64,000 bases of DNA from Microbacterium aurum (GTDB lineage: Bacteria; Actinomycetota; Actinomycetes; Actinomycetales; Microbacteriaceae). The stretch lies in contig NZ_JAFBCQ010000001.1 of the NCBI RefSeq assembly GCF_016907815.1, forward strand, positions 2,790,001 through 2,854,000. Reading direction: 5' to 3'. A model generated the notes under the pieces. It had not been told where the DNA came from. It saw only the letters and a program-made list of their open reading frames with translations, and did not search any database. The translations under genes and the position numbers were made by a program. The first letter of the stretch is position 1; the number at the start of each line of letters is the position of its first letter. Positions 1-64,000 of the stretch are shown one piece after another.

Positions 1-1422
<1,422 letters not shown>

Positions 1423-1426
<4 letters not shown>

Positions 1427-2343
1427 CCGGCCACCACCTCTGTTCCGATTCCCTGTTCCGTGAAGATCTCCACCAGCACCGAGTGCGGCTGGCGGCCGTC
1501 GATGATCGCCGCCGTGTCGACGCCGCCGTCGACGGCGTCGAGGCACGCCTGCATCTTCGGGATCATGCCCGACTCCAGCCGCGGCAGCATGGCGCGCAGC
1601 TCGTCCGCCGTCAGGTGCGAGACGAGCGAGTCGCGGTTCGGCCAGTCCGCGTAGAGTCCCGGCACGTCGGTGAGGACGACGAGCTTCGTCGCGTCGAGCG
1701 CGATCGCGAGTGCCGCGGCCGCGGCATCCGCGTTCACGTTGAGCGAGTGCCCCGGGTTGTCGAGGTCCGGCGCGATCGAGGACACCACGGGAATGCGGCC
1801 GGCGGCCAGCTGGTCGAGCACCGGCTGCGGGTCGACGGCGACGACGTCGCCCACCGCGCCCAGGTCGTGTTCGGTGCCGTCGATGACGACGCCGCGGCGG
1901 CGGCCGTGGAACAGTCCCGCATCCTCCCCCGACAGGCCCGCCGCGAAGGGGCCGTACGCGTTGATGCGGGCGACCAGTTGCGGGTTGACCTGACCGGTCA
2001 GCACCATGCGCACGACGCTCATCGCCTCCGTCGAGGTGACCCGGTAGCCGCCCTTGAACTCGCTGGGGATCGACAGCCGGTCGAGCATCTGCGAGATCTG
2101 CGGGCCGCCGCCGTGCACGACGACGGGCTTCACCCCCACGAACCGCAGGTAGGCGATGTCCTGGGCGAAGGCGTCCTGCAGTTCCTCGGACACCATGGCG
2201 TTGCCGCCGTACTTGACGACGATGATCTGGTCGCGGAACCGCTGCAGCCACGGCAGCGACTCGATGAGCACGGCGGCCTTCTCGGCCGCCTGCTCGGGCG
2301 TCGTGTGCTGGAGGTTCTCGGGCGAGACGGCACTGTCGCTCAC
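1423..2343 (-). CDS. argB: Acetylglutamate kinase
   Basis: Phosphorylates N-acetylglutamate, normally the feedback-controlled step of the cyclic arginine pathway. The protein is about 306 residues. It contains the amino-acid kinase signature V-K-Y-G-G-N-A-M near residue 35-45, the HGGGPQI nucleotide-binding loop, and the C-terminal G-M-I-P-K-M segment typical of ArgB. The start is taken as the GTG that overlaps the argJ stop (GTGA), which gives an N-terminal extension of ~25 residues before the core fold; such an extension is usual in arginine-inhibitable hexameric ArgB. Fourth-from-last gene of argCJBDF, almost certainly translated by coupling. Confidence 0.97.
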
Positions 2344-3530
2344 GAGGAGTACGCGCTGTTCTCGTGGACGTAGTCGTGCGTCAGATCGTTCGTGTAGATC
2401 GTGGCGGATGCCGTGCCGGCCTTCAGATCGATCAGCACGCTCGTCGACCGCGGCGTCAGGTCGACCTCCTCGCGGGGGCGATCGGGCGCGCCCGCGCTGC
2501 ACAGGCGCACGCCGTTGAAGCTGACATCCACCTCGTAGGGGTCGAAGGATGCCGACGTCGTGCCGATCGCCGCGAGCACCCGTCCCCAGTTCGGGTCGTT
2601 GCCGAAGATCGCCACCTTGAAGAGGTTGTTGCGCGCGACGGAGCGCCCCACCGCGACGGCGTCCTCCTCCGTCGCCGCCCCGACCACCTGGATGTCGATG
2701 TCGTGGCTCGCGCCCTCGGCATCCGCCTGCAGCTGCACGGCGAGGTCGGTGCACACGGCGGTGAGCGCGGCGCGGAACGCCTCCGCATCGGGCGTCACGC
2801 CCGAGGCGCCGCTGACCATGAGGGTCACCTGGTCGTTCGTCGACATGCAGCCGTCCGAGTCGAGCCGGTCGAAGCTCACGCGCGTCGCGGCGCGCAGGTG
2901 CGCATCGGCGTCTGCGGCGGTGAGGACGGCGTCCGTGGTGATCACGACGAGCATCGTCGCGAGGCCCGGCGCGAGCATGCCGGCGCCCTTCGCCATGGCG
3001 CCGATCGTCCAGCCGTCGCCCTGGTGGACCGACTCCTTCGCGACGGAGTCGGTCGTCATGATCGCGCGGGCCGCGTCGCCGCCGCCGGTCGCGCTGAGGT
3101 GGGCGATCGCGTCTTCCGTGCCGGCGAGGACCTTGGCGCGAAACACCTCGTCGCCCGTGCCGATGAGACCCGTCGAGCAGACCAGGACGTCTCCTGCGCC
3201 GACGCCCAGCAGCTCCGCGGCACGCTCGGCCGTCTGGTGCGTGGTCTGGAAGCCGAAGCTGCCGGTGAAGCAGTTCGCACCGCCGGAGTTCAGCACGATC
3301 GCCTCGACCGTGCCGTCGGCAATCACCTGCTGCGACCACAGGATCGGGTTGGCCTTGGCCCGGTTGCTCGTGAAGAGGGCCGCGCCGACGGTGAGCGGGC
3401 CGCGGTTGACGACGACGGCGACATCGGCCTTGCCGGTGGACTTCAGCCCGGCGGCGACGCCGGCCGCCTCGAACCCCTGCGGGGCCGTCACTCCTGTTGC
3501 AGACGCTCCTGATGCAGACGCGGCGCTCAC
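2340..3530 (-). CDS. argJ: Bifunctional ornithine acetyltransferase / N-acetylglutamate synthase
   Basis: Recycles the acetyl group from N-acetylornithine to glutamate (cyclic pathway) and may also use acetyl-CoA. About 396 residues. The self-cleavage site is visible in the segment [15 protein letters not shown]: ArgJ precursors are cut between the Ala and Thr, making the Thr the catalytic nucleophile of the beta chain. Conserved stretches [15 protein letters not shown] and NDPNWGR are present. Start is the GTG overlapping the argC stop by 4 bp. Residues 1-15 are low-complexity Ser/Ala, so the exact start is slightly uncertain. A separate argA is not needed if this enzyme is bifunctional. Confidence 0.97.
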
Positions 3531-4561
3531 GGGGCTACTCCGTTCACGGTCAGGCCGGTGGCCTCTGGCAGGCCGAGGGCGATGTTCATCGACTGGATGG
3601 CGGCACCCGCGGTGCCCTTGACGAGGTTGTCGACGGCGGTGACGACGACGACGCGGTTCGCGGCACGGTCGACGGCGAGGCCGATCAGCGCCGTGTTGGC
3701 GCCCAGCACGTCGGCCGTCCGCGGGAAGTGTCCCTCGGGCAGCACCTGCACGAACGGCTCGTCGGCGTAGGCCTGCTCCCAGGCATCCCGGATCTGCGCA
3801 TCGGTGACGCCGTTGGCGATCGGCGCCGTCGAGGTGGCCAGGATGCCGCGGGCCATCGGCACGAGCACCGGCGTGAACGAGATGCGGACATCGCCGGTGG
3901 CGCCGGCGGCCACGAGCGCCTGCCGGATCTCGGGGATGTGGCGATGCGTGCCGCCGACGGCGTACGGGTTCGCGGAGCCGAGGATCTCGGCGGCGAGGAG
4001 GTTGGTCTTGAGGCTCTTGCCCGCGCCGGACGGGCCGACCGCCAACACGGCGACGATGTCGGAAGAGTCGATGACGCCCGCCGCGACGCCCGGGGCGAGC
4101 GAGAGCGAGACGGTCGAGGCGTTGCAGCCCGGCGCGGCGATGCGCGTCGCACCGACAAGCGCCGCGCGACCGCCCGGCAGCTCGGGGACGCCGTACGCCC
4201 ACGGCTCGTGGAACGTGCCGCCGTAGAAGGCGTCCCAGGCGTCCGGCGAGGTCAGCCGGTGATCGGCGCCGGCGTCGATGACGAGCGGCGCGTCCTGGAG
4301 CGCGTCGGTGTACTGACCCGACTGACCGTGCGGCAGCGCGAGGAAGACGACGTCGTGCCCCGCCAGCACCTCGGGCGTCGTCGGCTGGAGCGTCAGGTGC
4401 CGCAGCGAGCGCAGATGCGGCTGGTGGGCGATGAGCGGTTCGCCCGCGCTGGAGTGGGCGGTGACGGTGCGGATCTCCACCTCGGGGTGGGCGGCGAGCA
4501 GCCGCAGGATCTCACCGCCGGCGTAGCCGGAGGCGCCGGAGACGGCGACCGAAGAGGTCAT
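3527..4561 (-). CDS. argC: N-acetyl-gamma-glutamyl-phosphate reductase
   Basis: NADPH-dependent reduction of acetylglutamyl phosphate to the semialdehyde. About 344 residues. N-terminal Rossmann motif S-G-A-S-G-Y-A-G-G at residues ~8-16; the catalytic cysteine sits in APGCNAST, where the family normally has PGC-Y-P-T, and is conserved. First structural gene of the arginine operon. The ATG at 4561 has an AAGG Shine-Dalgarno eight bases upstream. It lies about 98 nt downstream of a 23-codon Arg-rich ORF (4660-4731), so the transcript probably begins there and argC expression may be controlled by translation of that leader (inference). Confidence 0.97.
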
Positions 4562-4659
4562 TGTTCAACCTTATTGTCTGGAGACGGTGGGCTCGGAAAC
4601 GGCGACACCGGCGACTCGACCCGCTTCGCACCGGGTGCGCGGGGAGATCGCGGGGTCGC
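4562..4659 (-). promoter_or_regulatory. Leader region between Arg-rich peptide and argC (candidate attenuator)
   Basis: Transcribed spacer between the stop of the small ORF and argC. On the minus strand, bases 4658-4650 can pair with 4624-4617 (CGACCC/GGGTCG plus GC/GC with one bulged C). The same left arm (GGCGAC, starting inside the stop codon) can instead pair with either of two GTCGCC copies further down, giving mutually exclusive folds. There is no U-run after the stem, so if this is attenuation it may act on ribosome access or through Rho rather than as a classic intrinsic terminator. Pairings were read by eye, with no energy calculation. Confidence 0.35.
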
Positions 4660-4731
4660 CTAGAGTCGGCGGCCGGCCAGACGTCGGCGCGCGCGCAGCA
4701 CCGTGGAGACGGCGAACGCGGGCGAAGACAT
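4660..4731 (-). CDS. 23-residue Arg-rich leader peptide, putative regulator of arg operon
   Basis: Reads ATG to TAG, 23 codons. Residues 13-22 are R-A-R-R-R-L-A-G-R-R, i.e. six arginines in ten positions, using CGC, CGA and CGT codons. The ORF is placed exactly as expected for a leaderless gene: a TAGGGT -10 ends six bases before the ATG and a TTGCGC -35 lies 18 bp further up. It sits directly upstream of argC with no other gene between. By analogy with amino-acid leader peptides (trp, his, leu attenuators) ribosome stalling at these codons when Arg-tRNA is scarce could raise argC expression; this is inference. In GC-rich DNA short Arg-rich frames also arise by chance, so comparison with relatives is needed. 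Confidence 0.5.
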   Translation of the reverse strand: MSSPAFAVSTVLRARRRLAGRRL

Positions 4732-4737
4732 GCCGTG

Positions 4738-4767
4738 ACCCTAACGCGCGTCGGCGGACTCGCGCAA
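4738..4767 (-). promoter_or_regulatory. Promoter of leader peptide / arg operon
   Basis: Minus-strand -10 TAGGGT (4743-4738) and -35 TTGCGC (4767-4762) separated by 18 bp, with transcription expected to start at or next to the ATG at 4731. This is the only good promoter before argC. I see no convincing ArgR box (paired 18-bp palindromes) near it. Confidence 0.6.
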
Positions 4768-4790
4768 ATCGCGGGGCGGATGCCGGTGGG

Positions 4791-5113
4791 TCAGGCGCCG
4801 GCGGGGCGATGGGGCGCCGGCGGCAGCGCCGCGATGAGCGCGAGTTCGTCGGCGCGGCTGAGGCCCGCCTGACGGCGGGCTCGGCGAGGGGCGCCGACTC
4901 ATCGGCATCCGCCTCGTCGTCGGCCGCATAGGCCGAGACGCTCGAGACGAACGTGATGTGGCGGGCCCACTCGGACAGCGCCGTGGCAGCGGTGTACGGC
5001 GCGTCGCGACCCCCGCGGGCGAGGCAGGTGACCGAAGCCCCGGCATCCAGCCACCGCTCGGCGATGCGCGAGCCGAGCCAGCCCGTGCCGCCGAGGAGGA
5101 GGACGTCGGTCAT
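4791..5113 (-). pseudogene. Decayed NAD-dependent epimerase/dehydratase
   Basis: The first ~35 codons are an intact Rossmann start (GGTGWLGSRIAERWLDAG) that overlaps the preceding permease stop as ATGA. The frame then jumps straight to a segment HITFVSSVSAYAADDE, which belongs to the middle of this atypical SDR family, and the natural C-terminus (LSRADELALIAAL and on to a TGA at 4791) is in another frame. Intact members are about 300 residues or more, so at least two internal stretches are deleted and one junction is out of frame. The remnant no longer encodes a functional enzyme. Its end lies just upstream of the arg leader promoter. Confidence 0.75.
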
Positions 5114-6693
5114 GTCGTCGGGAACGCCTTGATCCGCACGAGCAGGTCCGGACCGGTGCCGTCCAGCGTGCGCCCGCCGAGGTGGATGCCGAGGGCGATC
5201 GCTCCCCCGCCGACGACCAGCGCCACGGCGAGCGAGATCCAGCCGAGCACCGCCGACCCGGTGACGAGTGCTGCGATGGCGACACCGAGCGCCGGGATGC
5301 CGACGACGAAGCACGCCGCGAGCACGACGAACACCAGCAGCCCGCTGACGAACGTCTGCCCCGGCACACTCTTGAACGGGCTGTCGCCGGGGGCGGCGAC
5401 CGGCGTCACGATGAGCGCCGACGACACCGCCGTCACGGCGTAGCCCGCCAGCAGCAGGCCGAGGGCCGCGCCGAGGACGGCCGGCAGCAGGTCGACGCGA
5501 CCGGCGATCACCGTCGTGACGACGCCGACGAGCACCGTCAGCGGCACCCCGACGCAGGCAGCGCCCAACAGCCGGCCGAGCCGGTCGTCGCGGCCTCGGA
5601 TCGGGGCCGACAGCACCGAGGCGAACGCCGTGCCGTCGTAGGAGATGTCGGTGTAGCCCCCGATGCACAGGATGAAGGCGACGAACACCGCGGATCCGAT
5701 GAACATGAAGCCCTGGGTGCCGCCGGTGAAGGCGAACAGCACCGGGAAGATCGGTACGACGAGCAGCTGACGCAGGTAGCGCGGATCGCGCAGCCACCCG
5801 GTGAGCGAGCGCGCCCACGTAGCGCCGACGCCGCCGGTCGGCATGCGCCCGAACCATCCCAGCGCCCCCGGCCGCACGGTGCGGGCGGCGGTGCGGTGAC
5901 TTGTCGTCGCCGCCCGGGCGAGCGCGCGCGCCCACAACAGCCACAGCACGAGGAGGGTCGCGACCGCGATCGCGATCTTCGCGACCGCGGCGATCCCGGC
6001 GCCGTCGGCGATGTCGGCGGGGACGGCCCACGCCGCCGCGAGGGGCGTCCAGCCCAGGATGCCGGAGATCTGCATCAGCTTCGCGCCGCTCGCGCTGGCC
6101 GAGCTCAGCAGCGCGAGAGCACCGGTGACGATGGGGCCGGCGAGGATCAGCAGGACCAGCACGATCGTGCCCAGCGTCTCCCGCCCTCGCCGGTTGCCGC
6201 CGAGTCCGCTGGAGAGCGCGGTCACCAGGCGCGAGGCCACGACGCAGGTGACGACCGCGATCGCCAGACACGGCACGGCCACCACGGCGGCCACGGGCCA
6301 CCGCAGCCACAGGATCAGCGTCGACAGCGCCGCGAGGGTCGTGACGATGCCGGGGATGCCGGTCAGTCCGGTCGCGGTGAGCGCCGCCATCACCTGCCGC
6401 GCGGTCAGAGGGAAGGGGGCGAGCTTCTCGGCATCCACCGTCGTCTCGGTGCCCGCGATGAGGATGGGACCCACGACCCATCCCAGCAGCAGGGCGGCAC
6501 CGCCCAGCGTCGTCACGAGGCGGGCGACCTGGGTGCCGTCCAGCTGCGCGACGGCGACGAGCGCCGCGACGACCATGGCGAGGATCGACAGCGCCCACAC
6601 GATGCCGAAGCAGAACCCGACGAGCTGCCAGGGCCGGCGGACGAGGCTGTTGCCGAGGATCCGGTACCGGAGCTTCAGGACTGTCGCAACCAC
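5110..6693 (-). CDS. ABC-2 type exporter permease
   Basis: Integral membrane protein of about 527 residues with roughly ten or more hydrophobic helices, no signal peptide, and an Arg-rich loop near the middle (residues ~290-310). It follows, and overlaps by 19 bp, an ABC ATPase gene, so the two form a small exporter. The start chosen is GTG 6693, preceded by GAGGGG at good Shine-Dalgarno spacing; the longer open frame upstream is only a shadow of the ATPase gene. The substrate cannot be told from sequence. Its 3' end is coupled (ATGA) to the decayed epimerase gene. Confidence 0.85.
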   Translation of the reverse strand: MVATVLKLRYRILGNSLVRRPWQLVGFCFGIVWALSILAMVVAALVAVAQLDGTQVARLVTTLGGAALLLGWVVGPILIAGTETTVDAEKLAPFPLTARQVMAALTATGLTGIPGIVTTLAALSTLILWLRWPVAAVVAVPCLAIAVVTCVVASRLVTALSSGLGGNRRGRETLGTIVLVLLILAGPIVTGALALLSSASASGAKLMQISGILGWTPLAAAWAVPADIADGAGIAAVAKIAIAVATLLVLWLLWARALARAATTSHRTAARTVRPGALGWFGRMPTGGVGATWARSLTGWLRDPRYLRQLLVVPIFPVLFAFTGGTQGFMFIGSAVFVAFILCIGGYTDISYDGTAFASVLSAPIRGRDDRLGRLLGAACVGVPLTVLVGVVTTVIAGRVDLLPAVLGAALGLLLAGYAVTAVSSALIVTPVAAPGDSPFKSVPGQTFVSGLLVFVVLAACFVVGIPALGVAIAALVTGSAVLGWISLAVALVVGGGAIALGIHLGGRTLDGTGPDLLVRIKAFPTT

Positions 6694-7451
6694 TGCGGCC
6701 CCTCGCTCGTGTGGCGGCCTCCGACGAGGGAGACGAACCGATCCTGCAGGGTCTCGGCGCCGCGCACCTCGTCGACGGTTCCGGCGGCCAGCACGCGTCC
6801 GGCGGCGATGACGGCGACGTGGTCGCACATGCGCTGGACGAGGTCCATGGCGTGACTGGAGATAATGATCGTGCCGCCGGAGGCGGTGTACGAGCGCAGC
6901 ACGTCCTCGATGTTGGCCGCCGAGACCGGGTCGACCGACTCGAACGGTTCGTCGAGGACGAGCAGGCGCGGGGCGTGGACGAGCGCGCACGCCAGCGCGA
7001 TCTTCTTCGTCATGCCCGCCGAGTAGTCGGCCACGATCGTGCCGGCGGCCTCACCGAGGTCCATCAGCTCGATGAGGTCCTTCACCCGCCCGGCGATCTC
7101 AGTGCGCGGCAACGAGAACATCATCGCGGTGTACGTGATCAGCTGCTCCCCCGTCAGGCGATCGAACAGACGCACGCCGTCGGCGAGGTTGCCGATCATG
7201 GCCTTCGCCGCGACGGGGTTCGCCCACACGTCCACCCCGTGCACCCAGGCGCTGCCGGCGTCGGGGCGCAGGAGTCCCGTCGCCATCGACAAGGTCGTGG
7301 TCTTGCCGGCGCCGTTCGGCCCGACGAGCCCGAAGAACGAGCCCTGCGGTACCACGAGGTCGACGCCCGCGACGGCCGTCTTCTCACCGAAGCGTTTGAC
7401 GAGCCCGGACAGGTGCAGGGCGGGGACGGGGGTGGCGGCGGTGTCGGTCAT
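6675..7451 (-). CDS. ABC transporter ATP-binding protein (exporter type)
   Basis: 258-residue nucleotide-binding subunit partnered with the membrane protein that follows. Walker A GPNGAGKTT at residues ~40-48, a signature motif that is degenerate (Y-S-A-G-M instead of LSGGQ), Walker B LLVLDEPFESVDP and the H-loop SSHAMD. The altered signature is common in bacitracin/Na+-type (CcmA-like) exporter ATPases. A TAGGCT -10 ends eight bases before the ATG at 7451 and there is no Shine-Dalgarno, so the mRNA is nearly leaderless. Substrate unknown. Confidence 0.9.
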   Translation of the reverse strand: MTDTAATPVPALHLSGLVKRFGEKTAVAGVDLVVPQGSFFGLVGPNGAGKTTTLSMATGLLRPDAGSAWVHGVDVWANPVAAKAMIGNLADGVRLFDRLTGEQLITYTAMMFSLPRTEIAGRVKDLIELMDLGEAAGTIVADYSAGMTKKIALACALVHAPRLLVLDEPFESVDPVSAANIEDVLRSYTASGGTIIISSHAMDLVQRMCDHVAVIAAGRVLAAGTVDEVRGAETLQDRFVSLVGGRHTSEGPQWLRQS

Positions 7452-7533
7452 CCTGCCCGAGCCTAGTGAGCCTCGGCATCCGGCGCATCGGGGTGGCGGG
7501 CGCGTCCGGTCGCCGCCGCAAGGGATGCGGCTG

Positions 7534-10065
7534 TCACTCCCGGATGGTGGCGCCGTATCGCTCGGCGGCGACGGCGACGCCGGCGAGCTTGGCTTCGGTC
7601 GCTTCCGCCGCCGTCAGCGTGCGGTCGGGTGCGCGGAACCGCAGCGCGAACGTCAGGCTCTTCGTGCCCTCGGCCACGCCCTGCCCGCGGTAGTCGTCGA
7701 CGAGCCGCAGCGACTCCAGCAGGTCGCCCGCGCCCTCGACGAGTGCGGCGCGCACATCGGCGGCCACGACGTCGACGCCGACGACGAGCGACACGTCCTG
7801 CGTCGCCGCCGGGAAACCCGACAGCGAGGCGGCGGCATCCGGCGCCCCGGCGAGGGACAGGATGCCGTCGAGGTCGAGTTCGGCGACGTACACCCGTCCC
7901 GGCAGGTCGGCGTCGGCCGCGACGGCGGGCAGCAGCTCGCCCACGTAGCCGACCTCGACCCCGGCGACCGACAGGATGCCGGTGCGCCCGGGGTGAAGGG
8001 CCGCGCGCTGCCCCTGGGCGACGTCGATGCGCACGCCTGCGGCGGCGCCGATCACCTCGACGGCGGCGAGCGCGTCGGCCAGCTCCACCGGTACGGCGGG
8101 GTGCGCCGGCTGCTTGGCCTGCAGGTTGCCGGTCAGCAGCACGGCGACGTGGCGCGGCTGCGGCGGGATCGCGGCGTTCAGCGCCGCGAGGGTCTCGTCG
8201 GTCGGACGCTGCGCGAGCGGCGGAACCTCGGCGGTCCCGTAGTCCACCCCCGCCTCGGGCGTGAACACGAGGCCCGTCTCGAACAGGGCGAGGTCGGTGA
8301 ACCCTCGCGACAGGTTGCGGTGCGCGACCTGCACGAGGCCCGGCACGAGCGAGCGGCGCAGGTACGGCGCCTGACCGTCGAGGGGGTTCGCGAGCTTGAC
8401 GGCGGGCACGTGCTCCCCCGACGCCGATCCGTGGAGGTCGTTCGCGTCGGCCGTGGCGAACGGGAACGACGGGGTCTCGACGAAGCCGGCGGCAGCCAGC
8501 GCGTTCGCGACACGACGGCGGCCCTTCTGCAGCGAGGTCAGGCCGCGGCCGGACGGCGGGGTCGGGAGGATCGACGGGATGCGGTCGAGGCCGTGGATGC
8601 GCGCGACCTCCTCCGCGAGCGTCCACTTGTCGGTGAGGTCGGGGCGCCAGGACGGCGGGATGACATCCCACCCGGCATCCGCCTCTTCGACGGGCGTGAC
8701 CTCGCAGCCGATCATCTCCAGCGCGCCGGTGATCTCGGCATCCGTGTAGTCGACGCCGATGAGCGCCGGCACGAACGCTCGGGGCAGCAGGATCGAGGGC
8801 AGGAACACCTCGCCGTACAGCGCCCCGCCGAGCTCGGTATCGAGCGTCCCGCCGGCGAGGGAGACCATGAGGTCGGCGACGCGCCGCGCCGCGACGAACG
8901 GGATGAGCGGGTCGACGCCGCGCTCGAAGCGGCGCGACGCCTCGCTGGGCAGCTTGTGACGGCGGGCGCTGCGCGCGATCGTGACGGGATCGAAGTTCGC
9001 GGCCTCGATGAGCACGTCCCGGGTCGTGTCGCTCATCTCCGTGGTGCCGCCGCCCATGACGCCGGCGAGGCCGATCGGGCCGGACTCGTCGGTGATGAGC
9101 AGATCCTCGGCGCTGAGCGTGCGCTCCTTGCCGTCGAGGGTCACCAGCTTCTCGCCCTCGGTGGCCCGGCGCACCGTGATGCCGCCGGTGAGCTTGTCGA
9201 GGTCGTATCCGTGGATGGGGTTGCCGAGCTCGAGCATGACGTAGTTCGTGATGTCGATGAGGATGCCGAGGGAGCGGATGCCGGCGAGCGTGAGGCGCGC
9301 GATCATCCACGGCGGCGTGGGCCGTGACGGGTCGACGCCGCGCACGACGCGCGCGACGAACTCGCTCGCGCCGACCCGGCCGCGGATGGGCGCGACGTCA
9401 TCGACGGCGACGGGGAAGCCGGAGCCCGGCTGCACGTCCTCCCACGTGTGGGCCGCGGGGTCGCGGAAGGCGGCGCCGGTGGCGTGCGCGTACTCGCGCG
9501 CGATGCCGCGGATCGAGAGGGCGTAGCCGCGGTCCGGCGTGACATTGACGTCGACCGCGACGTCGTCGAGGCCGAGGAGGGCGATCGCGTCGGTGCCGGG
9601 CGCGGGGTCGAGACCCAGCTCGGCGAGGCGCAGGATGCCGTTGTGCTCCTCCCCCAGGCCCAGCTCGCGCGCTGAGGCGATCATGCCGTCGGAGACGTGG
9701 CCGTAGGTCTTCCGCGCCGAGATCGGGAACGGGCCGGGCAGCACGGCGCCCGGCAGCGACACCACGACCTTGTCGCCGACCAGGAAGTTGGAGGCACCGC
9801 AGACGATGCCGCGGACATCTCGACCGGTCCCTGAGCTTGTCGAAGGGCCGACGTCCACCTGGCACCAGCGGATCGTCTTGCCGTTGGACTGCGGCTCGGC
9901 CTCGAACGAGAGCACCTGGCCGACGACGACAGGGCCGGAGACATCGAAGCCGACCGTCTCCTCCTCTTCGAAGCCGACCGACACGAGTGCGGCGAAGACG
10001 TCGTCGGTCGTGGCATCGGCCGGGACGTCGACGTACTCCCGCAGCCAGGACAGAGGGACGCGCAT
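7534..10065 (-). CDS. pheT: Phenylalanyl-tRNA synthetase beta subunit
   Basis: Large subunit of the alpha2-beta2 enzyme that charges tRNA-Phe; 843 residues, normal length. Domains in order are the N-terminal B1/EMAP tRNA-binding OB fold (MRVPLSWLREYVDVP start, then WCQVDVG and VCGASNF around residues 65-105), the B3/B4 editing domain, the B5 domain, the catalytic-like core, and the C-terminal ferredoxin-fold anticodon-binding domain (FRAPDRTLTAAE). Start ATG shares one base with the pheS stop (TGATG). Residues ~73-83 (GPSTSSGTGRD) are encoded by a copy of a dispersed repeat inserted in frame in a surface loop of the OB fold. Confidence 0.98.
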   Translation of the reverse strand: MRVPLSWLREYVDVPADATTDDVFAALVSVGFEEEETVGFDVSGPVVVGQVLSFEAEPQSNGKTIRWCQVDVGPSTSSGTGRDVRGIVCGASNFLVGDKVVVSLPGAVLPGPFPISARKTYGHVSDGMIASARELGLGEEHNGILRLAELGLDPAPGTDAIALLGLDDVAVDVNVTPDRGYALSIRGIAREYAHATGAAFRDPAAHTWEDVQPGSGFPVAVDDVAPIRGRVGASEFVARVVRGVDPSRPTPPWMIARLTLAGIRSLGILIDITNYVMLELGNPIHGYDLDKLTGGITVRRATEGEKLVTLDGKERTLSAEDLLITDESGPIGLAGVMGGGTTEMSDTTRDVLIEAANFDPVTIARSARRHKLPSEASRRFERGVDPLIPFVAARRVADLMVSLAGGTLDTELGGALYGEVFLPSILLPRAFVPALIGVDYTDAEITGALEMIGCEVTPVEEADAGWDVIPPSWRPDLTDKWTLAEEVARIHGLDRIPSILPTPPSGRGLTSLQKGRRRVANALAAAGFVETPSFPFATADANDLHGSASGEHVPAVKLANPLDGQAPYLRRSLVPGLVQVAHRNLSRGFTDLALFETGLVFTPEAGVDYGTAEVPPLAQRPTDETLAALNAAIPPQPRHVAVLLTGNLQAKQPAHPAVPVELADALAAVEVIGAAAGVRIDVAQGQRAALHPGRTGILSVAGVEVGYVGELLPAVAADADLPGRVYVAELDLDGILSLAGAPDAAASLSGFPAATQDVSLVVGVDVVAADVRAALVEGAGDLLESLRLVDDYRGQGVAEGTKSLTFALRFRAPDRTLTAAEATEAKLAGVAVAAERYGATIRE
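9826..9849. repeat. Dispersed actinobacterial short repeat inside pheT
   Basis: Core CCCTGAGCTTGTCGAAGGG (9829-9847). From general knowledge, near-identical units (…CCTTCGACAAGCTCAGG…) are scattered in many copies, usually between genes, in Microbacterium and relatives. Here it is read through in frame and encodes Gly-Pro-Ser-Thr-Ser-Ser-Gly-Thr-Gly on the minus strand. No second full copy was seen in this window. Confidence 0.65.
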
Positions 10066-11105
10066 CAGACCACCATTCCGAACTGCTCACTGAAGCGGAC
10101 ATCGCCCTCGGCCATGTCGCGCATGTCCTGCACGTCGGAGCGGAACATGAGCGCCCGCTCCACCCCCATCCCGAACGCGAACCCGGAGTAGACATCGGGG
10201 TCGATGCCGGCGGCGCGCAGCACGTTGGGGTTCACCATCCCGCATCCGCCCCACTCGATCCAGCGGGCACCGCCCTTGAAGCTCGGGTGCCAGAGGTCGA
10301 GCTCGGCGGAGGGCTCGGTGAACGGGAAGAAATTGGTGCGGAACCGGGTCTTCGCCTCGGGTCCGAACAGCTGGCGGGCGACGTGGTCGAGCGTCCCCTT
10401 GAGGTTCGCCATCGTGATGCCCTTGTCGACCACGAGCCCCTCGAACTGCACGAACGCCGGCAGGTGCGTCGCGTCGAACTCGTCGGTGCGGTAGACGCGG
10501 CCGGGGCACAGCACGTAGATCGGCACATCGCGCTCCAGCATGGAGCGCACCTGCACGGGGCTCGTGTGGGTGCGCATGACGAGGTGACGCGACGGCGGGT
10601 CGACGTAGAACGTGTCCTGTTCCTGGCGGGCGGGGTGGTCGACGTCGAAGTTCAGCGCGTCGAAGTTGAACCACTCGTGCTCGAGCTCGGGGCCCTCGGC
10701 GATCTCCCAACCCATGCCGACGAACAGGTCGGCGATCTCCTCCTGCAGGAGCGAGACGGGATGCCGGGCACCGACGCGCCCCCGAGGGGCGATCGCGGTG
10801 ATGTCGACCCGCTCGGCCTCCAGCCGCGCGGCGTCCTCGGCCGCGGCGAGCGCGGCTTCGCGGGCGACGAGCGCCTGGTTCACCTGACCGCGCGCCTGCC
10901 CGACGAGCTTGCCGAACGCAGCCTTCTGATCGTTCGGGACGTTCCGCAGCTGGGCGTTCAGCCGTGCGAGCGGCGAGCCCTCGCCGCTGTGCGCCGCCCG
11001 GGCGGCCTTGAGGTCCGCCGTGGAGCCGGCCGCGGCGGTCGCCGCCAGCGCGTCGGCGACGGCGGCATCCACTGCTTCTTGCGTGATCTCGGGTGCGTCA
11101 GACAC
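10065..11105 (-). CDS. pheS: Phenylalanyl-tRNA synthetase alpha subunit
   Basis: Catalytic subunit, 346 residues. An N-terminal coiled-coil arm (residues ~1-95, Ala/Glu rich) is followed by the class II core: motif 2 region CPGRVYRTDEFDATH, the QFEGLVVDKG segment and motif 3 GFAFGMGVERALM. Start is taken as GTG 11105 because a TAGACT -10 lies eight bases upstream with no Shine-Dalgarno. The frame stays open further upstream but those codons would precede the promoter. Co-transcribed with pheT through a 1-bp stop/start overlap. No T-box leader or Phe-rich leader peptide is visible. Confidence 0.97.
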   Translation of the reverse strand: MSDAPEITQEAVDAAVADALAATAAAGSTADLKAARAAHSGEGSPLARLNAQLRNVPNDQKAAFGKLVGQARGQVNQALVAREAALAAAEDAARLEAERVDITAIAPRGRVGARHPVSLLQEEIADLFVGMGWEIAEGPELEHEWFNFDALNFDVDHPARQEQDTFYVDPPSRHLVMRTHTSPVQVRSMLERDVPIYVLCPGRVYRTDEFDATHLPAFVQFEGLVVDKGITMANLKGTLDHVARQLFGPEAKTRFRTNFFPFTEPSAELDLWHPSFKGGARWIEWGGCGMVNPNVLRAAGIDPDVYSGFAFGMGVERALMFRSDVQDMRDMAEGDVRFSEQFGMVV

Positions 11106-11113
11106 AAGAGCCG

Positions 11114-11119
11114 AGTCTA
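11114..11119 (-). promoter_or_regulatory. -10 hexamer of pheST (near-leaderless)
   Basis: Minus-strand TAGACT eight bases before the GTG start of pheS. The -35 region is weak. It lies in the 136-bp gap after the importer operon. Confidence 0.5.
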
Positions 11120-11241
11120 CCGGCGGGCCGCCCCCTGCCCGTCGCACCCACTCGCCCGCACCCGTCCGCTCGCCCGGACTATCGACACCCCAACGCAGAA
11201 TCGGAGATGGTGAACGGATTCGGATGCGCGCGCCGGACGGA

Positions 11242-12183
11242 CTAGACGAGACCGCCGCGGGTGTTCTCCGACCTGCGCGCCTCGGCATTCGCCTGGGCCA
11301 AGGCGATCGCCCGGGTCGGATCCGCGGTGTCGTCCGCCGCCCGCGTGCGCGACCCGCGCTTGCCGCCGCTCGCCGTGCGGCGCGCGAGCCATCTGGCGAA
11401 CCACGACAGCGTGAGGTTGATCGCGAGGTAGATGACGAGGCAGACGAAGAACAGCGAGAACAGGTACTTGTTGCCGAAGTAGCTGGCGAGACGGTTCATC
11501 ATGACGCGGACGAGCTCGTCGTACGCGACGATATAGCCGAGCGAGGTGTCCTTCAGCAGCACGACGAGCTGCGCGACGATGATCGGCAGCATCTGGCGGA
11601 ACGCCTGGGGGAACTCCACGAGCAGCTTCGCCTGCATCGTGCGCATGCCGACGCTGAGCGCGGCCTCGCGCTGCCCGCGCGGCAACGCCGCGAGCCCGGC
11701 GCGCAGCGCCTCACCGATCAGCGTGCCGTTGTACAGCGCCAGCGCGATCACGACCGCCCAGAACGACCCCGTGGACGCCACGAGGAGGATGAACAGCATC
11801 ATCAGCAGGACGGGCATGCCCCGCAGGAACTCGAGCACCCACGCCGTCGGGATGCGGATCCACGCGATCTCCGAGCTGCGCAGCAACGAGAACACGACGC
11901 CGAGCACGAGCGCGAACGCCGCGGCCACCGCGGCAGCCTGCAGCGTGCCGACGACACCGCGGCCGATCGACTCCCAGACGACCGGGTCACTGAAGATGTC
12001 CCAGCGCGAACCGTCGAGGATGGGTGCGACCTTCACCCCGCCCGACTCGCGGGGCTGCGCCAGCATCCACACCACCCAGCCGAGGATCCCGGCGATCAGC
12101 GCGCCGCCGACGAGCGAAGCGATGAGCGAGATACTCCGCGCGCGGGGCCCCGGTGCGTCGAACAGGACGCTTGCGCCGCTCAT
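11242..12183 (-). CDS. gluD: Polar amino-acid ABC importer permease (GluD type)
   Basis: Inner-membrane permease of about 313 residues of the HAAT/PAAT importer family. One N-terminal helix (ASLVGGALIAGILGWVVWML) and a periplasmic loop precede the conserved permease core; the EAA loop that contacts the ATPase is seen at EALRAGLAALPRGQREAALSVG. A long charged C-terminal tail (last ~45 residues) resembles Corynebacterium GluD. It overlaps gluC as ATGA. Glutamate as substrate is inferred from this gene layout; other acidic or polar amino acids are possible. Confidence 0.9.
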   Translation of the reverse strand: MSGASVLFDAPGPRARSISLIASLVGGALIAGILGWVVWMLAQPRESGGVKVAPILDGSRWDIFSDPVVWESIGRGVVGTLQAAAVAAAFALVLGVVFSLLRSSEIAWIRIPTAWVLEFLRGMPVLLMMLFILLVASTGSFWAVVIALALYNGTLIGEALRAGLAALPRGQREAALSVGMRTMQAKLLVEFPQAFRQMLPIIVAQLVVLLKDTSLGYIVAYDELVRVMMNRLASYFGNKYLFSLFFVCLVIYLAINLTLSWFARWLARRTASGGKRGSRTRAADDTADPTRAIALAQANAEARRSENTRGGLV

Positions 12184-12827
12184 CGCTTCACCACCAGCCG
12201 ACGCTCGAGCTGCGCGGCCGCGAAACCGAGCGGCACGGTGATGACGAGGTAGAGCGCGGCAGCCGTGGCGAGGATCGGGATCACCATGTTTCCGTTGTCG
12301 TTGGCGAGTTGGCGCGTCGCCGCGAAGATCTCCACGACGAAGAAGCCTCCCGCGACCGAGGTGTTCTTCGTCAGTGCGATGAACACATTGATCAGCGGCG
12401 GGATGGTCATCCGGAACGCCTGCGGCAGAACGACGAGGGACACGGTCTGACCGAACCCGAGACCGATGCTGCGGGCGGCCTCGGCCTGGCCCACCGGCAC
12501 GCCGTTGATGCCGGAGCGCAGCGCCTCGGCGACGAACGGAGAGGTGTAGTAGGCCAGCGCCGCGATGGCCAGTGCGAGGTAGGGGACGCGCACGCCGAGG
12601 AACGGCATGACGAACGCGAAGAAGAAGAAGACGAGCGTGAGGGGGGTGTTGCGGGCCAGTTCGGTCCACGCCGCCGCGAACCAGCGCAGCGAGGCGACGG
12701 GGGAGATCCGCATCGCCGCGATGACCGTGCCGAGGACGAGGGCGAGCACCCCCGAGACCGCCAGCAGGAGCAGGGTCACCCGGAACCCCTCCCAGAAGGT
12801 CGGGGCCAAGGACAGGTACTGATCCAC
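12180..12827 (-). CDS. gluC: Polar amino-acid ABC importer permease (GluC type)
   Basis: 215-residue permease with about five helices and the EAA motif at EALRSGINGVPVGQAEAARSIG. It pairs with the gluD product as a heterodimer. It is separated from the binding-protein gene by 73 bp containing a strong hairpin, which may let the binding protein be made in excess over the permeases. Start ATG 12827. Confidence 0.92.
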   Translation of the reverse strand: MDQYLSLAPTFWEGFRVTLLLLAVSGVLALVLGTVIAAMRISPVASLRWFAAAWTELARNTPLTLVFFFFAFVMPFLGVRVPYLALAIAALAYYTSPFVAEALRSGINGVPVGQAEAARSIGLGFGQTVSLVVLPQAFRMTIPPLINVFIALTKNTSVAGGFFVVEIFAATRQLANDNGNMVIPILATAAALYLVITVPLGFAAAQLERRLVVKR

Positions 12828-12861
12828 CCGTCGTTCCTCTCGTAGATTTCAGCAGAGACCG

Positions 12862-12894
12862 GGATGCCCCGGCCGGAGAGCGGCCGGGGCATCC
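12862..12894 (-). terminator. Intercistronic hairpin between gluB and gluC
   Basis: Perfect 14-bp inverted repeat (arms 12862-12875 and 12881-12894) with a 5-nt loop. There is no U-run after it on the minus strand, so it looks more like a 3'-end stabilising or partial-read-through hairpin than a full terminator. The arms begin and end with GGATGCC/GGCATCC. Confidence 0.55.
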
Positions 12895-12900
12895 GTCCAA

Positions 12901-13770
12901 TCAGTAGCGGTCGACGGCGGGCGGCTCGACGAAGTCGAGCACGGTGCCGGCGGTCTTGTTCCAGGCCTCCTCGTAGCGACCATCTGCGTAGATCTTCTCG
13001 AGGGTGTCGTTGATCCACATGCGGAAGTCGGTGTCATCGAGCTTCAGGCCGATGCCGTAGGGCTCCTGCGTGAAGGGCTTGCCGACGACCTTGAACTCGC
13101 CCTCGTTCTGCGCGGCGAGGCCGGCGAGGATGACGTTGTCGGTCGAGACGGCGACCACGTTGCCCTGGCGCAGCGGCTCGAGGCAGTTCGAGTAGGTGTC
13201 GGTGAGCACCGGCTCGGCGCCGAGCTCGGCGAGCTTCGCGGCCGGGGTCGACCCGGTGACGGAGCACACGGGCTTGCCCACGAGGTCCTTCTCGCTCTTG
13301 ATGTCGTCGTTGTCGGCGAGCACCAGGATCGACTGCCCGGCCATGTAATACGGACCGGCGAAGGACACGACCTCCTTGCGCTTGTCGTTGATCGTGTAGG
13401 TCGCGATGACCAGATCGACTTCGCCGTTCTGGATGAAGGGCTCGCGGTTGGCCGAGACCGCCTCCTTCCACGTGATCTTGTCTTCGGCGATGCCCAGTTC
13501 GCTGGCGATCAGCTTGCCGATCTCGACGTCGAAGCCTTCGGGCTTTCCGTCGGGGCCGACGAGACCGAACAACGGCTGGTCGAACTTCGTTCCGATGGTG
13601 ATCTCCCCGGCCTCGTTCAGCGCGGCCATCGTCGTGCCCGCCTCGAAGCTCACGTCCGGTTCCGGAGTGGCGCTGTCGGTGGCGGCAGGCGTCGAGCCGC
13701 CCGCGCACGCCGAGAGAGCCAGCGCGCCGGCGGCGGCAAGCGCGATCAGAGGAATTCGCATTCGCTTCAT
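12901..13770 (-). CDS. gluB: Amino-acid ABC transporter substrate-binding lipoprotein (GluB type)
   Basis: 289-residue extracellular binding protein. A basic start, a hydrophobic stretch and the lipobox L-S-A-C put the lipid-modified cysteine near residue 22, followed by a Thr/Ser/Pro linker. The mature domain has SBP_bac_3 hallmarks: FDVEIGKLIA, the segment ANREPFIQNGEVDLVIATYTIN, and the Cys pair (PVCSVTGST and NCLEPLRQG) expected to form a disulfide. First of three minus-strand genes gluB-gluC-gluD; the ATPase gene gluA is just upstream. Confidence 0.94.
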   Translation of the reverse strand: MKRMRIPLIALAAAGALALSACAGGSTPAATDSATPEPDVSFEAGTTMAALNEAGEITIGTKFDQPLFGLVGPDGKPEGFDVEIGKLIASELGIAEDKITWKEAVSANREPFIQNGEVDLVIATYTINDKRKEVVSFAGPYYMAGQSILVLADNDDIKSEKDLVGKPVCSVTGSTPAAKLAELGAEPVLTDTYSNCLEPLRQGNVVAVSTDNVILAGLAAQNEGEFKVVGKPFTQEPYGIGLKLDDTDFRMWINDTLEKIYADGRYEEAWNKTAGTVLDFVEPPAVDRY

Positions 13771-13841
13771 GTCATGTTCCTTTGCTGTGTGTTCGACCCC
13801 GAGGGGCCTCGGTCACGGCCGCCAGGCAGCCGGGTCTGGTG

Positions 13842-14630
<789 letters not shown>

Positions 14631-14636
14631 GGGGCC

Positions 14637-14642
14637 AGCCTA
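14637..14642 (-). promoter_or_regulatory. -10 hexamer of gluABCD (leaderless)
   Basis: Minus-strand TAGGCT, six bases before the gluA ATG. No recognisable -35. Confidence 0.55.
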
Positions 14643-14717
14643 GGCAGTACCCCCGTGGCCGACCGACGTTCTCCACAGATCTTGACCGAGTCGTAACCCG
14701 GTCGGAACATGTCCGCC

Positions 14718-15518
14718 TCAGGAGCCGGCGCGTTGCGCGAAGGCCGTCTCGTACAGGCAGACGCTCGCCGCCGTCGCGAGGTTCAGGGACTCCGCGCGTC
14801 CGTAGATCGGCAGGCGCAGCGCGAGATCCGCCAGGCCCCGCGACGACTCGTCGAGGCCGCGCGCCTCGTTGCCGAACAGCCACGCAGTGGGTTCGGCGAG
14901 CAGGTCGCGCCGGGCGAGGAAGTCGTCGCCGCCGACATCTGCGGCGATGACACGAAGGCCCGCCTCGTGCGCCCGCTCGACCACGGTGGACAGCTCGAGG
15001 CCGACCGCGATCGGCAGGTGGAACAGCGACCCGGTCGTCGCGCGGACGACCTTGGGGTTGTAGGGGTCGACGGTGCGCCCCGTGAGGACGACGGCGTCCG
15101 CCCCGGCGGCATCGGCGGCGCGGATGATCGTGCCGAGGTTGCCGGGGTCGCGCACCTCCTCGCAGATCGCGACGAGGCGGGGCCCGGCGGCGAAGACGTC
15201 CCGCAGGGACGTCGGCGACTGCCGCGCGACGGCGACGATGCCCTGCGGGGTGACCGTGTCGGCCATGGCGTCCAGGACCGCTTCGGTGGTGAGGACGATC
15301 TCGACCCCGGCATCCTTCGCCCCGTCGCGGATGTCCTGGTGGCGCTCCATCGCCGAGGGCGTCGCGAACACCTCGACGAGGGTGTCCGGGCGGAACGCCA
15401 GGGCCTCCCGAGCGGCCTGGGGGCCCTCGAGGAGGAACAGACCGGTCTCCTGCCGGGCGCTGCGCTTGGTCAGCTTGGCGACGGCGCGCACGCGGGGGGA
15501 ACGCGGGTTCTCGAGCAC
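14718..15518 (-). CDS. SpoU/TrmH-family RNA 2'-O-methyltransferase
   Basis: About 266 residues. The N-terminal substrate-binding domain (LFLLEGPQAAREAL) is followed by the SPOUT knot: motif 1 DPGNLGTIIRAADAAGADAVVL, motif 2 LFGNEARGLDE and motif 3 LNLATAASVCLYE, the last two forming the AdoMet pocket. Members methylate 23S rRNA or tRNA ribose; the exact target cannot be told. A GTG start six bases after a TAGGAT -10 marks it as leaderless and transcribed separately from rplT. In many actinobacteria this gene follows rplT and precedes pheST, as it nearly does here. Confidence 0.93.
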   Translation of the reverse strand: MLENPRSPRVRAVAKLTKRSARQETGLFLLEGPQAAREALAFRPDTLVEVFATPSAMERHQDIRDGAKDAGVEIVLTTEAVLDAMADTVTPQGIVAVARQSPTSLRDVFAAGPRLVAICEEVRDPGNLGTIIRAADAAGADAVVLTGRTVDPYNPKVVRATTGSLFHLPIAVGLELSTVVERAHEAGLRVIAADVGGDDFLARRDLLAEPTAWLFGNEARGLDESSRGLADLALRLPIYGRAESLNLATAASVCLYETAFAQRAGS

Positions 15519-15535
15519 GCTCTCATCCTACGGAG

Positions 15536-15567
15536 AAAGGGTGTCCCCCGAATGGAGGACACCCTTT
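15536..15567 (-). terminator. Terminator of infC-rpmI-rplT
   Basis: 11-bp perfect inverted repeat, arms AAAGGGTGTCC (15536-15546) and GGACACCCTTT (15557-15567), 10-nt loop, ending in TTT on the minus strand. It lies between the rplT stop and the trmH-like gene. Confidence 0.75.
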
Positions 15568-15587
15568 GCCGTGTGCTGCTGCGGTGC

Positions 15588-15968
15588 TTACGCCTTGGGC
15601 GCGTTGACGTCCGCGGGCAGAGCGTTCTTGGCCGTCTCGACGAGCGACGCGAACGTCTTGGGCTCGTTCACGGCGAGCTCGGCGAGCATGCGACGGTCGA
15701 CCTGCACACCCGCAAGGCCGAGACCCTGGATGAAACGGTTGTACGTCAGGCCGTTCGCGCGGCTGGCGGCGTTGATGCGCTGGATCCACAGGCGGCGGAA
15801 GTCGCCCTTGCGCTTGCGACGGTCGCGGTACGCGTAGACGAGCGAGTGGGTGACCTGCTCCTTCGCCTTGCGGTACAGGCGCGAACGCTGTCCGCGGTAA
15901 CCGGAGGCGCGCTCGAGGATGACGCGACGCTTCTTGTGGGCGTTGACAGCCCGCTTGACTCTAGCCAT
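15588..15968 (-). CDS. rplT: 50S ribosomal protein L20
   Basis: 126 residues, very basic, starting [15 protein letters not shown], with the L20 signature segment [20 protein letters not shown]. Binds 23S rRNA early in large-subunit assembly. Third gene of infC-rpmI-rplT. A short acidic tail ([10 protein letters not shown]) extends beyond the bacterial core, as in other actinobacteria. Whether L20 represses the operon as in E. coli cannot be judged. Confidence 0.99.
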
Positions 15969-15998
15969 TTCTTCTACTTCCTAACGTTGCGTCGGCGC

Positions 15999-16193
15999 TC
16001 AGATGCCGAGGAGCTTCTTGGCGACCTTGGCGTCGCCGGGAGCCAGGATCTTGTCGGCCGACAGGCGGCGGGTGCGCTTGGTCGGCTTGCCCTCGAAGTT
16101 GTGGCGGAGGTTCGCCTGCTGCTTCTTGATCTTTCCGCTACCGGTGACCTTGAAGCGCTTCTTGGCACCCGAGTGGGTCTTCTGCTTCGGCAT
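15999..16193 (-). CDS. rpmI: 50S ribosomal protein L35
   Basis: 64 residues with the classic start [20 protein letters not shown] and RRLSADK near the end. A GAAGGA Shine-Dalgarno precedes the ATG at 16193; the open frame upstream is not coding. Sits 58 bp after infC and 30 bp before rplT. Confidence 0.99.
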
Positions 16194-16251
16194 GTCTCTA
16201 TCCTTCGTTGTGGTTCCCGCGGGGCGGGAGTCTGTGGTGCCGGTGACGCTG

Positions 16252-16875
<624 letters not shown>

Positions 16876-17139
16876 GCGGAACTCCTTAGTCGTACGGGTG
16901 GGTGCCACCGGGACACGGGAGGTGTCTCGGGCGGAAGAGTCTCACGTCCACCCCGCACGACGCGCACGTCGGCTTCGTCTGCACCCTGATCCCCGCCGCA
17001 GACCGGCGTGGCTACCCCGACGAGCGGGGCGGAGTGCGTGACCCGGTAGCCTGGAGCGGCAAGCGCGGGTGGGATGTGATCCTCTTTCGATCCGGAGCAG
17101 AACACTCCGGCGCCCGCTCAGTCTAGCAGAGAGCAGCAC
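16876..17139. other. Divergent intergenic region infC / DUF1844
   Basis: 264 bp without a gene. On the plus strand it holds a TAGCCT hexamer at 17047-17052 that could be the -10 of the DUF1844 gene and a 6-bp hairpin (CCGGAG 17092-17097 with CTCCGG 17105-17110). On the minus strand, GACAC/GTGTC pairing lies just before the infC ribosome site. No RNA gene is seen. Confidence 0.4.
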
Positions 17140-17535
17140 GTGGACACGATCGACGCCCCCGACCCGCACGACGCCGAGCGCCTGGCCCGCTGGGAGGAGC
17201 AGGAGCGCGCCGCCGCGGCGGCCAGCCGCGACATCGCCGACGTCCCCGCTGTCGAGGTGATCACGACCGCCGCCGTGCACCTCATGAGCGCCGCCGCCGT
17301 GAAGACGGGACTCGCCGACGACCCCGACACGCAGCTCGATCTGGATGAGGCGCGCAAGCTCATCAACGCCCTCGCCGGGCTCATCACCGCCGGCGCTCCC
17401 GAGATCAGCGACATGCACGCGCGGTCCCTCCGCGACGGCCTGCGCTCGCTGCAGCTGGCCTTCCGTGAGGCCTCCGTCATCCCGGACGCGATCGGCAAGG
17501 GTCCCGGCGAGAAGTGGACCGGGCCGGTCACCTGA
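17140..17535 (+). CDS. DUF1844 domain protein
   Basis: 131 residues, soluble and predicted largely helical. The conserved DUF1844 core is present: VEVITTAAVHLMSAAAVKTGL followed by LDEARKLINALAGLI. Starts at GTG 17140. It is encoded divergently from infC, an arrangement frequently seen in actinobacteria; its function is unknown. It ends 21 bp before the convergent SseB gene. Confidence 0.85.
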   Translation: MDTIDAPDPHDAERLARWEEQERAAAAASRDIADVPAVEVITTAAVHLMSAAAVKTGLADDPDTQLDLDEARKLINALAGLITAGAPEISDMHARSLRDGLRSLQLAFREASVIPDAIGKGPGEKWTGPVT

Positions 17536-17556
17536 CCCCGCGGAGCGGGTCTGGGG

Positions 17557-18342
17557 TCAGGCGCGGACGAGTTTGACCGTGAGCGAGTCGACGAGCACGG
17601 CGATGCGGTCGTCGGCCGCCCAGCGAGCGGCGAGCCGCTGCAGGACCGCGTCGAGCTCGCCCTGATCGAGCCCGTCGATCAGATGCAGCCGCACGACGAG
17701 CTCCGGGCCGCGCAGGCGCGCGTGCGGGTCGCCGGCCGCGACGGACAGATCGAGCACGCCCAGCTCACCGCCGATCGATTCCTGCAGCCCCGCGAAGACC
17801 TCCGGCGAGGCGTGCGCCGGCTCCCAGGGATGACCCTGCCCGATCGCCCAGACCGCGGGACGGCGCAACACGAACTCCGTGGCGGATGCCGGGTCGATGA
17901 CGATCAGATCGGTGTCATCGGCCGCGGCCGACAGCGCCGTGCGCACACCGTCGGCGGGCACTGGCCGCGCCTTCGGGTCCCACGCCGCCATCGCGGTCAC
18001 CGAGGTGAACACCGGCAGGACCTTGCGCCCGTCGGGAGCGGCCACGGTCACGATCGACAGCTCCTGCGTCTTGTCGACCGGCAGCCCGTACGGTCCGACC
18101 TCCGGTTCGAGCGCCTGGCCGGCGCTCCCCGTCTCCGCCACGAGCGGGATCAGCAGCCGCGCCGTGCGGTAGGCCTCGACCACGGCGACGGCGTCGCCCT
18201 GGCCGGCGTGGAACGCGGTCAGTGCCGCCAGCAGCGCCGGGTCGGCCGAGCCGTCGTCGCCGGAATGGGGATTCGGCTCGAACGAACGCCCCTCCCAGGG
18301 GACTCCGGCCGAGTCGGCGGGGTGCTCAGCCTGCGGCGACAT
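17557..18342 (-). CDS. SseB-family protein
   Basis: 261 residues. Contains the SseB-like fold segments [23 protein letters not shown] and [11 protein letters not shown]. The start ATG at 18342 lies inside the last codons of priA (17-bp overlap), so it is translated from the same mRNA as the his genes. SseB-type proteins are named after an E. coli serine-sensitivity locus; their biochemical role is not established, and no catalytic motif is visible here. Confidence 0.82.
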
Positions 18343-19072
18343 CCAGCGCCTCAGCCAGCGTGAACGCTCCGGCGTAGAGAGCCTTGCCCACGATGGCGCC
18401 CTCCACACCGAGCGGGACGAGCTCGCGCAGCGCCGCGATGTCGTCGAGGTTGGAGATGCCGCCGGAGGCGACGACAGGCTTCACGGTGCGTGAGGTCACT
18501 TCGCGCAGCAGGTCGAGGTTCGGGCCCTTCAGCGTGCCGTCCTTGGTGACGTCGGTGACGACGTAACGGCTGCATCCGGCATCCTCCAGGCGCGCCAGCA
18601 CCTGCCACAGGTCGCCGCCGTCGCGGGTCCAGCCGCGGGCGGCCAGCGTCGTGCCGCGCACATCGAGCCCGACGGCGATGGCGTCGCCGTAGCGGCCGAT
18701 GACGTCGGCGGCCCATTCCGGGTTCTCCAGCGCGGCGGTGCCGAGGTTGATGCGCGCGGCCCCGGACTCCAACGCCGCCTCCAGCGTCGCGTCGTCGCGG
18801 ATGCCGCCGGACAGCTCCACCTGCACGCCCTTGAGCTGCTTGATGACCTTGCGCAGTACCGCCGCGTTGCTGCCGCGACCGAACGCGGCGTCGAGGTCGA
18901 CGAGGTGCACCCACTGCGCGCCGTCACGGGCCCAGGTCAGCGCCGCCTCGACGGGGTCGCCGTAGCTCGTCTCGGTGCCGGCCTCACCCTGCGTCAGCCG
19001 CACCGCCTTTCCGTCGGCGACGTCGACAGCAGGCAACAGGATCAGTTCGGGGGTCGACGCGAAATCGTTCAT
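18326..19072 (-). CDS. priA: Bifunctional ProFAR isomerase / PRA isomerase (PriA)
   Basis: (beta/alpha)8 barrel of 248 residues for the HisA step of histidine synthesis. In many actinobacteria the same enzyme also serves as TrpF; that dual role is inferred from family and taxon. Catalytic aspartates appear in [15 protein letters not shown] (strand 1) and [16 protein letters not shown] (strand 5), phosphate-binding loops in ELSGGIRDD and VVASGGISN. Follows hisH by 65 bp with a CTGGAG ribosome site. Confidence 0.95.
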
Positions 19073-19137
19073 GGCTCCAGTGGGTGGGTCATCTCCCCGC
19101 GTGTGCGGGTGCGGTGAATGCAAGACAAGGAGAGAGA

Positions 19138-19794
19138 CTACCCGGCCGACGGCAACGCCGAGATCCAGTTGCCGAGCAGGCGGATGCCGGCGGCACCGCT
19201 CTTCTCGGGATGGAACTGCGTCGCCGACAGCGGTCCGTTCTCGACGGCCGCCAGGAACGGCGTACCGTAATCGCACCAGGTCAGCACCGGCTCGCGGAAC
19301 GGCCGCATGACCTCGAGCGACCAGTGCTGGGCGCCGTAGGAGTGCACGAAGTAGAAGCGCTCGTCGGCGATGCCGTCGAACAGCACCGAGCCCTCCCCCG
19401 CCCGGACGGTGTTCCACCCCATGTGCGGCAGCACGGGCGCATCGAGCTCGGTGACCGCGCCGGGCCATTCGCCGAGCCCCTCGGTCTCCTCACCGCGCTC
19501 GACCCCGTGCTCGAACAGCACCTGCATGCCGACGCAGATCCCGAGGACCGGACGCCCGCCGGCCAGCCGCCGTTCGATCGCCTCGTCGCCGCGGCTCGCC
19601 CGCAGCGCCTCCATGACGGCGCGGAACGCACCCACGCCGGGGACGACGAGACCCGCGGCATCCTGGATCAGTCCCCGATCCGCCGTCAGCCGGGCGTCCG
19701 CGCCGGCCGCCGCGAGCGCCTTGACGGCGGAGTGGACGTTGCCCGACCCGTAGTCCAGCACCGCGACGAGGGGCCGCGTCGCGGCGTCGGTCAC
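19138..19794 (-). CDS. hisH: Imidazole glycerol phosphate synthase, glutaminase subunit
   Basis: 218-residue class I glutamine amidotransferase that supplies ammonia to HisF. Catalytic triad visible: Cys in [12 protein letters not shown], His and Glu in TQFHPEKSG near the C-terminus; oxyanion strand [10 protein letters not shown] is intact. GTG start overlaps the hisB stop (GTGA). hisF is not in this window. Confidence 0.96.
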
Positions 19795-20402
19795 AGCGCG
19801 CCCTTCGTGCTGGGAACGCCCTGCACCAGCGGGTCGAGCGCCTTCGCCTGCCGGAACGCCCGCGCGAACGCCTTGTACTCGGCCTCGGCGATGTGGTGCG
19901 GATCGCGACCGCCGAGCACCGTGACGTGGACCGTGAGGCCGCCGTTGAAGGCCAGCGCCTCGAACGTGTGCCGCACGAGCGATCCGGTGAAGTGGCCGCC
20001 GATGAGGTGGTGCTCGTAGCCGACGGGCTCGCCGGTGTGCACGAGATAGGGGCGCCCGCTGATGTCGACGACGGCCTGCGCCAGCGCCTCGTCCAGCGGC
20101 ACGAGCGCGTCGCCGTAGCGCGAGATGCCACTCTTGTCCCCCAGCGCCTGACGGATCGCCTGTCCCAGCACGATCGCGACGTCCTCGACGGTGTGGTGGG
20201 CGTCGATGTCGGTGTCGCCGGAGGCGCGCACCGTGAGATCGGTCAGCGAGTGCTTCGCGAACGCCGTCAGCAGGTGGTCGAAGAACGGCACCGTGGTGTC
20301 GATGTGGCTCTGACCGGTGCCGTCGAGGTCGAGCTCGAGTTCGACCGTCGATTCGCTCGTCGCGCGGCGGATCGCCGCCGTCCGGGACGCAGGAGTGCTC
20401 AT
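19791..20402 (-). CDS. hisB: Imidazoleglycerol-phosphate dehydratase
   Basis: 203 residues, the monofunctional actinobacterial form. Metal-binding His clusters [33 protein letters not shown] and [16 protein letters not shown] are all present. The ATG lies six bases after a TAGACT -10, so hisB heads its own leaderless transcript hisB-hisH-priA-SseB, separated by 59 bp from hisC. Confidence 0.97.
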
Positions 20403-20461
20403 GCCGCGAGTCTATCGGCGCCGTGCGCCGCGCCGACGTCGGCCGGATGCCGCGACGCGGG

Positions 20462-21580
20462 CTACGCGCGGCCGGCGTCGCCGATCGACGCGAGCGCGTC
20501 GAGGAACGCTGTCGACTCCGCTTCAGTGCCGGCCGTGACCCGCAGGCTGTGCGCGATGCCGACATCGCGGATCAGCACGCCCCGGTCGTACAGCGCGTGC
20601 CAGGTCGCCGCAGGGTCGGCGACACCGGAGAACAGCACGAAGTTCGTCCAGCTCTCGTAGGGCGTGTAGCCCAGCGCGGCGAGCGTCGCGGAGATGCGAT
20701 CGCGCTGCGCGACGATGTCGTCGACCATCGCGAGCATGGCCGGCGCGTGACGCAGTGCCGCGACAGCGGCCGCCTGAGTGAGCGCGCTGAGGTGGTAGGG
20801 CAGGCGGACGAGGCGCAGGGCGTCGATCACGGCGGGGTCGGCGGCGAGGTAGCCCACGCGCGCGCCGGCGAAAGCGAACGCCTTGCTCATCGTGCGCGAG
20901 ACGACGAGCCGCTCCCGGCCCGGCAATAGCGTCAGGGCCGAGCGGGAGTCGCGGGGCGCGAACTCCTGGTACGCCTCGTCGACGATCACGATGCCGTCGG
21001 TCGCGTCGTACACCGCTTCGATGACGTCGAGCCCGAGCGGGGTGCCGGTCGGATTGTTCGGCGCGCACAGGAACACGACGTCGGGCCGAGCCTGCGCGAC
21101 CTGCGCGGCGGCGTCCTCGGGGGCGAGCGTGTAGTCCACCCCGCGCGTGCCGGACACGTACGATGCGCCGGTCGCACGGGTCAGCAGCGGATACATGGAG
21201 TAGGTCGGGGCGAACCCGAACGCGGTGCGTCCCGGGCCGGCGAACGCCTGCAGCAGGTGCTGCAGCACCTCGTTGGAACCATTGGCCGCCCAGATCTGAT
21301 CGGGGGCAAGACCGTGACCGAGGTAATCGGCGAAGCCCTCGCGTAGCGCGGTGAACTCGCGGTCCGGGTAGCGGTTGACCTCGCGCAGCGCGCGCGCGAT
21401 GCCGTCGAGGATGTCGTCGGCGACCTCCTCTGGGACGGGGTGGGTGTTCTCGTTGACGTTCAGCGCGACCGGCAGCGGCGCCTGCGGTGCACCGTACGGC
21501 GTGAGACCGCGGAGGTCGGGACGGAGGAGGTTCTCCAGCGAGTTGGGGAGGTCTTCGAGACGGGCGCTCACCCTGACCAT
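20462..21580 (-). CDS. hisC: Histidinol-phosphate aminotransferase
   Basis: 372-residue fold type I PLP enzyme converting imidazole acetol phosphate to histidinol phosphate. NPTGTP motif, aspartate in [12 protein letters not shown] and PLP lysine in [12 protein letters not shown] are visible. Start: ATG 21580 opens the frame, but a TACGAT hexamer overlaps that ATG and leaves seven bases before GTG 21571, so the mature leaderless start may be V-S-A-R-L. hisD is not visible next to it; instead a LysM gene lies upstream. Confidence 0.96.
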
Positions 21581-21593
21581 CGTAGAGGGCGGG

Positions 21594-21974
21594 TCAGCGT
21601 GCGGCGCTGTACTCCAGCGGGATCGCGATGGTCTCGCCGGCGTCGAGGCTGCCCGACGGCAGGGCGTTCAGCCGCATGATCGCATCGACGACGTCGCGCG
21701 GGTCCGCCTGCGGCGCGACGCTCTCGGCGATCGACCACAGGGTGTCGCCGGGCATGACGGTGACCTTCTCGAGTGCGGCGCCTGCGCCGCTGTCGGACGT
21801 GGCGAGTGCGCCACCGCCGGAGATGATCGCGATGCTGAGGGCGACGATCGCCGGCACCGATGCGAGGAAGGCCAGGACCCGGCGACCGCGACGCGTCAGC
21901 CGCAGTCGCGTCGCGGGTGCGGCGCCGAGCACGGCGCGGCGGGGCGAAGCGCCGAGGATGTCGATCGTGGTCAT
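21594..21974 (-). CDS. LysM protein, probable SOS cell-division inhibitor (YneA/ChiZ-like)
   Basis: 126 residues: Arg-rich cytoplasmic N-terminus (~35 residues), one membrane helix (FLASVPAIVALSIAIISGGGA) and an extracellular LysM domain (VTVMPGDTLWSIAESVAP). Size, topology and position divergent from lexA match B. subtilis YneA, Mycobacterium Rv2719c (ChiZ) and Corynebacterium DivS, SOS-induced division suppressors. The LexA box at 22061-22076 covers its -10. GGAGG Shine-Dalgarno lies five bases before the ATG. The role is inferred from context and architecture. No catalytic domain is seen. Confidence 0.85.
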   Translation of the reverse strand: MTTIDILGASPRRAVLGAAPATRLRLTRRGRRVLAFLASVPAIVALSIAIISGGGALATSDSGAGAALEKVTVMPGDTLWSIAESVAPQADPRDVVDAIMRLNALPSGSLDAGETIAIPLEYSAAR

Positions 21975-22008
21975 GGGTTCCTCCTCAAGGACGGATGCCT
22001 GCGGATGT

Positions 22009-22058
22009 CAGAGATTCGCACCCGACTCTCGGCCGGGAGAGTCGGATGCGAATCTCTG
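22009..22058 (-). promoter_or_regulatory. Near-perfect 22-bp inverted repeat in 5' leader of LysM gene
   Basis: Arms 22009-22030 and 22037-22058 pair at 21 of 22 positions around a 6-nt loop (GGCCGG). The predicted transcription start of the LysM gene (about 22057) falls at the outer edge of the stem, so its mRNA would begin with this hairpin. Confidence 0.7.
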
Positions 22059-22060
22059 TA

Positions 22061-22076
22061 CCGAAGCTATCTTCGA
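22061..22076. promoter_or_regulatory. LexA box (SOS operator)
   Basis: CCGAAGCTATCTTCGA matches the Gram-positive/actinobacterial operator TCGAAC-N4-GTTCGA in 9 of 12 positions and is a CGAAG-N4-CTTCG palindrome. It overlaps the minus-strand -10 TAGCTT (22069-22064) of the LysM gene and abuts the plus-strand -10 TATAAT (22077-22082) of lexA. Confidence 0.8.
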
Positions 22077-22093
22077 TATAATCTGATTGTCAA
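22064..22093 (-). promoter_or_regulatory. Promoter of LysM gene
   Basis: Minus-strand -35 TTGACA (22093-22088), 18-bp spacer, -10 TAGCTT (22069-22064), occluded by the LexA box. Confidence 0.7.
22077..22082 (+). promoter_or_regulatory. -10 of lexA promoter
   Basis: Consensus TATAAT immediately after the LexA box. The -35 region (CTCTGT, 22054-22059) is poor. A leader of about 160 nt would precede lexA. Confidence 0.6.
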
Positions 22094-22251
22094 GCCCTCC
22101 CCGGATCGGAGATGGATCGAACGCGACACGCGTGGCGCTGCGAGCGGAGACCTCCGGAACCGGATACGGTTTCGACAAGATGACCCCATCACCAACCTCC
22201 GACATTCGAAGGCGACGCCTTCCGGAGGCCGCGATCGAAGGAGCGCGCGAC

Positions 22252-22917
22252 ATGGCCGACAAGCCTCAGACCCGCCGACGCAAGAGCCTGAGCGACAAGC
22301 AGCTGAAGATCCTCGAGGTGATCCAGGCCTCCATCGCGCGGCACGGCTATCCGCCCAGCATGCGCGAGATCGGCGACGCCGTCGGACTGAAGTCGCTCTC
22401 CAGCGTCACCCACCAGCTGAATCAGCTCGAGCTGAGCGGCTACCTGCGCCGCGACGCCGGCAAGACGCGCGCGATGGAGGTCCTCATCGACCTGCCGGGC
22501 TCGGCAGCCGAGAACCCCGCCGACATGACGCCGGCCCTCGGCGACGCGGCGCTCGTTCCGCTCGTCGGACGCATCGCCGCCGGCGTCCCCATCACCGCCG
22601 ACCAGCAGGTCGAGGAGATCTTCCCGCTTCCCCGCCAGCTCGTGGGCAAGGGCGACCTGTTCATGCTGAAGGTCAGCGGAGAGTCGATGATCGACGCGGC
22701 CATCTGCGACGGCGACTGGGTCGTGGTGCGTTCGCAGCCGAACGCCGACAACGGCGACATCGTCGCCGCCATGCTCGACGGCGAGGCGACCGTGAAGACC
22801 TTCCGCCAGCGCGACGGTCACACCTGGCTCCTCCCCCGCAACAGTGCGTTCGAGCCGATCCTCGGCGACGACGCCGTCGTGCTCGGCAAGGTCGTCGCCG
22901 TGCTCCGCGCCGTCTGA
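22252..22917 (+). CDS. lexA: SOS repressor LexA
   Basis: 221 residues. N-terminal winged helix ([24 protein letters not shown], roughly residues 37-60) binds the SOS box; the C-terminal S24 peptidase domain shows the self-cleavage site Ala110-Gly111 (IAAGVP), catalytic Ser145 (SGESMIDA) and Lys182 (EATVKTF). Start ATG 22252 has AAGGAG eight bases upstream; the frame is open further upstream but those codons lack a ribosome site. Autoregulated by the box at 22061. RecA in the same window is its co-protease. Confidence 0.98.
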
Positions 22918-22935
22918 GTCACCCGTCGAGGCTGA

Positions 22936-23181
22936 GGTCCGGAGCACTCCGCCTGCCGCGGGCCGTGCGCGCGCCACGGCGCCGGCCTGGCCCTGCTCAT
23001 CGGAGCGGGCTCGCTCGCGGTGGGCGTCGCGATCGGCTCCGCCGCCATGGGAAGCGTCGCGACCGATCTCGACCTGTCCCCCACCGGGCTTGCCGTCGTC
23101 TACGCGCAGCTGTCCGGGCAGACGGCGCACACCGCCGCGGTCCTCGCCGTGGTGGCGGACGCGGCGACCACGGTGCGGTGA
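22936..23181 (+). pseudogene. Remnant of a small membrane protein gene
   Basis: From about 22984 the plus strand encodes a convincing protein end: a hydrophobic helix (LALLIGAGSLAVGVAIG), then SVATDLDLSPTGLAVVYAQL and a TGA at 23181, with strong G/C at third positions. No start codon precedes it in frame: upstream lies a TGA (22933-22935) and Cys/Arg-rich nonsense, while a plausible N-terminal stretch is in another frame. It looks like a 5'-truncated or frameshifted gene. Identity unknown. Confidence 0.5.
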
Positions 23182-23229
23182 GACGCTGTCCGGTGAGACG
23201 CCACGCCCACTGCCGCCGGGTGGTGAGAC

Positions 23230-25557
23230 TCAGCCGATGGGCTGCAACTCGCCGCGCACCCGGTCCGCGGCTGTCACGAGGTTCCGCAGCGACGCCACCG
23301 TCTCGTCGTACCCCCGCGTCTTCAGGCCGCAGTCGGGGTTGACCCACACCTGCCGCAGCGGCAGTTCAGCGGCGGCGCGACGCAGCAGGGACTCGATCTC
23401 AGCGCTGCTCGGCACGCGCGGGGAGTGGATGTCGTAGACGCCGGGACCGATGCCCGCCGCGAATCCCGACGCGGCGATGTCGCCGATCACCTCACCACGG
23501 CTGCGCGCCGCCTCGATCGAGGTGACGTCGGCATCCAGCGCGGCGATCGCCTCGATGACGACACCGAACTCCGAGTAGCAGAGATGAGTGTGGATCTGCG
23601 TCGGCGCTGCCGCCCCCGCCGTCGCGATGCGGAAGGCGCGCACCGACCAGTCGAGGTACGACGCCTGATCGGCGCGGCGCAGCGGCAGCAGCTCACGGAG
23701 GGCGGGCTCGTCGACCTGGATGATCCGGATGCCGGCGTCTTCGAGGTCCGCGATCTCATCCCGAAGGGCGAGCGCGACCTGGTTCGCCGTGTCGGCGAGC
23801 GGCTGGTCGTCGCGGACGAACGACCACGCCAGGATCGTGACGGGGCCGGTCAGCATCCCCTTGACGTGCTTGTCCGACAGGGACTGCGCGAAGCGCGCCC
23901 AGTCGACCGTGATCGGCGCCGGCCGTGCGACGTCGCCCCACAGGATCGACGGGCGCGTGGCCCGCGACCCGTATGACTGCACCCAGCCGTGCTGCGTCAC
24001 GGCGAAGCCGTCGAGGTGCTCGGCGAAGTACTGCACCATGTCGTTGCGCTCCGCCTCGCCGTGCACGAGCACGTCCAGCCCGAGGTCTTCCTGCAGCGCG
24101 ATCACCCGCGCGATCTCGTCACGCAGGAACTGCGCGTACTCAGCAGCGGTGAGCTCGCCGCGGCCGTGCGCGGCGCGGGCGCGGCGGATGTCGCCCGTCT
24201 GCGGGAAGGAGCCGATCGTCGTGGTCGGCAGGACGGGAAGCCCCAGCGACTCCTGCGCGGCGGCCCGCAGCTCGAGGTCGCCGCGCTCCGCGTCGGCCGG
24301 CGTCAGCGCGGCGGCACGGCTCCGCACCGCCCCGTCCCGCACGCCCGGCGCGCTGCGACGGTCGGCGAGCGCGGCCGCGGCGTCGGCGATGTCGGCCGCG
24401 ATCGCCGCGGGCCCATCGGTGAGTCCACGGGCGAGCGTGACGACCTGCGCGACCTTCTGGTCGGCGAACGCGAGCCAGGATGCCAGACGCGCATCCAGCG
24501 CGGTCTCGTCGGCGACGTCGTGCGGCACGTGCTGCAGCGATGTGGACGTCCCGGCCGCGACGCCCGCCGCGCCGAGACCGGCCAGCGAGGCCAGGCGCTC
24601 GGCTGCGGCACCCAGGTCGCCGCGCCAGATGTTGCGACCGTCGATCACACCGCCGACGAGCGTCTTGCCAGCCAGCCCCGGTACCGCCGTCGGGACGCCA
24701 CCGCGGTGCAGGTCGATCGCGAGCGCCTCGACCGGCGCTGCGCCGAGCGCGCGCCATGCCTCAGGTGTGAGCGGACCGTAGCCGGCGGCGACGAGGATGG
24801 CGGGGCGCTCCGTCGCCGCCCCGAGCACGGCGTAGGCACGCGCGGCCGCGGCGGCGAGAGAGGCGGCATCCACATCAAGGCTCTCGCTCACGAGGGCGTG
24901 CTCGTCGAGCTGCACCCATTCGGCGCCCGCCCGGCGGAGTGCCCCGAGCAGGTCGGCGTACACCGCCAGCAGGTCATCGAGCCGGTCGAGCGGCGCGAAC
25001 CCTGCGGGAGCCGCGTCGGAGGACTTCGCCAGCGCGAGCAGGGTGACCGGGCCGACGATCACGGGCCGCACCGTCACGCCGTCGGCGCGCGCCTCGGCGA
25101 CCTGCCGGGCGAACCGATCGCTGGAGAGCCGGAAGTCGGTCTCGGGGCCGATCTCGGGGACGAGGTAGTGGTAGTTCGTGTCGAACCATTTGGTCATCTC
25201 CAGCGGCGCAGCCTCACCGAGACCGCGCGCCGCCGCGAAGTATGCCGCCAGCGGAATCGACCCGTCGGCAGCCCGCAGCGCGCCGAACCGCTCCGGCAGC
25301 GCGCCGACGGTGAGGGCGGCGTCGAGCACCTGGTCGTAGAAGGAGAACGACTCCGGAATCGCCGAGTCGCCGCGGCCGAGCCCGAGGGTGGCGAGGCGCT
25401 CCCGCGTCGCGCGGCGCAGCTCGGTCGTGACGCGGTCGAGCTCGGCCTCATCGATCTCCCCGGCCCAGTGCTGCTCGAGGGCACGCTTGAGCTCCCGGCG
25501 CCGTCCGATGCGGGGGTAGCCGAGGATGGTGCCGGCGGGGAAGGCGGGAGCGGTCAT
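23230..25557 (-). CDS. metE: Cobalamin-independent methionine synthase
   Basis: 775 residues with two homologous barrels. Transfers methyl from 5-methyl-tetrahydrofolate polyglutamate to homocysteine. N-half start [23 protein letters not shown]-half carries the zinc ligands in THLCYSEF (His, Cys) with Glu downstream and the final Cys in [12 protein letters not shown]. Start overlaps the metF stop (ATGA), so MetF supplies methyl-THF to MetE from one mRNA. No B12 riboswitch or SAM element is evident upstream of metF. Confidence 0.98.
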
Positions 25558-26540
25558 GCGAGGGTCTCCTGTTCGATGAGGCCGGCGGCGCGCAGCACCG
25601 CCAGTACGGTCTCGTGGTTGTTGAAGGCGTACAGATGGATGCCGGGCGCGCCGCCGTCCAGGACGGCACGGGCGAGATCCGCCGCGTGGGCGATGCCGAC
25701 GGCGCGCTGCGCCGCGGCCTCCGTCGCCGTCTCCAGCGCCTCCCCGAGGTCGTCCGGCCGCGGATCACCGGTGAGTTCCAGCACGCGACGCAGACGCGCC
25801 GGGGAGGTGATCGGCATGATGCCGGGGACGATCGGGATGCGCACCCCCGCGGCGCGGGCACGCTCGACGAAGGCGAGGTACTCATCGGCGTGGAAGAACA
25901 GCTGCGTGATCGCCGACGTGGCGCCCGCGGCCTGCTTCGCCAGCAGCGCATCGATGTCCTCGAAACGGTGACGCGAGCGCGGATGCCCGTTCGGGAATGC
26001 GGCCACGGCGATCTCGACGCGGGACGCCGGCTGCACCCGCGCGGCGCCGGGCACCCCGGGGATCTCCTGCTCGCGGTACGGCGAGCACTCCGCCTGCACC
26101 CGGTCGATGAGCTGCACCAGCTGTGCGGCCGACTCGAGGTCGCCGAGATAGATGTCCTCCTCGGCGGTACCGGCCGGCGGATCCCCCCGTAAGGCGAGGA
26201 AACGCGTGATCCCGGCGTCGAGGAACTCGCGGATGACCGCCGTCGCGTCGGCGTAGGTGCTGCCGACGCAGGTCAGGTGAGCGACGGGCGGCACGGCGGT
26301 CTCGCGGAGGATGTGGGTGAGCACCGCGAGGGACCGGTCGGTCGTCGAGCCGCCCGCGCCGAAGGTCACCGAGATGAACCGCGGCCCGGCGTCGGCGAGC
26401 ACCCGGATGGTCTCATAGAGGGCGGGAAGGCCCGCGGCGGTGCGCGGCGGGTAGATCTCGAACGAGAACGGCGCGGCGGCGTCGGCCGGCACCGGAGTGT
26501 CGGGGGACGTCTCGGGGAGGAACATCGTCGCGCGGGTCAT
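25554..26540 (-). CDS. metF: Methylenetetrahydrofolate reductase
   Basis: FAD-dependent barrel enzyme of about 328 residues making 5-methyl-THF. Signatures: [13 protein letters not shown] near the N-terminus, [23 protein letters not shown], and the FAD-contacting LALRGDPP. Start ATG 26540 is preferred because the conserved N-terminus begins shortly after; the open frame reaches 26591 without family similarity. First gene of metFE. Confidence 0.95.
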
Positions 26541-26719
26541 CGTCGCTCTCGGGTCAGGGTCGGTCAGCCGGTCGGCCGCGGATGCGCGCACACGTGCGCT
26601 CGTCGCGGGCGGGTGCCGGGCTCGGCTGTCGCTCCTGCCCGGTCGGTGCCGGGCGCGTGCCCGCAGCTGCGGGCGTCGATGCGTCCACTGTAGGGGCGTG
26701 CGATGGCCGCGCGCGCTGT

Positions 26720-26736
26720 ATGACGGCAGATGTCAT
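26720..26736. promoter_or_regulatory. Palindromic operator candidate between metF and S9 peptidase
   Basis: ATGAC-N7-GTCAT (26720-26724 and 26732-26736) overlapping the -35 region of the plus-strand peptidase promoter. The form T-N-A-C/G half-sites with an odd spacer suits a LysR- or TetR-type regulator. Which one is unknown. Confidence 0.4.
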
Positions 26737-26744
26737 CTCGCCGG

Positions 26745-26750
26745 TAGCGT
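26745..26750 (+). promoter_or_regulatory. -10 hexamer of S9 peptidase gene (leaderless)
   Basis: TAGCGT six bases before the ATG at 26757, with no Shine-Dalgarno. Confidence 0.6.
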
Positions 26751-26756
26751 GGCCGG

Positions 26757-28745
26757 ATGACCGCTGCGCACCCCGACCGCCCCGAGACGTCCGAGACCTC
26801 CGCGCTCCCGACCCTCCCCTACGGCAGCTGGCCGTCGCCGCTGACGGCGGAGTGGGCCTCGGCGGCGTCGCCGCGGCTGGAGGGCGCGGCCTTCGTCGGC
26901 GACGAGATCTGGTGGGGGCAGTCGGTCCCCGCCGAGGGCGGCCGCACCGCGGTGTTCCGCCGCGCGCTGACGGCGACGGCAACCGCGATCGAGACCGTGC
27001 TGCCGACCCCGTGGAGCGCCCGGTCGACGGTGCACGACTACGGCGGCGGCGCGTGGGCCGCGACGGACGACGGCCGCCTGTTCTTCGTCGAGAAGAGCGA
27101 CCAGCAGGTCTGGCGGCTGCTCCCCGGCGGCGCGCCGCAGCCACTCACGGCGGACCCTGCCCACCGCTACGGCGGCCTCCGCTGGGGTGCGGGCACCCTC
27201 CTCGCGGTGCGCGAACGCGCCACCGGTGCCGACGCGGCCGGCGACGTGACGGCGGCGGCCGGGACCGACGCCGCGACGCGTGCGATCGTGGCGATCGACG
27301 TCGCGACCGGCGACGTGCGGACGCTTGCGACGGGAACCGATTTCGTCGCCCAGCCGACCCTGTCTCCCGACGGCGCGCTGCTGGCGTGGATCGGGTGGGA
27401 CGACCCCGACATGCCGTGGGATCACAGCCGGCTGCGCATCGCCCGGATCGACGGTGACACCCCCGCCGCCCCCGTCGACGTCGCGGGCGGCTCCGGCGCG
27501 GTCCTGCAGCCGGAGTGGCGTGACGAGCGCACCCTCGTGTTCCTCGACGACACCACCGGTTTCTGGAACCCGTGGCAGGTGAGCGCGGATGCCGGCATCC
27601 CGCCGATCCCTCTCGCGCCCGCCGACGCGGACACCGGCGGACCGCTGTGGTCGCTGGGCATGCGCTGGTACGGCGTCCTCGACGGCGGACGGATCCTCGC
27701 CGTCCGCAGCGACGGCTCCGACCGCCTCGTGCTCATCGGTCCCACAGGCGACGTGAGCCCCGTCGCGCTGCCGGCGACCGGGGACCTCCTCATCGAGGCG
27801 GTGCGCGGTCACCAGGCGCTCGTCTCGGGGACGGCGCCCGAGACGACGGGCATCTGGCTCATCGACGCGGATGCCGGGACCGCCCGACAGGTCGTCGGCG
27901 CGTCCCTGGGGATCGACCGCGCGTGGCTGCCGCGCACGGCGCCGCTGACGGTGTCCGGGTCTTCCGGCGACGTGCACGCCTTCGTCCATCCCCCGGCAAG
28001 CCCGGAGGTGCGGGGCGCGGACGGCGAGCGCCCGCCGTACCTCGTGCTCGTCCACGGCGGTCCCACCGGGCGCGCGACGGGCGTCGCCGACAGCCGCGTG
28101 CTGTTCTTCACGAGCCGCGGCATCGGCGTCCTGGAGGTGAACTACGGCGGCTCGACCGGATACGGGCGCGCCTATCGCGAGCGGCTCCGCGGGCAGTGGG
28201 GCGTGGTGGATGTCGCGGACGTCGCCGCCGCGGCATCCGGCCTCGCGGCGACCGGAGCCGCCGATCCCGCCCGCCTCGCGATCAAGGGCGGCTCGGCGGG
28301 CGGCTGGACCGTGCTCGCGGCGCTCGCCCGCACCGATGTGTTCGCCGCCGGGATCTCCCGCTACGGCGTCGGCGACGCCCGTGCGCTGGCCGCGGCATCC
28401 CACGGCTTCGAGGCGCACTACCTCGACGGTCTCATCGGCCCGCTGCCCGAGGCCGAGGAGGTCTACCGGGAGCGGTCGCCGCTGACCCACATCGAGGGGT
28501 TCGACGTGCCGGTGCTCCTGCTGCAGGGCTCCGACGACCCCGTCGTCCCGCCGTCGCAGGCCGAGGCCATCCGCGACGCGCTCGCCGCGCACGGCGTGCC
28601 GCACGCCTACGTCCGCTACGAGGGCGAGGGCCACGGCTTCCGGCGTGCCGAGACGATCGTGCACGCTCTGGAGACCGAACTCGCCTTCGTGGGACAGGTC
28701 TTCGGGTTCGAGACCCCCGGCATCCCTCCGGTCACGCTGACCTGA
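26757..28745 (+). CDS. S9-family prolyl oligopeptidase-like serine peptidase
   Basis: 662 residues, cytoplasmic (no signal peptide). An N-terminal beta-propeller of about 400 residues is followed by an alpha/beta hydrolase domain: LVHGGPTGR oxyanion region, nucleophile elbow G-G-S-A-G-G, Asp in LLQGSDDPVVPPSQ and His in GEGHGFR, giving a complete triad. These enzymes cleave short peptides as dipeptidyl or acylaminoacyl peptidases; the precise specificity is not deducible. Monocistronic, converging on hflX with 31 bp between. Confidence 0.93.
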   Translation: MTAAHPDRPETSETSALPTLPYGSWPSPLTAEWASAASPRLEGAAFVGDEIWWGQSVPAEGGRTAVFRRALTATATAIETVLPTPWSARSTVHDYGGGAWAATDDGRLFFVEKSDQQVWRLLPGGAPQPLTADPAHRYGGLRWGAGTLLAVRERATGADAAGDVTAAAGTDAATRAIVAIDVATGDVRTLATGTDFVAQPTLSPDGALLAWIGWDDPDMPWDHSRLRIARIDGDTPAAPVDVAGGSGAVLQPEWRDERTLVFLDDTTGFWNPWQVSADAGIPPIPLAPADADTGGPLWSLGMRWYGVLDGGRILAVRSDGSDRLVLIGPTGDVSPVALPATGDLLIEAVRGHQALVSGTAPETTGIWLIDADAGTARQVVGASLGIDRAWLPRTAPLTVSGSSGDVHAFVHPPASPEVRGADGERPPYLVLVHGGPTGRATGVADSRVLFFTSRGIGVLEVNYGGSTGYGRAYRERLRGQWGVVDVADVAAAASGLAATGAADPARLAIKGGSAGGWTVLAALARTDVFAAGISRYGVGDARALAAASHGFEAHYLDGLIGPLPEAEEVYRERSPLTHIEGFDVPVLLLQGSDDPVVPPSQAEAIRDALAAHGVPHAYVRYEGEGHGFRRAETIVHALETELAFVGQVFGFETPGIPPVTLT

Positions 28746-28776
28746 GCACCGCCTTTGCGGCCTCTTGCCGGTCGCG

Positions 28777-30300
28777 TCAGACGGCGTACGGGGCGAGCTC
28801 GGCGGCCAGGCGCTCGGAGACGTGCGCGTGCACGGCGGTGCCGCCTTCTTCGTGGCTGGTCGAGACGATGTGCGCGCTCTCGTGCATCGCGTTGATGAGG
28901 TCGCCGCGGTCGTACGGCACGAGTGCGCGCACCTCGACCGCCGGCAACGGCAGCGCCGCCTCGATCGCGGCCCGCAGCTGTTCGATGCCCTCACCGGTGC
29001 GAGACGACACGAACAGCGCACCGGGCTCGAGTCCGCGCAGCACCAGTCGGGTGTCGTCGTCGACGAGATCGGCCTTGTTGAACACGACGATCTCGCGCGT
29101 CGACCGTGCCCCCACGTCGCCCATGACGTCGCGGACCGTCGCCAGCTGCGCGGCCGGATCGGGGTGCGATCCGTCGACCACGTGGACGAGAACGTCGGCG
29201 TCGCCGACCTCCTCCAGGGTGGAGCGGAACGCTTCCACCAGCTGGTGCGGCAGGTTGCGGACGAAGCCGACGGTATCGGTGAGCGTGTACACGCGTCCGT
29301 CGGCGGCCTCGGCGCGGCGCACCGTCGCGTCGAGCGTCGCGAACAGCGCGTTCTCGACGAGCACGCCGGCGCTGGTCAGCCGGTTGAGCAGGCTCGACTT
29401 TCCCGCGTTGGTGTAGCCGGCGATCGCGACCGACGGGATCGTGTTGCGCTTGCGCTCGCTGCGCTTGGCCTCACGGGCGGGCGCGAAGTCACGCAGCTGC
29501 TTGCGCAGCTGCGCCATCTTGGTGCGGATGCGGCGACGGTCCAGCTCGATCTTCGTCTCACCGGGTCCGCGCGAGCCCATACCGGCGCCGCCGGCGCCGA
29601 CCTGTCCACCGGCCTGACGGCTCATCGACTCACCCCAGCCGCGCAGGCGCGGCAGCAGGTATTCGAGCTGGGCGAGCTCGACTTGGGCCTTGCCCTCGCG
29701 GCTCTTGGCGTGCTGACTGAAGATGTCGAGGATGACGGTGGTCCGGTCGATCACCTTGACCTTGACGACGTCCTCCAGCGCACGTCGCTGGCTGGGGGCG
29801 AGCTCGGTGTCGGCGATGACGGTGTCGGCGCCCACGGCGGCGACGAGGTCCCGCAGCTCGGCGGCCTTGCCGCGGCCGATGTAGGTGGCGGGGTCGGGGT
29901 GCGGGCGCCGCTGCAGCACGCCGTCGAGCACGACGGCGCCGGCGGTCTCGGCGAGCGCGGCGAGCTCGCGCAGCGAGTTCTCGGCGTCCTCGTGCGAACC
30001 CTGCGGGTAGACGCCCACGAGCACGACGTTCTCCAGCCGCAGCTGCCGGTACTCGACCTCGGTGACGTCCTCGAGCTCGGTGGACAGCCCCGGAACGCGT
30101 CGCAGCGCCGCGCGCTCCTCGCGATCCCACTGGTCGCCGTCCGTGTCGCCGTAGGCGACCGTGGCGGCATCCTGCAGCGCCTGAGCGGCTCCGAAGACAT
30201 GCACGCCCGACCGCGCCTCGGCGCGCGCGAGCACCCGGTCGACCGGGTCGACGGGCGTGTCGTCGGCGTCACGCATGTCGGTGTCGGTGGTGTCTGTCAT
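28777..30300 (-). CDS. hflX: Ribosome-associated GTPase HflX
   Basis: 507 residues. HflX N-domain (VYIGRGK-like segment PATYIGRGKAAELRDLV), a helical coiled linker with the glycine-rich GGQVGAGGAGMGSRGPGE loop, and a TrmE-Era type G domain: G1 AGYTNAGKSSLLNRL, G3 DTVGFVRNLP, G4 NKADLV. Splits stalled 70S ribosomes in other bacteria. Start ATG 30300 has GGAAGGA five bases upstream; a TAGACT -10 lies at 30324-30329. Divergent from a methyltransferase gene. The ~30-residue Asp/Thr N-terminal tail is not conserved in the family. Confidence 0.95.
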   Translation of the reverse strand: MTDTTDTDMRDADDTPVDPVDRVLARAEARSGVHVFGAAQALQDAATVAYGDTDGDQWDREERAALRRVPGLSTELEDVTEVEYRQLRLENVVLVGVYPQGSHEDAENSLRELAALAETAGAVVLDGVLQRRPHPDPATYIGRGKAAELRDLVAAVGADTVIADTELAPSQRRALEDVVKVKVIDRTTVILDIFSQHAKSREGKAQVELAQLEYLLPRLRGWGESMSRQAGGQVGAGGAGMGSRGPGETKIELDRRRIRTKMAQLRKQLRDFAPAREAKRSERKRNTIPSVAIAGYTNAGKSSLLNRLTSAGVLVENALFATLDATVRRAEAADGRVYTLTDTVGFVRNLPHQLVEAFRSTLEEVGDADVLVHVVDGSHPDPAAQLATVRDVMGDVGARSTREIVVFNKADLVDDDTRLVLRGLEPGALFVSSRTGEGIEQLRAAIEAALPLPAVEVRALVPYDRGDLINAMHESAHIVSTSHEEGGTAVHAHVSERLAAELAPYAV

Positions 30301-30395
30301 GAAATCCTTCCGGTCAGCCTTGCAGTCTATCCGCTGTGGCCGGTGGCGGCGGGGCCGCGAACACGCGACCCGGCGGCTCCGGTACGCTCGCATCC

Positions 30396-31031
30396 ATGGG
30401 GAGCGACCACTACTTCAGCGCCTCCCCGTCCAGCGCCGAGAACCTCCGTCGCATCCGGGTGACCCTCGGTGGCCGCAGCGGTGAGGTCACGACCGCGGGC
30501 GGGGTGTTCAGCCCCGATCACGTCGACACCGGCACTGCCGTGCTGCTCGCGAACACGCCTCCGCCGCCGCCGGGCGGTCATCTGCTGGATCTCGGCTGCG
30601 GATGGGGCCCCATCGCGCTGAGCCTCGCCGTGCAGTCGCCGCACGCGACGGTGTGGGCCGTGGATGTGAACGAGCGAGCGCTGGACCTCGTGCGCCGCAA
30701 CGCCGCCGAATGGGGCGTCGACAACATCAACGCCGTGCTGCCCGACGATGTTCCCGACAGCGTGCGGCTGCGCAGCATCCGCTCCAATCCACCCATCCGC
30801 GTCGGCAAGCAGGAACTGCACGGCCTGCTCGAGCGGTGGATCCCTCGCCTGGACGAGCGCGGCGACGCGTGGCTCGTGGTGCAGCGCAATCTCGGCTCCG
30901 ACTCGCTGCAGCGGTGGCTCGCCGCGACGTTCGACGACGGCTATTCGGTCGCCCGCGCCGCCACCGGCCGCGGATTCCGCGTGCTCAAGGTGCGTCGCCA
31001 CGACGCGCCCGCCGACCCGACACCCGCATAG
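30396..31031 (+). CDS. Class I SAM-dependent methyltransferase, RsmC-like
   Basis: 211 residues. Motif I LLDLGCGWGPIALSLA, motif II acidic Asp in WAVDVNERAL and the N6/N2 purine methylase motif SNPPIRVGK are as in the catalytic half of RsmC (16S rRNA m2G1207). The starting segment DHYFSASPSS is also typical. Start ATG 30396 is seven bases after a TACGCT -10, with no ribosome site. Substrate assignment to rRNA is by family. Confidence 0.9.
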   Translation: MGSDHYFSASPSSAENLRRIRVTLGGRSGEVTTAGGVFSPDHVDTGTAVLLANTPPPPPGGHLLDLGCGWGPIALSLAVQSPHATVWAVDVNERALDLVRRNAAEWGVDNINAVLPDDVPDSVRLRSIRSNPPIRVGKQELHGLLERWIPRLDERGDAWLVVQRNLGSDSLQRWLAATFDDGYSVARAATGRGFRVLKVRRHDAPADPTPA

Positions 31032-31055
31032 CGCGCCGAAACCCGCGTCCGGTCG

Positions 31056-31072
31056 CGCGCCGCGGCGGCGCG
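31056..31072. terminator. GC-rich hairpin between convergent genes
   Basis: CGCGCCGC-G-GCGGCGCG (31056-31072), realistically a 6-bp stem, in the 56-bp gap between the methyltransferase and dapF stops. There is no U-run, so the terminator role is tentative. Confidence 0.35.
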
Positions 31073-31087
31073 GTCAGACGAGCGCGG

Positions 31088-31954
31088 TCAGGCGAGCGCG
31101 ACCTCGCCGGAGAACACGAGTGCCGCGGGGCCCGACAGCAGCACGTGATCGCCGTCCGCACCCCTGGCGACGCGGACGCCCAGCGTTCCGCCCGGCACCT
31201 CGACGCTCCAGCGATCCGGCGCGCCGGCGCCCGCCCAGTGCCGCACGGCGAGGGCGGATGCCGCGACCCCCGTGCCACAGGACAGGGTCTCCCCCACGCC
31301 GCGCTCGAAGACGCGCATGCGGATCGTGCCGACGCCCGCCTGTACGAGAGGCTCCGCCGGGACGACGAACTCGATGTTGGCGCCGGCGGCGGGCAGCGGA
31401 TGCAGCTGCGGCTGCACCGTGAGGTCGAGGTCATCGAGTTCGGCGACGCTGGAGAGCGCCACCACGACGTGGGGGTTGCCGACGTCGATCCCCTGCCCGG
31501 GGCGGGCGACATCGAGGCCGCGGGCGCGGACGACGACCTCGTCCGGCGCGACCGCGAACAGGCCGAGGTCGACTTCGAACCCGAGCTCGCTGCGGGTGAG
31601 CGTCTTCGTGCCGGCGCGGGTGCCGATCCGCAGCGGCTCGTCGTCGATCGTCGCGCGACCGGTCTCGACGAGATACTTCGCGTAGACCCGGATGCCGTTG
31701 CCGCACATCTCGGCGGCCGACCCGTCGGCATTGCGGTAGTCCATGAACCACTCCGCATCGGGGGTGGCGGCGCCTTCCGGCAGGGCGCCCGAGCGCACGA
31801 CGCGCAGGATGCCATCGCCGCCGATCCCGAACCGGCGGTCGCACAGCGCCGCGACCTGCGCATCGCTCAGGTCGATCGCGCCGTCGTCGTCGGGGACGAT
31901 GACGAAGTCGTTGCCCGTGCCATGGCCCTTGGTGAACGCGATGGTCTGCGGCAT
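31088..31954 (-). CDS. dapF: Diaminopimelate epimerase
   Basis: 288 residues. Converts LL- to meso-diaminopimelate for peptidoglycan and lysine. The two catalytic cysteines are in [10 protein letters not shown] and [10 protein letters not shown]; the start [11 protein letters not shown] is typical. Leaderless: TAGACT ends six bases before the ATG. The stop codon lies within a 14-bp tandem duplication (31073-31100). Confidence 0.97.
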
Positions 31955-31982
31955 CCGCCCAGTCTAGTTCCGCGGGTCCGGC

Positions 31983-32091
31983 TCAGTCCGCGATGAGGCG
32001 CTTGCCGGTGTTCCAGACCTCGAACGGCTCGAAGCGTGGCCATCACCGCGCCGACGAACTCATCCCACCGAGTCTGCCATCGCCCCGGCAT
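31983..32091 (-). pseudogene. Possible decayed small ORF between miaA and dapF
   Basis: The minus strand ends in a protein-like C-terminus (RFEPFEVWNTGKRLIAD, stop at 31983), but its frame is closed 60 bases upstream. A neighbouring frame beginning ATG 32091 ([11 protein letters not shown]) would join it if two bases were restored in a CG-repeat near 32030. It could be a small protein gene with a dinucleotide loss, or chance. No family recognised. Confidence 0.25.
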
Positions 32092-32977
32092 CCACCCCCG
32101 GCCCCACCCACCGGATGCCCGGGTAACGCCGGAACCACGACACCTGGCGACGCGCGTAGCGGCGCGTCAGCGCCTGTGTCTGCGCGATCGCCTCGTCACG
32201 GCTGAGGTCGCCGCGAAGCTCAGCGAGCGCCTGCGCGTACCCGATGGCCCGGCTCGCCGTCACGCCGCGCTCCAGTCCGCGCTCGCGCAGCCGCGTCACC
32301 TCGTCGAGAAGGCCGGCCCGCCACATGTCCTCGACCCGCCGGTCGAGGCGTTCGACGAGTGAGGCGCGCTCCACCTCGACGCCGATGAGCGTCGTCGCCG
32401 GATGCCACAGTGTGGGCTCGTCGGGCAGCGCGGCGCCGTGCGTGTCGGCGCCCTGCGCGACGACCTCGAGCGCCCGCACGACGCGACGCCCGTTGCGGGG
32501 ATCGATCCGCGCCGCCGTGACCGGGTCGAGCCGCTGCAGGCGCGCGTACAGCGCGTCGGCGCCCTCGCGGGCGAGGTCGGCCTCCAGCTCGGCACGCACC
32601 GCGTCGTCGTGCGGCGGGAAGCGGAAGTCGTAGACGACGCTCGACACGTACAGTCCGGAGCCTCCGACGAGGATCGCGTCGCCGCCGCGCGCGTGGATCT
32701 CACCGATCGCGGTGCGGGCGGCATCCTGATACCAGGCGACGGCCGCCTCGTCGGTCACCTCGAGCACGTTGAACAGGTGGTGCGGGATGCCGCGGCGCTC
32801 GGCGACGGGAAGCTTCGCCGTCCCGATGTCCATGCCGCGGTACAGCTGCATCGCGTCGGCGTTCACGATCTCGGCGGGCCGGCCGCGCTCTGCGAGGGCG
32901 GCGGCCAGACGCAGCGACAGGTCGGTCTTGCCGGTGCCGGTGGCGCCGACGACGGCCCACAGCCGGGCTGAGTTCAC
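32060..32977 (-). CDS. miaA: tRNA dimethylallyltransferase
   Basis: 305 residues. Adds the isopentenyl group to A37 of tRNAs reading UNN codons. P-loop [12 protein letters not shown], the catalytic Asp region [18 protein letters not shown], and the tRNA-binding segments SGLYVSSV and [15 protein letters not shown] start overlaps the miaB stop (GTGA); MiaB then thiomethylates the MiaA product, so the two act in sequence. Confidence 0.97.
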
Positions 32978-34527
32978 GCCGGGCGCAGCGTCGGAATGCC
33001 GAGGCCGACCGCGCGACGGCCGTCCGCCGTCAGCGAGACGGCCGGGGTCGGCACTCCGCAGGATTCGGCCTGCGTGCGATCCCAGGCGTCACCGGCGCGG
33101 GTACGGCGGATCTGCAGCGGCGCCCCGTCGGGACTGTCGGCCAGCAGGTGGAACGGCGCGGCGTGGCTCACCGCCACCGAGACGATGTCGCCGGGGCGCG
33201 GCACGGCGCTGCCGGCGGGCAGTTCGAAGTGCACGAGGCGGTTGTCTTCGGCGCGCCCGGTGAGGCGGTGCGTCTCGGCATCCTTCTTCCCCTCCCCGGT
33301 GGAGACGAGCACGTCGATGCGTCGACCGACCTGCTTCTGGTTCTCCTCCAGGCTGATGCGGTCCTGCAGGGCGACCAGCCGCTCGTAGCGCTCCTGCACG
33401 ACGGCCTTCGGCACCTGGTCGGGCATGGTTGCCGCCGGCGTGCCCTCGCGGATCGAGTACTGGAAGGTGAAGGCGCTCGCGAACCGGGCCTGCTCGACGA
33501 CGCGCAGAGTGTCCTCGAAGTCCTCGTCGGTCTCGCCGGGGAATCCCACGATGATGTCGGTGGAGATCGCCGCGTGCGGGATGCGTGCGCGCACCCGGTC
33601 GAGGATGCCGAGGAACCGCTCGCTGCGGTACGAGCGGCGCATCGCCTTGAGGATGCGGTCGGAGCCGGACTGCAACGGCATGTGCAGCTGCGGCATGACG
33701 GCAGGTGTCTCAGCCATCGCGTCGATGACGTCGTCGGTGAAGGCGGCGGGGTGGGGGCTCGTGAAGCGGATGCGCTCGAGGCCCGGGATCTCCCCCGCGG
33801 CGCGCAGCAGCTTGCCGAAGGCCTGACGGTCGCCGAACTCGACCCCGTAACTGTTGACGTTCTGACCGAGGAGGGTCACCTCGATGGCCCCGTCGTCGAC
33901 GAGCAGGCGGATCTCGTTCAGGATGTCACCCGGCCGCCGGTCCTTCTCCTTGCCGCGCAGGTGCGGGACGATGCAGAACGTGCAGGTGTTGTTGCAGCCG
34001 ACCGAGATCGACACCCAGCCGCTGTAGACGGAGTCGCGCTTGGTGGGAAGGGTGCTGGGGAACACTTCGAGGGATTCGAGGATCTCCAGCTCCGCATCGC
34101 CGTTGTGCCGTGCGCGCTCGAGAAGGCCCGGCAGCGACCCCATGTTGTGGGTGCCGAAGACGACGTCGACCCACGGGGCCTTCTGCTGCACGGCCTCCTT
34201 GTCCATCTGCGCCATGCAGCCGCCGACGGCGATCTGCATGCCTTCGTGCTTGTCCTTGCGGCTCTTGAGGTGGCCGAGCGTGCCATAGAGTTTGCCGGCG
34301 GCGTTATCGCGCACGGCGCACGTGTTGATGACGACGACGTCGGCCTCGACGCCGGCATCCGCCCGGACGTATCCGGCACTCTCCAGGGACCCGGCGAGGC
34401 GCTCGGAGTCGTGGACGTTCATCTGGCAGCCGAACGTGCGCACCTCGTAGGTGCGGGCACGGCCGTCGGCGGTGACGGCGGCGCGCGAGGGCGCGATCAG
34501 CGTGGGTGCGGCGGACGGAGAGGTCAT
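32974..34527 (-). CDS. miaB: tRNA-2-methylthio-N6-dimethylallyladenosine synthase
   Basis: 517-residue radical-SAM methylthiotransferase. N-terminal MTTase domain with three cluster cysteines ([28 protein letters not shown]), radical-SAM motif [12 protein letters not shown] (CX3CX2C) and a TRAM RNA-binding domain near the C-terminus, followed by an unconserved tail of about 60 residues. A TAGAAT hexamer ends nine bases before the ATG, so its leader is at most a few nucleotides. First gene of miaB-miaA. Confidence 0.97.
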
Positions 34528-34565
34528 GATGCGCCTATTCTACGAGCCGGCCCCGGGGCGGCAGC

Positions 34566-35206
34566 TCACTCGAACCGCACGCCGGACCGCGCCGGGCGGG
34601 AGAGTTCGTCGAGCGCACGGCGCGCCGCATCGAGCGCCTGCGCGCCGTAGCCACGCCGCGCCAGCTGACCGGAGAGCCGCCGCAGGGCAACGTCGCGGTC
34701 GAGGTCGCGCATGGTCCGCGCCTTCTGGCGCGCGTACTCCAACGCGCGGTCCGCATCATCGTCGGGAAGAGCTTCCAGCGCGGCGTCCACGATGTCCCGC
34801 GGGATGCCGCGCTGCGCGAGCGCCTGACTGATCGCCCGCCGCCCCTGCCCCTTCCGCGTCGTCCCCGCGTCGATGAGCTGCTCGGCGAGGCGGGCGTCGT
34901 CGACGTAGCCGTGGCGGCGCATCCCCTCGATGATGCCCTCGACGGCGTCGACGCTGAGCTCGCGTTCCCGCAGGAACGCGCGCGCCTCGCGCTCGGACAA
35001 CGATCGCGTGCGCAGCCGCTTCACGAGGGCGGACTCGGCATCGGCCGCGGCGTCGACCTCGTCGGGGGCGAGCGGCTGGTCCGCGACCGGCTCGGTCCAC
35101 GTCGTGTGCCAGGTGTCGCCGAGAGCCTCCGCCGGTTCGGCGGGCGCGGCATGCGCCCGCCCGCCGAACAGCGGAGTCACGGGGGCGAGGTGTTCCTCGC
35201 CGGGCA

Positions 35207-35207
<1 letters not shown>
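34566..35207 (-). CDS. recX: Recombination regulator RecX
   Basis: 213 residues, helical. The RecX repeats lie in the last ~150 residues (LRTRSLSEREARAFL, YVDDARLAEQLID, KGQGRRAISQALAQRGI, DDADRALEYARQK). A ~55-residue acidic N-terminal extension is poorly conserved. ATG shares its A with the recA stop (TAATG), as usual for recA-recX coupling; RecX limits RecA filaments. Confidence 0.95.
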
Positions 35208-36259
<1,052 letters not shown>

Positions 36260-36501
36260 GACGTGCTCCTTATGGTCGCGGTTCCGTCGCCTGTAGGCTG
36301 TCGCGCTCCCTCCCGACGGGACGGATGCTGCGACAAGGCGGAGGTGTCGTGATGACCCTGTTCACGTTAGGGAGGACCTCCGACATCGGCCGGCGGCGAA
36401 CCCGCATCTGTGGACAAGACGCCCGTTTCACCTCTTGTGGAGGAGCCTATGCCCGAGTCGAACAAAGATGCGACGACACGCCGCGGGCCGGCATCCGCGA
36501 T
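36260..36501 (-). promoter_or_regulatory. recA upstream region with imperfect LexA box
   Basis: At 36458-36473 the minus strand reads TCGCATCTTTGTTCGA, matching TCGAAC-N4-GTTCGA in 10 of 12 positions, with TAGGCT (-10 like) shortly downstream. Another hexamer TAACGT lies nearer recA. The box is about 200 bp from the recA start, implying a long leader if it is used. A plus-strand short ORF here looks spurious. Confidence 0.4.
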
Positions 36502-36726
36502 TCAGCGTCTGCGCGTCTGGATGAGCCCCACGCCGTGCCGACGCGACTCGGGCACATCGGCCTCCTCGCACAGAGCGAGCCAGATCTCCCGGGGCGGCAC
36601 GCCGTCCTCCAGTGCCTGCGCGGCGGTGCGATAGTCCAGCGGACCGAGGGCCAGGTCTGCCACGAGCGCCGCGCCGCGGCCGCCGAACTCGGCGGTGACG
36701 GCGCGCGTGAACTCGCTGCGCCGCAC
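36502..36726 (-). CDS. DUF3046 domain protein
   Basis: 74 residues, the whole DUF3046 domain: R-R-S-E-F-T-R-A-V at the start, TAAQALEDGVPPREIWLALCE in the centre and RRHGVG near the end. GTG start two bases after the clgR stop. Found between clgR and recA across actinobacteria; function unknown. The same interval on the opposite strand has an open frame with a ribosome-site-like AGGAG, which I reject as coding. Confidence 0.85.
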   Translation of the reverse strand: MRRSEFTRAVTAEFGGRGAALVADLALGPLDYRTAAQALEDGVPPREIWLALCEEADVPESRRHGVGLIQTRRR

Positions 36727-36727
36727 G

Positions 36728-37048
36728 TCAGCGCAGCGAGAGCTCGGGCTGGATGATCTCGTCGCCGAGCGCCGCGAGGTCGTCGGGCACGACATCGGGG
36801 AAGACCTGCAGGCCCTCGAGCACCGAGATGCGGTCGCCGACCTCACGCATGATGGTGGAGATCGGGACATCGAGCGCTTCGGCGACGGACGCGAGGATCT
36901 CGCTGGACGCCTCCTTCTGACCGCGCTCGACCTCGCTGAGGTAGCCGAGGGCGACACTCGCGCGGCCCGCGACCTGACGGAGGGTGCGGCCCTTCTGCAG
37001 ACGGAAGTCGCGCAGGACTTCGCCGATCTCTTGACGAACCAGGATCAT
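36728..37048 (-). CDS. clgR: XRE-family regulator, ClgR-like
   Basis: 106 residues. N-terminal helix-turn-helix (GRTLRQVAGRASVALGYLSEVERGQKEAS, about residues 20-50), matching actinobacterial ClgR, which activates clp protease and repair genes. AAGGAGG lies before ATG 37048. The C-terminus ends PELSLR without the Ala-Ala motif that makes some ClgR proteins Clp substrates. Position before DUF3046-recA is conserved in the phylum. Confidence 0.85.
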   Translation of the reverse strand: MILVRQEIGEVLRDFRLQKGRTLRQVAGRASVALGYLSEVERGQKEASSEILASVAEALDVPISTIMREVGDRISVLEGLQVFPDVVPDDLAALGDEIIQPELSLR

Positions 37049-37216
37049 GTCGGGCCCCCTCCTTCAGTGATTCCTCGGTCGAAAACCTTGTCCCGGGTGG
37101 ACAACAGTACAGGACTTGCTGGCCACGATAGACCCCTCGTGCTGGGGAATGGTTGGGAATCGCTCATACGTAACGGAGCCGACACATCGGATATTCCCGC
37201 CGTCATCTGCGGGCGC

Positions 37217-37762
37217 TCACAGCGCGTCGAGCGCCAGCCGCAGGGCGCGCGCCGCGGACTCGGCGCGGATGCCGTCGCGGTCGCCCTCCAGCTGCAGCGA
37301 CTCGACCCGTGACCCCAGCGGCGTCGAGACGGCCAGGTGCACGGTTCCCACCGGCTGCCCGTCCGCCGAGACGGGACCGGCGATCCCCGTCGTGGCGATG
37401 CCGATGTCGACGGGGACGCCCTCGTGGCCGAGCACCCGGCGCACGCCCTCGGCCATCTGCCGCGCGACGCGCGGGTGCACCGGGCCGTGGGCGCTCAGCA
37501 GCGTCTCATCGACCCCCAGCAGGCTCGCCTTGACGTCGGTCGCGTAGGCGACGACGCCGCCGCGCAGCACGCGGGAGGCTCCGGAGACCGCGACGATGGA
37601 TGCCGCGACCAGCCCGCCGGTGAGCGATTCGGCGACCGCGACCGTCCAGCCGAGCTCGCCGAGCCGGTCCACGAGTCGTTCGGCGTCGGTGCGGCGCCCG
37701 ACCGAGACGAGGGTGTTCTCGAGCTCGTCGGGGAGCTCGGACGGTGGGTGGAACGGACTCAT
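37217..37762 (-). CDS. cinA: Nicotinamide-nucleotide amidohydrolase (CinA C-terminal family)
   Basis: 181 residues, only the CinA C-terminal (PncC) domain: TVAVAESLTGGLVAASI, VLRGGVVAYATDVKASLLGV, IATTGIAGP. Hydrolyses NMN to nicotinate mononucleotide in pyridine-nucleotide recycling. ATG overlaps pgsA stop (ATGA). The competence name is historical; the short form lacks the MoaB-like half. Confidence 0.93.
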   Translation of the reverse strand: MSPFHPPSELPDELENTLVSVGRRTDAERLVDRLGELGWTVAVAESLTGGLVAASIVAVSGASRVLRGGVVAYATDVKASLLGVDETLLSAHGPVHPRVARQMAEGVRRVLGHEGVPVDIGIATTGIAGPVSADGQPVGTVHLAVSTPLGSRVESLQLEGDRDGIRAESAARALRLALDAL

Positions 37763-38376
37763 GACGGGCTCCCCCCGGCATCCTTCGGCTGCGACGGTCG
37801 GGGCCCGCGCGACGGGCGTGACGCGCGCGAGCCGCGCACCTCGGTGACCACGTAGTCGATGCCGCTCGCGATCGTGAGGACGACGGCGATCCACATCGTC
37901 ACGGTGTTCACGACGTGGATCCACTCCCCCACCACCGTCCACAGCGGCAGCAGCGCGAGCGACAGCGCGACGGCCTGCGCGACCGTTTTGAGCTTCCCCA
38001 TCCAGGCGGCCGCGACGACGTGGTTCGACGCGACGACGAGCCGGTGCACCGTGATGCCGATCTCGCGCACGAGCACGACCGCCACGACCCACACCGGCAG
38101 CTCGCCGAGGATCGACAGGCCGATGAACGCGAACCCGGTGAGGACCTTGTCGGCGATGGGGTCCAGCAGCTTGCCGAGGTCGGTGACGATGTCGTGCTTG
38201 CGGGCCAGGTAGCCGTCGATGCCGTCGGTCGCGATCGCCACGATGAACAGCGCGGCGGCCCACCAGCGCAGGGGGCCGTCGTCACCGGCATCCGCGAGCA
38301 GCATCCACAGGAAGACCGGCGCGCACAGGATGCGCACGATCGTGATCGCGTTCGGAAGCTGCCGGGGGATCGTCAC
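37759..38376 (-). CDS. pgsA: CDP-diacylglycerol-glycerol-3-phosphate phosphatidyltransferase
   Basis: 205-residue membrane enzyme making phosphatidylglycerol phosphate. The CDP-alcohol phosphotransferase motif D-G-X2-A-R-X8-G-X3-D-X3-D is exact at TDGIDGYLARKHDIVTDLGKLLDPIAD. About five helices and a cytoplasmic Arg/Ser tail. GTG start six bases after a TAGGCT -10 (38383-38388), leaderless. Confidence 0.94.
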   Translation of the reverse strand: MTIPRQLPNAITIVRILCAPVFLWMLLADAGDDGPLRWWAAALFIVAIATDGIDGYLARKHDIVTDLGKLLDPIADKVLTGFAFIGLSILGELPVWVVAVVLVREIGITVHRLVVASNHVVAAAWMGKLKTVAQAVALSLALLPLWTVVGEWIHVVNTVTMWIAVVLTIASGIDYVVTEVRGSRASRPSRGPRPSQPKDAGGSPS

Positions 38377-38410
38377 GTGCCGAGCCTACTGGCCGCCCCG
38401 CCGCGTGACC

Positions 38411-41149
38411 TCAGTCGCGGCCGGTGAGCCCCCAGGCGTCCTCGGAGCCCTCGTCGCCGTCGACGACCTCGAGGCCGTCGAACTGCGTGTCGACCGCGTC
38501 CGGCCCGTATGGGTCGGCACCCGAGGCGCCGGAAGACGGCGCCGCGGCCGGCGGGTCGTCGCCCCGGAGGCGCGCGAGCACCTCGGGCAGCTGGTCGGGC
38601 GTCACGAGCACGTCACGGGCCTTCGACCCCTCGGACGGCCCGACGATCTCGCGGGACTCGAGCAGGTCCATGAGGCGCCCGGCCTTGGCGAAGCCCACCC
38701 GGAGCTTGCGCTGCAGCATCGACGTGGAGCCGAACTGCGTCGAGATGATCTGCTCCGCCGCCGCCAGCAGCAGCTCGAGGTCGTCGCCGATGTCTGCGTC
38801 GATCTCCTTCTTCTCCGCCACCGCCGCGACGTCGGCCCGATACTCGGGGCGGGCCTGGTTCTTGACGTGGTGGACGACCTTCTCGATCTCGCTCTCGGCG
38901 ACCCACGCGCCCTGCACGCGCAGCGCCTTCGAGGCGCCCATCGGCAGGAACAGTCCGTCGCCCTGGCCGATGAGCCGGTCGGCGCCGGGCTGATCGAGGA
39001 TGACGCGCGAGTCGGTGACGCTCGTGACCGCGAACGCGAGACGCGAGGGCACGTTGGCCTTGATGAGACCCGTGACGACGTCGACCGACGGACGCTGCGT
39101 GGCGAGAACGAGGTGGATGCCGCTCGCGCGCGCCAGCTGCGTGATGCGGACGATCGAGTCCTCCACATCGCGCGGGGCGACCATCATGAGGTCGGCGAGC
39201 TCGTCGACGACGACGAGGAGGTAGGGGTACGGCTTCAGCACCCGCTCGCTGCCGACGGGGAGGTTGATCTCCCCCGCGACGACGGCCTTGTTGAAGTCAT
39301 CGATGTGGCGGAACCCGAACGACGCGAGGTCGTCGTACCGCATGTCCATCTCCTTCACGACCCACTGCAGCGCCTCGGCCGCCTTCTTCGGGTTCGTGAT
39401 GATGGGGGTGATCAGGTGCGGCACGCCGGCGTAGCTCGTGAGCTCCACACGCTTGGGGTCGATGAGCACCATCCGCACCTCGGAAGGCTTGGCGCGCATG
39501 AGCAGCGACGTGATCATCGAGTTCACGAAGCTCGACTTGCCCGAGCCGGTGGAACCGGCGACCAGCAGGTGGGGCATCTTCGCGAGATTCGCGACGACAT
39601 AGCCGCCGCCGACGTCCTTGCCGACGCCGATCGTCATCGGGTGGGTCTGGCTCGTCGCCGCCTGCGAGCGCAGCACGTCGCCGAGGGTGACGATCTCGCG
39701 ATCGGTGTTGGGGATCTCGACGCCGATCGCGCTCTTGCCCGGGATCGGCGCGAGGATGCGCACCTCGTTGGAGGCGACGGCGTAGGCGATGTTGTTGGTG
39801 AGCGCCGTGATGCGCTCGACCTTGACGCCGTGGCCGAGGGCGATCTCGTACTGGGTGACCGTCGGGCCGCGGGAGAAACCCGTCACCTTCGCGTCGACGC
39901 CGAACTGGTCGAACACGCCCATGATCGCCGCGACGACGCGGTCGTTGGCCTCCGAGCGCGCCTTGGGCGGCGTGCCCTGCGCGAGGGCGGCGACCGAGGG
40001 CAGCCGGTACGGGGCCTGCGGCGGTCGGCCGTCGTGGTCGTCGCCGAGGGCGGAGATGCCGGGCAGCACGCCGTCGTCGAGGACGATCTCGCCGCTGTCC
40101 TCCCGGATGCCGGTGTCCGCGCGTCGGGCCGCCTTCTTCGCGCTGGCGATGACGGCGGGGTCGATGATCTCGGTCGCGGCATCGGGAAGCACGGGCAGCG
40201 GCGGCACCGGGGGCGTCGCAGGCATGGCGACGGCGGCCTGATCGAACCCGCCGACGCCCTGCGGATCGAGCAGGGCGGTCAGGTCATCCGCGCCGAGGTT
40301 GCCGTCGGCATCCTCCTCGCGACCCGACTTGTTGCGGCGCCACCACGGCAGCGACGGCTCCTTCTCCGCGTCCTGATCGTCGAGCGGCCCGAAGGCGACC
40401 GTGGGGCCGGTGGCCGCGGCATCCGTCGCCTGCGGGCGCTCCGCGCCGAACATCCAGGCGTACAGGTCGCCGAGTCGGCGGCCGATGCGGTTCGGCGGGG
40501 TCTTGGTGATGATGAGGACGCTGAAGAAGCTGATGACACCGAGCACGACGTAAGCGCCGATGTCGGTGAGGACCGTGAGCGGCCCGCCAATCGCCCAGCC
40601 GAACAGGCCCCCGGCCTCGCTCAGCGCGGGCAGGCCCTGATTGGGCTGCGGTTGACCGCCCGCGACGTGGCAGAAGCCCGCGATCGACAGGACGAACAGG
40701 CCGAAGCCGATGCCGACCCGCCCGTTGTCGTTGACCGAGGACGGATGCCGGAAGAGCCACCCGGCGAGCAGCAGCAGGAGGACCGGCATGATGAAGGCGA
40801 CCCGGCCGATGAGCGCACCCACCGTGAAGGCGCTGATGTTCGTGCCGACGTCGGTGCCGATGAGGAACCATTCCACGACCGCCCCGGCGACGGCGAGCAG
40901 CACCAGCAGGAACGGGAATCCGTCGCGACGCTGATCCTTCTCGAGGGTCTCCGGACCGAACGCGCGGAACATCCCGCCGGTGGCGTGCGCGAGGCCGAGC
41001 CACGCCCGGACGATCACCGGCGGCTTGTCGACGTCGTCCACGTAGCGCTTGGGCGCCGGATCGGGCCGCCGCGCGCCGGACTTCTGGGCACGCGAGGAGG
41101 AGCCCTTCGCGGACGCGCGGGCGTTCGTGGGCGTGCTCGATCGTGCCAT
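38411..41149 (-). CDS. ftsK: DNA translocase FtsK/SpoIIIE
   Basis: 912 residues. A basic tail, four or five N-terminal helices anchoring it at the septum (residues ~55-220), an acidic linker, then the motor: Walker [17 protein letters not shown], Walker [15 protein letters not shown], and the winged-helix gamma domain ([28 protein letters not shown]) that reads directional DNA words. Moves chromosome ends to daughter cells. TACCGT ends six bases before the ATG: leaderless. Confidence 0.97.
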
Positions 41150-41213
41150 TACTCCACGGTAGGCGCGGGTGGGGCAGAATCCGCGGATTGACGCGGCGGG
41201 ATGCGCGCCTGCG

Positions 41214-41708
41214 TCAGCGCAGGCGCTTGACCATCGTGTCGCGGCCGTGGCCGGCCTCGGTCACGGCGAAGCCCTCGCTGCGGTACAGCTGCTGCGCGAA
41301 GTTGCCGCGCTCCACCGACAGGCTGATCCGGGCGAAGCCCTGCGCCCTGGCGTGCTCGCACAGGCGCTGCAGCAGCGCCCGGCCGGCGCCGTGAGCGCGC
41401 CAGATCGGGCGCACCCCGATGATCAGCTCCGGAACACCCGTGCCGATGTACCCGAAGCCGGGATCGGTGCGCGGCAGCATCCGGTACCAGGCGGCGCCGA
41501 TCGGCTGATCCTGCGCGTCGACGGCGATGAACCCGGCATCCCCCGGCCTCATCCACCCCGCGACATACCTGCTGTGGTCGGGATGCGCGATCACCTCGTG
41601 CCGCGGTCGAGCGCCGCCCTGACGCCAGTTCGCCGCCTCGACGACCATGTCGCCCAGGAATGCGCCGTCCGCCTGCGTGGCGGGGCGGATGCGGAAGCTG
41701 GCGGGCAT
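41214..41708 (-). CDS. GNAT-family N-acetyltransferase
   Basis: 164 residues. Acetyl-CoA loop [12 protein letters not shown] and the following [22 protein letters not shown] are standard GNAT motifs A and B. Leaderless: TACCAT six bases before the ATG. Acceptor substrate not predictable. Confidence 0.9.
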
Positions 41709-41778
41709 GGGTCGATGGTAGCGACCGGGTGTTACGCCTCGAAGACGGCTCCCGGTGCTCGCCGGGTCGCGCGCGGAC

Positions 41779-43455
41779 CTACGCCTCGATGACGAGGGGG
41801 ACGATCATCGGGCGGCGGCGCAGGCGCTGGTTGACCCAGCGGCCGATCGTGCGGCGCACCACCTGCGACAGCGCATGCGTGTCGCGCACGCCAGACTGTG
41901 CCGCTTCGGTGAGCGCGGCGGCGATCTTCGGCTCGACGTCGTCGAAGACGCTGTCGTCCTCCGCGAAACCGCGGGCGTGGATCTCGGGTCCCGTGATGAT
42001 GCGGCCGGTCGCGGCATCCACCACCACGATCACCGAGATGAAGCCCTCTTCACTCAGGATGCGGCGGTCCTTGAGGTCGGCGTCGGTGATCTCCCCGACG
42101 GTGGAGCCGTCGACGTACACGAAGCCCAGGTCGAGCTGGCCGACGACCTTCGCCACCCCGCCCTGCAGGTCGACGACGGTGCCGTTCTCGGCGATGATCG
42201 TGTTCTCGGCGGGGATGCCCGTGTCCTGAGCGAGCTTCGCGTTCGCGATGAGGTGCCGGTACTCGCCGTGGACGGGCATGACGTTGCGCGGCTGCAGGAT
42301 GTTGTAGCAGTACAGCAGCTCGCCGGCGGCGGCGTGGCCGGAGACGTGCACCTTCGCGTTGCCCTTGTGCACGACGTTCGCGCCGAGCTTCGTCAGTCCG
42401 TCGATCACGCGGTAGACGGCGTTCTCGTTGCCCGGGATGAGGCTGGATGCCAGGATCACGGTGTCGCCGGGACCGGGCTCGATCGCGTGATCGAGGTTCG
42501 CCATGCGCGACAGCACGGCCATCGGCTCACCCTGCGACCCGGTGGACATGTAGACGATCCGGTCGTCCGGGAGGTCCTTGGCCTTCTTGTAGTCGATGAG
42601 AACGCCGTCCGGCACGTGCAGGTACCCGAGCTCCTCGGCGATCGTCATGTTGCGCACCATCGAGCGGCCGAGGAACGCGACGCGGCGCCCGTTCTCGGCG
42701 GCGGCGTCGATGACCTGCTGCACGCGGTGCACGTGGCTCGAGAAGCTCGCGACGATCACGCGCCGCGGCGCCTTCGCGATCACCTGATCCAGAACGGGAC
42801 CGATCGCCCGCTCGAGCGGCGTGAACCCGGGGACGTCCGCGTTCGTCGAGTCGACGAGGAAGAGGTCGACGCCGTCCTCGCCCAGGCTCGCGAAGGCGCG
42901 CAGATCGGTCAGCCGGCCGTCGAGCGGCAGCTGGTCCATCTTGAAGTCGCCCGTGGCGAGCACCGTGCCGGCATCCGTGTGGATCGCGACGGCGAGGGCA
43001 TCCGGGATCGAGTGGTTCACCGCGACGAACTCGAGGTCGAAGGGGCCGACCTGCTCCTCCTGGCCCTCCGCGACGGTGAGCGTGTACGCCTTGATGCGGT
43101 GCTCCTCGAGCTTCGCCTCGACGAGCGCGAGCGTCAGCTGCGAGCCGATGAGCGGGATGTCGCTCTTGAGCTTGAGGAGGTACGGCACGGCGCCGATGTG
43201 GTCTTCGTGGCCGTGCGTCAGCACGAGGCCCACGACGTCGTCGAGGCGCCCCTTGATCGGTTCGAAGTCGGGGAGGATGAGGTCGACGCCCGGCTGGTGC
43301 TCCTCGGGGAAGAGCACGCCGCAGTCGACGATCAGGAGCTTGCCGTCGAACTCGAAGACGGTCATGTTGCGGCCGATCTCACCCAGGCCGCCGAGGGGGA
43401 TCACCCGGAGGGTGCCGTTCTCGAGGGCGGGCGGGTCGTACACGTTCGTGGGCAT
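41779..43455 (-). CDS. rnj: Ribonuclease J
   Basis: 558 residues. Metallo-beta-lactamase/beta-CASP nuclease for mRNA decay and rRNA maturation. Zinc motif LTHGHEDHIGAVPYLL, ATGDFKMDQLP, beta-CASP ATP-like loop STGSQGEPMAVLSR and HVSGHAAAGEL are all present. An AAAGGG ribosome site lies five bases before the ATG. Upstream is the perfect palindrome at 43470. Follows dapA, as in most actinobacteria. Confidence 0.97.
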   Translation of the reverse strand: MPTNVYDPPALENGTLRVIPLGGLGEIGRNMTVFEFDGKLLIVDCGVLFPEEHQPGVDLILPDFEPIKGRLDDVVGLVLTHGHEDHIGAVPYLLKLKSDIPLIGSQLTLALVEAKLEEHRIKAYTLTVAEGQEEQVGPFDLEFVAVNHSIPDALAVAIHTDAGTVLATGDFKMDQLPLDGRLTDLRAFASLGEDGVDLFLVDSTNADVPGFTPLERAIGPVLDQVIAKAPRRVIVASFSSHVHRVQQVIDAAAENGRRVAFLGRSMVRNMTIAEELGYLHVPDGVLIDYKKAKDLPDDRIVYMSTGSQGEPMAVLSRMANLDHAIEPGPGDTVILASSLIPGNENAVYRVIDGLTKLGANVVHKGNAKVHVSGHAAAGELLYCYNILQPRNVMPVHGEYRHLIANAKLAQDTGIPAENTIIAENGTVVDLQGGVAKVVGQLDLGFVYVDGSTVGEITDADLKDRRILSEEGFISVIVVVDAATGRIITGPEIHARGFAEDDSVFDDVEPKIAAALTEAAQSGVRDTHALSQVVRRTIGRWVNQRLRRRPMIVPLVIEA

Positions 43456-43469
43456 CGAATCCCTTTCAC

Positions 43470-43487
43470 CGGATGCCGCGGCATCCG
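43470..43487. repeat. Perfect 18-bp palindrome of back-to-back GGATGCC/GGCATCC
   Basis: CGGATGCCGCGGCATCCG between dapA and rnj, 15 bp upstream of the rnj start. A second, 16-bp copy of the same palindrome (45082-45097) lies within the SDR coding sequence. Confidence 0.8.
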
Positions 43488-43517
43488 CTCTTTTCCATGC
43501 TGTTCAGCGCTGCGGTC

Positions 43518-44495
43518 TCAGCGGGTCGTGCCGTGGACCTTGGGGAGTGCGCCGCCCGCGGCGGCGTTGCGGTCGGGCCGGAAGTTCGAGAAGTCGGCGC
43601 CGTCGACGCCCTTCACGAGCGCCAGCTCGTCCTCGATGATGGCGGCCTCCCACTCCTCCGGCCCGACGAGGGGCAGGCGGACGCGGGGGCTCGAGATCCG
43701 GCCGAGGCCGTGCAGGATGTACTTCGCACTGACCGTGCCGGGCACGTGCGTCATGACGGCACGGACGAGCGGCTCGAGGCTCTGATGGGCGGCGGTCGCT
43801 GCGGCCAGGTCGCCGCGGTTCACGGCATCCACCATCACGCGGTACGGCGCGGGCGCGATGTTCGCGGTGACGCCGATGAGCCCGGTGGCGCCGATCGCCA
43901 TGTGCGGCAGCGCGTTCGCGTCGTCGCCGGAGAAGTACATCAGGTCGGTCTGGTTGAGCACCCGGCTGACCTCGCTGAAGTCGCCCTTGGCGTCTTTGAT
44001 CGCGAGGATGTTCGGGTGCTTGGCGAGACGCAGGATCGTCTCGTACTTGATCGGCACACCGGTGCGGCCCGGGATGTCGTAGAGGATCACCGGCAGATCG
44101 GTGGCGTCGGCGACGAGGCGGAAGTGCGTCAGGATGCCGGCCTGCGTGGGCTTGTTGTAGTACGGCGTCACGATCATGATGCCGTCAGCGCCGGCCTTCT
44201 CGCTGGCCTTGTACAGCTCGATCGCGTGTGCGGTCTCGTTGGAGCCACCGCCCGTGATGATCTTCGCGCGGCCGGCGGACACGCTCTTGCCGACCTCGAC
44301 GAGCTTCAGCTTCTCCGGGTCGGTGAGGGTGGAGGTCTCGCCCGTGGTGCCGGTGACGACGATGCCGTCGGCGCCGGCGGTGATGACGTCGTCGATGTGC
44401 TTCTCGACGGCGGGCCAGTCGACTTCACCGTCGGCCGTCATCGGGGTGACGAGCGCGACGAGGACCTGACCGAAGGGGTTGCCCGTGTGCGTCAT
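43518..44495 (-). CDS. dapA: 4-hydroxy-tetrahydrodipicolinate synthase
   Basis: 325 residues, (beta/alpha)8 aldolase of the lysine/DAP pathway. Schiff-base lysine in LAIKDAKGD, catalytic Tyr in LYDIPGRTG and the pyruvate loop GTTGETSTL are present. Leaderless: TAACCT six bases before the ATG. Three dap genes (A, B, F) are scattered through the window, not one operon. Confidence 0.97.
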   Translation of the reverse strand: MTHTGNPFGQVLVALVTPMTADGEVDWPAVEKHIDDVITAGADGIVVTGTTGETSTLTDPEKLKLVEVGKSVSAGRAKIITGGGSNETAHAIELYKASEKAGADGIMIVTPYYNKPTQAGILTHFRLVADATDLPVILYDIPGRTGVPIKYETILRLAKHPNILAIKDAKGDFSEVSRVLNQTDLMYFSGDDANALPHMAIGATGLIGVTANIAPAPYRVMVDAVNRGDLAAATAAHQSLEPLVRAVMTHVPGTVSAKYILHGLGRISSPRVRLPLVGPEEWEAAIIEDELALVKGVDGADFSNFRPDRNAAAGGALPKVHGTTR

Positions 44496-44532
44496 GCGTC
44501 CAGGTTATCGGTTCGGATACGCTCGCCGTGCG

Positions 44533-45297
44533 TCAGCGCCCGGTGCGGGCGAGGCGAGCGGCCAGGGGTGCCGGGAGCATCCGCACGACGGCGACGATGG
44601 CCCGGTAGCGCAGCGACGGGATCGAGACGGCGGTGCCGCGGGCGGCGGCGCGCAGCCCCTCCCGGACGACGTCGGGCGCGTCGAGCCACATGAAGGAGGG
44701 GATGCCCTCCTGACCCGGCGGCAGCCCGAGCTGCTCGTGGAAGTTCGTGTGCACGAAGCCGGGGCACACTGCGGTGACGCTCACGCCGCGGGGGCGGTAC
44801 ACGGCGTTCGCCCATCGGCTGAACGAGACGATCCACGCCTTGACCGCGCCGTACGTGCCGCGCGGGAGGAACGCCGCGACGGATGCCACGTTGATGATCC
44901 GCCCGTGTCCCCGCGCGAGCATCGGCTGCAGCGCCGCGTGCGTGAGGCGCATCGTGGCGCGCACGTGCAGGTCGAGGTGCCGCTCCTCGACGGCGATGTC
45001 GTTCTTCGCGAAGTCGAGGTCGAGCCCTATCCCGGCGTTGTTGACCAGCACCTCGACCGGCCGCGTCGGGTCGGAGAGTCGGGATGCCGCGGCATCCGTG
45101 CCCTCGTCGGTCGTGAGGTCCGCCACCAGAACCTCGGTCGCGACCCCGAACTCGGCGCGCAGCCGCTCGGCGACGGCGTCCAGCGCCGCCCGGTCGCGCG
45201 CCACGAGGACCACGTCCGCACCCTTCGATGCGAGCTGTCGCGCGAACTCCGCGCCGAGACCCGAGCTCGCGCCGGTGATGAGTGCCGTCTTCGCCAT
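44533..45297 (-). CDS. Short-chain dehydrogenase/reductase
   Basis: 254 residues, classical SDR. Cofactor motif TGASSGLGAE, NNAG motif, catalytic Ser in INVASVAAF and Y-G-A-V-K (Tyr, Lys). Basic residues after the first strand (VARDRAAL) suggest NADP(H). Leaderless: TAGCGT six bases before ATG. Preceded by a symmetric repeat array. Substrate unknown. Confidence 0.92.
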   Translation of the reverse strand: MAKTALITGASSGLGAEFARQLASKGADVVLVARDRAALDAVAERLRAEFGVATEVLVADLTTDEGTDAAASRLSDPTRPVEVLVNNAGIGLDLDFAKNDIAVEERHLDLHVRATMRLTHAALQPMLARGHGRIINVASVAAFLPRGTYGAVKAWIVSFSRWANAVYRPRGVSVTAVCPGFVHTNFHEQLGLPPGQEGIPSFMWLDAPDVVREGLRAAARGTAVSIPSLRYRAIVAVVRMLPAPLAARLARTGR

Positions 45298-45345
45298 TCC
45301 GCCACGCTACCGGCGATGCATGCGGCGTGTCAGGCGATCACCGAG

Positions 45346-45411
45346 ACAGGAGAAGACACCGAAACAGGACGTGGTGACGATCACACATCCTGTGTGCGCG
45401 ATTTCTCCTGT
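45346..45411. repeat. Symmetric four-copy nested inverted repeat
   Basis: ACAGGAGAA (45346-45354), ACAGGA (45364-45369), TCCTGT (45388-45393), TTCTCCTGT (45403-45411). The two left copies and the two right copies mirror each other, with exactly 9 nt between copies on each side. Lies between folA and the SDR gene. It could be a regulator-binding array or a nested hairpin. Confidence 0.65.
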
Positions 45412-45475
45412 GTCCGTGACGGCGCGGACGGATGCCGGGTGTCGCCCGCCCGCGCGAGACGCCCGAGGATGAGGG

Positions 45476-45985
45476 TCAGGGGCGGATGAGCGTCAGGAAG
45501 CGGTAGGGCACGCCGGTGCGTGAGACGGTCCAGCCGTCGGCGGGATCGATGCGCGCGACGTCCCACCCGGAGCGATCGGGGGCGAACGTGTCCCCCTCGA
45601 CCTCCAGGTCGAGCTCCGTCACCTCCAGGAGGTCGGCCCGCTCGATGGCCTCGGTGAACAGGCGCGCGCCGCCGATGACCCAGACCTCCCGCGCGTCGCC
45701 CACGAGCGCGAGGGCCTCGTCGAGCGACGAGGCGCGCTCCGCGCCGTCGGCGGCCCACTCGGCATCCGTCGTCACCACGATGTTCCGCCGGTCCGGGAGC
45801 GGACGGAACCGCTCCGGGAACGACGACCACGTGCGCCGGCCCATGATGACCGGATGTCCCGTCGTGCGCTCCTTGAAGTGCGCAAGGTCCTCCGGCACGT
45901 GCCAGGGCATGCCGCCGTCCTTGCCGATGACGCCGCCGCGGGCCTCCGCCCAGATGAGCCCGAGACGCGGGCCGGGCGCGCTCAC
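45476..45985 (-). CDS. folA: Dihydrofolate reductase
   Basis: 169 residues. [24 protein letters not shown] holds the folate-binding acid and Trp; [12 protein letters not shown] and [10 protein letters not shown] are the NADPH motifs. Regenerates THF consumed by ThyA, whose stop overlaps this GTG start (GTGA). An acidic C-terminal half is otherwise ordinary. Confidence 0.96.
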
Positions 45986-46809
45986 ACCGCCACCGCGGCG
46001 CGGATCGCCGGGTGGTGCTGGTAGTCCTCGACGACGATGTCGTCGTAGGTGTAGTCGAAGATCGAGTCGGGCTTTCGCGCGAACGACAGCGTCGGGTACG
46101 GGTAGGGCTCACGGGAGAGCTGCTCGCGCACCTGCTCGAGGTGGTTGTCGTAGACGTGGCAGTCGCCGCCCGTCCAGACGAAGTCGCCGGGCTCGAGGCC
46201 CGTCTGCTGCGCGATCATCATCGTCAGCAGCGCGTACGACGCGATGTTGAACGGCACGCCCAGGAACATGTCGGCCGACCGCTGATAGAGCTGGCACGAC
46301 AGCTTTCCGTCCGCGACGTAGAACTGGAACAGCGCGTGGCACGGCGCGAGCGCCATGTCGGGGATGTCGGCCGGGTTCCACGCCGACACGATGAGCCTGC
46401 GCGAGTCGGGGTCGGTGCGGATCTGCTCGATCACCTGAGAGATCTGGTCGATCTGGCCGCCCGAGGGTGTCGGCCACGACCGCCACTGCACGCCGTAGAC
46501 GGGACCGAGCTCGCCGCGCTCGTCGGCCCACTCGTCCCAGATGGTGACGCCGTGCTCCTGCAGCCAGCCGACGTTGGACTCGCCGCGGAGGAACCACAGC
46601 AGTTCGTAGACGATCGACTTCAGGTGCACGCGCTTGGTCGTGATGAGCGGAAACCCCTGCGACAGGTCGAAGCGGATCTGCCGCCCGAACACGCTCGTGG
46701 TGCCGGTTCCGGTGCGGTCGTCCTTGTGCACGCCGCTGCGCACCACATCGGCGAGAAGGTCCTCGTAGGGGGTGGGAACGGGGTGGCCGGATGCCGGGTG
46801 CGCGCTCAT
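45982..46809 (-). CDS. thyA: Thymidylate synthase (ThyA)
   Basis: 275 residues. Catalytic Cys157 in [12 protein letters not shown]; phosphate Arg in DDRTGTGT and [11 protein letters not shown]. Makes dTMP and DHF; FolA recycles the latter. Start ATG 46809 lies seven bases after a TAACCT -10 and the frame 30 bases upstream is non-coding, so the transcript thyA-folA is leaderless. Confidence 0.97.
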
Positions 46810-46916
46810 GACTGCCAGGTTACCGGCGGCGGTGCGCACCGGTTCTGTGACGCACGGTTCGTCATCTGGGCGGCATCGGGCCGCCCCACGGCCGTGGCGG
46901 TCTAGGGTGAGGGGTT

Positions 46917-47354
46917 GTGAACCTGTCGGAAGCCGCGATCGTCCTCGCCGCCCTGCTCGCGGTGACCGTCGGCGGCGGTTTCATCCTCCGCTGGCAGCAG
47001 AACCGGCCGCGGCGGCAGAACCCCGCCGAGATCGTCGAGCCCGAGCGGCTGGGCGCCACCGCGCTCGGCGAGCGCGCCACGCTGCTCCAGTTCAGCACCG
47101 AGATGTGCGCGCGCTGCCCCGGCGTGCACCGCACGCTCGGCGCGATCGCCGACGCGCACGACGGGGTGCTCCACCTCGACGTGGACCTCACCCATCGTCC
47201 CGATATCGCCAAGCACTTCCACGTGCTGCAGACGCCGACGACCCTCATCCTCGACCGCACCGGGGTCATCCAGACCCGGTTCGGCGGCACGCCGAGTCGC
47301 GGCGCCGTGGAACTCGAACTCGGTCGTGTGGCGGCGGAGGATGCCCGTGTCTGA
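46917..47354 (+). CDS. Membrane-anchored thioredoxin-like protein
   Basis: 145 residues. One N-terminal helix ([19 protein letters not shown]) and a thioredoxin fold with the redox pair C-A-R-C ([11 protein letters not shown]) and cis-Pro in LQTPTTLIL. The catalytic CXXC differs from thioredoxin CGPC. TAGGGT ends eight bases before the GTG start. Overlaps the DUF4395 gene by 8 bp, suggesting joint action. Confidence 0.87.
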
Positions 47355-47937
47355 CATCGCCCGCCCCGCCTCCCCGAAGGGCATCGATCCCCGCGGACCG
47401 CGCTTCGCGGCATCCGTCACCGCGGTGCTGCTGCTCGTGGACGTGTTCCTCGGTCTGATCGGCGCGTCGACGGCGCGCGCGACCGCCGCCTTCGGCTGGT
47501 TCGCCTATCAGCCGCTGGCGGACTCCGATTTCGCGTTCGTCGCCGGGTCCTGGCTGCTGCCGACCCTCACGGTCGCCCAGCGCGCCGCCGACCCCGCGTT
47601 CCTCCTGCTGCTCGTGATCGCCCTGCTCTTCCTCTGGGGCGTCGTCTCACCGCGCACGGCGCCGTGGGGTGTGCTCTACCGCCGACTCGTGCAACCGCGA
47701 CTGGCGCCGCCGACGGACCTCGAGGACCCGCGCCCGCCGCGCTTCGCGCAGGGCGTCGGCCTGTTCGTGACCGGCGTCGGGCTTCTCCTGCACCTGATCG
47801 GCGTGCCGTGGGCGCTGCCGATCGCGGCGGGCATGGCGTTCATCGCGGCGTTCCTCAACGCGGTGTTCGGGCTGTGCCTGGGATGCCAGTTGTACCTGCT
47901 CCTGCAGCGCGTCGGCCTGTGGGGCCGCCCGGCCTGA
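47347..47937 (+). CDS. DUF4395 integral membrane protein
   Basis: 196 residues, about four helices (ASVTAVLLLVDVFLGLIG, LLLLVIALLFLWGVV, GLFVTGVGLLLHLIG, AAGMAFIAAFLNAVFGLCLG). A Cys pair C-L-G-C sits at the end of the last helix. Start GTG 47347 has GGAGG six bases upstream; ATG 47341 abuts the same site and is less likely. Coupled to the thioredoxin-like gene; in actinobacteria the two often accompany sulfur or redox genes. Function unproven. Confidence 0.85.
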   Translation: MSDIARPASPKGIDPRGPRFAASVTAVLLLVDVFLGLIGASTARATAAFGWFAYQPLADSDFAFVAGSWLLPTLTVAQRAADPAFLLLLVIALLFLWGVVSPRTAPWGVLYRRLVQPRLAPPTDLEDPRPPRFAQGVGLFVTGVGLLLHLIGVPWALPIAAGMAFIAAFLNAVFGLCLGCQLYLLLQRVGLWGRPA

Positions 47938-47965
47938 CCCGGTTCCCTCCCCCGGCCCCCGCGTC

Positions 47966-47971
47966 TAGGCT
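47966..47971 (+). promoter_or_regulatory. -10 hexamer of osmC-like gene
   Basis: TAGGCT 61 bp upstream of the ATG; unlike its neighbours this gene has a real leader and GGAGG ribosome site. Confidence 0.45.
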
Positions 47972-48032
47972 CATGACGGGCGCGGATCGGCGCCCGTCAG
48001 CGACGTCCCTGCGGGGACACGGGAGGACAGTC

Positions 48033-48458
48033 ATGAGCGTCACGAGCGAAGCGACCACCAGCTGGAAGGGCTCCCTGGCCGAGGGCTCCGGCCAGATCGC
48101 GCTGGAGAGCTCGAATCAGGGGCCGTTCGATGTGAACTGGAAGGCCCGCAGCGAGGGGTCCACGTCGGTCACGACGCCCGAAGAACTGCTGGCCGCCGCC
48201 CATTCATCGTGCTTCAGCATGGCGCTCTCGCACGCGCTGACGGGCAACGGCACCCCGCCCGAGAGCATCGAGACCACGGCCTCGGTGACCTTCATCCCCG
48301 GCACCGGCATCACCGGCTCCCACCTGAACGTCAACGCCGTGGTCCCGGGCCTGTCGGCGGAGGACTTCGCCCGCATCGCCGGTGAGGCGAAGACCGGATG
48401 CCCCGTCTCGGCGGCGCTGGCCGGCATCGAGATCACCCTCGAGGCCACGCTTGGCTGA
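48033..48458 (+). CDS. OsmC/Ohr-family peroxiredoxin
   Basis: 141 residues. The two redox cysteines of the family are at HSSCFSMALSHAL and KTGCPVSAALAG, with the TTPEELLAAAHS active-site lead-in. OsmC-type proteins reduce organic hydroperoxides using small thiols. Follows the thioredoxin/DUF4395 pair with its own promoter. Its last 8 bp overlap the next gene. Confidence 0.93.
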   Translation: MSVTSEATTSWKGSLAEGSGQIALESSNQGPFDVNWKARSEGSTSVTTPEELLAAAHSSCFSMALSHALTGNGTPPESIETTASVTFIPGTGITGSHLNVNAVVPGLSAEDFARIAGEAKTGCPVSAALAGIEITLEATLG

Positions 48459-49362
48459 TCGTCCCGACGCGCGCATCGTCGTCGCCGGCGCCTCCGGCCT
48501 CATCGGCCGGGCGCTGGTGGCGGCGCTGCGCGCCGACGGCGTCGCCGTCAGCCGGCTCGTCCGGCGGCCGGCGCAGGCAGCCGACGAGATCGCGTGGGAT
48601 CCCGGCAGGGAGCCGCTGCACCCCGATGTGCTCGCCGGCGCGCGCGCCGTCGTGGGGCTGAACGGCGCGACCCTCGGTCGGTTCCCCTGGACGAAGCGGT
48701 ACCAGCACGAGCTGGTCTGGTCGCGGATCGCCCCCACTCAAGCCCTCGCGGCCGCCGTCCGGCGCCTGGGCGAGGACGCGCCGACGTTCGTGTCGGCATC
48801 CGCCGTCGGCTACTACCCTTCGGGGCGCGGCACGGAACTGACCGAGGACGCGCCGCGCGGCGAGTCGTTCCTGGCCGACCTCTGCGGCGAGTGGGAGGCG
48901 GCGGCGCAGCGCGGGGCGGGCGAACGGGCGCGGGTCGCCGTCCTGCGGACGGCTCCGGTGGTGCACGCCGAGGGCGTGCTCAAGCCCCTGCTGCTGCTCA
49001 CGCGGCTGGGGGTCTCCGGCCCGCTCGGCCGCGGCACGCAGGTGTGGCCGTGGATCTCTCTGGACGACGAAGTCCGCGCGATCCGCCACGTCATCGACGC
49101 CGGTCTGACGGGTCCCGTCAACCTCACCGGTCCCGAACGCGCGACCGCCAACGACCTCGGCTTCGCGCTCGCGCGACGGATGAACCGTCCCTACCTCGTC
49201 CGCGTGCCGGCGTGGGCGCTGCGCGCCGCGCTCGGACGCGACGCCGCGGACGGTCTGCTCCTCGGCGACCTGCCGGTCGTGCCGCGGGCACTGTCGGCAT
49301 CGGGCTTCGTCTTCTCGCATCCCACGGTGGAGGATGCCGTGGCCGCCGCCGTCCCGGTCTGA
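48451..49362 (+). CDS. TIGR01777-family NAD-dependent epimerase (SulA/YfcH type)
   Basis: 303 residues. Rossmann motif VAGASGLIGRALV, SASAVGYYPSGRG (Tyr of the atypical SDR site), and the DUF1731 C-terminal end (VPRALSASGFVFSHPTVEDAV). The start is TTG 48451: GAGG lies six bases upstream and it overlaps the osmC stop by 8 bp. Role unknown; sugar-nucleotide-like substrate by family. Confidence 0.9.
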   Translation: MADRPDARIVVAGASGLIGRALVAALRADGVAVSRLVRRPAQAADEIAWDPGREPLHPDVLAGARAVVGLNGATLGRFPWTKRYQHELVWSRIAPTQALAAAVRRLGEDAPTFVSASAVGYYPSGRGTELTEDAPRGESFLADLCGEWEAAAQRGAGERARVAVLRTAPVVHAEGVLKPLLLLTRLGVSGPLGRGTQVWPWISLDDEVRAIRHVIDAGLTGPVNLTGPERATANDLGFALARRMNRPYLVRVPAWALRAALGRDAADGLLLGDLPVVPRALSASGFVFSHPTVEDAVAAAVPV

Positions 49363-49374
49363 TCCGCCGCCGGC

Positions 49375-49830
49375 TCAGGCGCCGGGCGTGGAGTCGGACC
49401 GCGCCAGCGCGATGGCCTTGCGGATCGCCTGCCGTGCCCGGGTGCGGTCGCCGGCGCCGTCGTAGGCGAGACCGAGCCGGAACCAGGCGCGCCAGTCGCC
49501 GGGATGCTCCTCGACATCGGCGCGGTACGCCGGGAACAGAGCGTCGGCCTGCGCGCGGTCGACCCGCCCGCTCTGCCGCACGTCGACCTCCTCGGACGGG
49601 AGACCGCCCTCGGCCTCGAGGCGGGTGGCGAGGCGCTCGGCGCCCCGCCCGAACATGATCTCGCGCCACAGCGCCCACGCCGCGATGACCGGCAGCACGA
49701 CGAGAGCGACGCCCATCGCGATGCCGACCGGCTCGCCGGAGACGAGCAGGAGCCACGCGCGCTGCGCGACGAGCACGATGTACAGCCCCAGCAGCACCGC
49801 CATGACGGCGACGCCGATGCGAGCGCTCAT
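49375..49830 (-). CDS. Small membrane protein with TPR-like C-terminus
   Basis: 151 residues. Two N-terminal helices (VAVMAVLLGLYIVLVA, GIAMGVALVVLPVIAAWALW) anchor it; residues ~105-145 (PGDWRAWFRLGLAYDGAGDRTRARQAIRKAIALA) form one tetratricopeptide-like repeat. ATG overlaps the dapB stop (ATGA). Conserved beside dapB in related genomes by my recollection; function unknown. Confidence 0.85.
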   Translation of the reverse strand: MSARIGVAVMAVLLGLYIVLVAQRAWLLLVSGEPVGIAMGVALVVLPVIAAWALWREIMFGRGAERLATRLEAEGGLPSEEVDVRQSGRVDRAQADALFPAYRADVEEHPGDWRAWFRLGLAYDGAGDRTRARQAIRKAIALARSDSTPGA

Positions 49831-50642
49831 GCGCCGGTGGTGCGGGCGACCTGGCCCGGGGCGGCGCCCTCGTCGACCGGAGCCTCGGCGGCGGGCGCCT
49901 GGCGGGGCCGCAGGCCCAGATCGATGAGCGCGTCGAGGCCGACGAAGACGCCGCGCGCGTCGCGGGCGGCGTCCAGGGCGATGCGGATGCCGGGGGCGTA
50001 GGCCAGAGCCGGCTCGACGGTGTCGTGGACGATCGTGAGCGACTCACCAGGGCCGGACAGGATCGTCTCCTGCCGAGCGACGACGCCGGGGCGGCGCAGC
50101 GAGTGGATCGGCACGCTCGAGACCTGCTGGCCGCGGGCGCGCTGATCGACATGGGGCGAGGAGACCGGGCCCGCCTGGGCGCGGGCGTCGGCGATGAGCT
50201 CCGCGGTGCGCACGGCCGTGCCGCTCGGCGAGTCGACCTTCGTCTCGCGGTGCGCCTCGACGATCTCGATCGACGGGAAATGCGGCGCGGCGGCGGCGGC
50301 CAGGGCCGAGCCGATGACCGATCCGAGCGAGAAGTTCGGGATGAACACCGCGCCCGTGCCGGCGGCATCCACCAGGGGGCGCACCAGGGCGATGCGCTCG
50401 GACGACCACCCCGACGTCCCGACGAGGACGTTGATGCCGCGCTCGATCGCGGCGCGGACGACCTCGACGGAGACCCCGGGGGTCGAGGCATCCACGACGA
50501 GGTCGGCGCCGTCGATGTCAGCCAGGTCGCTCGAGGAGCCGAGCACGGCGACCGTCTCGAAGTCGTCGGAGGCATCGATCACGCCCGCGATGATCCCGCC
50601 GAGCTTGCCGGTGCCGCCCACGAGGGCCACTCTCGTCGTCAT
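49827..50642 (-). CDS. dapB: 4-hydroxy-tetrahydrodipicolinate reductase
   Basis: 271 residues. NAD(P)H motif VGGTGKLGG, substrate loop and catalytic residues in EAHRETKVDSPSGTA, C-terminal GLDALIDLGL. The E-A-H-R-E-T variant (family norm E-x-H-H-x-x-K) has the second His replaced by Arg, a form I believe common in actinobacteria. A Pro/Ala-rich tail of ~25 residues follows. Leaderless: TAATCT six bases before the ATG; divergent from the GNAT gene 54 bp away. Confidence 0.95.
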   Translation of the reverse strand: MTTRVALVGGTGKLGGIIAGVIDASDDFETVAVLGSSSDLADIDGADLVVDASTPGVSVEVVRAAIERGINVLVGTSGWSSERIALVRPLVDAAGTGAVFIPNFSLGSVIGSALAAAAAPHFPSIEIVEAHRETKVDSPSGTAVRTAELIADARAQAGPVSSPHVDQRARGQQVSSVPIHSLRRPGVVARQETILSGPGESLTIVHDTVEPALAYAPGIRIALDAARDARGVFVGLDALIDLGLRPRQAPAAEAPVDEGAAPGQVARTTGA

Positions 50643-50696
50643 GCCACCAGATTACGGGGTCGGCGAGGGGCCGAGACGGCGGGCTACCCTCGGAAG

Positions 50697-51167
50697 ATGC
50701 CCACCCTCGTCCCCCTCCCCGTCGATGATCCGCGCTCGCAGGCGCTGCTGGCGGAGTACTTCCAGATGCGCGGCGAAGCCTTCCCGCAGGGCGAGACCTA
50801 CCGTCCGGTCTTCCCCACGGCATCCGTTTTCACGCCTCCCGCGGGCGTGTTCGTCGTGGCCGTCGACGACGGCGCCGATGTCGGATGCGGCGGCATCCGC
50901 CGCATCGAGGACGGTCCCGCGGGCGTGAGGTACGAGGTCAAGCATCTGTATCTGAGGCCCGAGACCCGCGGTCGCGGCTGGGGGCGTCTGCTGCTGGAAG
51001 ACCTCGAGCGCCGCGCCCGCCAGTGGGATGCGGCCGAGCTCGTCCTCGACACGCACCACACCCTCGCGGCGGCGGGCGGCCTCTATGCCCGCTCCGGGTT
51101 CGAGGCGATCGCGCCCTACAACGACAACCCGAACGCGACGCGCTGGTACGGCAAGCGACTCGACTGA
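50697..51167 (+). CDS. GNAT-family N-acetyltransferase
   Basis: 156 residues. R-G-R-G-W-G-R-L-L-L-E-D acetyl-CoA loop, then LYARSGFEAIAPYNDNPNATRWYGKRL. This Y-N-x-N-P-x-A-x-x-W-F/Y-x-K ending is typical of a GNAT subgroup. Leaderless: TACCCT six bases before ATG. Converges on the ABC permease gene with 10 bp between. Confidence 0.9.
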   Translation: MPTLVPLPVDDPRSQALLAEYFQMRGEAFPQGETYRPVFPTASVFTPPAGVFVVAVDDGADVGCGGIRRIEDGPAGVRYEVKHLYLRPETRGRGWGRLLLEDLERRARQWDAAELVLDTHHTLAAAGGLYARSGFEAIAPYNDNPNATRWYGKRLD

Positions 51168-51177
51168 CGTGTCGGAC

Positions 51178-52488
51178 TCAGTGGCCGCCGCGGAGCGCCG
51201 TGACCGGCTCGATGCGGGCGGCACGGCGCGCGGGGAACCCTCCCGCGACGAGTCCCACGACCGCGCCGAGCACCACGCCGCCCGCCGCCACCCACGGGTC
51301 CACGATGGGCGTCCACTGCTGCGCGACGCTGATGCCGACGACGGCGGCGACAGCCAGGGCCGAGCCGATGAGCCCGCCGAGCAGGCCGATGACGACCGAC
51401 TCGACGATGAACTGGCCCGCGATCTGACGACCGGAGGAGCCGAGCGCGCGCCGCAGGCCGATCTCGGGCACCCGCTCCATGACGTTCAGCATCGTCACGT
51501 TCGCGATGCCGAGCGCCCCAGCGAGCAGCACGATCGCCCCCAGCACGAGGAAGACGATGTTGACGTCGGCCTGCACGTTCTGGCCGAGCGACGACGACGC
51601 CGCGGGGGCCGCGACCTCCAGCCCTTCCGGGTCGTCGGGCCGCAGCGCCAGCGGCAGCTGCTCCGCGAGTTGCGGGCCGGTTCCCGGCAGGATGCGCGCC
51701 TGCAGTGTTCCGGGCGCCGCCAGCGCCCGGTCGTGCTGGGCCGTCGAGAGCGGCATGACCACGGCGTCGAGCAGATCGCCCTTCGCCTGCAGTCCACCGT
51801 AAATGCCGATCACGGCATACGCGACGTCGCCGATGAAGATCGACGGCTGACTGTCCACCCGGTTGATGCCCAGGCGGTCGGCGGCGCGCGTGCCGAGCAC
51901 GACGACGCGATCGGCACGGTCCTCGTGCCCGGCGTCGAACATGCGGCCCGTCACGATCGACCCGCGCAGCACGTCGAGCAGCTCGGGTGTCGCCGCAGCG
52001 AGGGCCGGGGATGCCGTGGCCGCCGCCGACGGGTCGTGGATCGGCACGGCGGTGATGGCATCCTCCCCCAGCGACAGCTCGGCGAGGAGGACGGCCGACT
52101 CGATGCCGACCAGGGTCTCGGCCCGGTCGACCGCGTTCCACGGCAGCCGTGAGGTCGCGACCGATCCGCCGCGCGTCTGCGCCTCGGCCGGGGAGACGAC
52201 GACCTGGGTCGCCTTGACGGCGTCGAACTGGCGCGCGATCTGGTGCGCGGCGGTCTGAGCGAAGCCCACCGTCGCGACGAGCGCCCCGATGCCGAGCACC
52301 GTGCCGGCGATCGTCATCACGAGGCGCCCCGGTCGCGACCCGATGTCGGCGGTCGCCTCGACGAGCAGGTCCTGGAACAGGAACCGATCGGCGTGCGGCA
52401 CCGGCTCCACGAGCGCGGATCCGGCCGTCGGTGCGTCCGCGCGGCGCCGCGGCAGCCGCAGCCACGAGGGGCGGGAGGGCCGCGCCAT
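51178..52488 (-). CDS. MacB/FtsX-type ABC permease
   Basis: 436 residues. One helix after a cytoplasmic start (RLVMTIAGTVLGIGALVATVG), a large extracellular MacB periplasmic-core domain (residues ~80-310) and the FtsX domain with three C-terminal helices; the coupling segment VPEIGLRRALGSSGRQI is typical. Such mechanotransmission permeases act outside the membrane rather than carry substrates through it. Last gene of lipoprotein-adaptor-ATPase-permease. Confidence 0.93.
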   Translation of the reverse strand: MARPSRPSWLRLPRRRADAPTAGSALVEPVPHADRFLFQDLLVEATADIGSRPGRLVMTIAGTVLGIGALVATVGFAQTAAHQIARQFDAVKATQVVVSPAEAQTRGGSVATSRLPWNAVDRAETLVGIESAVLLAELSLGEDAITAVPIHDPSAAATASPALAAATPELLDVLRGSIVTGRMFDAGHEDRADRVVVLGTRAADRLGINRVDSQPSIFIGDVAYAVIGIYGGLQAKGDLLDAVVMPLSTAQHDRALAAPGTLQARILPGTGPQLAEQLPLALRPDDPEGLEVAAPAASSSLGQNVQADVNIVFLVLGAIVLLAGALGIANVTMLNVMERVPEIGLRRALGSSGRQIAGQFIVESVVIGLLGGLIGSALAVAAVVGISVAQQWTPIVDPWVAAGGVVLGAVVGLVAGGFPARRAARIEPVTALRGGH

Positions 52489-53159
52489 CAGGCGACCTCG
52501 CTCAGCCGGCCGTCCGCGATCCGCACGCGGCGCGACGCGCGGGCGGCCACCGCCGGATCGTGCGTGATGACGACAAGGGTCAGCCCATCGGCGCGCAGCT
52601 CGTCGAACAGGTTCATGACCTCACCAGAGGTCGCGCCGTCGAGGTTGCCGGTCGGCTCGTCGGCCAGCAGCACGCTCGGCGCACTCACGACGGCGCGGGC
52701 CACGGCGACCCGCTGACGTTCGCCACCGGAGAGCGTCGCCGGCAGAAAGTCGACGCGGTGCTCCAGGCCGACGCGGCGCAGCGTCTGCCGCGCGCGCTCC
52801 TCGCGCTCGGCGCGCGGCACGCCGCTGTACAGCATCGGCATGAGCACGTTGTCGAGGACGGTGCGCCGCGGCATGAGGTGGAACGACTGGAACACGAACC
52901 CGATGCGGCGCGCCCGCACGGCGGCGCGTTCGTCCTCGCTGAGCGTGCCGGTCACGACGCCGTCGATGCGATACTCGCCGACGGTGGGCCGGTCGAGCAG
53001 GCCGAGGATGTTGAGCATGGTGGACTTGCCCGACCCGCTGGGTCCGATGATGGAGACGTAGTCGCCCTCGTCGATGGACAGGTTCACGGCCTTCAGCGCC
53101 TGCACCTCGGGCGGGCCCGGGAACGAGCGCGTGATGTCACGCAGTTCGATCAGCGTCAC
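52488..53159 (-). CDS. MacB/LolD-type ABC ATPase
   Basis: 223 residues. Walker A GPSGSGKSTMLN, signature LSGGERQRVAVARA, Walker B VLLADEPTGNLDG, H-loop VVITHDP; the E-P-T-G-N-L-D form is typical of the MacB/LolD group. It drives the permease that follows (1-bp overlap) and its ATG overlaps the adaptor stop. Confidence 0.96.
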   Translation of the reverse strand: MTLIELRDITRSFPGPPEVQALKAVNLSIDEGDYVSIIGPSGSGKSTMLNILGLLDRPTVGEYRIDGVVTGTLSEDERAAVRARRIGFVFQSFHLMPRRTVLDNVLMPMLYSGVPRAEREERARQTLRRVGLEHRVDFLPATLSGGERQRVAVARAVVSAPSVLLADEPTGNLDGATSGEVMNLFDELRADGLTLVVITHDPAVAARASRRVRIADGRLSEVA

Positions 53160-54772
53160 CGTCCGACCACCACGAGGTCGCCCTCGCCGAGGTCGCCGTC
53201 CGTCGCCGTCACCTCGACCTGACCGCCGGCGGCAAGACCCGTCTCCACGACGACCATCCGCGTCTGGGCGCGTTCGCCGTCGCGCGGGTCGCCCTCGACG
53301 ACCTCGACGCGCGACTCGCCGCCCGGGCCTGCGGTGAGCGCGGCGACGGGCACGTACAGCACCTCGCCGCTCGTGGACCCCACCGGGATGGTCACGCGGA
53401 CGTTGCGCCCCTGCACCTGCTGCGCCTGCTCGGTCGTCAGCGCCTCCGGCGTGAGGGTGACCGACCAGCGCTCCCCGGCGCTCTTGCCGGGGGTGAGGGC
53501 CTCGACCGTCGCGGCGTGCTCCCCGCCGTCGGGCAGGTCGAACACGGCGCGGTCGCCGACGGCCAGCAGCGCCGCGTCGGCTTCGGCGATCGACCCGGTC
53601 AGCGCGATCGTCGCACCGGACACCGTCATCGCCGCCCCCTGCAGCGTCTGGCCACGGGTCACGTTGACGGCGTCGACGCGGCGGGGAAGATCGGTGAGGT
53701 AGAGCACCTCCCCCGCCGGCAGCGTGGGCAGAGCGTCCTGGCGGGCACGGGCGAGCGCGCGCTGGGCGTCGGCCAGCTGCTGCTCGGCCGCCTGCACCCC
53801 GGCGCGCGCCGAGGCGGTGTCGGGGGCGGTGTCCAGCTGCTGCCGGCGCAGCTGCGCGAGCCCGACATTGTCCTGCGCGTTGCCGACGTCGGCCTGCCAG
53901 CGGGCCATCGCCGCGGCATCGGCGGGGTCGGCCGGTTTGCTGGCCTGCACCACGGCGAGCTCGCGCTGCGCCTGTGCGATCGCCACGTCGGCCTCGCGCA
54001 CCTGCTCCGCCGAGGCACCGGCACCGGCACGGGAGAGATCCGCCCGCGCCGACGCGAGCGACAGCTGCGCGGCCCCGACACCGTCTTCGGCGGCGGACAC
54101 CCCCTCCGCGGCGCCCTCGGCGGGAACGGGAGCGGGGTAGCCGGCCTGCGCGTACAGCGCCCCGACCGCGGCGGCCGCCTTCTCGTCGAAGACGTCGGAG
54201 GCCGGGTCGCCGGCGTCGATGCCGACCGCGGCCATGGCCTGCTTGAACTGCACGACGTCGGGTCCGCTCATGCCGAACGCGAGGCTGCGGTAGGCGGGCA
54301 GCTCGCCGGGCAGGACGATCACCGGACGGCCCGAGACCGTCAGCGCGACCGACAGCGGGTCGAGCATCGCGCCCACCTCGGGGACGTTGCCGGTGACGAC
54401 GGCGGCGCCGCCGAGACCGGACGTGTCGATCGTCACGTCGACGGCATCCGCATACGCGACCTCACCACGGATCGTCACATCGTTGCTGAGCGCACCGAAC
54501 TCCACGGGCACCGTCACCAGGCCCGCCTCGGGCGGCTCGCCGGAGGCCGCCGCGTCAGCGGGCGACAGCACGAATCTGCCCACCAGCAGGCCCGCCACGA
54601 GCGCCACCACGGCAGCGGCGGCGACCAGCCACAGCGCCCGGTTGCCGGTGAAGACCCGCCGCCAGCCGCTCACGCGCGACGCCCCCGCGGCATCACCCGC
54701 GGCGACGTCGCCGTCGACGACCTCGTCAGCGGCGATCAGGCGGTCGAACTCCGGATCGTCGTTCGGCCCCAC
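53156..54772 (-). CDS. HlyD/MacA-like adaptor with peptidoglycan-binding domain
   Basis: 538 residues. Acidic cytoplasmic start, one helix (ALWLVAAAAVVALVAGLLVG), then an extracellular part: a PG_binding_1-like segment (MSGPDVVQFKQAMAAVGI, residues ~165-205), a long Ala/Gln coiled coil (residues ~230-350) and C-terminal beta domains (RVTIPVGSTSGEVLYVPVAAL). Gram-positive counterpart of MacA linking the ABC pump to the wall. GTG start immediately follows the lipoprotein stop (TGAGTG). Confidence 0.88.
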   Translation of the reverse strand: MGPNDDPEFDRLIAADEVVDGDVAAGDAAGASRVSGWRRVFTGNRALWLVAAAAVVALVAGLLVGRFVLSPADAAASGEPPEAGLVTVPVEFGALSNDVTIRGEVAYADAVDVTIDTSGLGGAAVVTGNVPEVGAMLDPLSVALTVSGRPVIVLPGELPAYRSLAFGMSGPDVVQFKQAMAAVGIDAGDPASDVFDEKAAAAVGALYAQAGYPAPVPAEGAAEGVSAAEDGVGAAQLSLASARADLSRAGAGASAEQVREADVAIAQAQRELAVVQASKPADPADAAAMARWQADVGNAQDNVGLAQLRRQQLDTAPDTASARAGVQAAEQQLADAQRALARARQDALPTLPAGEVLYLTDLPRRVDAVNVTRGQTLQGAAMTVSGATIALTGSIAEADAALLAVGDRAVFDLPDGGEHAATVEALTPGKSAGERWSVTLTPEALTTEQAQQVQGRNVRVTIPVGSTSGEVLYVPVAALTAGPGGESRVEVVEGDPRDGERAQTRMVVVETGLAAGGQVEVTATDGDLGEGDLVVVGR

Positions 54773-55747
54773 TCAGCGGCCCGCCTCGGCGTCCGCCTTG
54801 AACGCGTCGAGCTCGGCCTTGTGGTCGGCGACGAACTGCTCCTCGAGCGCATACGTGACCTTCTGGTACTGCGCGCGGTAGTCGACCTTCTCCCGGCAGT
54901 CCAGGTCCACGAGGGCCAGGGCGATCTCGCGCTCGCCCAGTTCGTCGAGCGCCGGGTCGTCCTCGATGTACTCGGTCTGGTTCTCGTAGTACGCGTTGAG
55001 CTCCTGCGAGATGGAGTCCGTCGCCTCCTGCTGCGTCGCGAACCCGGGCTCACCGGCATCCGCCATGCACGAGGCCCACTTCGCGTTCAGGTCGGCGAGG
55101 TCGGGGTGGTTCGGCATCTCGGTGTAGAAGTCGTTGATGGCGTCGGTGAGGTCCTGGTGCTCGCCGGAGCTCCACGGGTCCTCGCCGTTCAGCTCGTGCT
55201 GCGCCCAGCCGGAGCAGCCCGCCGTCTCCCAGTTCCACTCGTAGGAGCCGTCGTCGTTCAGCTCCTCCTCGGTGGGACTCGGGCCGTACAGCGCCTCGTA
55301 GTAGGCGGCCTGCTCCGACTCGGACAGGCTCGCGACGTAGTCCTGGTTCGGGTCCACGGACTCGGTCTCCTCGACCGGGGCCGCGTCGCGGCCAGGCCAA
55401 TTCACCATGCCGTAGCCGTACTGCGAGACCCACTCGCGGTCGTCGGTCTTCCACTCCTCACCGCCGCCGTACGAGATGCCGCCGGTGGTGTCCATCGGCT
55501 TGTACTCGAACCCCTGCTCCGCCATGCACTGCGCCTGCAGCTCCTCGATCTTCTTCTGCTGCTCCTCGAACTTCGCCTGCTGCTCCTCCTGGTCGAGGTC
55601 GCCACCCCACCCGGCCGACAGGTAGGCGGTCAACGGCGAGAGCTCCTCCGGCGAGGCGGTCGTCCCGTCGCCGGGCGCGCAGGCGGCAAGCGGGAGGACG
55701 AGAGCGGATGCCGCGGCGAGCGCGACGGTGAAACGGCGACGGTTCAT
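54773..55747 (-). CDS. Acidic lipoprotein associated with MacB-type exporter
   Basis: 324 residues. Lipobox L-A-A-C puts the lipidated Cys near residue 23. A Glu/Gln coiled coil (LDQEEQQAKFEEQQKKIEEL) follows; mature cysteines occur in QCMAEQGFEY, AGCSGWAQ, WASCMADAGE and VDLDCREKVDY, allowing two disulfides. GGAGGA lies five bases before ATG 55747. The protein is very acidic. Known function lacking; operon position suggests a surface partner of the efflux module. Confidence 0.85.
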   Translation of the reverse strand: MNRRRFTVALAAASALVLPLAACAPGDGTTASPEELSPLTAYLSAGWGGDLDQEEQQAKFEEQQKKIEELQAQCMAEQGFEYKPMDTTGGISYGGGEEWKTDDREWVSQYGYGMVNWPGRDAAPVEETESVDPNQDYVASLSESEQAAYYEALYGPSPTEEELNDDGSYEWNWETAGCSGWAQHELNGEDPWSSGEHQDLTDAINDFYTEMPNHPDLADLNAKWASCMADAGEPGFATQQEATDSISQELNAYYENQTEYIEDDPALDELGEREIALALVDLDCREKVDYRAQYQKVTYALEEQFVADHKAELDAFKADAEAGR

Positions 55748-55851
55748 GGGTGTCCTCCGGAGGGGGCGTTGTGCCTTCATCCTGACACGGCGGACTCATA
55801 GGACATGCCTCACGCCCGCAATGTCATCCTTAAGGATGATGTGACCGGTGA

Positions 55852-56469
55852 TCAGACCGGCGGGACCTCCGGCAGACCGGTCCGCAGCTCCATCGGCAGG
55901 TGCGCCAGATCGTTGTGGGCGACGAGCGCCCACGGCCGGCCGGCCCGCTGAGCGAGGACGGTCAGCCCGCAGTGCGCCTGATTGATCGTCAGCCACCGCC
56001 ACTGCGGCGCCTCCAGGACCTCGCGCACGAACCACGCGATGACGAAATTGTGGGTGATCAGCAACTCGTGCGTGTCGGGCTTGCGCACCAGGAACTCCGC
56101 GACGGCGTCGTCCATCTGGGCGCGCCCGGCATCGACCTCGGCGTCGGTGTACGACCCGAAGAACGGCTCGTAGATCGCGGGCGTGTCGTGCGTCATTCCC
56201 GTCGGGATGCAGTCGAACAGCAGCGCCGAGGGCTCCGGGGTGACGGCGGACAGACGCTCCGCGACGGCGCGCGCGGTCTCGGCGGCACGCTCCAGCGGGG
56301 AGTGCCAGACGGCCGCCAGCGGTACGCCGGAGAGGCGATCGGCGAGCAGCTCCGCCTGCCTCCTGCCCCGCGGCGACAGTGGCCCGTCCTCGAGGCCGTG
56401 CTCCGCGTCGAGGTGCTCACCGTGGCGCACGAGATACAGATAATGCGTCACGGTCACTCGTCTCGCCAT
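55852..56469 (-). CDS. Histidine phosphatase family protein
   Basis: 205 residues. Branch-1 phosphatase motif LVRHGEH (Arg-His-Gly), SPLERAAETA, second His in LLITHNFVIAWFV. Substrates range from phosphoglycerate to cell-wall or signalling phosphates; not predictable. ATG 56469 is chosen. A GGAGGAG stands 12 bases upstream, long for a ribosome site, so GTG 56457 or ATG 56493 remain possible. Confidence 0.85.
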   Translation of the reverse strand: MARRVTVTHYLYLVRHGEHLDAEHGLEDGPLSPRGRRQAELLADRLSGVPLAAVWHSPLERAAETARAVAERLSAVTPEPSALLFDCIPTGMTHDTPAIYEPFFGSYTDAEVDAGRAQMDDAVAEFLVRKPDTHELLITHNFVIAWFVREVLEAPQWRWLTINQAHCGLTVLAQRAGRPWALVAHNDLAHLPMELRTGLPEVPPV

Positions 56470-56537
56470 CGGGGGTGGGGGCTCCTCCACCATACGTCAG
56501 ACCGACGACGCCGGACCTGCCGCGACGCGCGGCGGCG

Positions 56538-57575
56538 CTACTGCGCGGCGCGGGCGATCTCGGCCAGGTGCGCCCGGCTGAGGCGGGCGCCGATCCCCTG
56601 CACGAGTTCGTCGACATGGCTCACGGCGTACACGTTCACGATCGGCGCGACGACCGTGCGCTGCGCGCGCAGCCACGCGATCGCGACGGCGGACGTCGGG
56701 ATCGACAGCTCGGCGCCGATGCGGTCCAGCGCACGGAGCATGCGGGTGCCGCGTCGGTTCATCGCCGCCGCCAGCTGGCTGCCACGCACCGAGTCGGCCA
56801 CGCCCGCCCGGCTGCGGACGGCACCGGCCAGGTAGCCGTGCTCCAGCGCCTGCGATGGCGTCACCGCGATGCCCTGAGCGCCGGCGACCAGCCGCAGATC
56901 GCCGTCGTACTCCGTCTGCCGCAGCACGTTGTAGGGCACATCGAGCGCCGTCAGCCGGGGGTACCCGGCGGAGGCCAGGATGCGCGCCTCGACGAGCTGT
57001 GCCGCCGTGTGCCCGAGCGAGCCGAGCGCGCGGACCTTGCCGGCCTCGATGAGCCACTCGGCCGTCGCGAGGGTGTCTTCGAGAGCCGTGACCCGGTCGC
57101 TGGTCGCGTCGAGGTACAGCACGTCGATCCGGTCGGTCTGCAACCGGGTGAGCGATGCCTCGACGGCGCGGATGAGGTTGACAGGTCCCAGACCGGAATG
57201 GTCGGGGTTCGTGCCGACGCGCACCCCCAGCACGGTCGCGTCGCGCGTGCCCCGACGGTGGAGCCACTGGCCGATGATGTGCTCACTGCGACCGGCGGCG
57301 TAGCCGTCGGAGGTGTGGACGGCGTTCCCGCCGCGCTCGCGGTGGGCGTCGAGGATGCCGTGGGCCGCCGCCATGTCGACGTGCCAGCCGAACTCGGCGC
57401 CGCCGAGGATCAGCGGGAAGACCTCGAAGCCGGTCTCGCCGAGCGGCACCCGGATCGCTGCGCCCAGCGGGGCACCCTGGACCGGAATCGGCGCGGACGG
57501 GTGCTCCGAGACCGTCGGCGTGCCGGTCTGCGGGCTCGCCTGGGTGGGCGACGTGCCGACGCCGAAGAAGCCCAT
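56538..57575 (-). CDS. Aldo/keto reductase family protein with altered catalytic tetrad
   Basis: 345 residues with a Ser/Pro/Thr N-terminal tail of ~40. The (beta/alpha)8 layout and landmarks are clear (NAVHTSDGYAAGRSE, AVEASLTRLQTDRIDVLYL, LIEAGKVRALG), but the tetrad Asp-Tyr-Lys-His reads His87-Tyr92-Arg119-Asp156: only Tyr is kept. The NADPH-binding end (SALEHG, VAPIVNV) is also weak. It may be a non-catalytic relative or have a different chemistry. Upstream gap carries an A/T-rich patch, promoter not clear. Confidence 0.85.
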   Translation of the reverse strand: MGFFGVGTSPTQASPQTGTPTVSEHPSAPIPVQGAPLGAAIRVPLGETGFEVFPLILGGAEFGWHVDMAAAHGILDAHRERGGNAVHTSDGYAAGRSEHIIGQWLHRRGTRDATVLGVRVGTNPDHSGLGPVNLIRAVEASLTRLQTDRIDVLYLDATSDRVTALEDTLATAEWLIEAGKVRALGSLGHTAAQLVEARILASAGYPRLTALDVPYNVLRQTEYDGDLRLVAGAQGIAVTPSQALEHGYLAGAVRSRAGVADSVRGSQLAAAMNRRGTRMLRALDRIGAELSIPTSAVAIAWLRAQRTVVAPIVNVYAVSHVDELVQGIGARLSRAHLAEIARAAQ

Positions 57576-57833
57576 CTGTCCACCCCCTCACGGAGCCGCA
57601 CAGGAGGATCCGCGTTCTCCGCACCCCCCGGTGCGTAGTACCGAGGGTAGGCCAGGCCTCCGACACAACCGGTCATTGCGGGGGCCGGGCGGTAAACATT
57701 GCATAACGCTTGGGTCACGGCATCCGTTCGGGACGCTGCGATGTCCCCCATTCGGGGGACAATCCGCGCGGAAAACGGATGCCCGCCCCTCCGAGACGGG
57801 AGGAAGCGGGCATCCGTGTCCTAATGCGGTGGC
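57576..57833. other. Gap between pnp end and aldo/keto reductase start
   Basis: 258 bp. Besides the pnp terminator (57775-57817) it has an 8-bp hairpin TGTCCCCCATTCGGGGGACA (57742-57761) and an A/T-rich segment around 57690-57712 (TAAACATTGCATAACG), which may hold the reductase promoter on the minus strand. Confidence 0.5.
57771..57817 (-). terminator. Terminator of pnp
   Basis: 12-bp perfect outer stem, ACGGATGCCCGC (57775-57786) with GCGGGCATCCGT (57806-57817), an inner CCTCC/GGAGG pairing, and TTTT following on the minus strand. The outer arms contain GGATGCC/GGCATCC. Confidence 0.8.
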
Positions 57834-60113
57834 TCAGCCTTCGGCGGGAGCCTCCGGGCCCTCGCTCGCGGCGGCGCGCCCCTCCTGGTCGGCGGCCTCC
57901 TCGAGCACGGGCTCGAGCGACAGCTTGCCGCGGTCGTCGATCTTCGTGATCTTCACGAGCAGCTTCTGGCCGACCGAGAGCACGTCCTCGACGTTCTCGA
58001 CCCGCTTGCCACCGGCGAGCTTGCGGACCTCGCTGATGTGCAGCAGGCCGTCCTTGCCGGGCAGGAGCGAGATGAACGCGCCGAACGCGGCCAGCTTGAC
58101 GACGGTTCCGAGGAACTGCTCGCCCACCTCCGGGTTCGTCGGGTTCGCGATCGCGTTGACCTGGGCGCGGGCGGCCTCGGCCGACGGGCCGTCGGTCGCG
58201 CCGATGTAGACGGTGCCGTCCTCCTCGATGGAGATCTGCGCGCCGGTCTCGTCCTGGATCGCGTTGATCGTCTTGCCCTTCGGGCCGATCAGCTCGCCGA
58301 TCTTGTCGACGGGGATCTGCACGCTGATCACGCGCGGCGCGGTGGGAGCCATCTCGTCCGGGCCGTCGATGGCGGCGTTCAGGACGTTCAGGATCGTCAG
58401 GCGCGCCTCCTTGGCCTGCGTCAGCGCGGCCGACAGCACCGACGACGGGATGCCGTCGAGCTTCGTGTCGAGCTGGATGGCCGTGACGAACTCGCTCGTG
58501 CCGGCGACCTTGAAGTCCATGTCACCGAGGGCATCCTCGGCGCCCAGGATGTCGGTCAGCGCGGCGTAGCGCGTCTGGCCGTCGACCTGGTCGGACACGA
58601 GGCCCATGGCGATGCCGGCGACGGGCGCGCGCAGCGGCACACCCGCGTTCAGCAGCGACAGGGTCGAGGCGCAGACCGAGCCCATCGACGTCGAGCCGTT
58701 GGAGCCGAGCGCCTCGGAGACCTGGCGGATCGCGTAGGGGAACTCCTCGCGGCTGGGCAGCACCGGCACGAGCGCGCGCTCGGCGAGGAAGCCGTGCCCG
58801 ATCTCGCGACGCTTCGGCGAACCGACACGGCCGGTCTCACCGGTCGAGTAGGGCGGGAAGTTGTAGTGGTGCATGTAGCGCTTGCTCGTCACGGGCGACA
58901 GCGAGTCGATCTGCTGCTCCATCTTGAGCATGTTCAGCGTCGTGACACCCAGGATCTGGGTCTCGCCGCGCTGGAAGATCGCCGAGCCGTGCACGCGCGG
59001 GATCACCTGGACCTCGGCGTCGAGCGGACGGATGTCCGCCAGGCCGCGGCCGTCGATGCGGACGCCCTCGGCGAGGATGCGGCCGCGGACGATGGTCTTC
59101 GTGACCGACTTGTATGCGGCGGAGAACTCCAGGGTCGCGACGGCCGGGAGCTCCCCCGCCTCGACGGCGGCCAGCAGCTGCGCCTTGACGTCGTCCTTGA
59201 TCGCGTCGTCAGCGTTCTGACGCTCGACCTTGTCGGCGATCTGGTAGACCGGCACGAGGCGGTCGTACGCGCGACCGGCGACGAAGTCGTAGACCTCCTG
59301 GCTGTACGCCGGGAAGACCGGGTAGGGCTGGATCTCCTTGGCGGCCGTGTTCGCCACGACGTTCTGCGCCGCGACGAGCTCCTTGATGAAGGGCTTGGCG
59401 GCCTCGAGGCCCTGCGCGACGATCTCCTCGGAGGGCTTCGTGGCGCCGGCCTTGATGAGGTTCCAGCTGTGCTCGGTGGCCTCGGCCTCGACCATCATGA
59501 TCGCGACGTCGCCGTCCTCGAGCACGCGGCCCGCGACGATGAGGTCGAAGACGGCATCCTCGAGCTGCTCGGCCTTCGGGAAGGCGACCCACTGGTCGGC
59601 GTGCTCGCCGTGACCGGGGATGAGCGCGAGCCGGACGCCGGCGATCGGGCCGGAGAACGGCAGACCCGAGATCTGCGTCGAGAGGGATGCCGCGTTGATC
59701 GCGAGCGCGTCGTAGAACTCGCCGGGGGCGATGGACAGGACGGTCACGACGATCTGGACCTCGTTGCGGAGGCCGTCGACGAACGACGGACGCAGCGGGC
59801 GGTCGATGAGGCGGCAGACGAGGATCGCCTCGGTGGAGGGACGGCCCTCGCGGCGGAAGAACGAGCCGGGGATCTTGCCGGCGGCGTAGGAGCGCTCCTC
59901 GACGTCGACGGTCAGCGGGAAGAAGTCGAAGCCTTCGCGCGGGTGCTTGCCGGCGCTGGTGGCCGAGAGGAGCATCGTCTCCTCGTCGAGATACGCGGCG
60001 ACGGCGCCCTGTGCCTGCTGCGCGAGTCGTCCGGTCTCGAACCGGATCGTGCGGGTGCCGAAGCGGCCGTTGTCGAGGACGGCTTCGGCGGCGGTGATTT
60101 CAGGACCTTCCAA
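57834..60113 (-). CDS. pnp: Polyribonucleotide nucleotidyltransferase (GPSI-type)
   Basis: 759 residues. Two RNase PH-like domains ([20 protein letters not shown]; second with [19 protein letters not shown] and [10 protein letters not shown] holding the metal Asp), then KH ([16 protein letters not shown]) and S1 ([24 protein letters not shown]) RNA-binding domains. In actinobacteria the enzyme was first described as guanosine pentaphosphate synthetase I. Start is TTG 60113 with AAGGAG seven bases upstream, a weak start codon that may limit synthesis. Confidence 0.98.
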
Positions 60114-60387
60114 GAGGTCTCTCCTTCTTTGTTTAGACTCGCGGGCGCGTTTCGACCGCGAGATCGTGCGAAGGAGCAGGAACAGGCAGATCCAGACGCG
60201 CGACAGTATCGCGGAGATCGTCAGCGCTGGTCACCAGTCGAAAGTCACTCTGCGAGAGAGGAACCCACCACAAGCGACCAGCTTCCTGCCGGCCTGCTCC
60301 AGATTCCGCGGAGAATCCACGGCATCCTGCACCAGCCTATCAGGCGACCATATGCAGCACGCGCGGGGCGTGCGTATGGTGGTGATC
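60114..60387. promoter_or_regulatory. Divergent leader region pnp / DUF5302
   Basis: 274 bp without a protein gene. A 7-bp hairpin CTCGCGG (60138-60144)/CCGCGAG (60156-60162), 11-nt loop, stands just upstream of the pnp ribosome site, the position of the RNase III-cleaved autoregulatory hairpin of enteric pnp. Minus-strand TACTGT and TAGGCT hexamers are possible -10s. rpsO, usual neighbour of pnp, is absent. Confidence 0.45.
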
Positions 60388-60561
60388 ATGAGCACCGACG
60401 ACACCACGGCATCCGACGAGATGAAGCGCAAGTTCAAGGAGGCGCTCGAGAAGAAGAACGCGCAGCAGCGCGTCGGCGAGGCGCACCTGGACGGCGACTC
60501 GGCGATCCACGGCACCCACGGCGCCGTCACCAAGCGCGAGTTCCGCCGCAAGAGCGGCTGA
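60388..60561 (+). CDS. DUF5302 domain small protein
   Basis: 57 residues, hydrophilic: acidic start (MSTDDTTASDEM), Lys/Glu helix (KRKFKEALEKKNAQQ) and a basic end (TKREFRRKSG) with AHLDGDSAIHGTHG between. Matches the size and pattern of actinobacterial DUF5302. Leaderless: TATGGT seven bases before ATG. Function unknown. Converges on zwf, 2 bp apart. Confidence 0.82.
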   Translation: MSTDDTTASDEMKRKFKEALEKKNAQQRVGEAHLDGDSAIHGTHGAVTKREFRRKSG

Positions 60562-60563
60562 AC

Positions 60564-61946
60564 CTAGCGGTCCGGATCCCAATCCGCCGGGCCTGCCGAA
60601 CCGGCCGGGTACTCCTCCAGTGGCACGTCGCCGCGCGCCCAGGCGTCGCGGATGGGCTGCAGGATGCGCCAGCACTCCTCGGCGGCGTCGCCGCGGACCG
60701 ACAGCGTGGGGTCGCCGTCCAGCAGGGCCGCGAGCACATCGACGTACGCGCGCTGCGCCCCGACGCCCAGCTCCGCCTCGAGCGTCGCGCGGTGCAGGGC
60801 GAAGGGATCCGATCCCCCGTTGACGTTGATCGACAGCGACAGCCGGTCGGGGCCGAGCGAGAAGCGGAGCACGGCGGGTTCCTCGGCGCCGGTGAAGCCC
60901 GCCGGCAGGTGGCGGACCGGTCGGAAGCGCACGACGATCTCGGTCACGGCGTCGCCGATCGCCTTGCCGGAGCGGAGCGTGATCGGCACCCCGGCCCAGC
61001 GGTCGGTGCGCACCTCGAACGTCGCCTGCGCGAGCGTCTCGGTCTGTCGCGACGGGTCGACGCCCGGCTCGGCGGCGTAGTCCGGCAGGTCGCGGCCGTC
61101 GATCGTGCCGGCGGTGTAACGGGCGCGATGGGAGAAGCGCACCGCGTTGTCCTCCCACACGTGCGTGGCCCGCAGCGCGGCGGCCGTCGCATCGCGCACA
61201 TCGGCGTCGCCGAGCGTCGCCGGGGGCGTCATCGTGAGGATCGCGAGCACCTGCAGCAGGTGGCTCTGGATCATGTCGACGAGTGCGCCCGCCCGGTCGT
61301 AGTACCCGGCGCGTCCCTCGAGCCCCAGCGATTCGTCGAAGCGGACGGTGATCGCGGCGATGTGCTCGGCCGACCACGCCGGTTCCACGAAACGGTTCGC
61401 GAAGCGCACGCCCAGCAGGTTCAGCACCGTGGACCGGCCGAGGAAGTGGTCGACCCGGAACACCTGACGCTCGGGCACGAGCGCGCGCAGCACCTCGTTG
61501 AGCTCGCGCGCGCTGGCCTCCTCGTCGCCGAACGGCTTCTCGAGAGCCAGGATCGTGCCCGGCGGCAGGTCCTTCGGCTTCAGGGCCCGGCAGGCGGATG
61601 CCGCGACCTGCGGCGGCACGGCGAAGTACAGCACGACGCGGCCGTCGTCCACCTCCGGCAGCGCGTGCAGGATCGTCCGCAGGCCGCTCGCGGTCGATGC
61701 GTCGGCGCGGATGTAGGGGGTCGAGACGATCGACCCGGTGAGCGCGCTCTCGGCATCCGCCGTCCCGAACGCGCGCCGGACGGTCTTCCGCCACTGCGCG
61801 TCGGAACTCTCGCTGCGACCGGTTCCGACGAGGTGCACGCGCCGTTCGGGCTGGGCGACCAGCAGTTCGCCGAGCGCCGGCAGCAGCAGGCGCGAGGCGA
61901 GGTCGCCGCTCGCGCCGATGATCACGAACACCGTCTCGTCCGACAT
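60564..61946 (-). CDS. zwf: Glucose-6-phosphate dehydrogenase
   Basis: 460 residues, oxidises glucose-6-phosphate to the lactone. NAD(P) motif IIGASGDLASRLLLPAL, EKPFG and the active-site stretch RVDHFLGR. The usual D-H-Y-L-G-K ends in Arg here and Tyr is Phe, as in a short second G6PDH type seen in Micrococcales, so it may be an accessory isozyme. No opcA/tal/tkt neighbours. Start ATG 61946, seven bases after TAGTGT (leaderless). Confidence 0.9.
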   Translation of the reverse strand: MSDETVFVIIGASGDLASRLLLPALGELLVAQPERRVHLVGTGRSESSDAQWRKTVRRAFGTADAESALTGSIVSTPYIRADASTASGLRTILHALPEVDDGRVVLYFAVPPQVAASACRALKPKDLPPGTILALEKPFGDEEASARELNEVLRALVPERQVFRVDHFLGRSTVLNLLGVRFANRFVEPAWSAEHIAAITVRFDESLGLEGRAGYYDRAGALVDMIQSHLLQVLAILTMTPPATLGDADVRDATAAALRATHVWEDNAVRFSHRARYTAGTIDGRDLPDYAAEPGVDPSRQTETLAQATFEVRTDRWAGVPITLRSGKAIGDAVTEIVVRFRPVRHLPAGFTGAEEPAVLRFSLGPDRLSLSINVNGGSDPFALHRATLEAELGVGAQRAYVDVLAALLDGDPTLSVRGDAAEECWRILQPIRDAWARGDVPLEEYPAGSAGPADWDPDR

Positions 61947-62008
61947 GAACGCCACACTAACCCGCGAGCCTGCCGGGCCGCGTGGGGGCGCCTGCGAGAA
62001 TCGCATCG

Positions 62009-63799
62009 ATGCCCTCTGAGATCGCAGACTACGCGCTGCTGAGCAACTGCCGCACCGCGGCCCTGGTCTCCCGCGACGGCGCGATCGACTGGCTGTGCCT
62101 GCCGCGATACGACTCCGCGTCGGTCTTCGGCGCGCTGCTCGGCGACGACGCGCACGGCAGCTGGCAGCTGCGCCCCGACGAGCCGGATGCCGTCGCGGAG
62201 CGCCACTACGACGGCGACACCTTCACGCTCGTCACCCGCTGGACGACCCCGGGCGGCGTCGCGGAGGTTCACGACGCCCTCACGATCGCTCCCCACACGG
62301 TCGCGGTCGTCGAGCGCATCGACCTCGTGCGGCGGCTGGTCGGAGTGTCGGGCTCGGTCGCCTTCACCCACCGGCTGCGGATGCGGCCGGACTATGCCCG
62401 CGCCCTGCCCTGGGTGCGGCAGCGCGGCACGCGCGCCGAGCCCGAACTCGTCGCGATCGCCGGGCCCGACAGCCTCGTGCTGCGCGGGGCGAAGTTCGAG
62501 CCCGAGGACCATTCCCACCGCGCTCAGGTGACGGTCGCCGCCGGGGAGGTGCACGACACCGTGCTGACGTGGCATCCGTCCCACCGCGAGCCGCCGCGGC
62601 GCCTGGACGTCGCGGCCGCCCTCGACCGCACCCGCACGTGGTGGACGGAGTGGGCCGACCGTATCGACGTGCGCGAGGTCCACCGCGCCGAAGTGGTGCG
62701 GTCGCTGCTGATCCTGCGGGCGCTCACCCATCGCGACACGGGCGGCATCATCGCCGCCGCGACCACCTCGCTGCCGGAGCAGTTCGGCGGTGAACGCAAC
62801 TGGGACTATCGGTTCGTGTGGTTGCGCGACGCAGCGCTGACGCTCGAGGCCCTCGTGGCCCACGGCATCCTGCAGGCCGCCGGCCACTGGCGGTCGTGGC
62901 TGCTGCGGGCCATCGCGGGCGACCCGAGCCAGATGCAGATCGTCTACGGCATCGGCGGCGAGCGCGACCTGCTGGAGCGCGAGCTGGAGTCGCTCCCCGG
63001 GTACCGGGGCAGCGCGCCGGTGCGGATCGGCAACGGCGCCGCCCTGCAGTACCAGGCCGATGTCATCGGCGAGGTGCTCGTGGCCCTGCACACGACGCGG
63101 GACTGGCGGAGTCGGCCTTCTCGTGGCCGCTGGAGCGTGCGCTCCTCGGCCACGCGACGGCGCGGTTCGACGAACCCGACCGCGGCATCTGGGAGATCCG
63201 CGGCGAGCCGCACATGTTCACGCACTCGCGGGCGCTCGTCTGGGCGGCCTTCGACCGCGGCGTCCGCGCGGTCCGCGAGCACGGCCTGGCGGGCCCCGTC
63301 GAAGAATGGGAGCGGATACGCGATCGCACGCGCGCGGAGATCGACGCGCGCGGCGTCGCCCCCCGGCGGATGGTTCACGCAGTTCTACGGCTCGACCGAG
63401 GTCGACGCCTCCCTGCTGCTGCTGCCCGCCGTCGGATTCTGTGCGCCCGACGACCCGCGGATGCTGGCGACGGTCGCCGAGATCGAGCGCACCCTCGTCG
63501 TCGACAGCCTCGTGCACCGGTACCGCACCGACACCGGCGTGGACGGTCTGGGTGGTGACGAGAACCCGTCCCTCGCATGCTCGCTGTGGCTGGCGGAGCA
63601 GTACGCCCGGTCGGGGCGCGTCGCCGATGCCCGGGCGATGGTCGACCGGGTCTGCGCCCTGGCGAACGACGTGGGCATGTTCTCGGAGGAGTACGACGTG
63701 GCAGGGCGCCGGCAGGCCGGCAACACGCCGCAGGCGCTGTCGCATCTCGCGCTCGTGCGGGCGGCGGACGCCGTCCACGCCGCCGGCGGCCGCGGCTGA
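62009..63799 (+). pseudogene. GH15 glucoamylase/trehalase-type glycosidase with two compensating frameshifts
   Basis: N-terminal beta domain (YALLSNCRTAALVSRDGAIDWLC), catalytic (alpha/alpha)6 domain start NWDYRFVWLRDA and C-terminal FYGSTEVDASLLLLPAVG, GDENPSLACSLWL are family-typical. Between about 63100 and 63360 the correct sequence (SAFSWPLERALLG, DRGIWEIRG, THSRALVWAAFDR) is in the next frame. A missing G at GGG 63099-63101 and an extra C in the C6 run 63359-63364 explain both shifts. The single open frame replaces ~85 residues, including the W-E-I-R-G acid, with Arg/Ser-rich nonsense. It is either sequencing error in homopolymers or a dead gene. ~597 codons. Confidence 0.85.
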
Positions 63800-63821
63800 T
63801 CCGGCGCGTCCGCCGACGCGC

Positions 63822-64000
63822 TCAGCCCTGCTGCGCCCGGTCCCGCGTGCCGGGACGGGGGATCACGATGTAGCCCTCGTGCTTGGCCGACCGACCGTCT
63901 CCGGCCGTCCGACCCCGCAGCCGCCGCCACAGCCACGGCAACGCATCCCGTCGCAACCAGGTACCCGCCGGCGCGGGCTCGTCGTCGGCGTGCAGCGCCT
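63822..64000 (-). CDS. C-terminal end of an unidentified protein (runs off window)
   Basis: Minus-strand frame open to the window edge and closed by TGA at 63822; about 58 codons. Reads as basic and Trp/Arg-rich (LPWLWRRLRG) followed by KHEGYIVIPRPGTRDRAQQG. G/C-rich third positions support coding. No family recognised from this fragment. Confidence 0.55.
   Translation of the reverse strand, partial: ALHADDEPAPAGTWLRRDALPWLWRRLRGRTAGDGRSAKHEGYIVIPRPGTRDRAQQG

Follow-up and report, generated by a model that had tools for sequence, protein, structure and literature searches.

An arginine-rich leader reading frame in front of argC in Microbacteriaceae suggests a ribosome-mediated attenuator of the arginine operon

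The stretch of DNA that was analysed, 64,000 nucleotides of Microbacterium aurum and hereafter called the window, carries an arginine operon which by its ORFs and Pfam matches reads argC, argJ, argB, argD, argF, a gene for a DUF418-type membrane protein and argH. The genes argC, argJ, argB and argD are found inside the window, and argF, the DUF418-type gene and argH just beyond its edge. An argR-like ORF was not seen between argF and argH; the membrane protein gene (DUF418/acyltransferase-type) is located there, at 3127-4404 of L194 on the minus strand. Just upstream of the leader described below we found the remnant of an NAD-dependent epimerase gene (window 4778-5113, minus strand), whose profile match covers only the first 36 of 240 positions.

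The original prediction had placed a 23-codon ORF with six Arg codons within ten residues in front of argC, with a promoter of its own. This ORF was recovered as described (Table 1), with the six Arg codons falling in residues 13-22, and the distance of 98 nt given between its stop and the argC ATG (4561) was likewise correct. The promoter sequence also reads as claimed, with an 18 bp spacer from TTGCGC to TAGGGT, but its support is conservation, since a sigma-70 consensus scan of 4400-5200 listed no promoter. A terminator scan over the same interval gave no terminator-like site and no U-tract terminator, and the Rfam models, applied to the whole window at gathering scores, gave no match to a T-box or any other described RNA family.

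Table 1. Positions of the leader, its signals and argC in the window.
Feature	Position	Strand	Basis
argC, first gene of the operon	3527..4561	minus	ORFs and Pfam
Leader ORF, 23 codons, ATG...TAG, MSSPAFAVSTVLRARRRLAGRRL	4731..4660	minus	ORF list; orthologues before argC in other loci
Stop codon TAG of the leader ORF	4662-4660	minus	
-35-like TTGCGC of the putative leader promoter	4767-4762	minus	sequence and conservation
-10 box TAGGGT, leaderless type, 6 bases 5' of the leader ATG	4743-4738	minus	frame-linked conservation
Arg run CGC CGA CGT, residues 15-17, codons -9 to -7 before the stop	4681..4689	minus	Arg conserved there in TAG-type leaders
CGA codon, two before the stop	4666..4668	minus	CGA at -2 in TAG-type leaders
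R3, GGCGAC, first base is the last base of the stop codon	4655..4660	minus	conserved element
R4, GTGTCGCC, putative partner of R3	4601..4608	minus	alignment, fold, permutation test
R5 candidate, weak, CACCG	4585..4589	minus	uncertain in the genus of the window
AAGG, probable Shine-Dalgarno of argC	4569..4572	minus	AAGG or near form kept where the overlapping TAnnnT is lost

To follow the leader through the family we used 170 argC loci, made up of 80 named loci and 90 others (the window, 29 loci and 60 loci). The named loci are the best 80 of 482 relatives, of which 72 are titled Microbacterium and 8 otherwise (e.g. Frigoribacterium sp. JB110, L087). Genera are given as labels (g1, g2 and so on), and all 80 named loci were counted as g1. 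A leader was called where TAnnnT stands 5-8 nt before an ATG or GTG that opens an ORF of 12-45 codons with at least three Arg, which gave 138 leaders; the 139th (L142, g24) came from a relaxed scan. These 139 leaders were found before argC among the 170 loci, 80 of which are the best 80 of 482 relatives. The leader is present in 79 of these 80, the exception being a metagenome assembly (L088), and in 60 of the 90 others, where one locus (L004) has 52 nt of upstream sequence only. Counted by genus, 35 of the 56 examined have the leader and 21 do not. The comparison with relatives that had been proposed as a check, looking for a conserved ORF with codon-wise change, was thereby carried out and did not refute the leader.

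Because the leader rule presupposes the promoter, we ran a promoter-independent linkage test on 110 loci for which the 3' motif CGAnnnTAGGCG was the sole criterion. Of these, 109 have TAnnnT of the leaderless type in front of an in-frame start, L142 being the miss, against 0 of 220 for the other two frames; the background for all ATG and GTG of these regions is 144 of 1620, leaders included. The -10 box is 6 bases from the start in 117 of the 138 leaders, 7 in 19 and 8 in 2, and a -35 TTG is placed with an 18-bp spacer in 85, with 17 or 19 bp in 10 and is absent in 43. Leader length runs from 20 to 43 codons, and the N-termini drift. In the genome of the window the 3' motif has a single perfect match, at argC, and ten one-mismatch matches compared with 16 for a reversed control pattern; three of the ten were inspected for further leader copies (L196, L199, L200) and had no such leader.

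The arginine content is concentrated at the end of the leaders, where Arg makes up 43.8% of the last 12 residues versus 11.4% of the remainder (138 leaders). Among the 83 distinct TAG-type leaders Arg is found at codons -7, -8 and -9 in 74, 68 and 66 cases, the third bases of these codons vary, and all 83 have CGA as codon -2. When all leader types are considered, CGA followed by three bases and NNGGCG is found in 135 of 138. Base-level conservation of CGA and GGCGAC is what one would expect of a structured RNA or a protein-binding site, in which CG-rich repeats are read as Arg codons and the ORF is a by-product. We find this very improbable, as the third bases of the Arg run vary, and the frame that start and promoter share with the 3' motif is preserved in spite of the variation in leader length.

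The leaders also differ from argC in their choice of Arg codons: the rare CGA is enriched and the common CGG is avoided. In g1 (80 named loci, the best 80 of 482 relatives) CGG accounts for 9 of 495 leader Arg codons versus 382 of 1317 in argC, and CGA for 155 of 495 versus 33 of 1317; outside g1 (51 genomes) the counts are 31 of 401 versus 219 of 789 for CGG and 99 of 401 versus 39 of 789 for CGA, all drawn from related sequences and hence not independent. CGA is still raised when the fixed codon is left out (78 of 418 in g1, 50 of 352 outside g1). CGC, CGU and CGA share one inosine tRNA, CGG is decoded by a different tRNA, and decoding of CGA is slow. Selective charging has been described as a source of bias in the choice of regulatory codons (PMC1183508). 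The original prediction had asked that chance be excluded, since CG-rich DNA readily yields Arg codons; G+C is indeed high, and Arg reaches its 11.4% even outside the last 12 residues. However, a bias towards G+C should make CGG more frequent, whereas the leaders avoid it; together with the conservation across genera and the in-frame versus off-frame starts this leaves chance a practically negligible explanation.

The stop is TAG in 111 of the 138 leaders, TGA in 26 and TAA in one, and it comes in two main forms. In the first TAG stands immediately before GCGAC (with variants), and in the second TGA follows a few codons downstream, so that GGCGAC or a near form is read in frame. R3 is retained in both forms while the position of the stop shifts, and it would be covered by a ribosome at either stop. 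In fungi the arginine attenuator peptide arrests the ribosome with free arginine, and one may ask if the Arg-rich peptide, with free arginine as a cofactor, halts the ribosome here as well. The conserved Arg-rich C-terminus would agree with such a nascent-peptide arrest. On the other hand, the positions that separate the Arg codons and those at the C-terminal end are variable, the frame can continue past R3 with a different C-terminus, and arrest by free arginine would not predict the avoidance of CGG, hence we regard peptide arrest as quite improbable.

Alternative pairings of the stop-codon region were part of the original prediction, and the comparison lends some support to pairings there that could exclude one another. 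R3 is positioned at the stop and appears to pair with R4. The indications that GGCGAC (R3) pairs with GTCGCC (R4), in competition with a pairing of R4 with R5 further down, are modest and partly mixed. In 61 aligned rows (of 68 candidates; 7 were left out) R3 and R4 are nearly invariant and the consensus fold of 8 pairs has no compensatory change, so these rows cannot prove R3:R4. A permutation of own against other-genus pairing used one representative each of 32 genera other than g1, with L129 and L142 left out of the duplex tests. This gave p 0.0019 for the R3:R4 window (0.0027 with other representatives) and 0.0003 for the R4 flank with R5 (0.0017), compared with 0.22 (0.12) for the control R3:R5; the R3:R4 core alone gave no signal (0.64 and 0.62), and pair counts suggest that R4 was probably anchored wrongly in some 8 of the 32 genera. 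Within g1 (78 loci) the corresponding values were 0.0002 for R3:R4, 0.017 for the R4 flank with R5, 0.079 for the whole R4:R5 and 0.55 for the control. When R5 was shuffled, R4:R5 reached a combined p of 0.002, but the control reached 0.013, and individual genera fell below 0.05 in 5 of 32 cases.

By eye, R4:R5 can be read as GCTGTGCGG with CCGCACAGC in g80, TCGTGCG with CGCACGA in g59, GAGTGGGYG with CGCCCACTC in g2 and GAGACG with CGTCTC in g34. Folding of single sequences gave no strong signal (z of -2.1 for the window leader and -1.2 to -1.5 for three others). From these comparisons we consider R3:R4 likely, R4:R5 likely outside g1, and R4:R5 within g1 unsure. With the ribosome at the stop, R4 of the window is predicted to pair with argC codons rather than with R5, folding onto a stretch at the argC start (codons 5-12, window 4548-4526, minus strand) which repeats the R4-like GTCGCCGTCTCCGG common in leaders; these argC codons differ in other genera. 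A hairpin between the last Arg codons and R3 (CGCC:GGCG) was also considered, but it is missing in leaders ending E-R-R or E-R-L and is hence not general. In L002 the spacer between R3 and R4 holds three tandem TCGACAAGCTCAGGGACCCATA units.

We modelled two positions of the ribosome on the leader. For the stalled one the longest Arg run was taken and its second Arg placed in the A site, with 14 nt covered. The leading edge modelled in this way stops short of R3 by a median of 12 nt; among 137 leaders, 132 have it at R3 or before it. Stalled, R3:R4 has a mean of 6.6 pairs in g1 and 7.0 in the others, and with the ribosome at the stop it has none by construction. The predicted R4:R5 pairs rise from stalled to stop position from 3.6 to 6.1 in g1 and from 3.1 to 5.6 in the others. 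In g2, g33, g45 and g70, and in one of two each in g73, g64 and g80, R4:R5 is preferred by the model already in the stalled position.

The leader carries a codon run for the operon's own product in a short ORF whose translation is predicted, and we think it probable that it acts as a ribosome-mediated attenuator of the arginine operon which senses the supply of arginyl-tRNA. The transcript would begin with the leader ATG, and its leaderless mini-gene would be translated by a ribosome without delay. Under a shortage of charged tRNA-Arg this ribosome would stall in the Arg run, short of R3, R3:R4 would form, and argC and the downstream genes would be expressed. With arginine plentiful the ribosome would reach the last CGA and the stop and cover R3, R4 would be free to pair with R5, and argC expression would be lowered. 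Of the attenuation originally proposed, the leaderless-type Arg-rich leader under selection held, in genomes where no ArgR was found (see below), and the putative exclusive pairings gained some support, while a U-tract terminator was not found in the window.

How the off step would work can be approached from the argC start. TAAGGT before argC was considered as a second leaderless promoter, but g32, g56, g57, g64 and g76, which have lost TAnnnT, still have AAGG or something close to it, and we therefore prefer AAGG as a Shine-Dalgarno; TAAGGT may have a double role as Shine-Dalgarno and promoter. Where R5 is clear, an AATAAGG-like sequence follows and not a U-tract. The same sensor could have the translation of argC as its output, through an R4:R5 hairpin near the Shine-Dalgarno or through failed reinitiation, the mRNA always being full length. 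Several genera outside g1 in which R5 ends a few bases before AAGG speak for this, as does the missing U-tract terminator, and translational ileS T-boxes are known in actinobacteria (PMC1262725). However, sequestration of the Shine-Dalgarno is not supported as the off step, its modelled exposure being the same in both states (0.45 stalled and 0.49 at the stop in g1, 0.52 and 0.52 in the others), and in g1 loci the distance from R4 to argC reaches about 100 nt. We consider a translational output unlikely. For the attenuator acting on transcription our first guess is Rho-assisted or U-less termination, given that no U-tract was found and that the exposure of the Shine-Dalgarno is unchanged in the model.

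Ribosome-mediated attenuators described in actinobacteria include trp, trpS, leuS and ilvB (PMC1262725) and ilvB1 of Mycobacterium tuberculosis (PMC13236596), and the argC leader resembles them in its short ORF with product codons and in its putative alternative pairings, one arm of which a ribosome at the stop would mask. It differs from the actinobacterial trp and ilvB leaders, which have a GC-rich hairpin and poly-U there, in that no U-tract was found. As the terminator is missing and the response to arginine is a prediction, we describe it as acting like an attenuator and do not class it as a classical, trp-type one. The cys leaders of Mycobacterium share the codon run near the stop and the lack of a conserved terminator hairpin, and their authors suggested Rho, but they concern cysteine, and no R3:R4-type conserved pairing is reported in the pages available (PMC1262725). 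In orf34-speF of Salmonella consecutive Arg codons sense arginine and pausing alters the mRNA fold; this system controls ornithine decarboxylase and not arginine synthesis, belongs to another phylum, and works via Rho, the ribosome-binding site and RNase G (PMC6386406). The Pseudomonas carA leader similarly has a leader peptide before a gene feeding arginine synthesis, but according to PMC4997734 its attenuation is tied to pyrimidines and arginine acts transcriptionally. The 2005 survey, whose genomes included Leifsonia xyli, reports that a conserved RNA structure upstream of arginine operons was not found in them (PMC1262725), and in the literature searched, thin on subscription journals, we recognised no description of an arginine leader in actinobacteria. 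If true, our reading would mean leader-peptide control of arginine synthesis in actinobacteria, which that survey did not find (PMC1262725).

ArgR and ARG boxes, neither of which was found in this family, fulfil this role at argC elsewhere in the order. The ArgR C-terminal domain PF02863 was detected in 0 of 299 genomes of the family (0 of 23 in the genus) and in all 15 genomes from other families of the order, and the N-terminal domain PF01316 was not detected in the genome of the window. The original prediction saw no ArgR box, and this extends to the family: none of the 170 loci has an ARG box with up to three mismatches before argC, the best 13-mer having at least four mismatches in each. 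Of 20 outgroup upstream regions 19 were readable (L190 was not), and 18 of the 19 have an ARG-box-like 13-mer with up to three mismatches near argC; as the 13-base consensus was read from these same loci the outgroup figure is partly circular, while the family figure is not. It seems that the leader stands in for the ArgR not found in the family.

By comparison of sequences the conserved frame, the linkage to a leaderless-type promoter, the codon choice and the constant placement of Arg run, CGA and R3 are well founded, and the covariation of the pairings is modest. Beyond this we tentatively propose a family-wide swap from ArgR to a ribosome sensor. Leaderless translation would couple ribosome and polymerase from the first base, the CGC/CGU/CGA run would report on one tRNA-Arg, the near-invariant CGA two before the stop would be a built-in brake holding the ribosome on R3 while arginine is in ample supply, and the off state would do without a U-tract terminator. 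The absence of ArgR and ARG boxes paired with a ribosome sensor across the family would make the replacement of a repressor datable and testable, and the CGA position and CGG avoidance offer cheap, sharp tests of codon-specific sensing.

The history of the leader was followed on an argC tree of 76 rows (41 with the leader, 26 without and 9 outgroup; L030 was dropped). The leader label changes 9 times on this tree, at least 4 of the changes being forced by well-supported branches, compared with a mean of 25.5 for shuffled labels, and the leaders are scattered over several groups around the outgroup attachment point. This fits one early gain with several losses, though a single-gene tree is no proof. 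A TAnnnT box is found just before argC in 16 of the 21 leader-less genera, and in those 16 argC may be leaderless and unregulated. Loci such as L117, L123, L125, L134, L141, L144 and L146, among others, have a TAGATT-like box with no ARG box and no leader, argC being seemingly leaderless. In L133, L136, L137 and L165 (g32, g36, g5), for which the search gave no leader ORF, the interval between pheT and argC still contains an R4-like (G)GCGTCGCCGCC or GGCGCCGCCGCC, and this stretch is possibly the relic of a lost leader.
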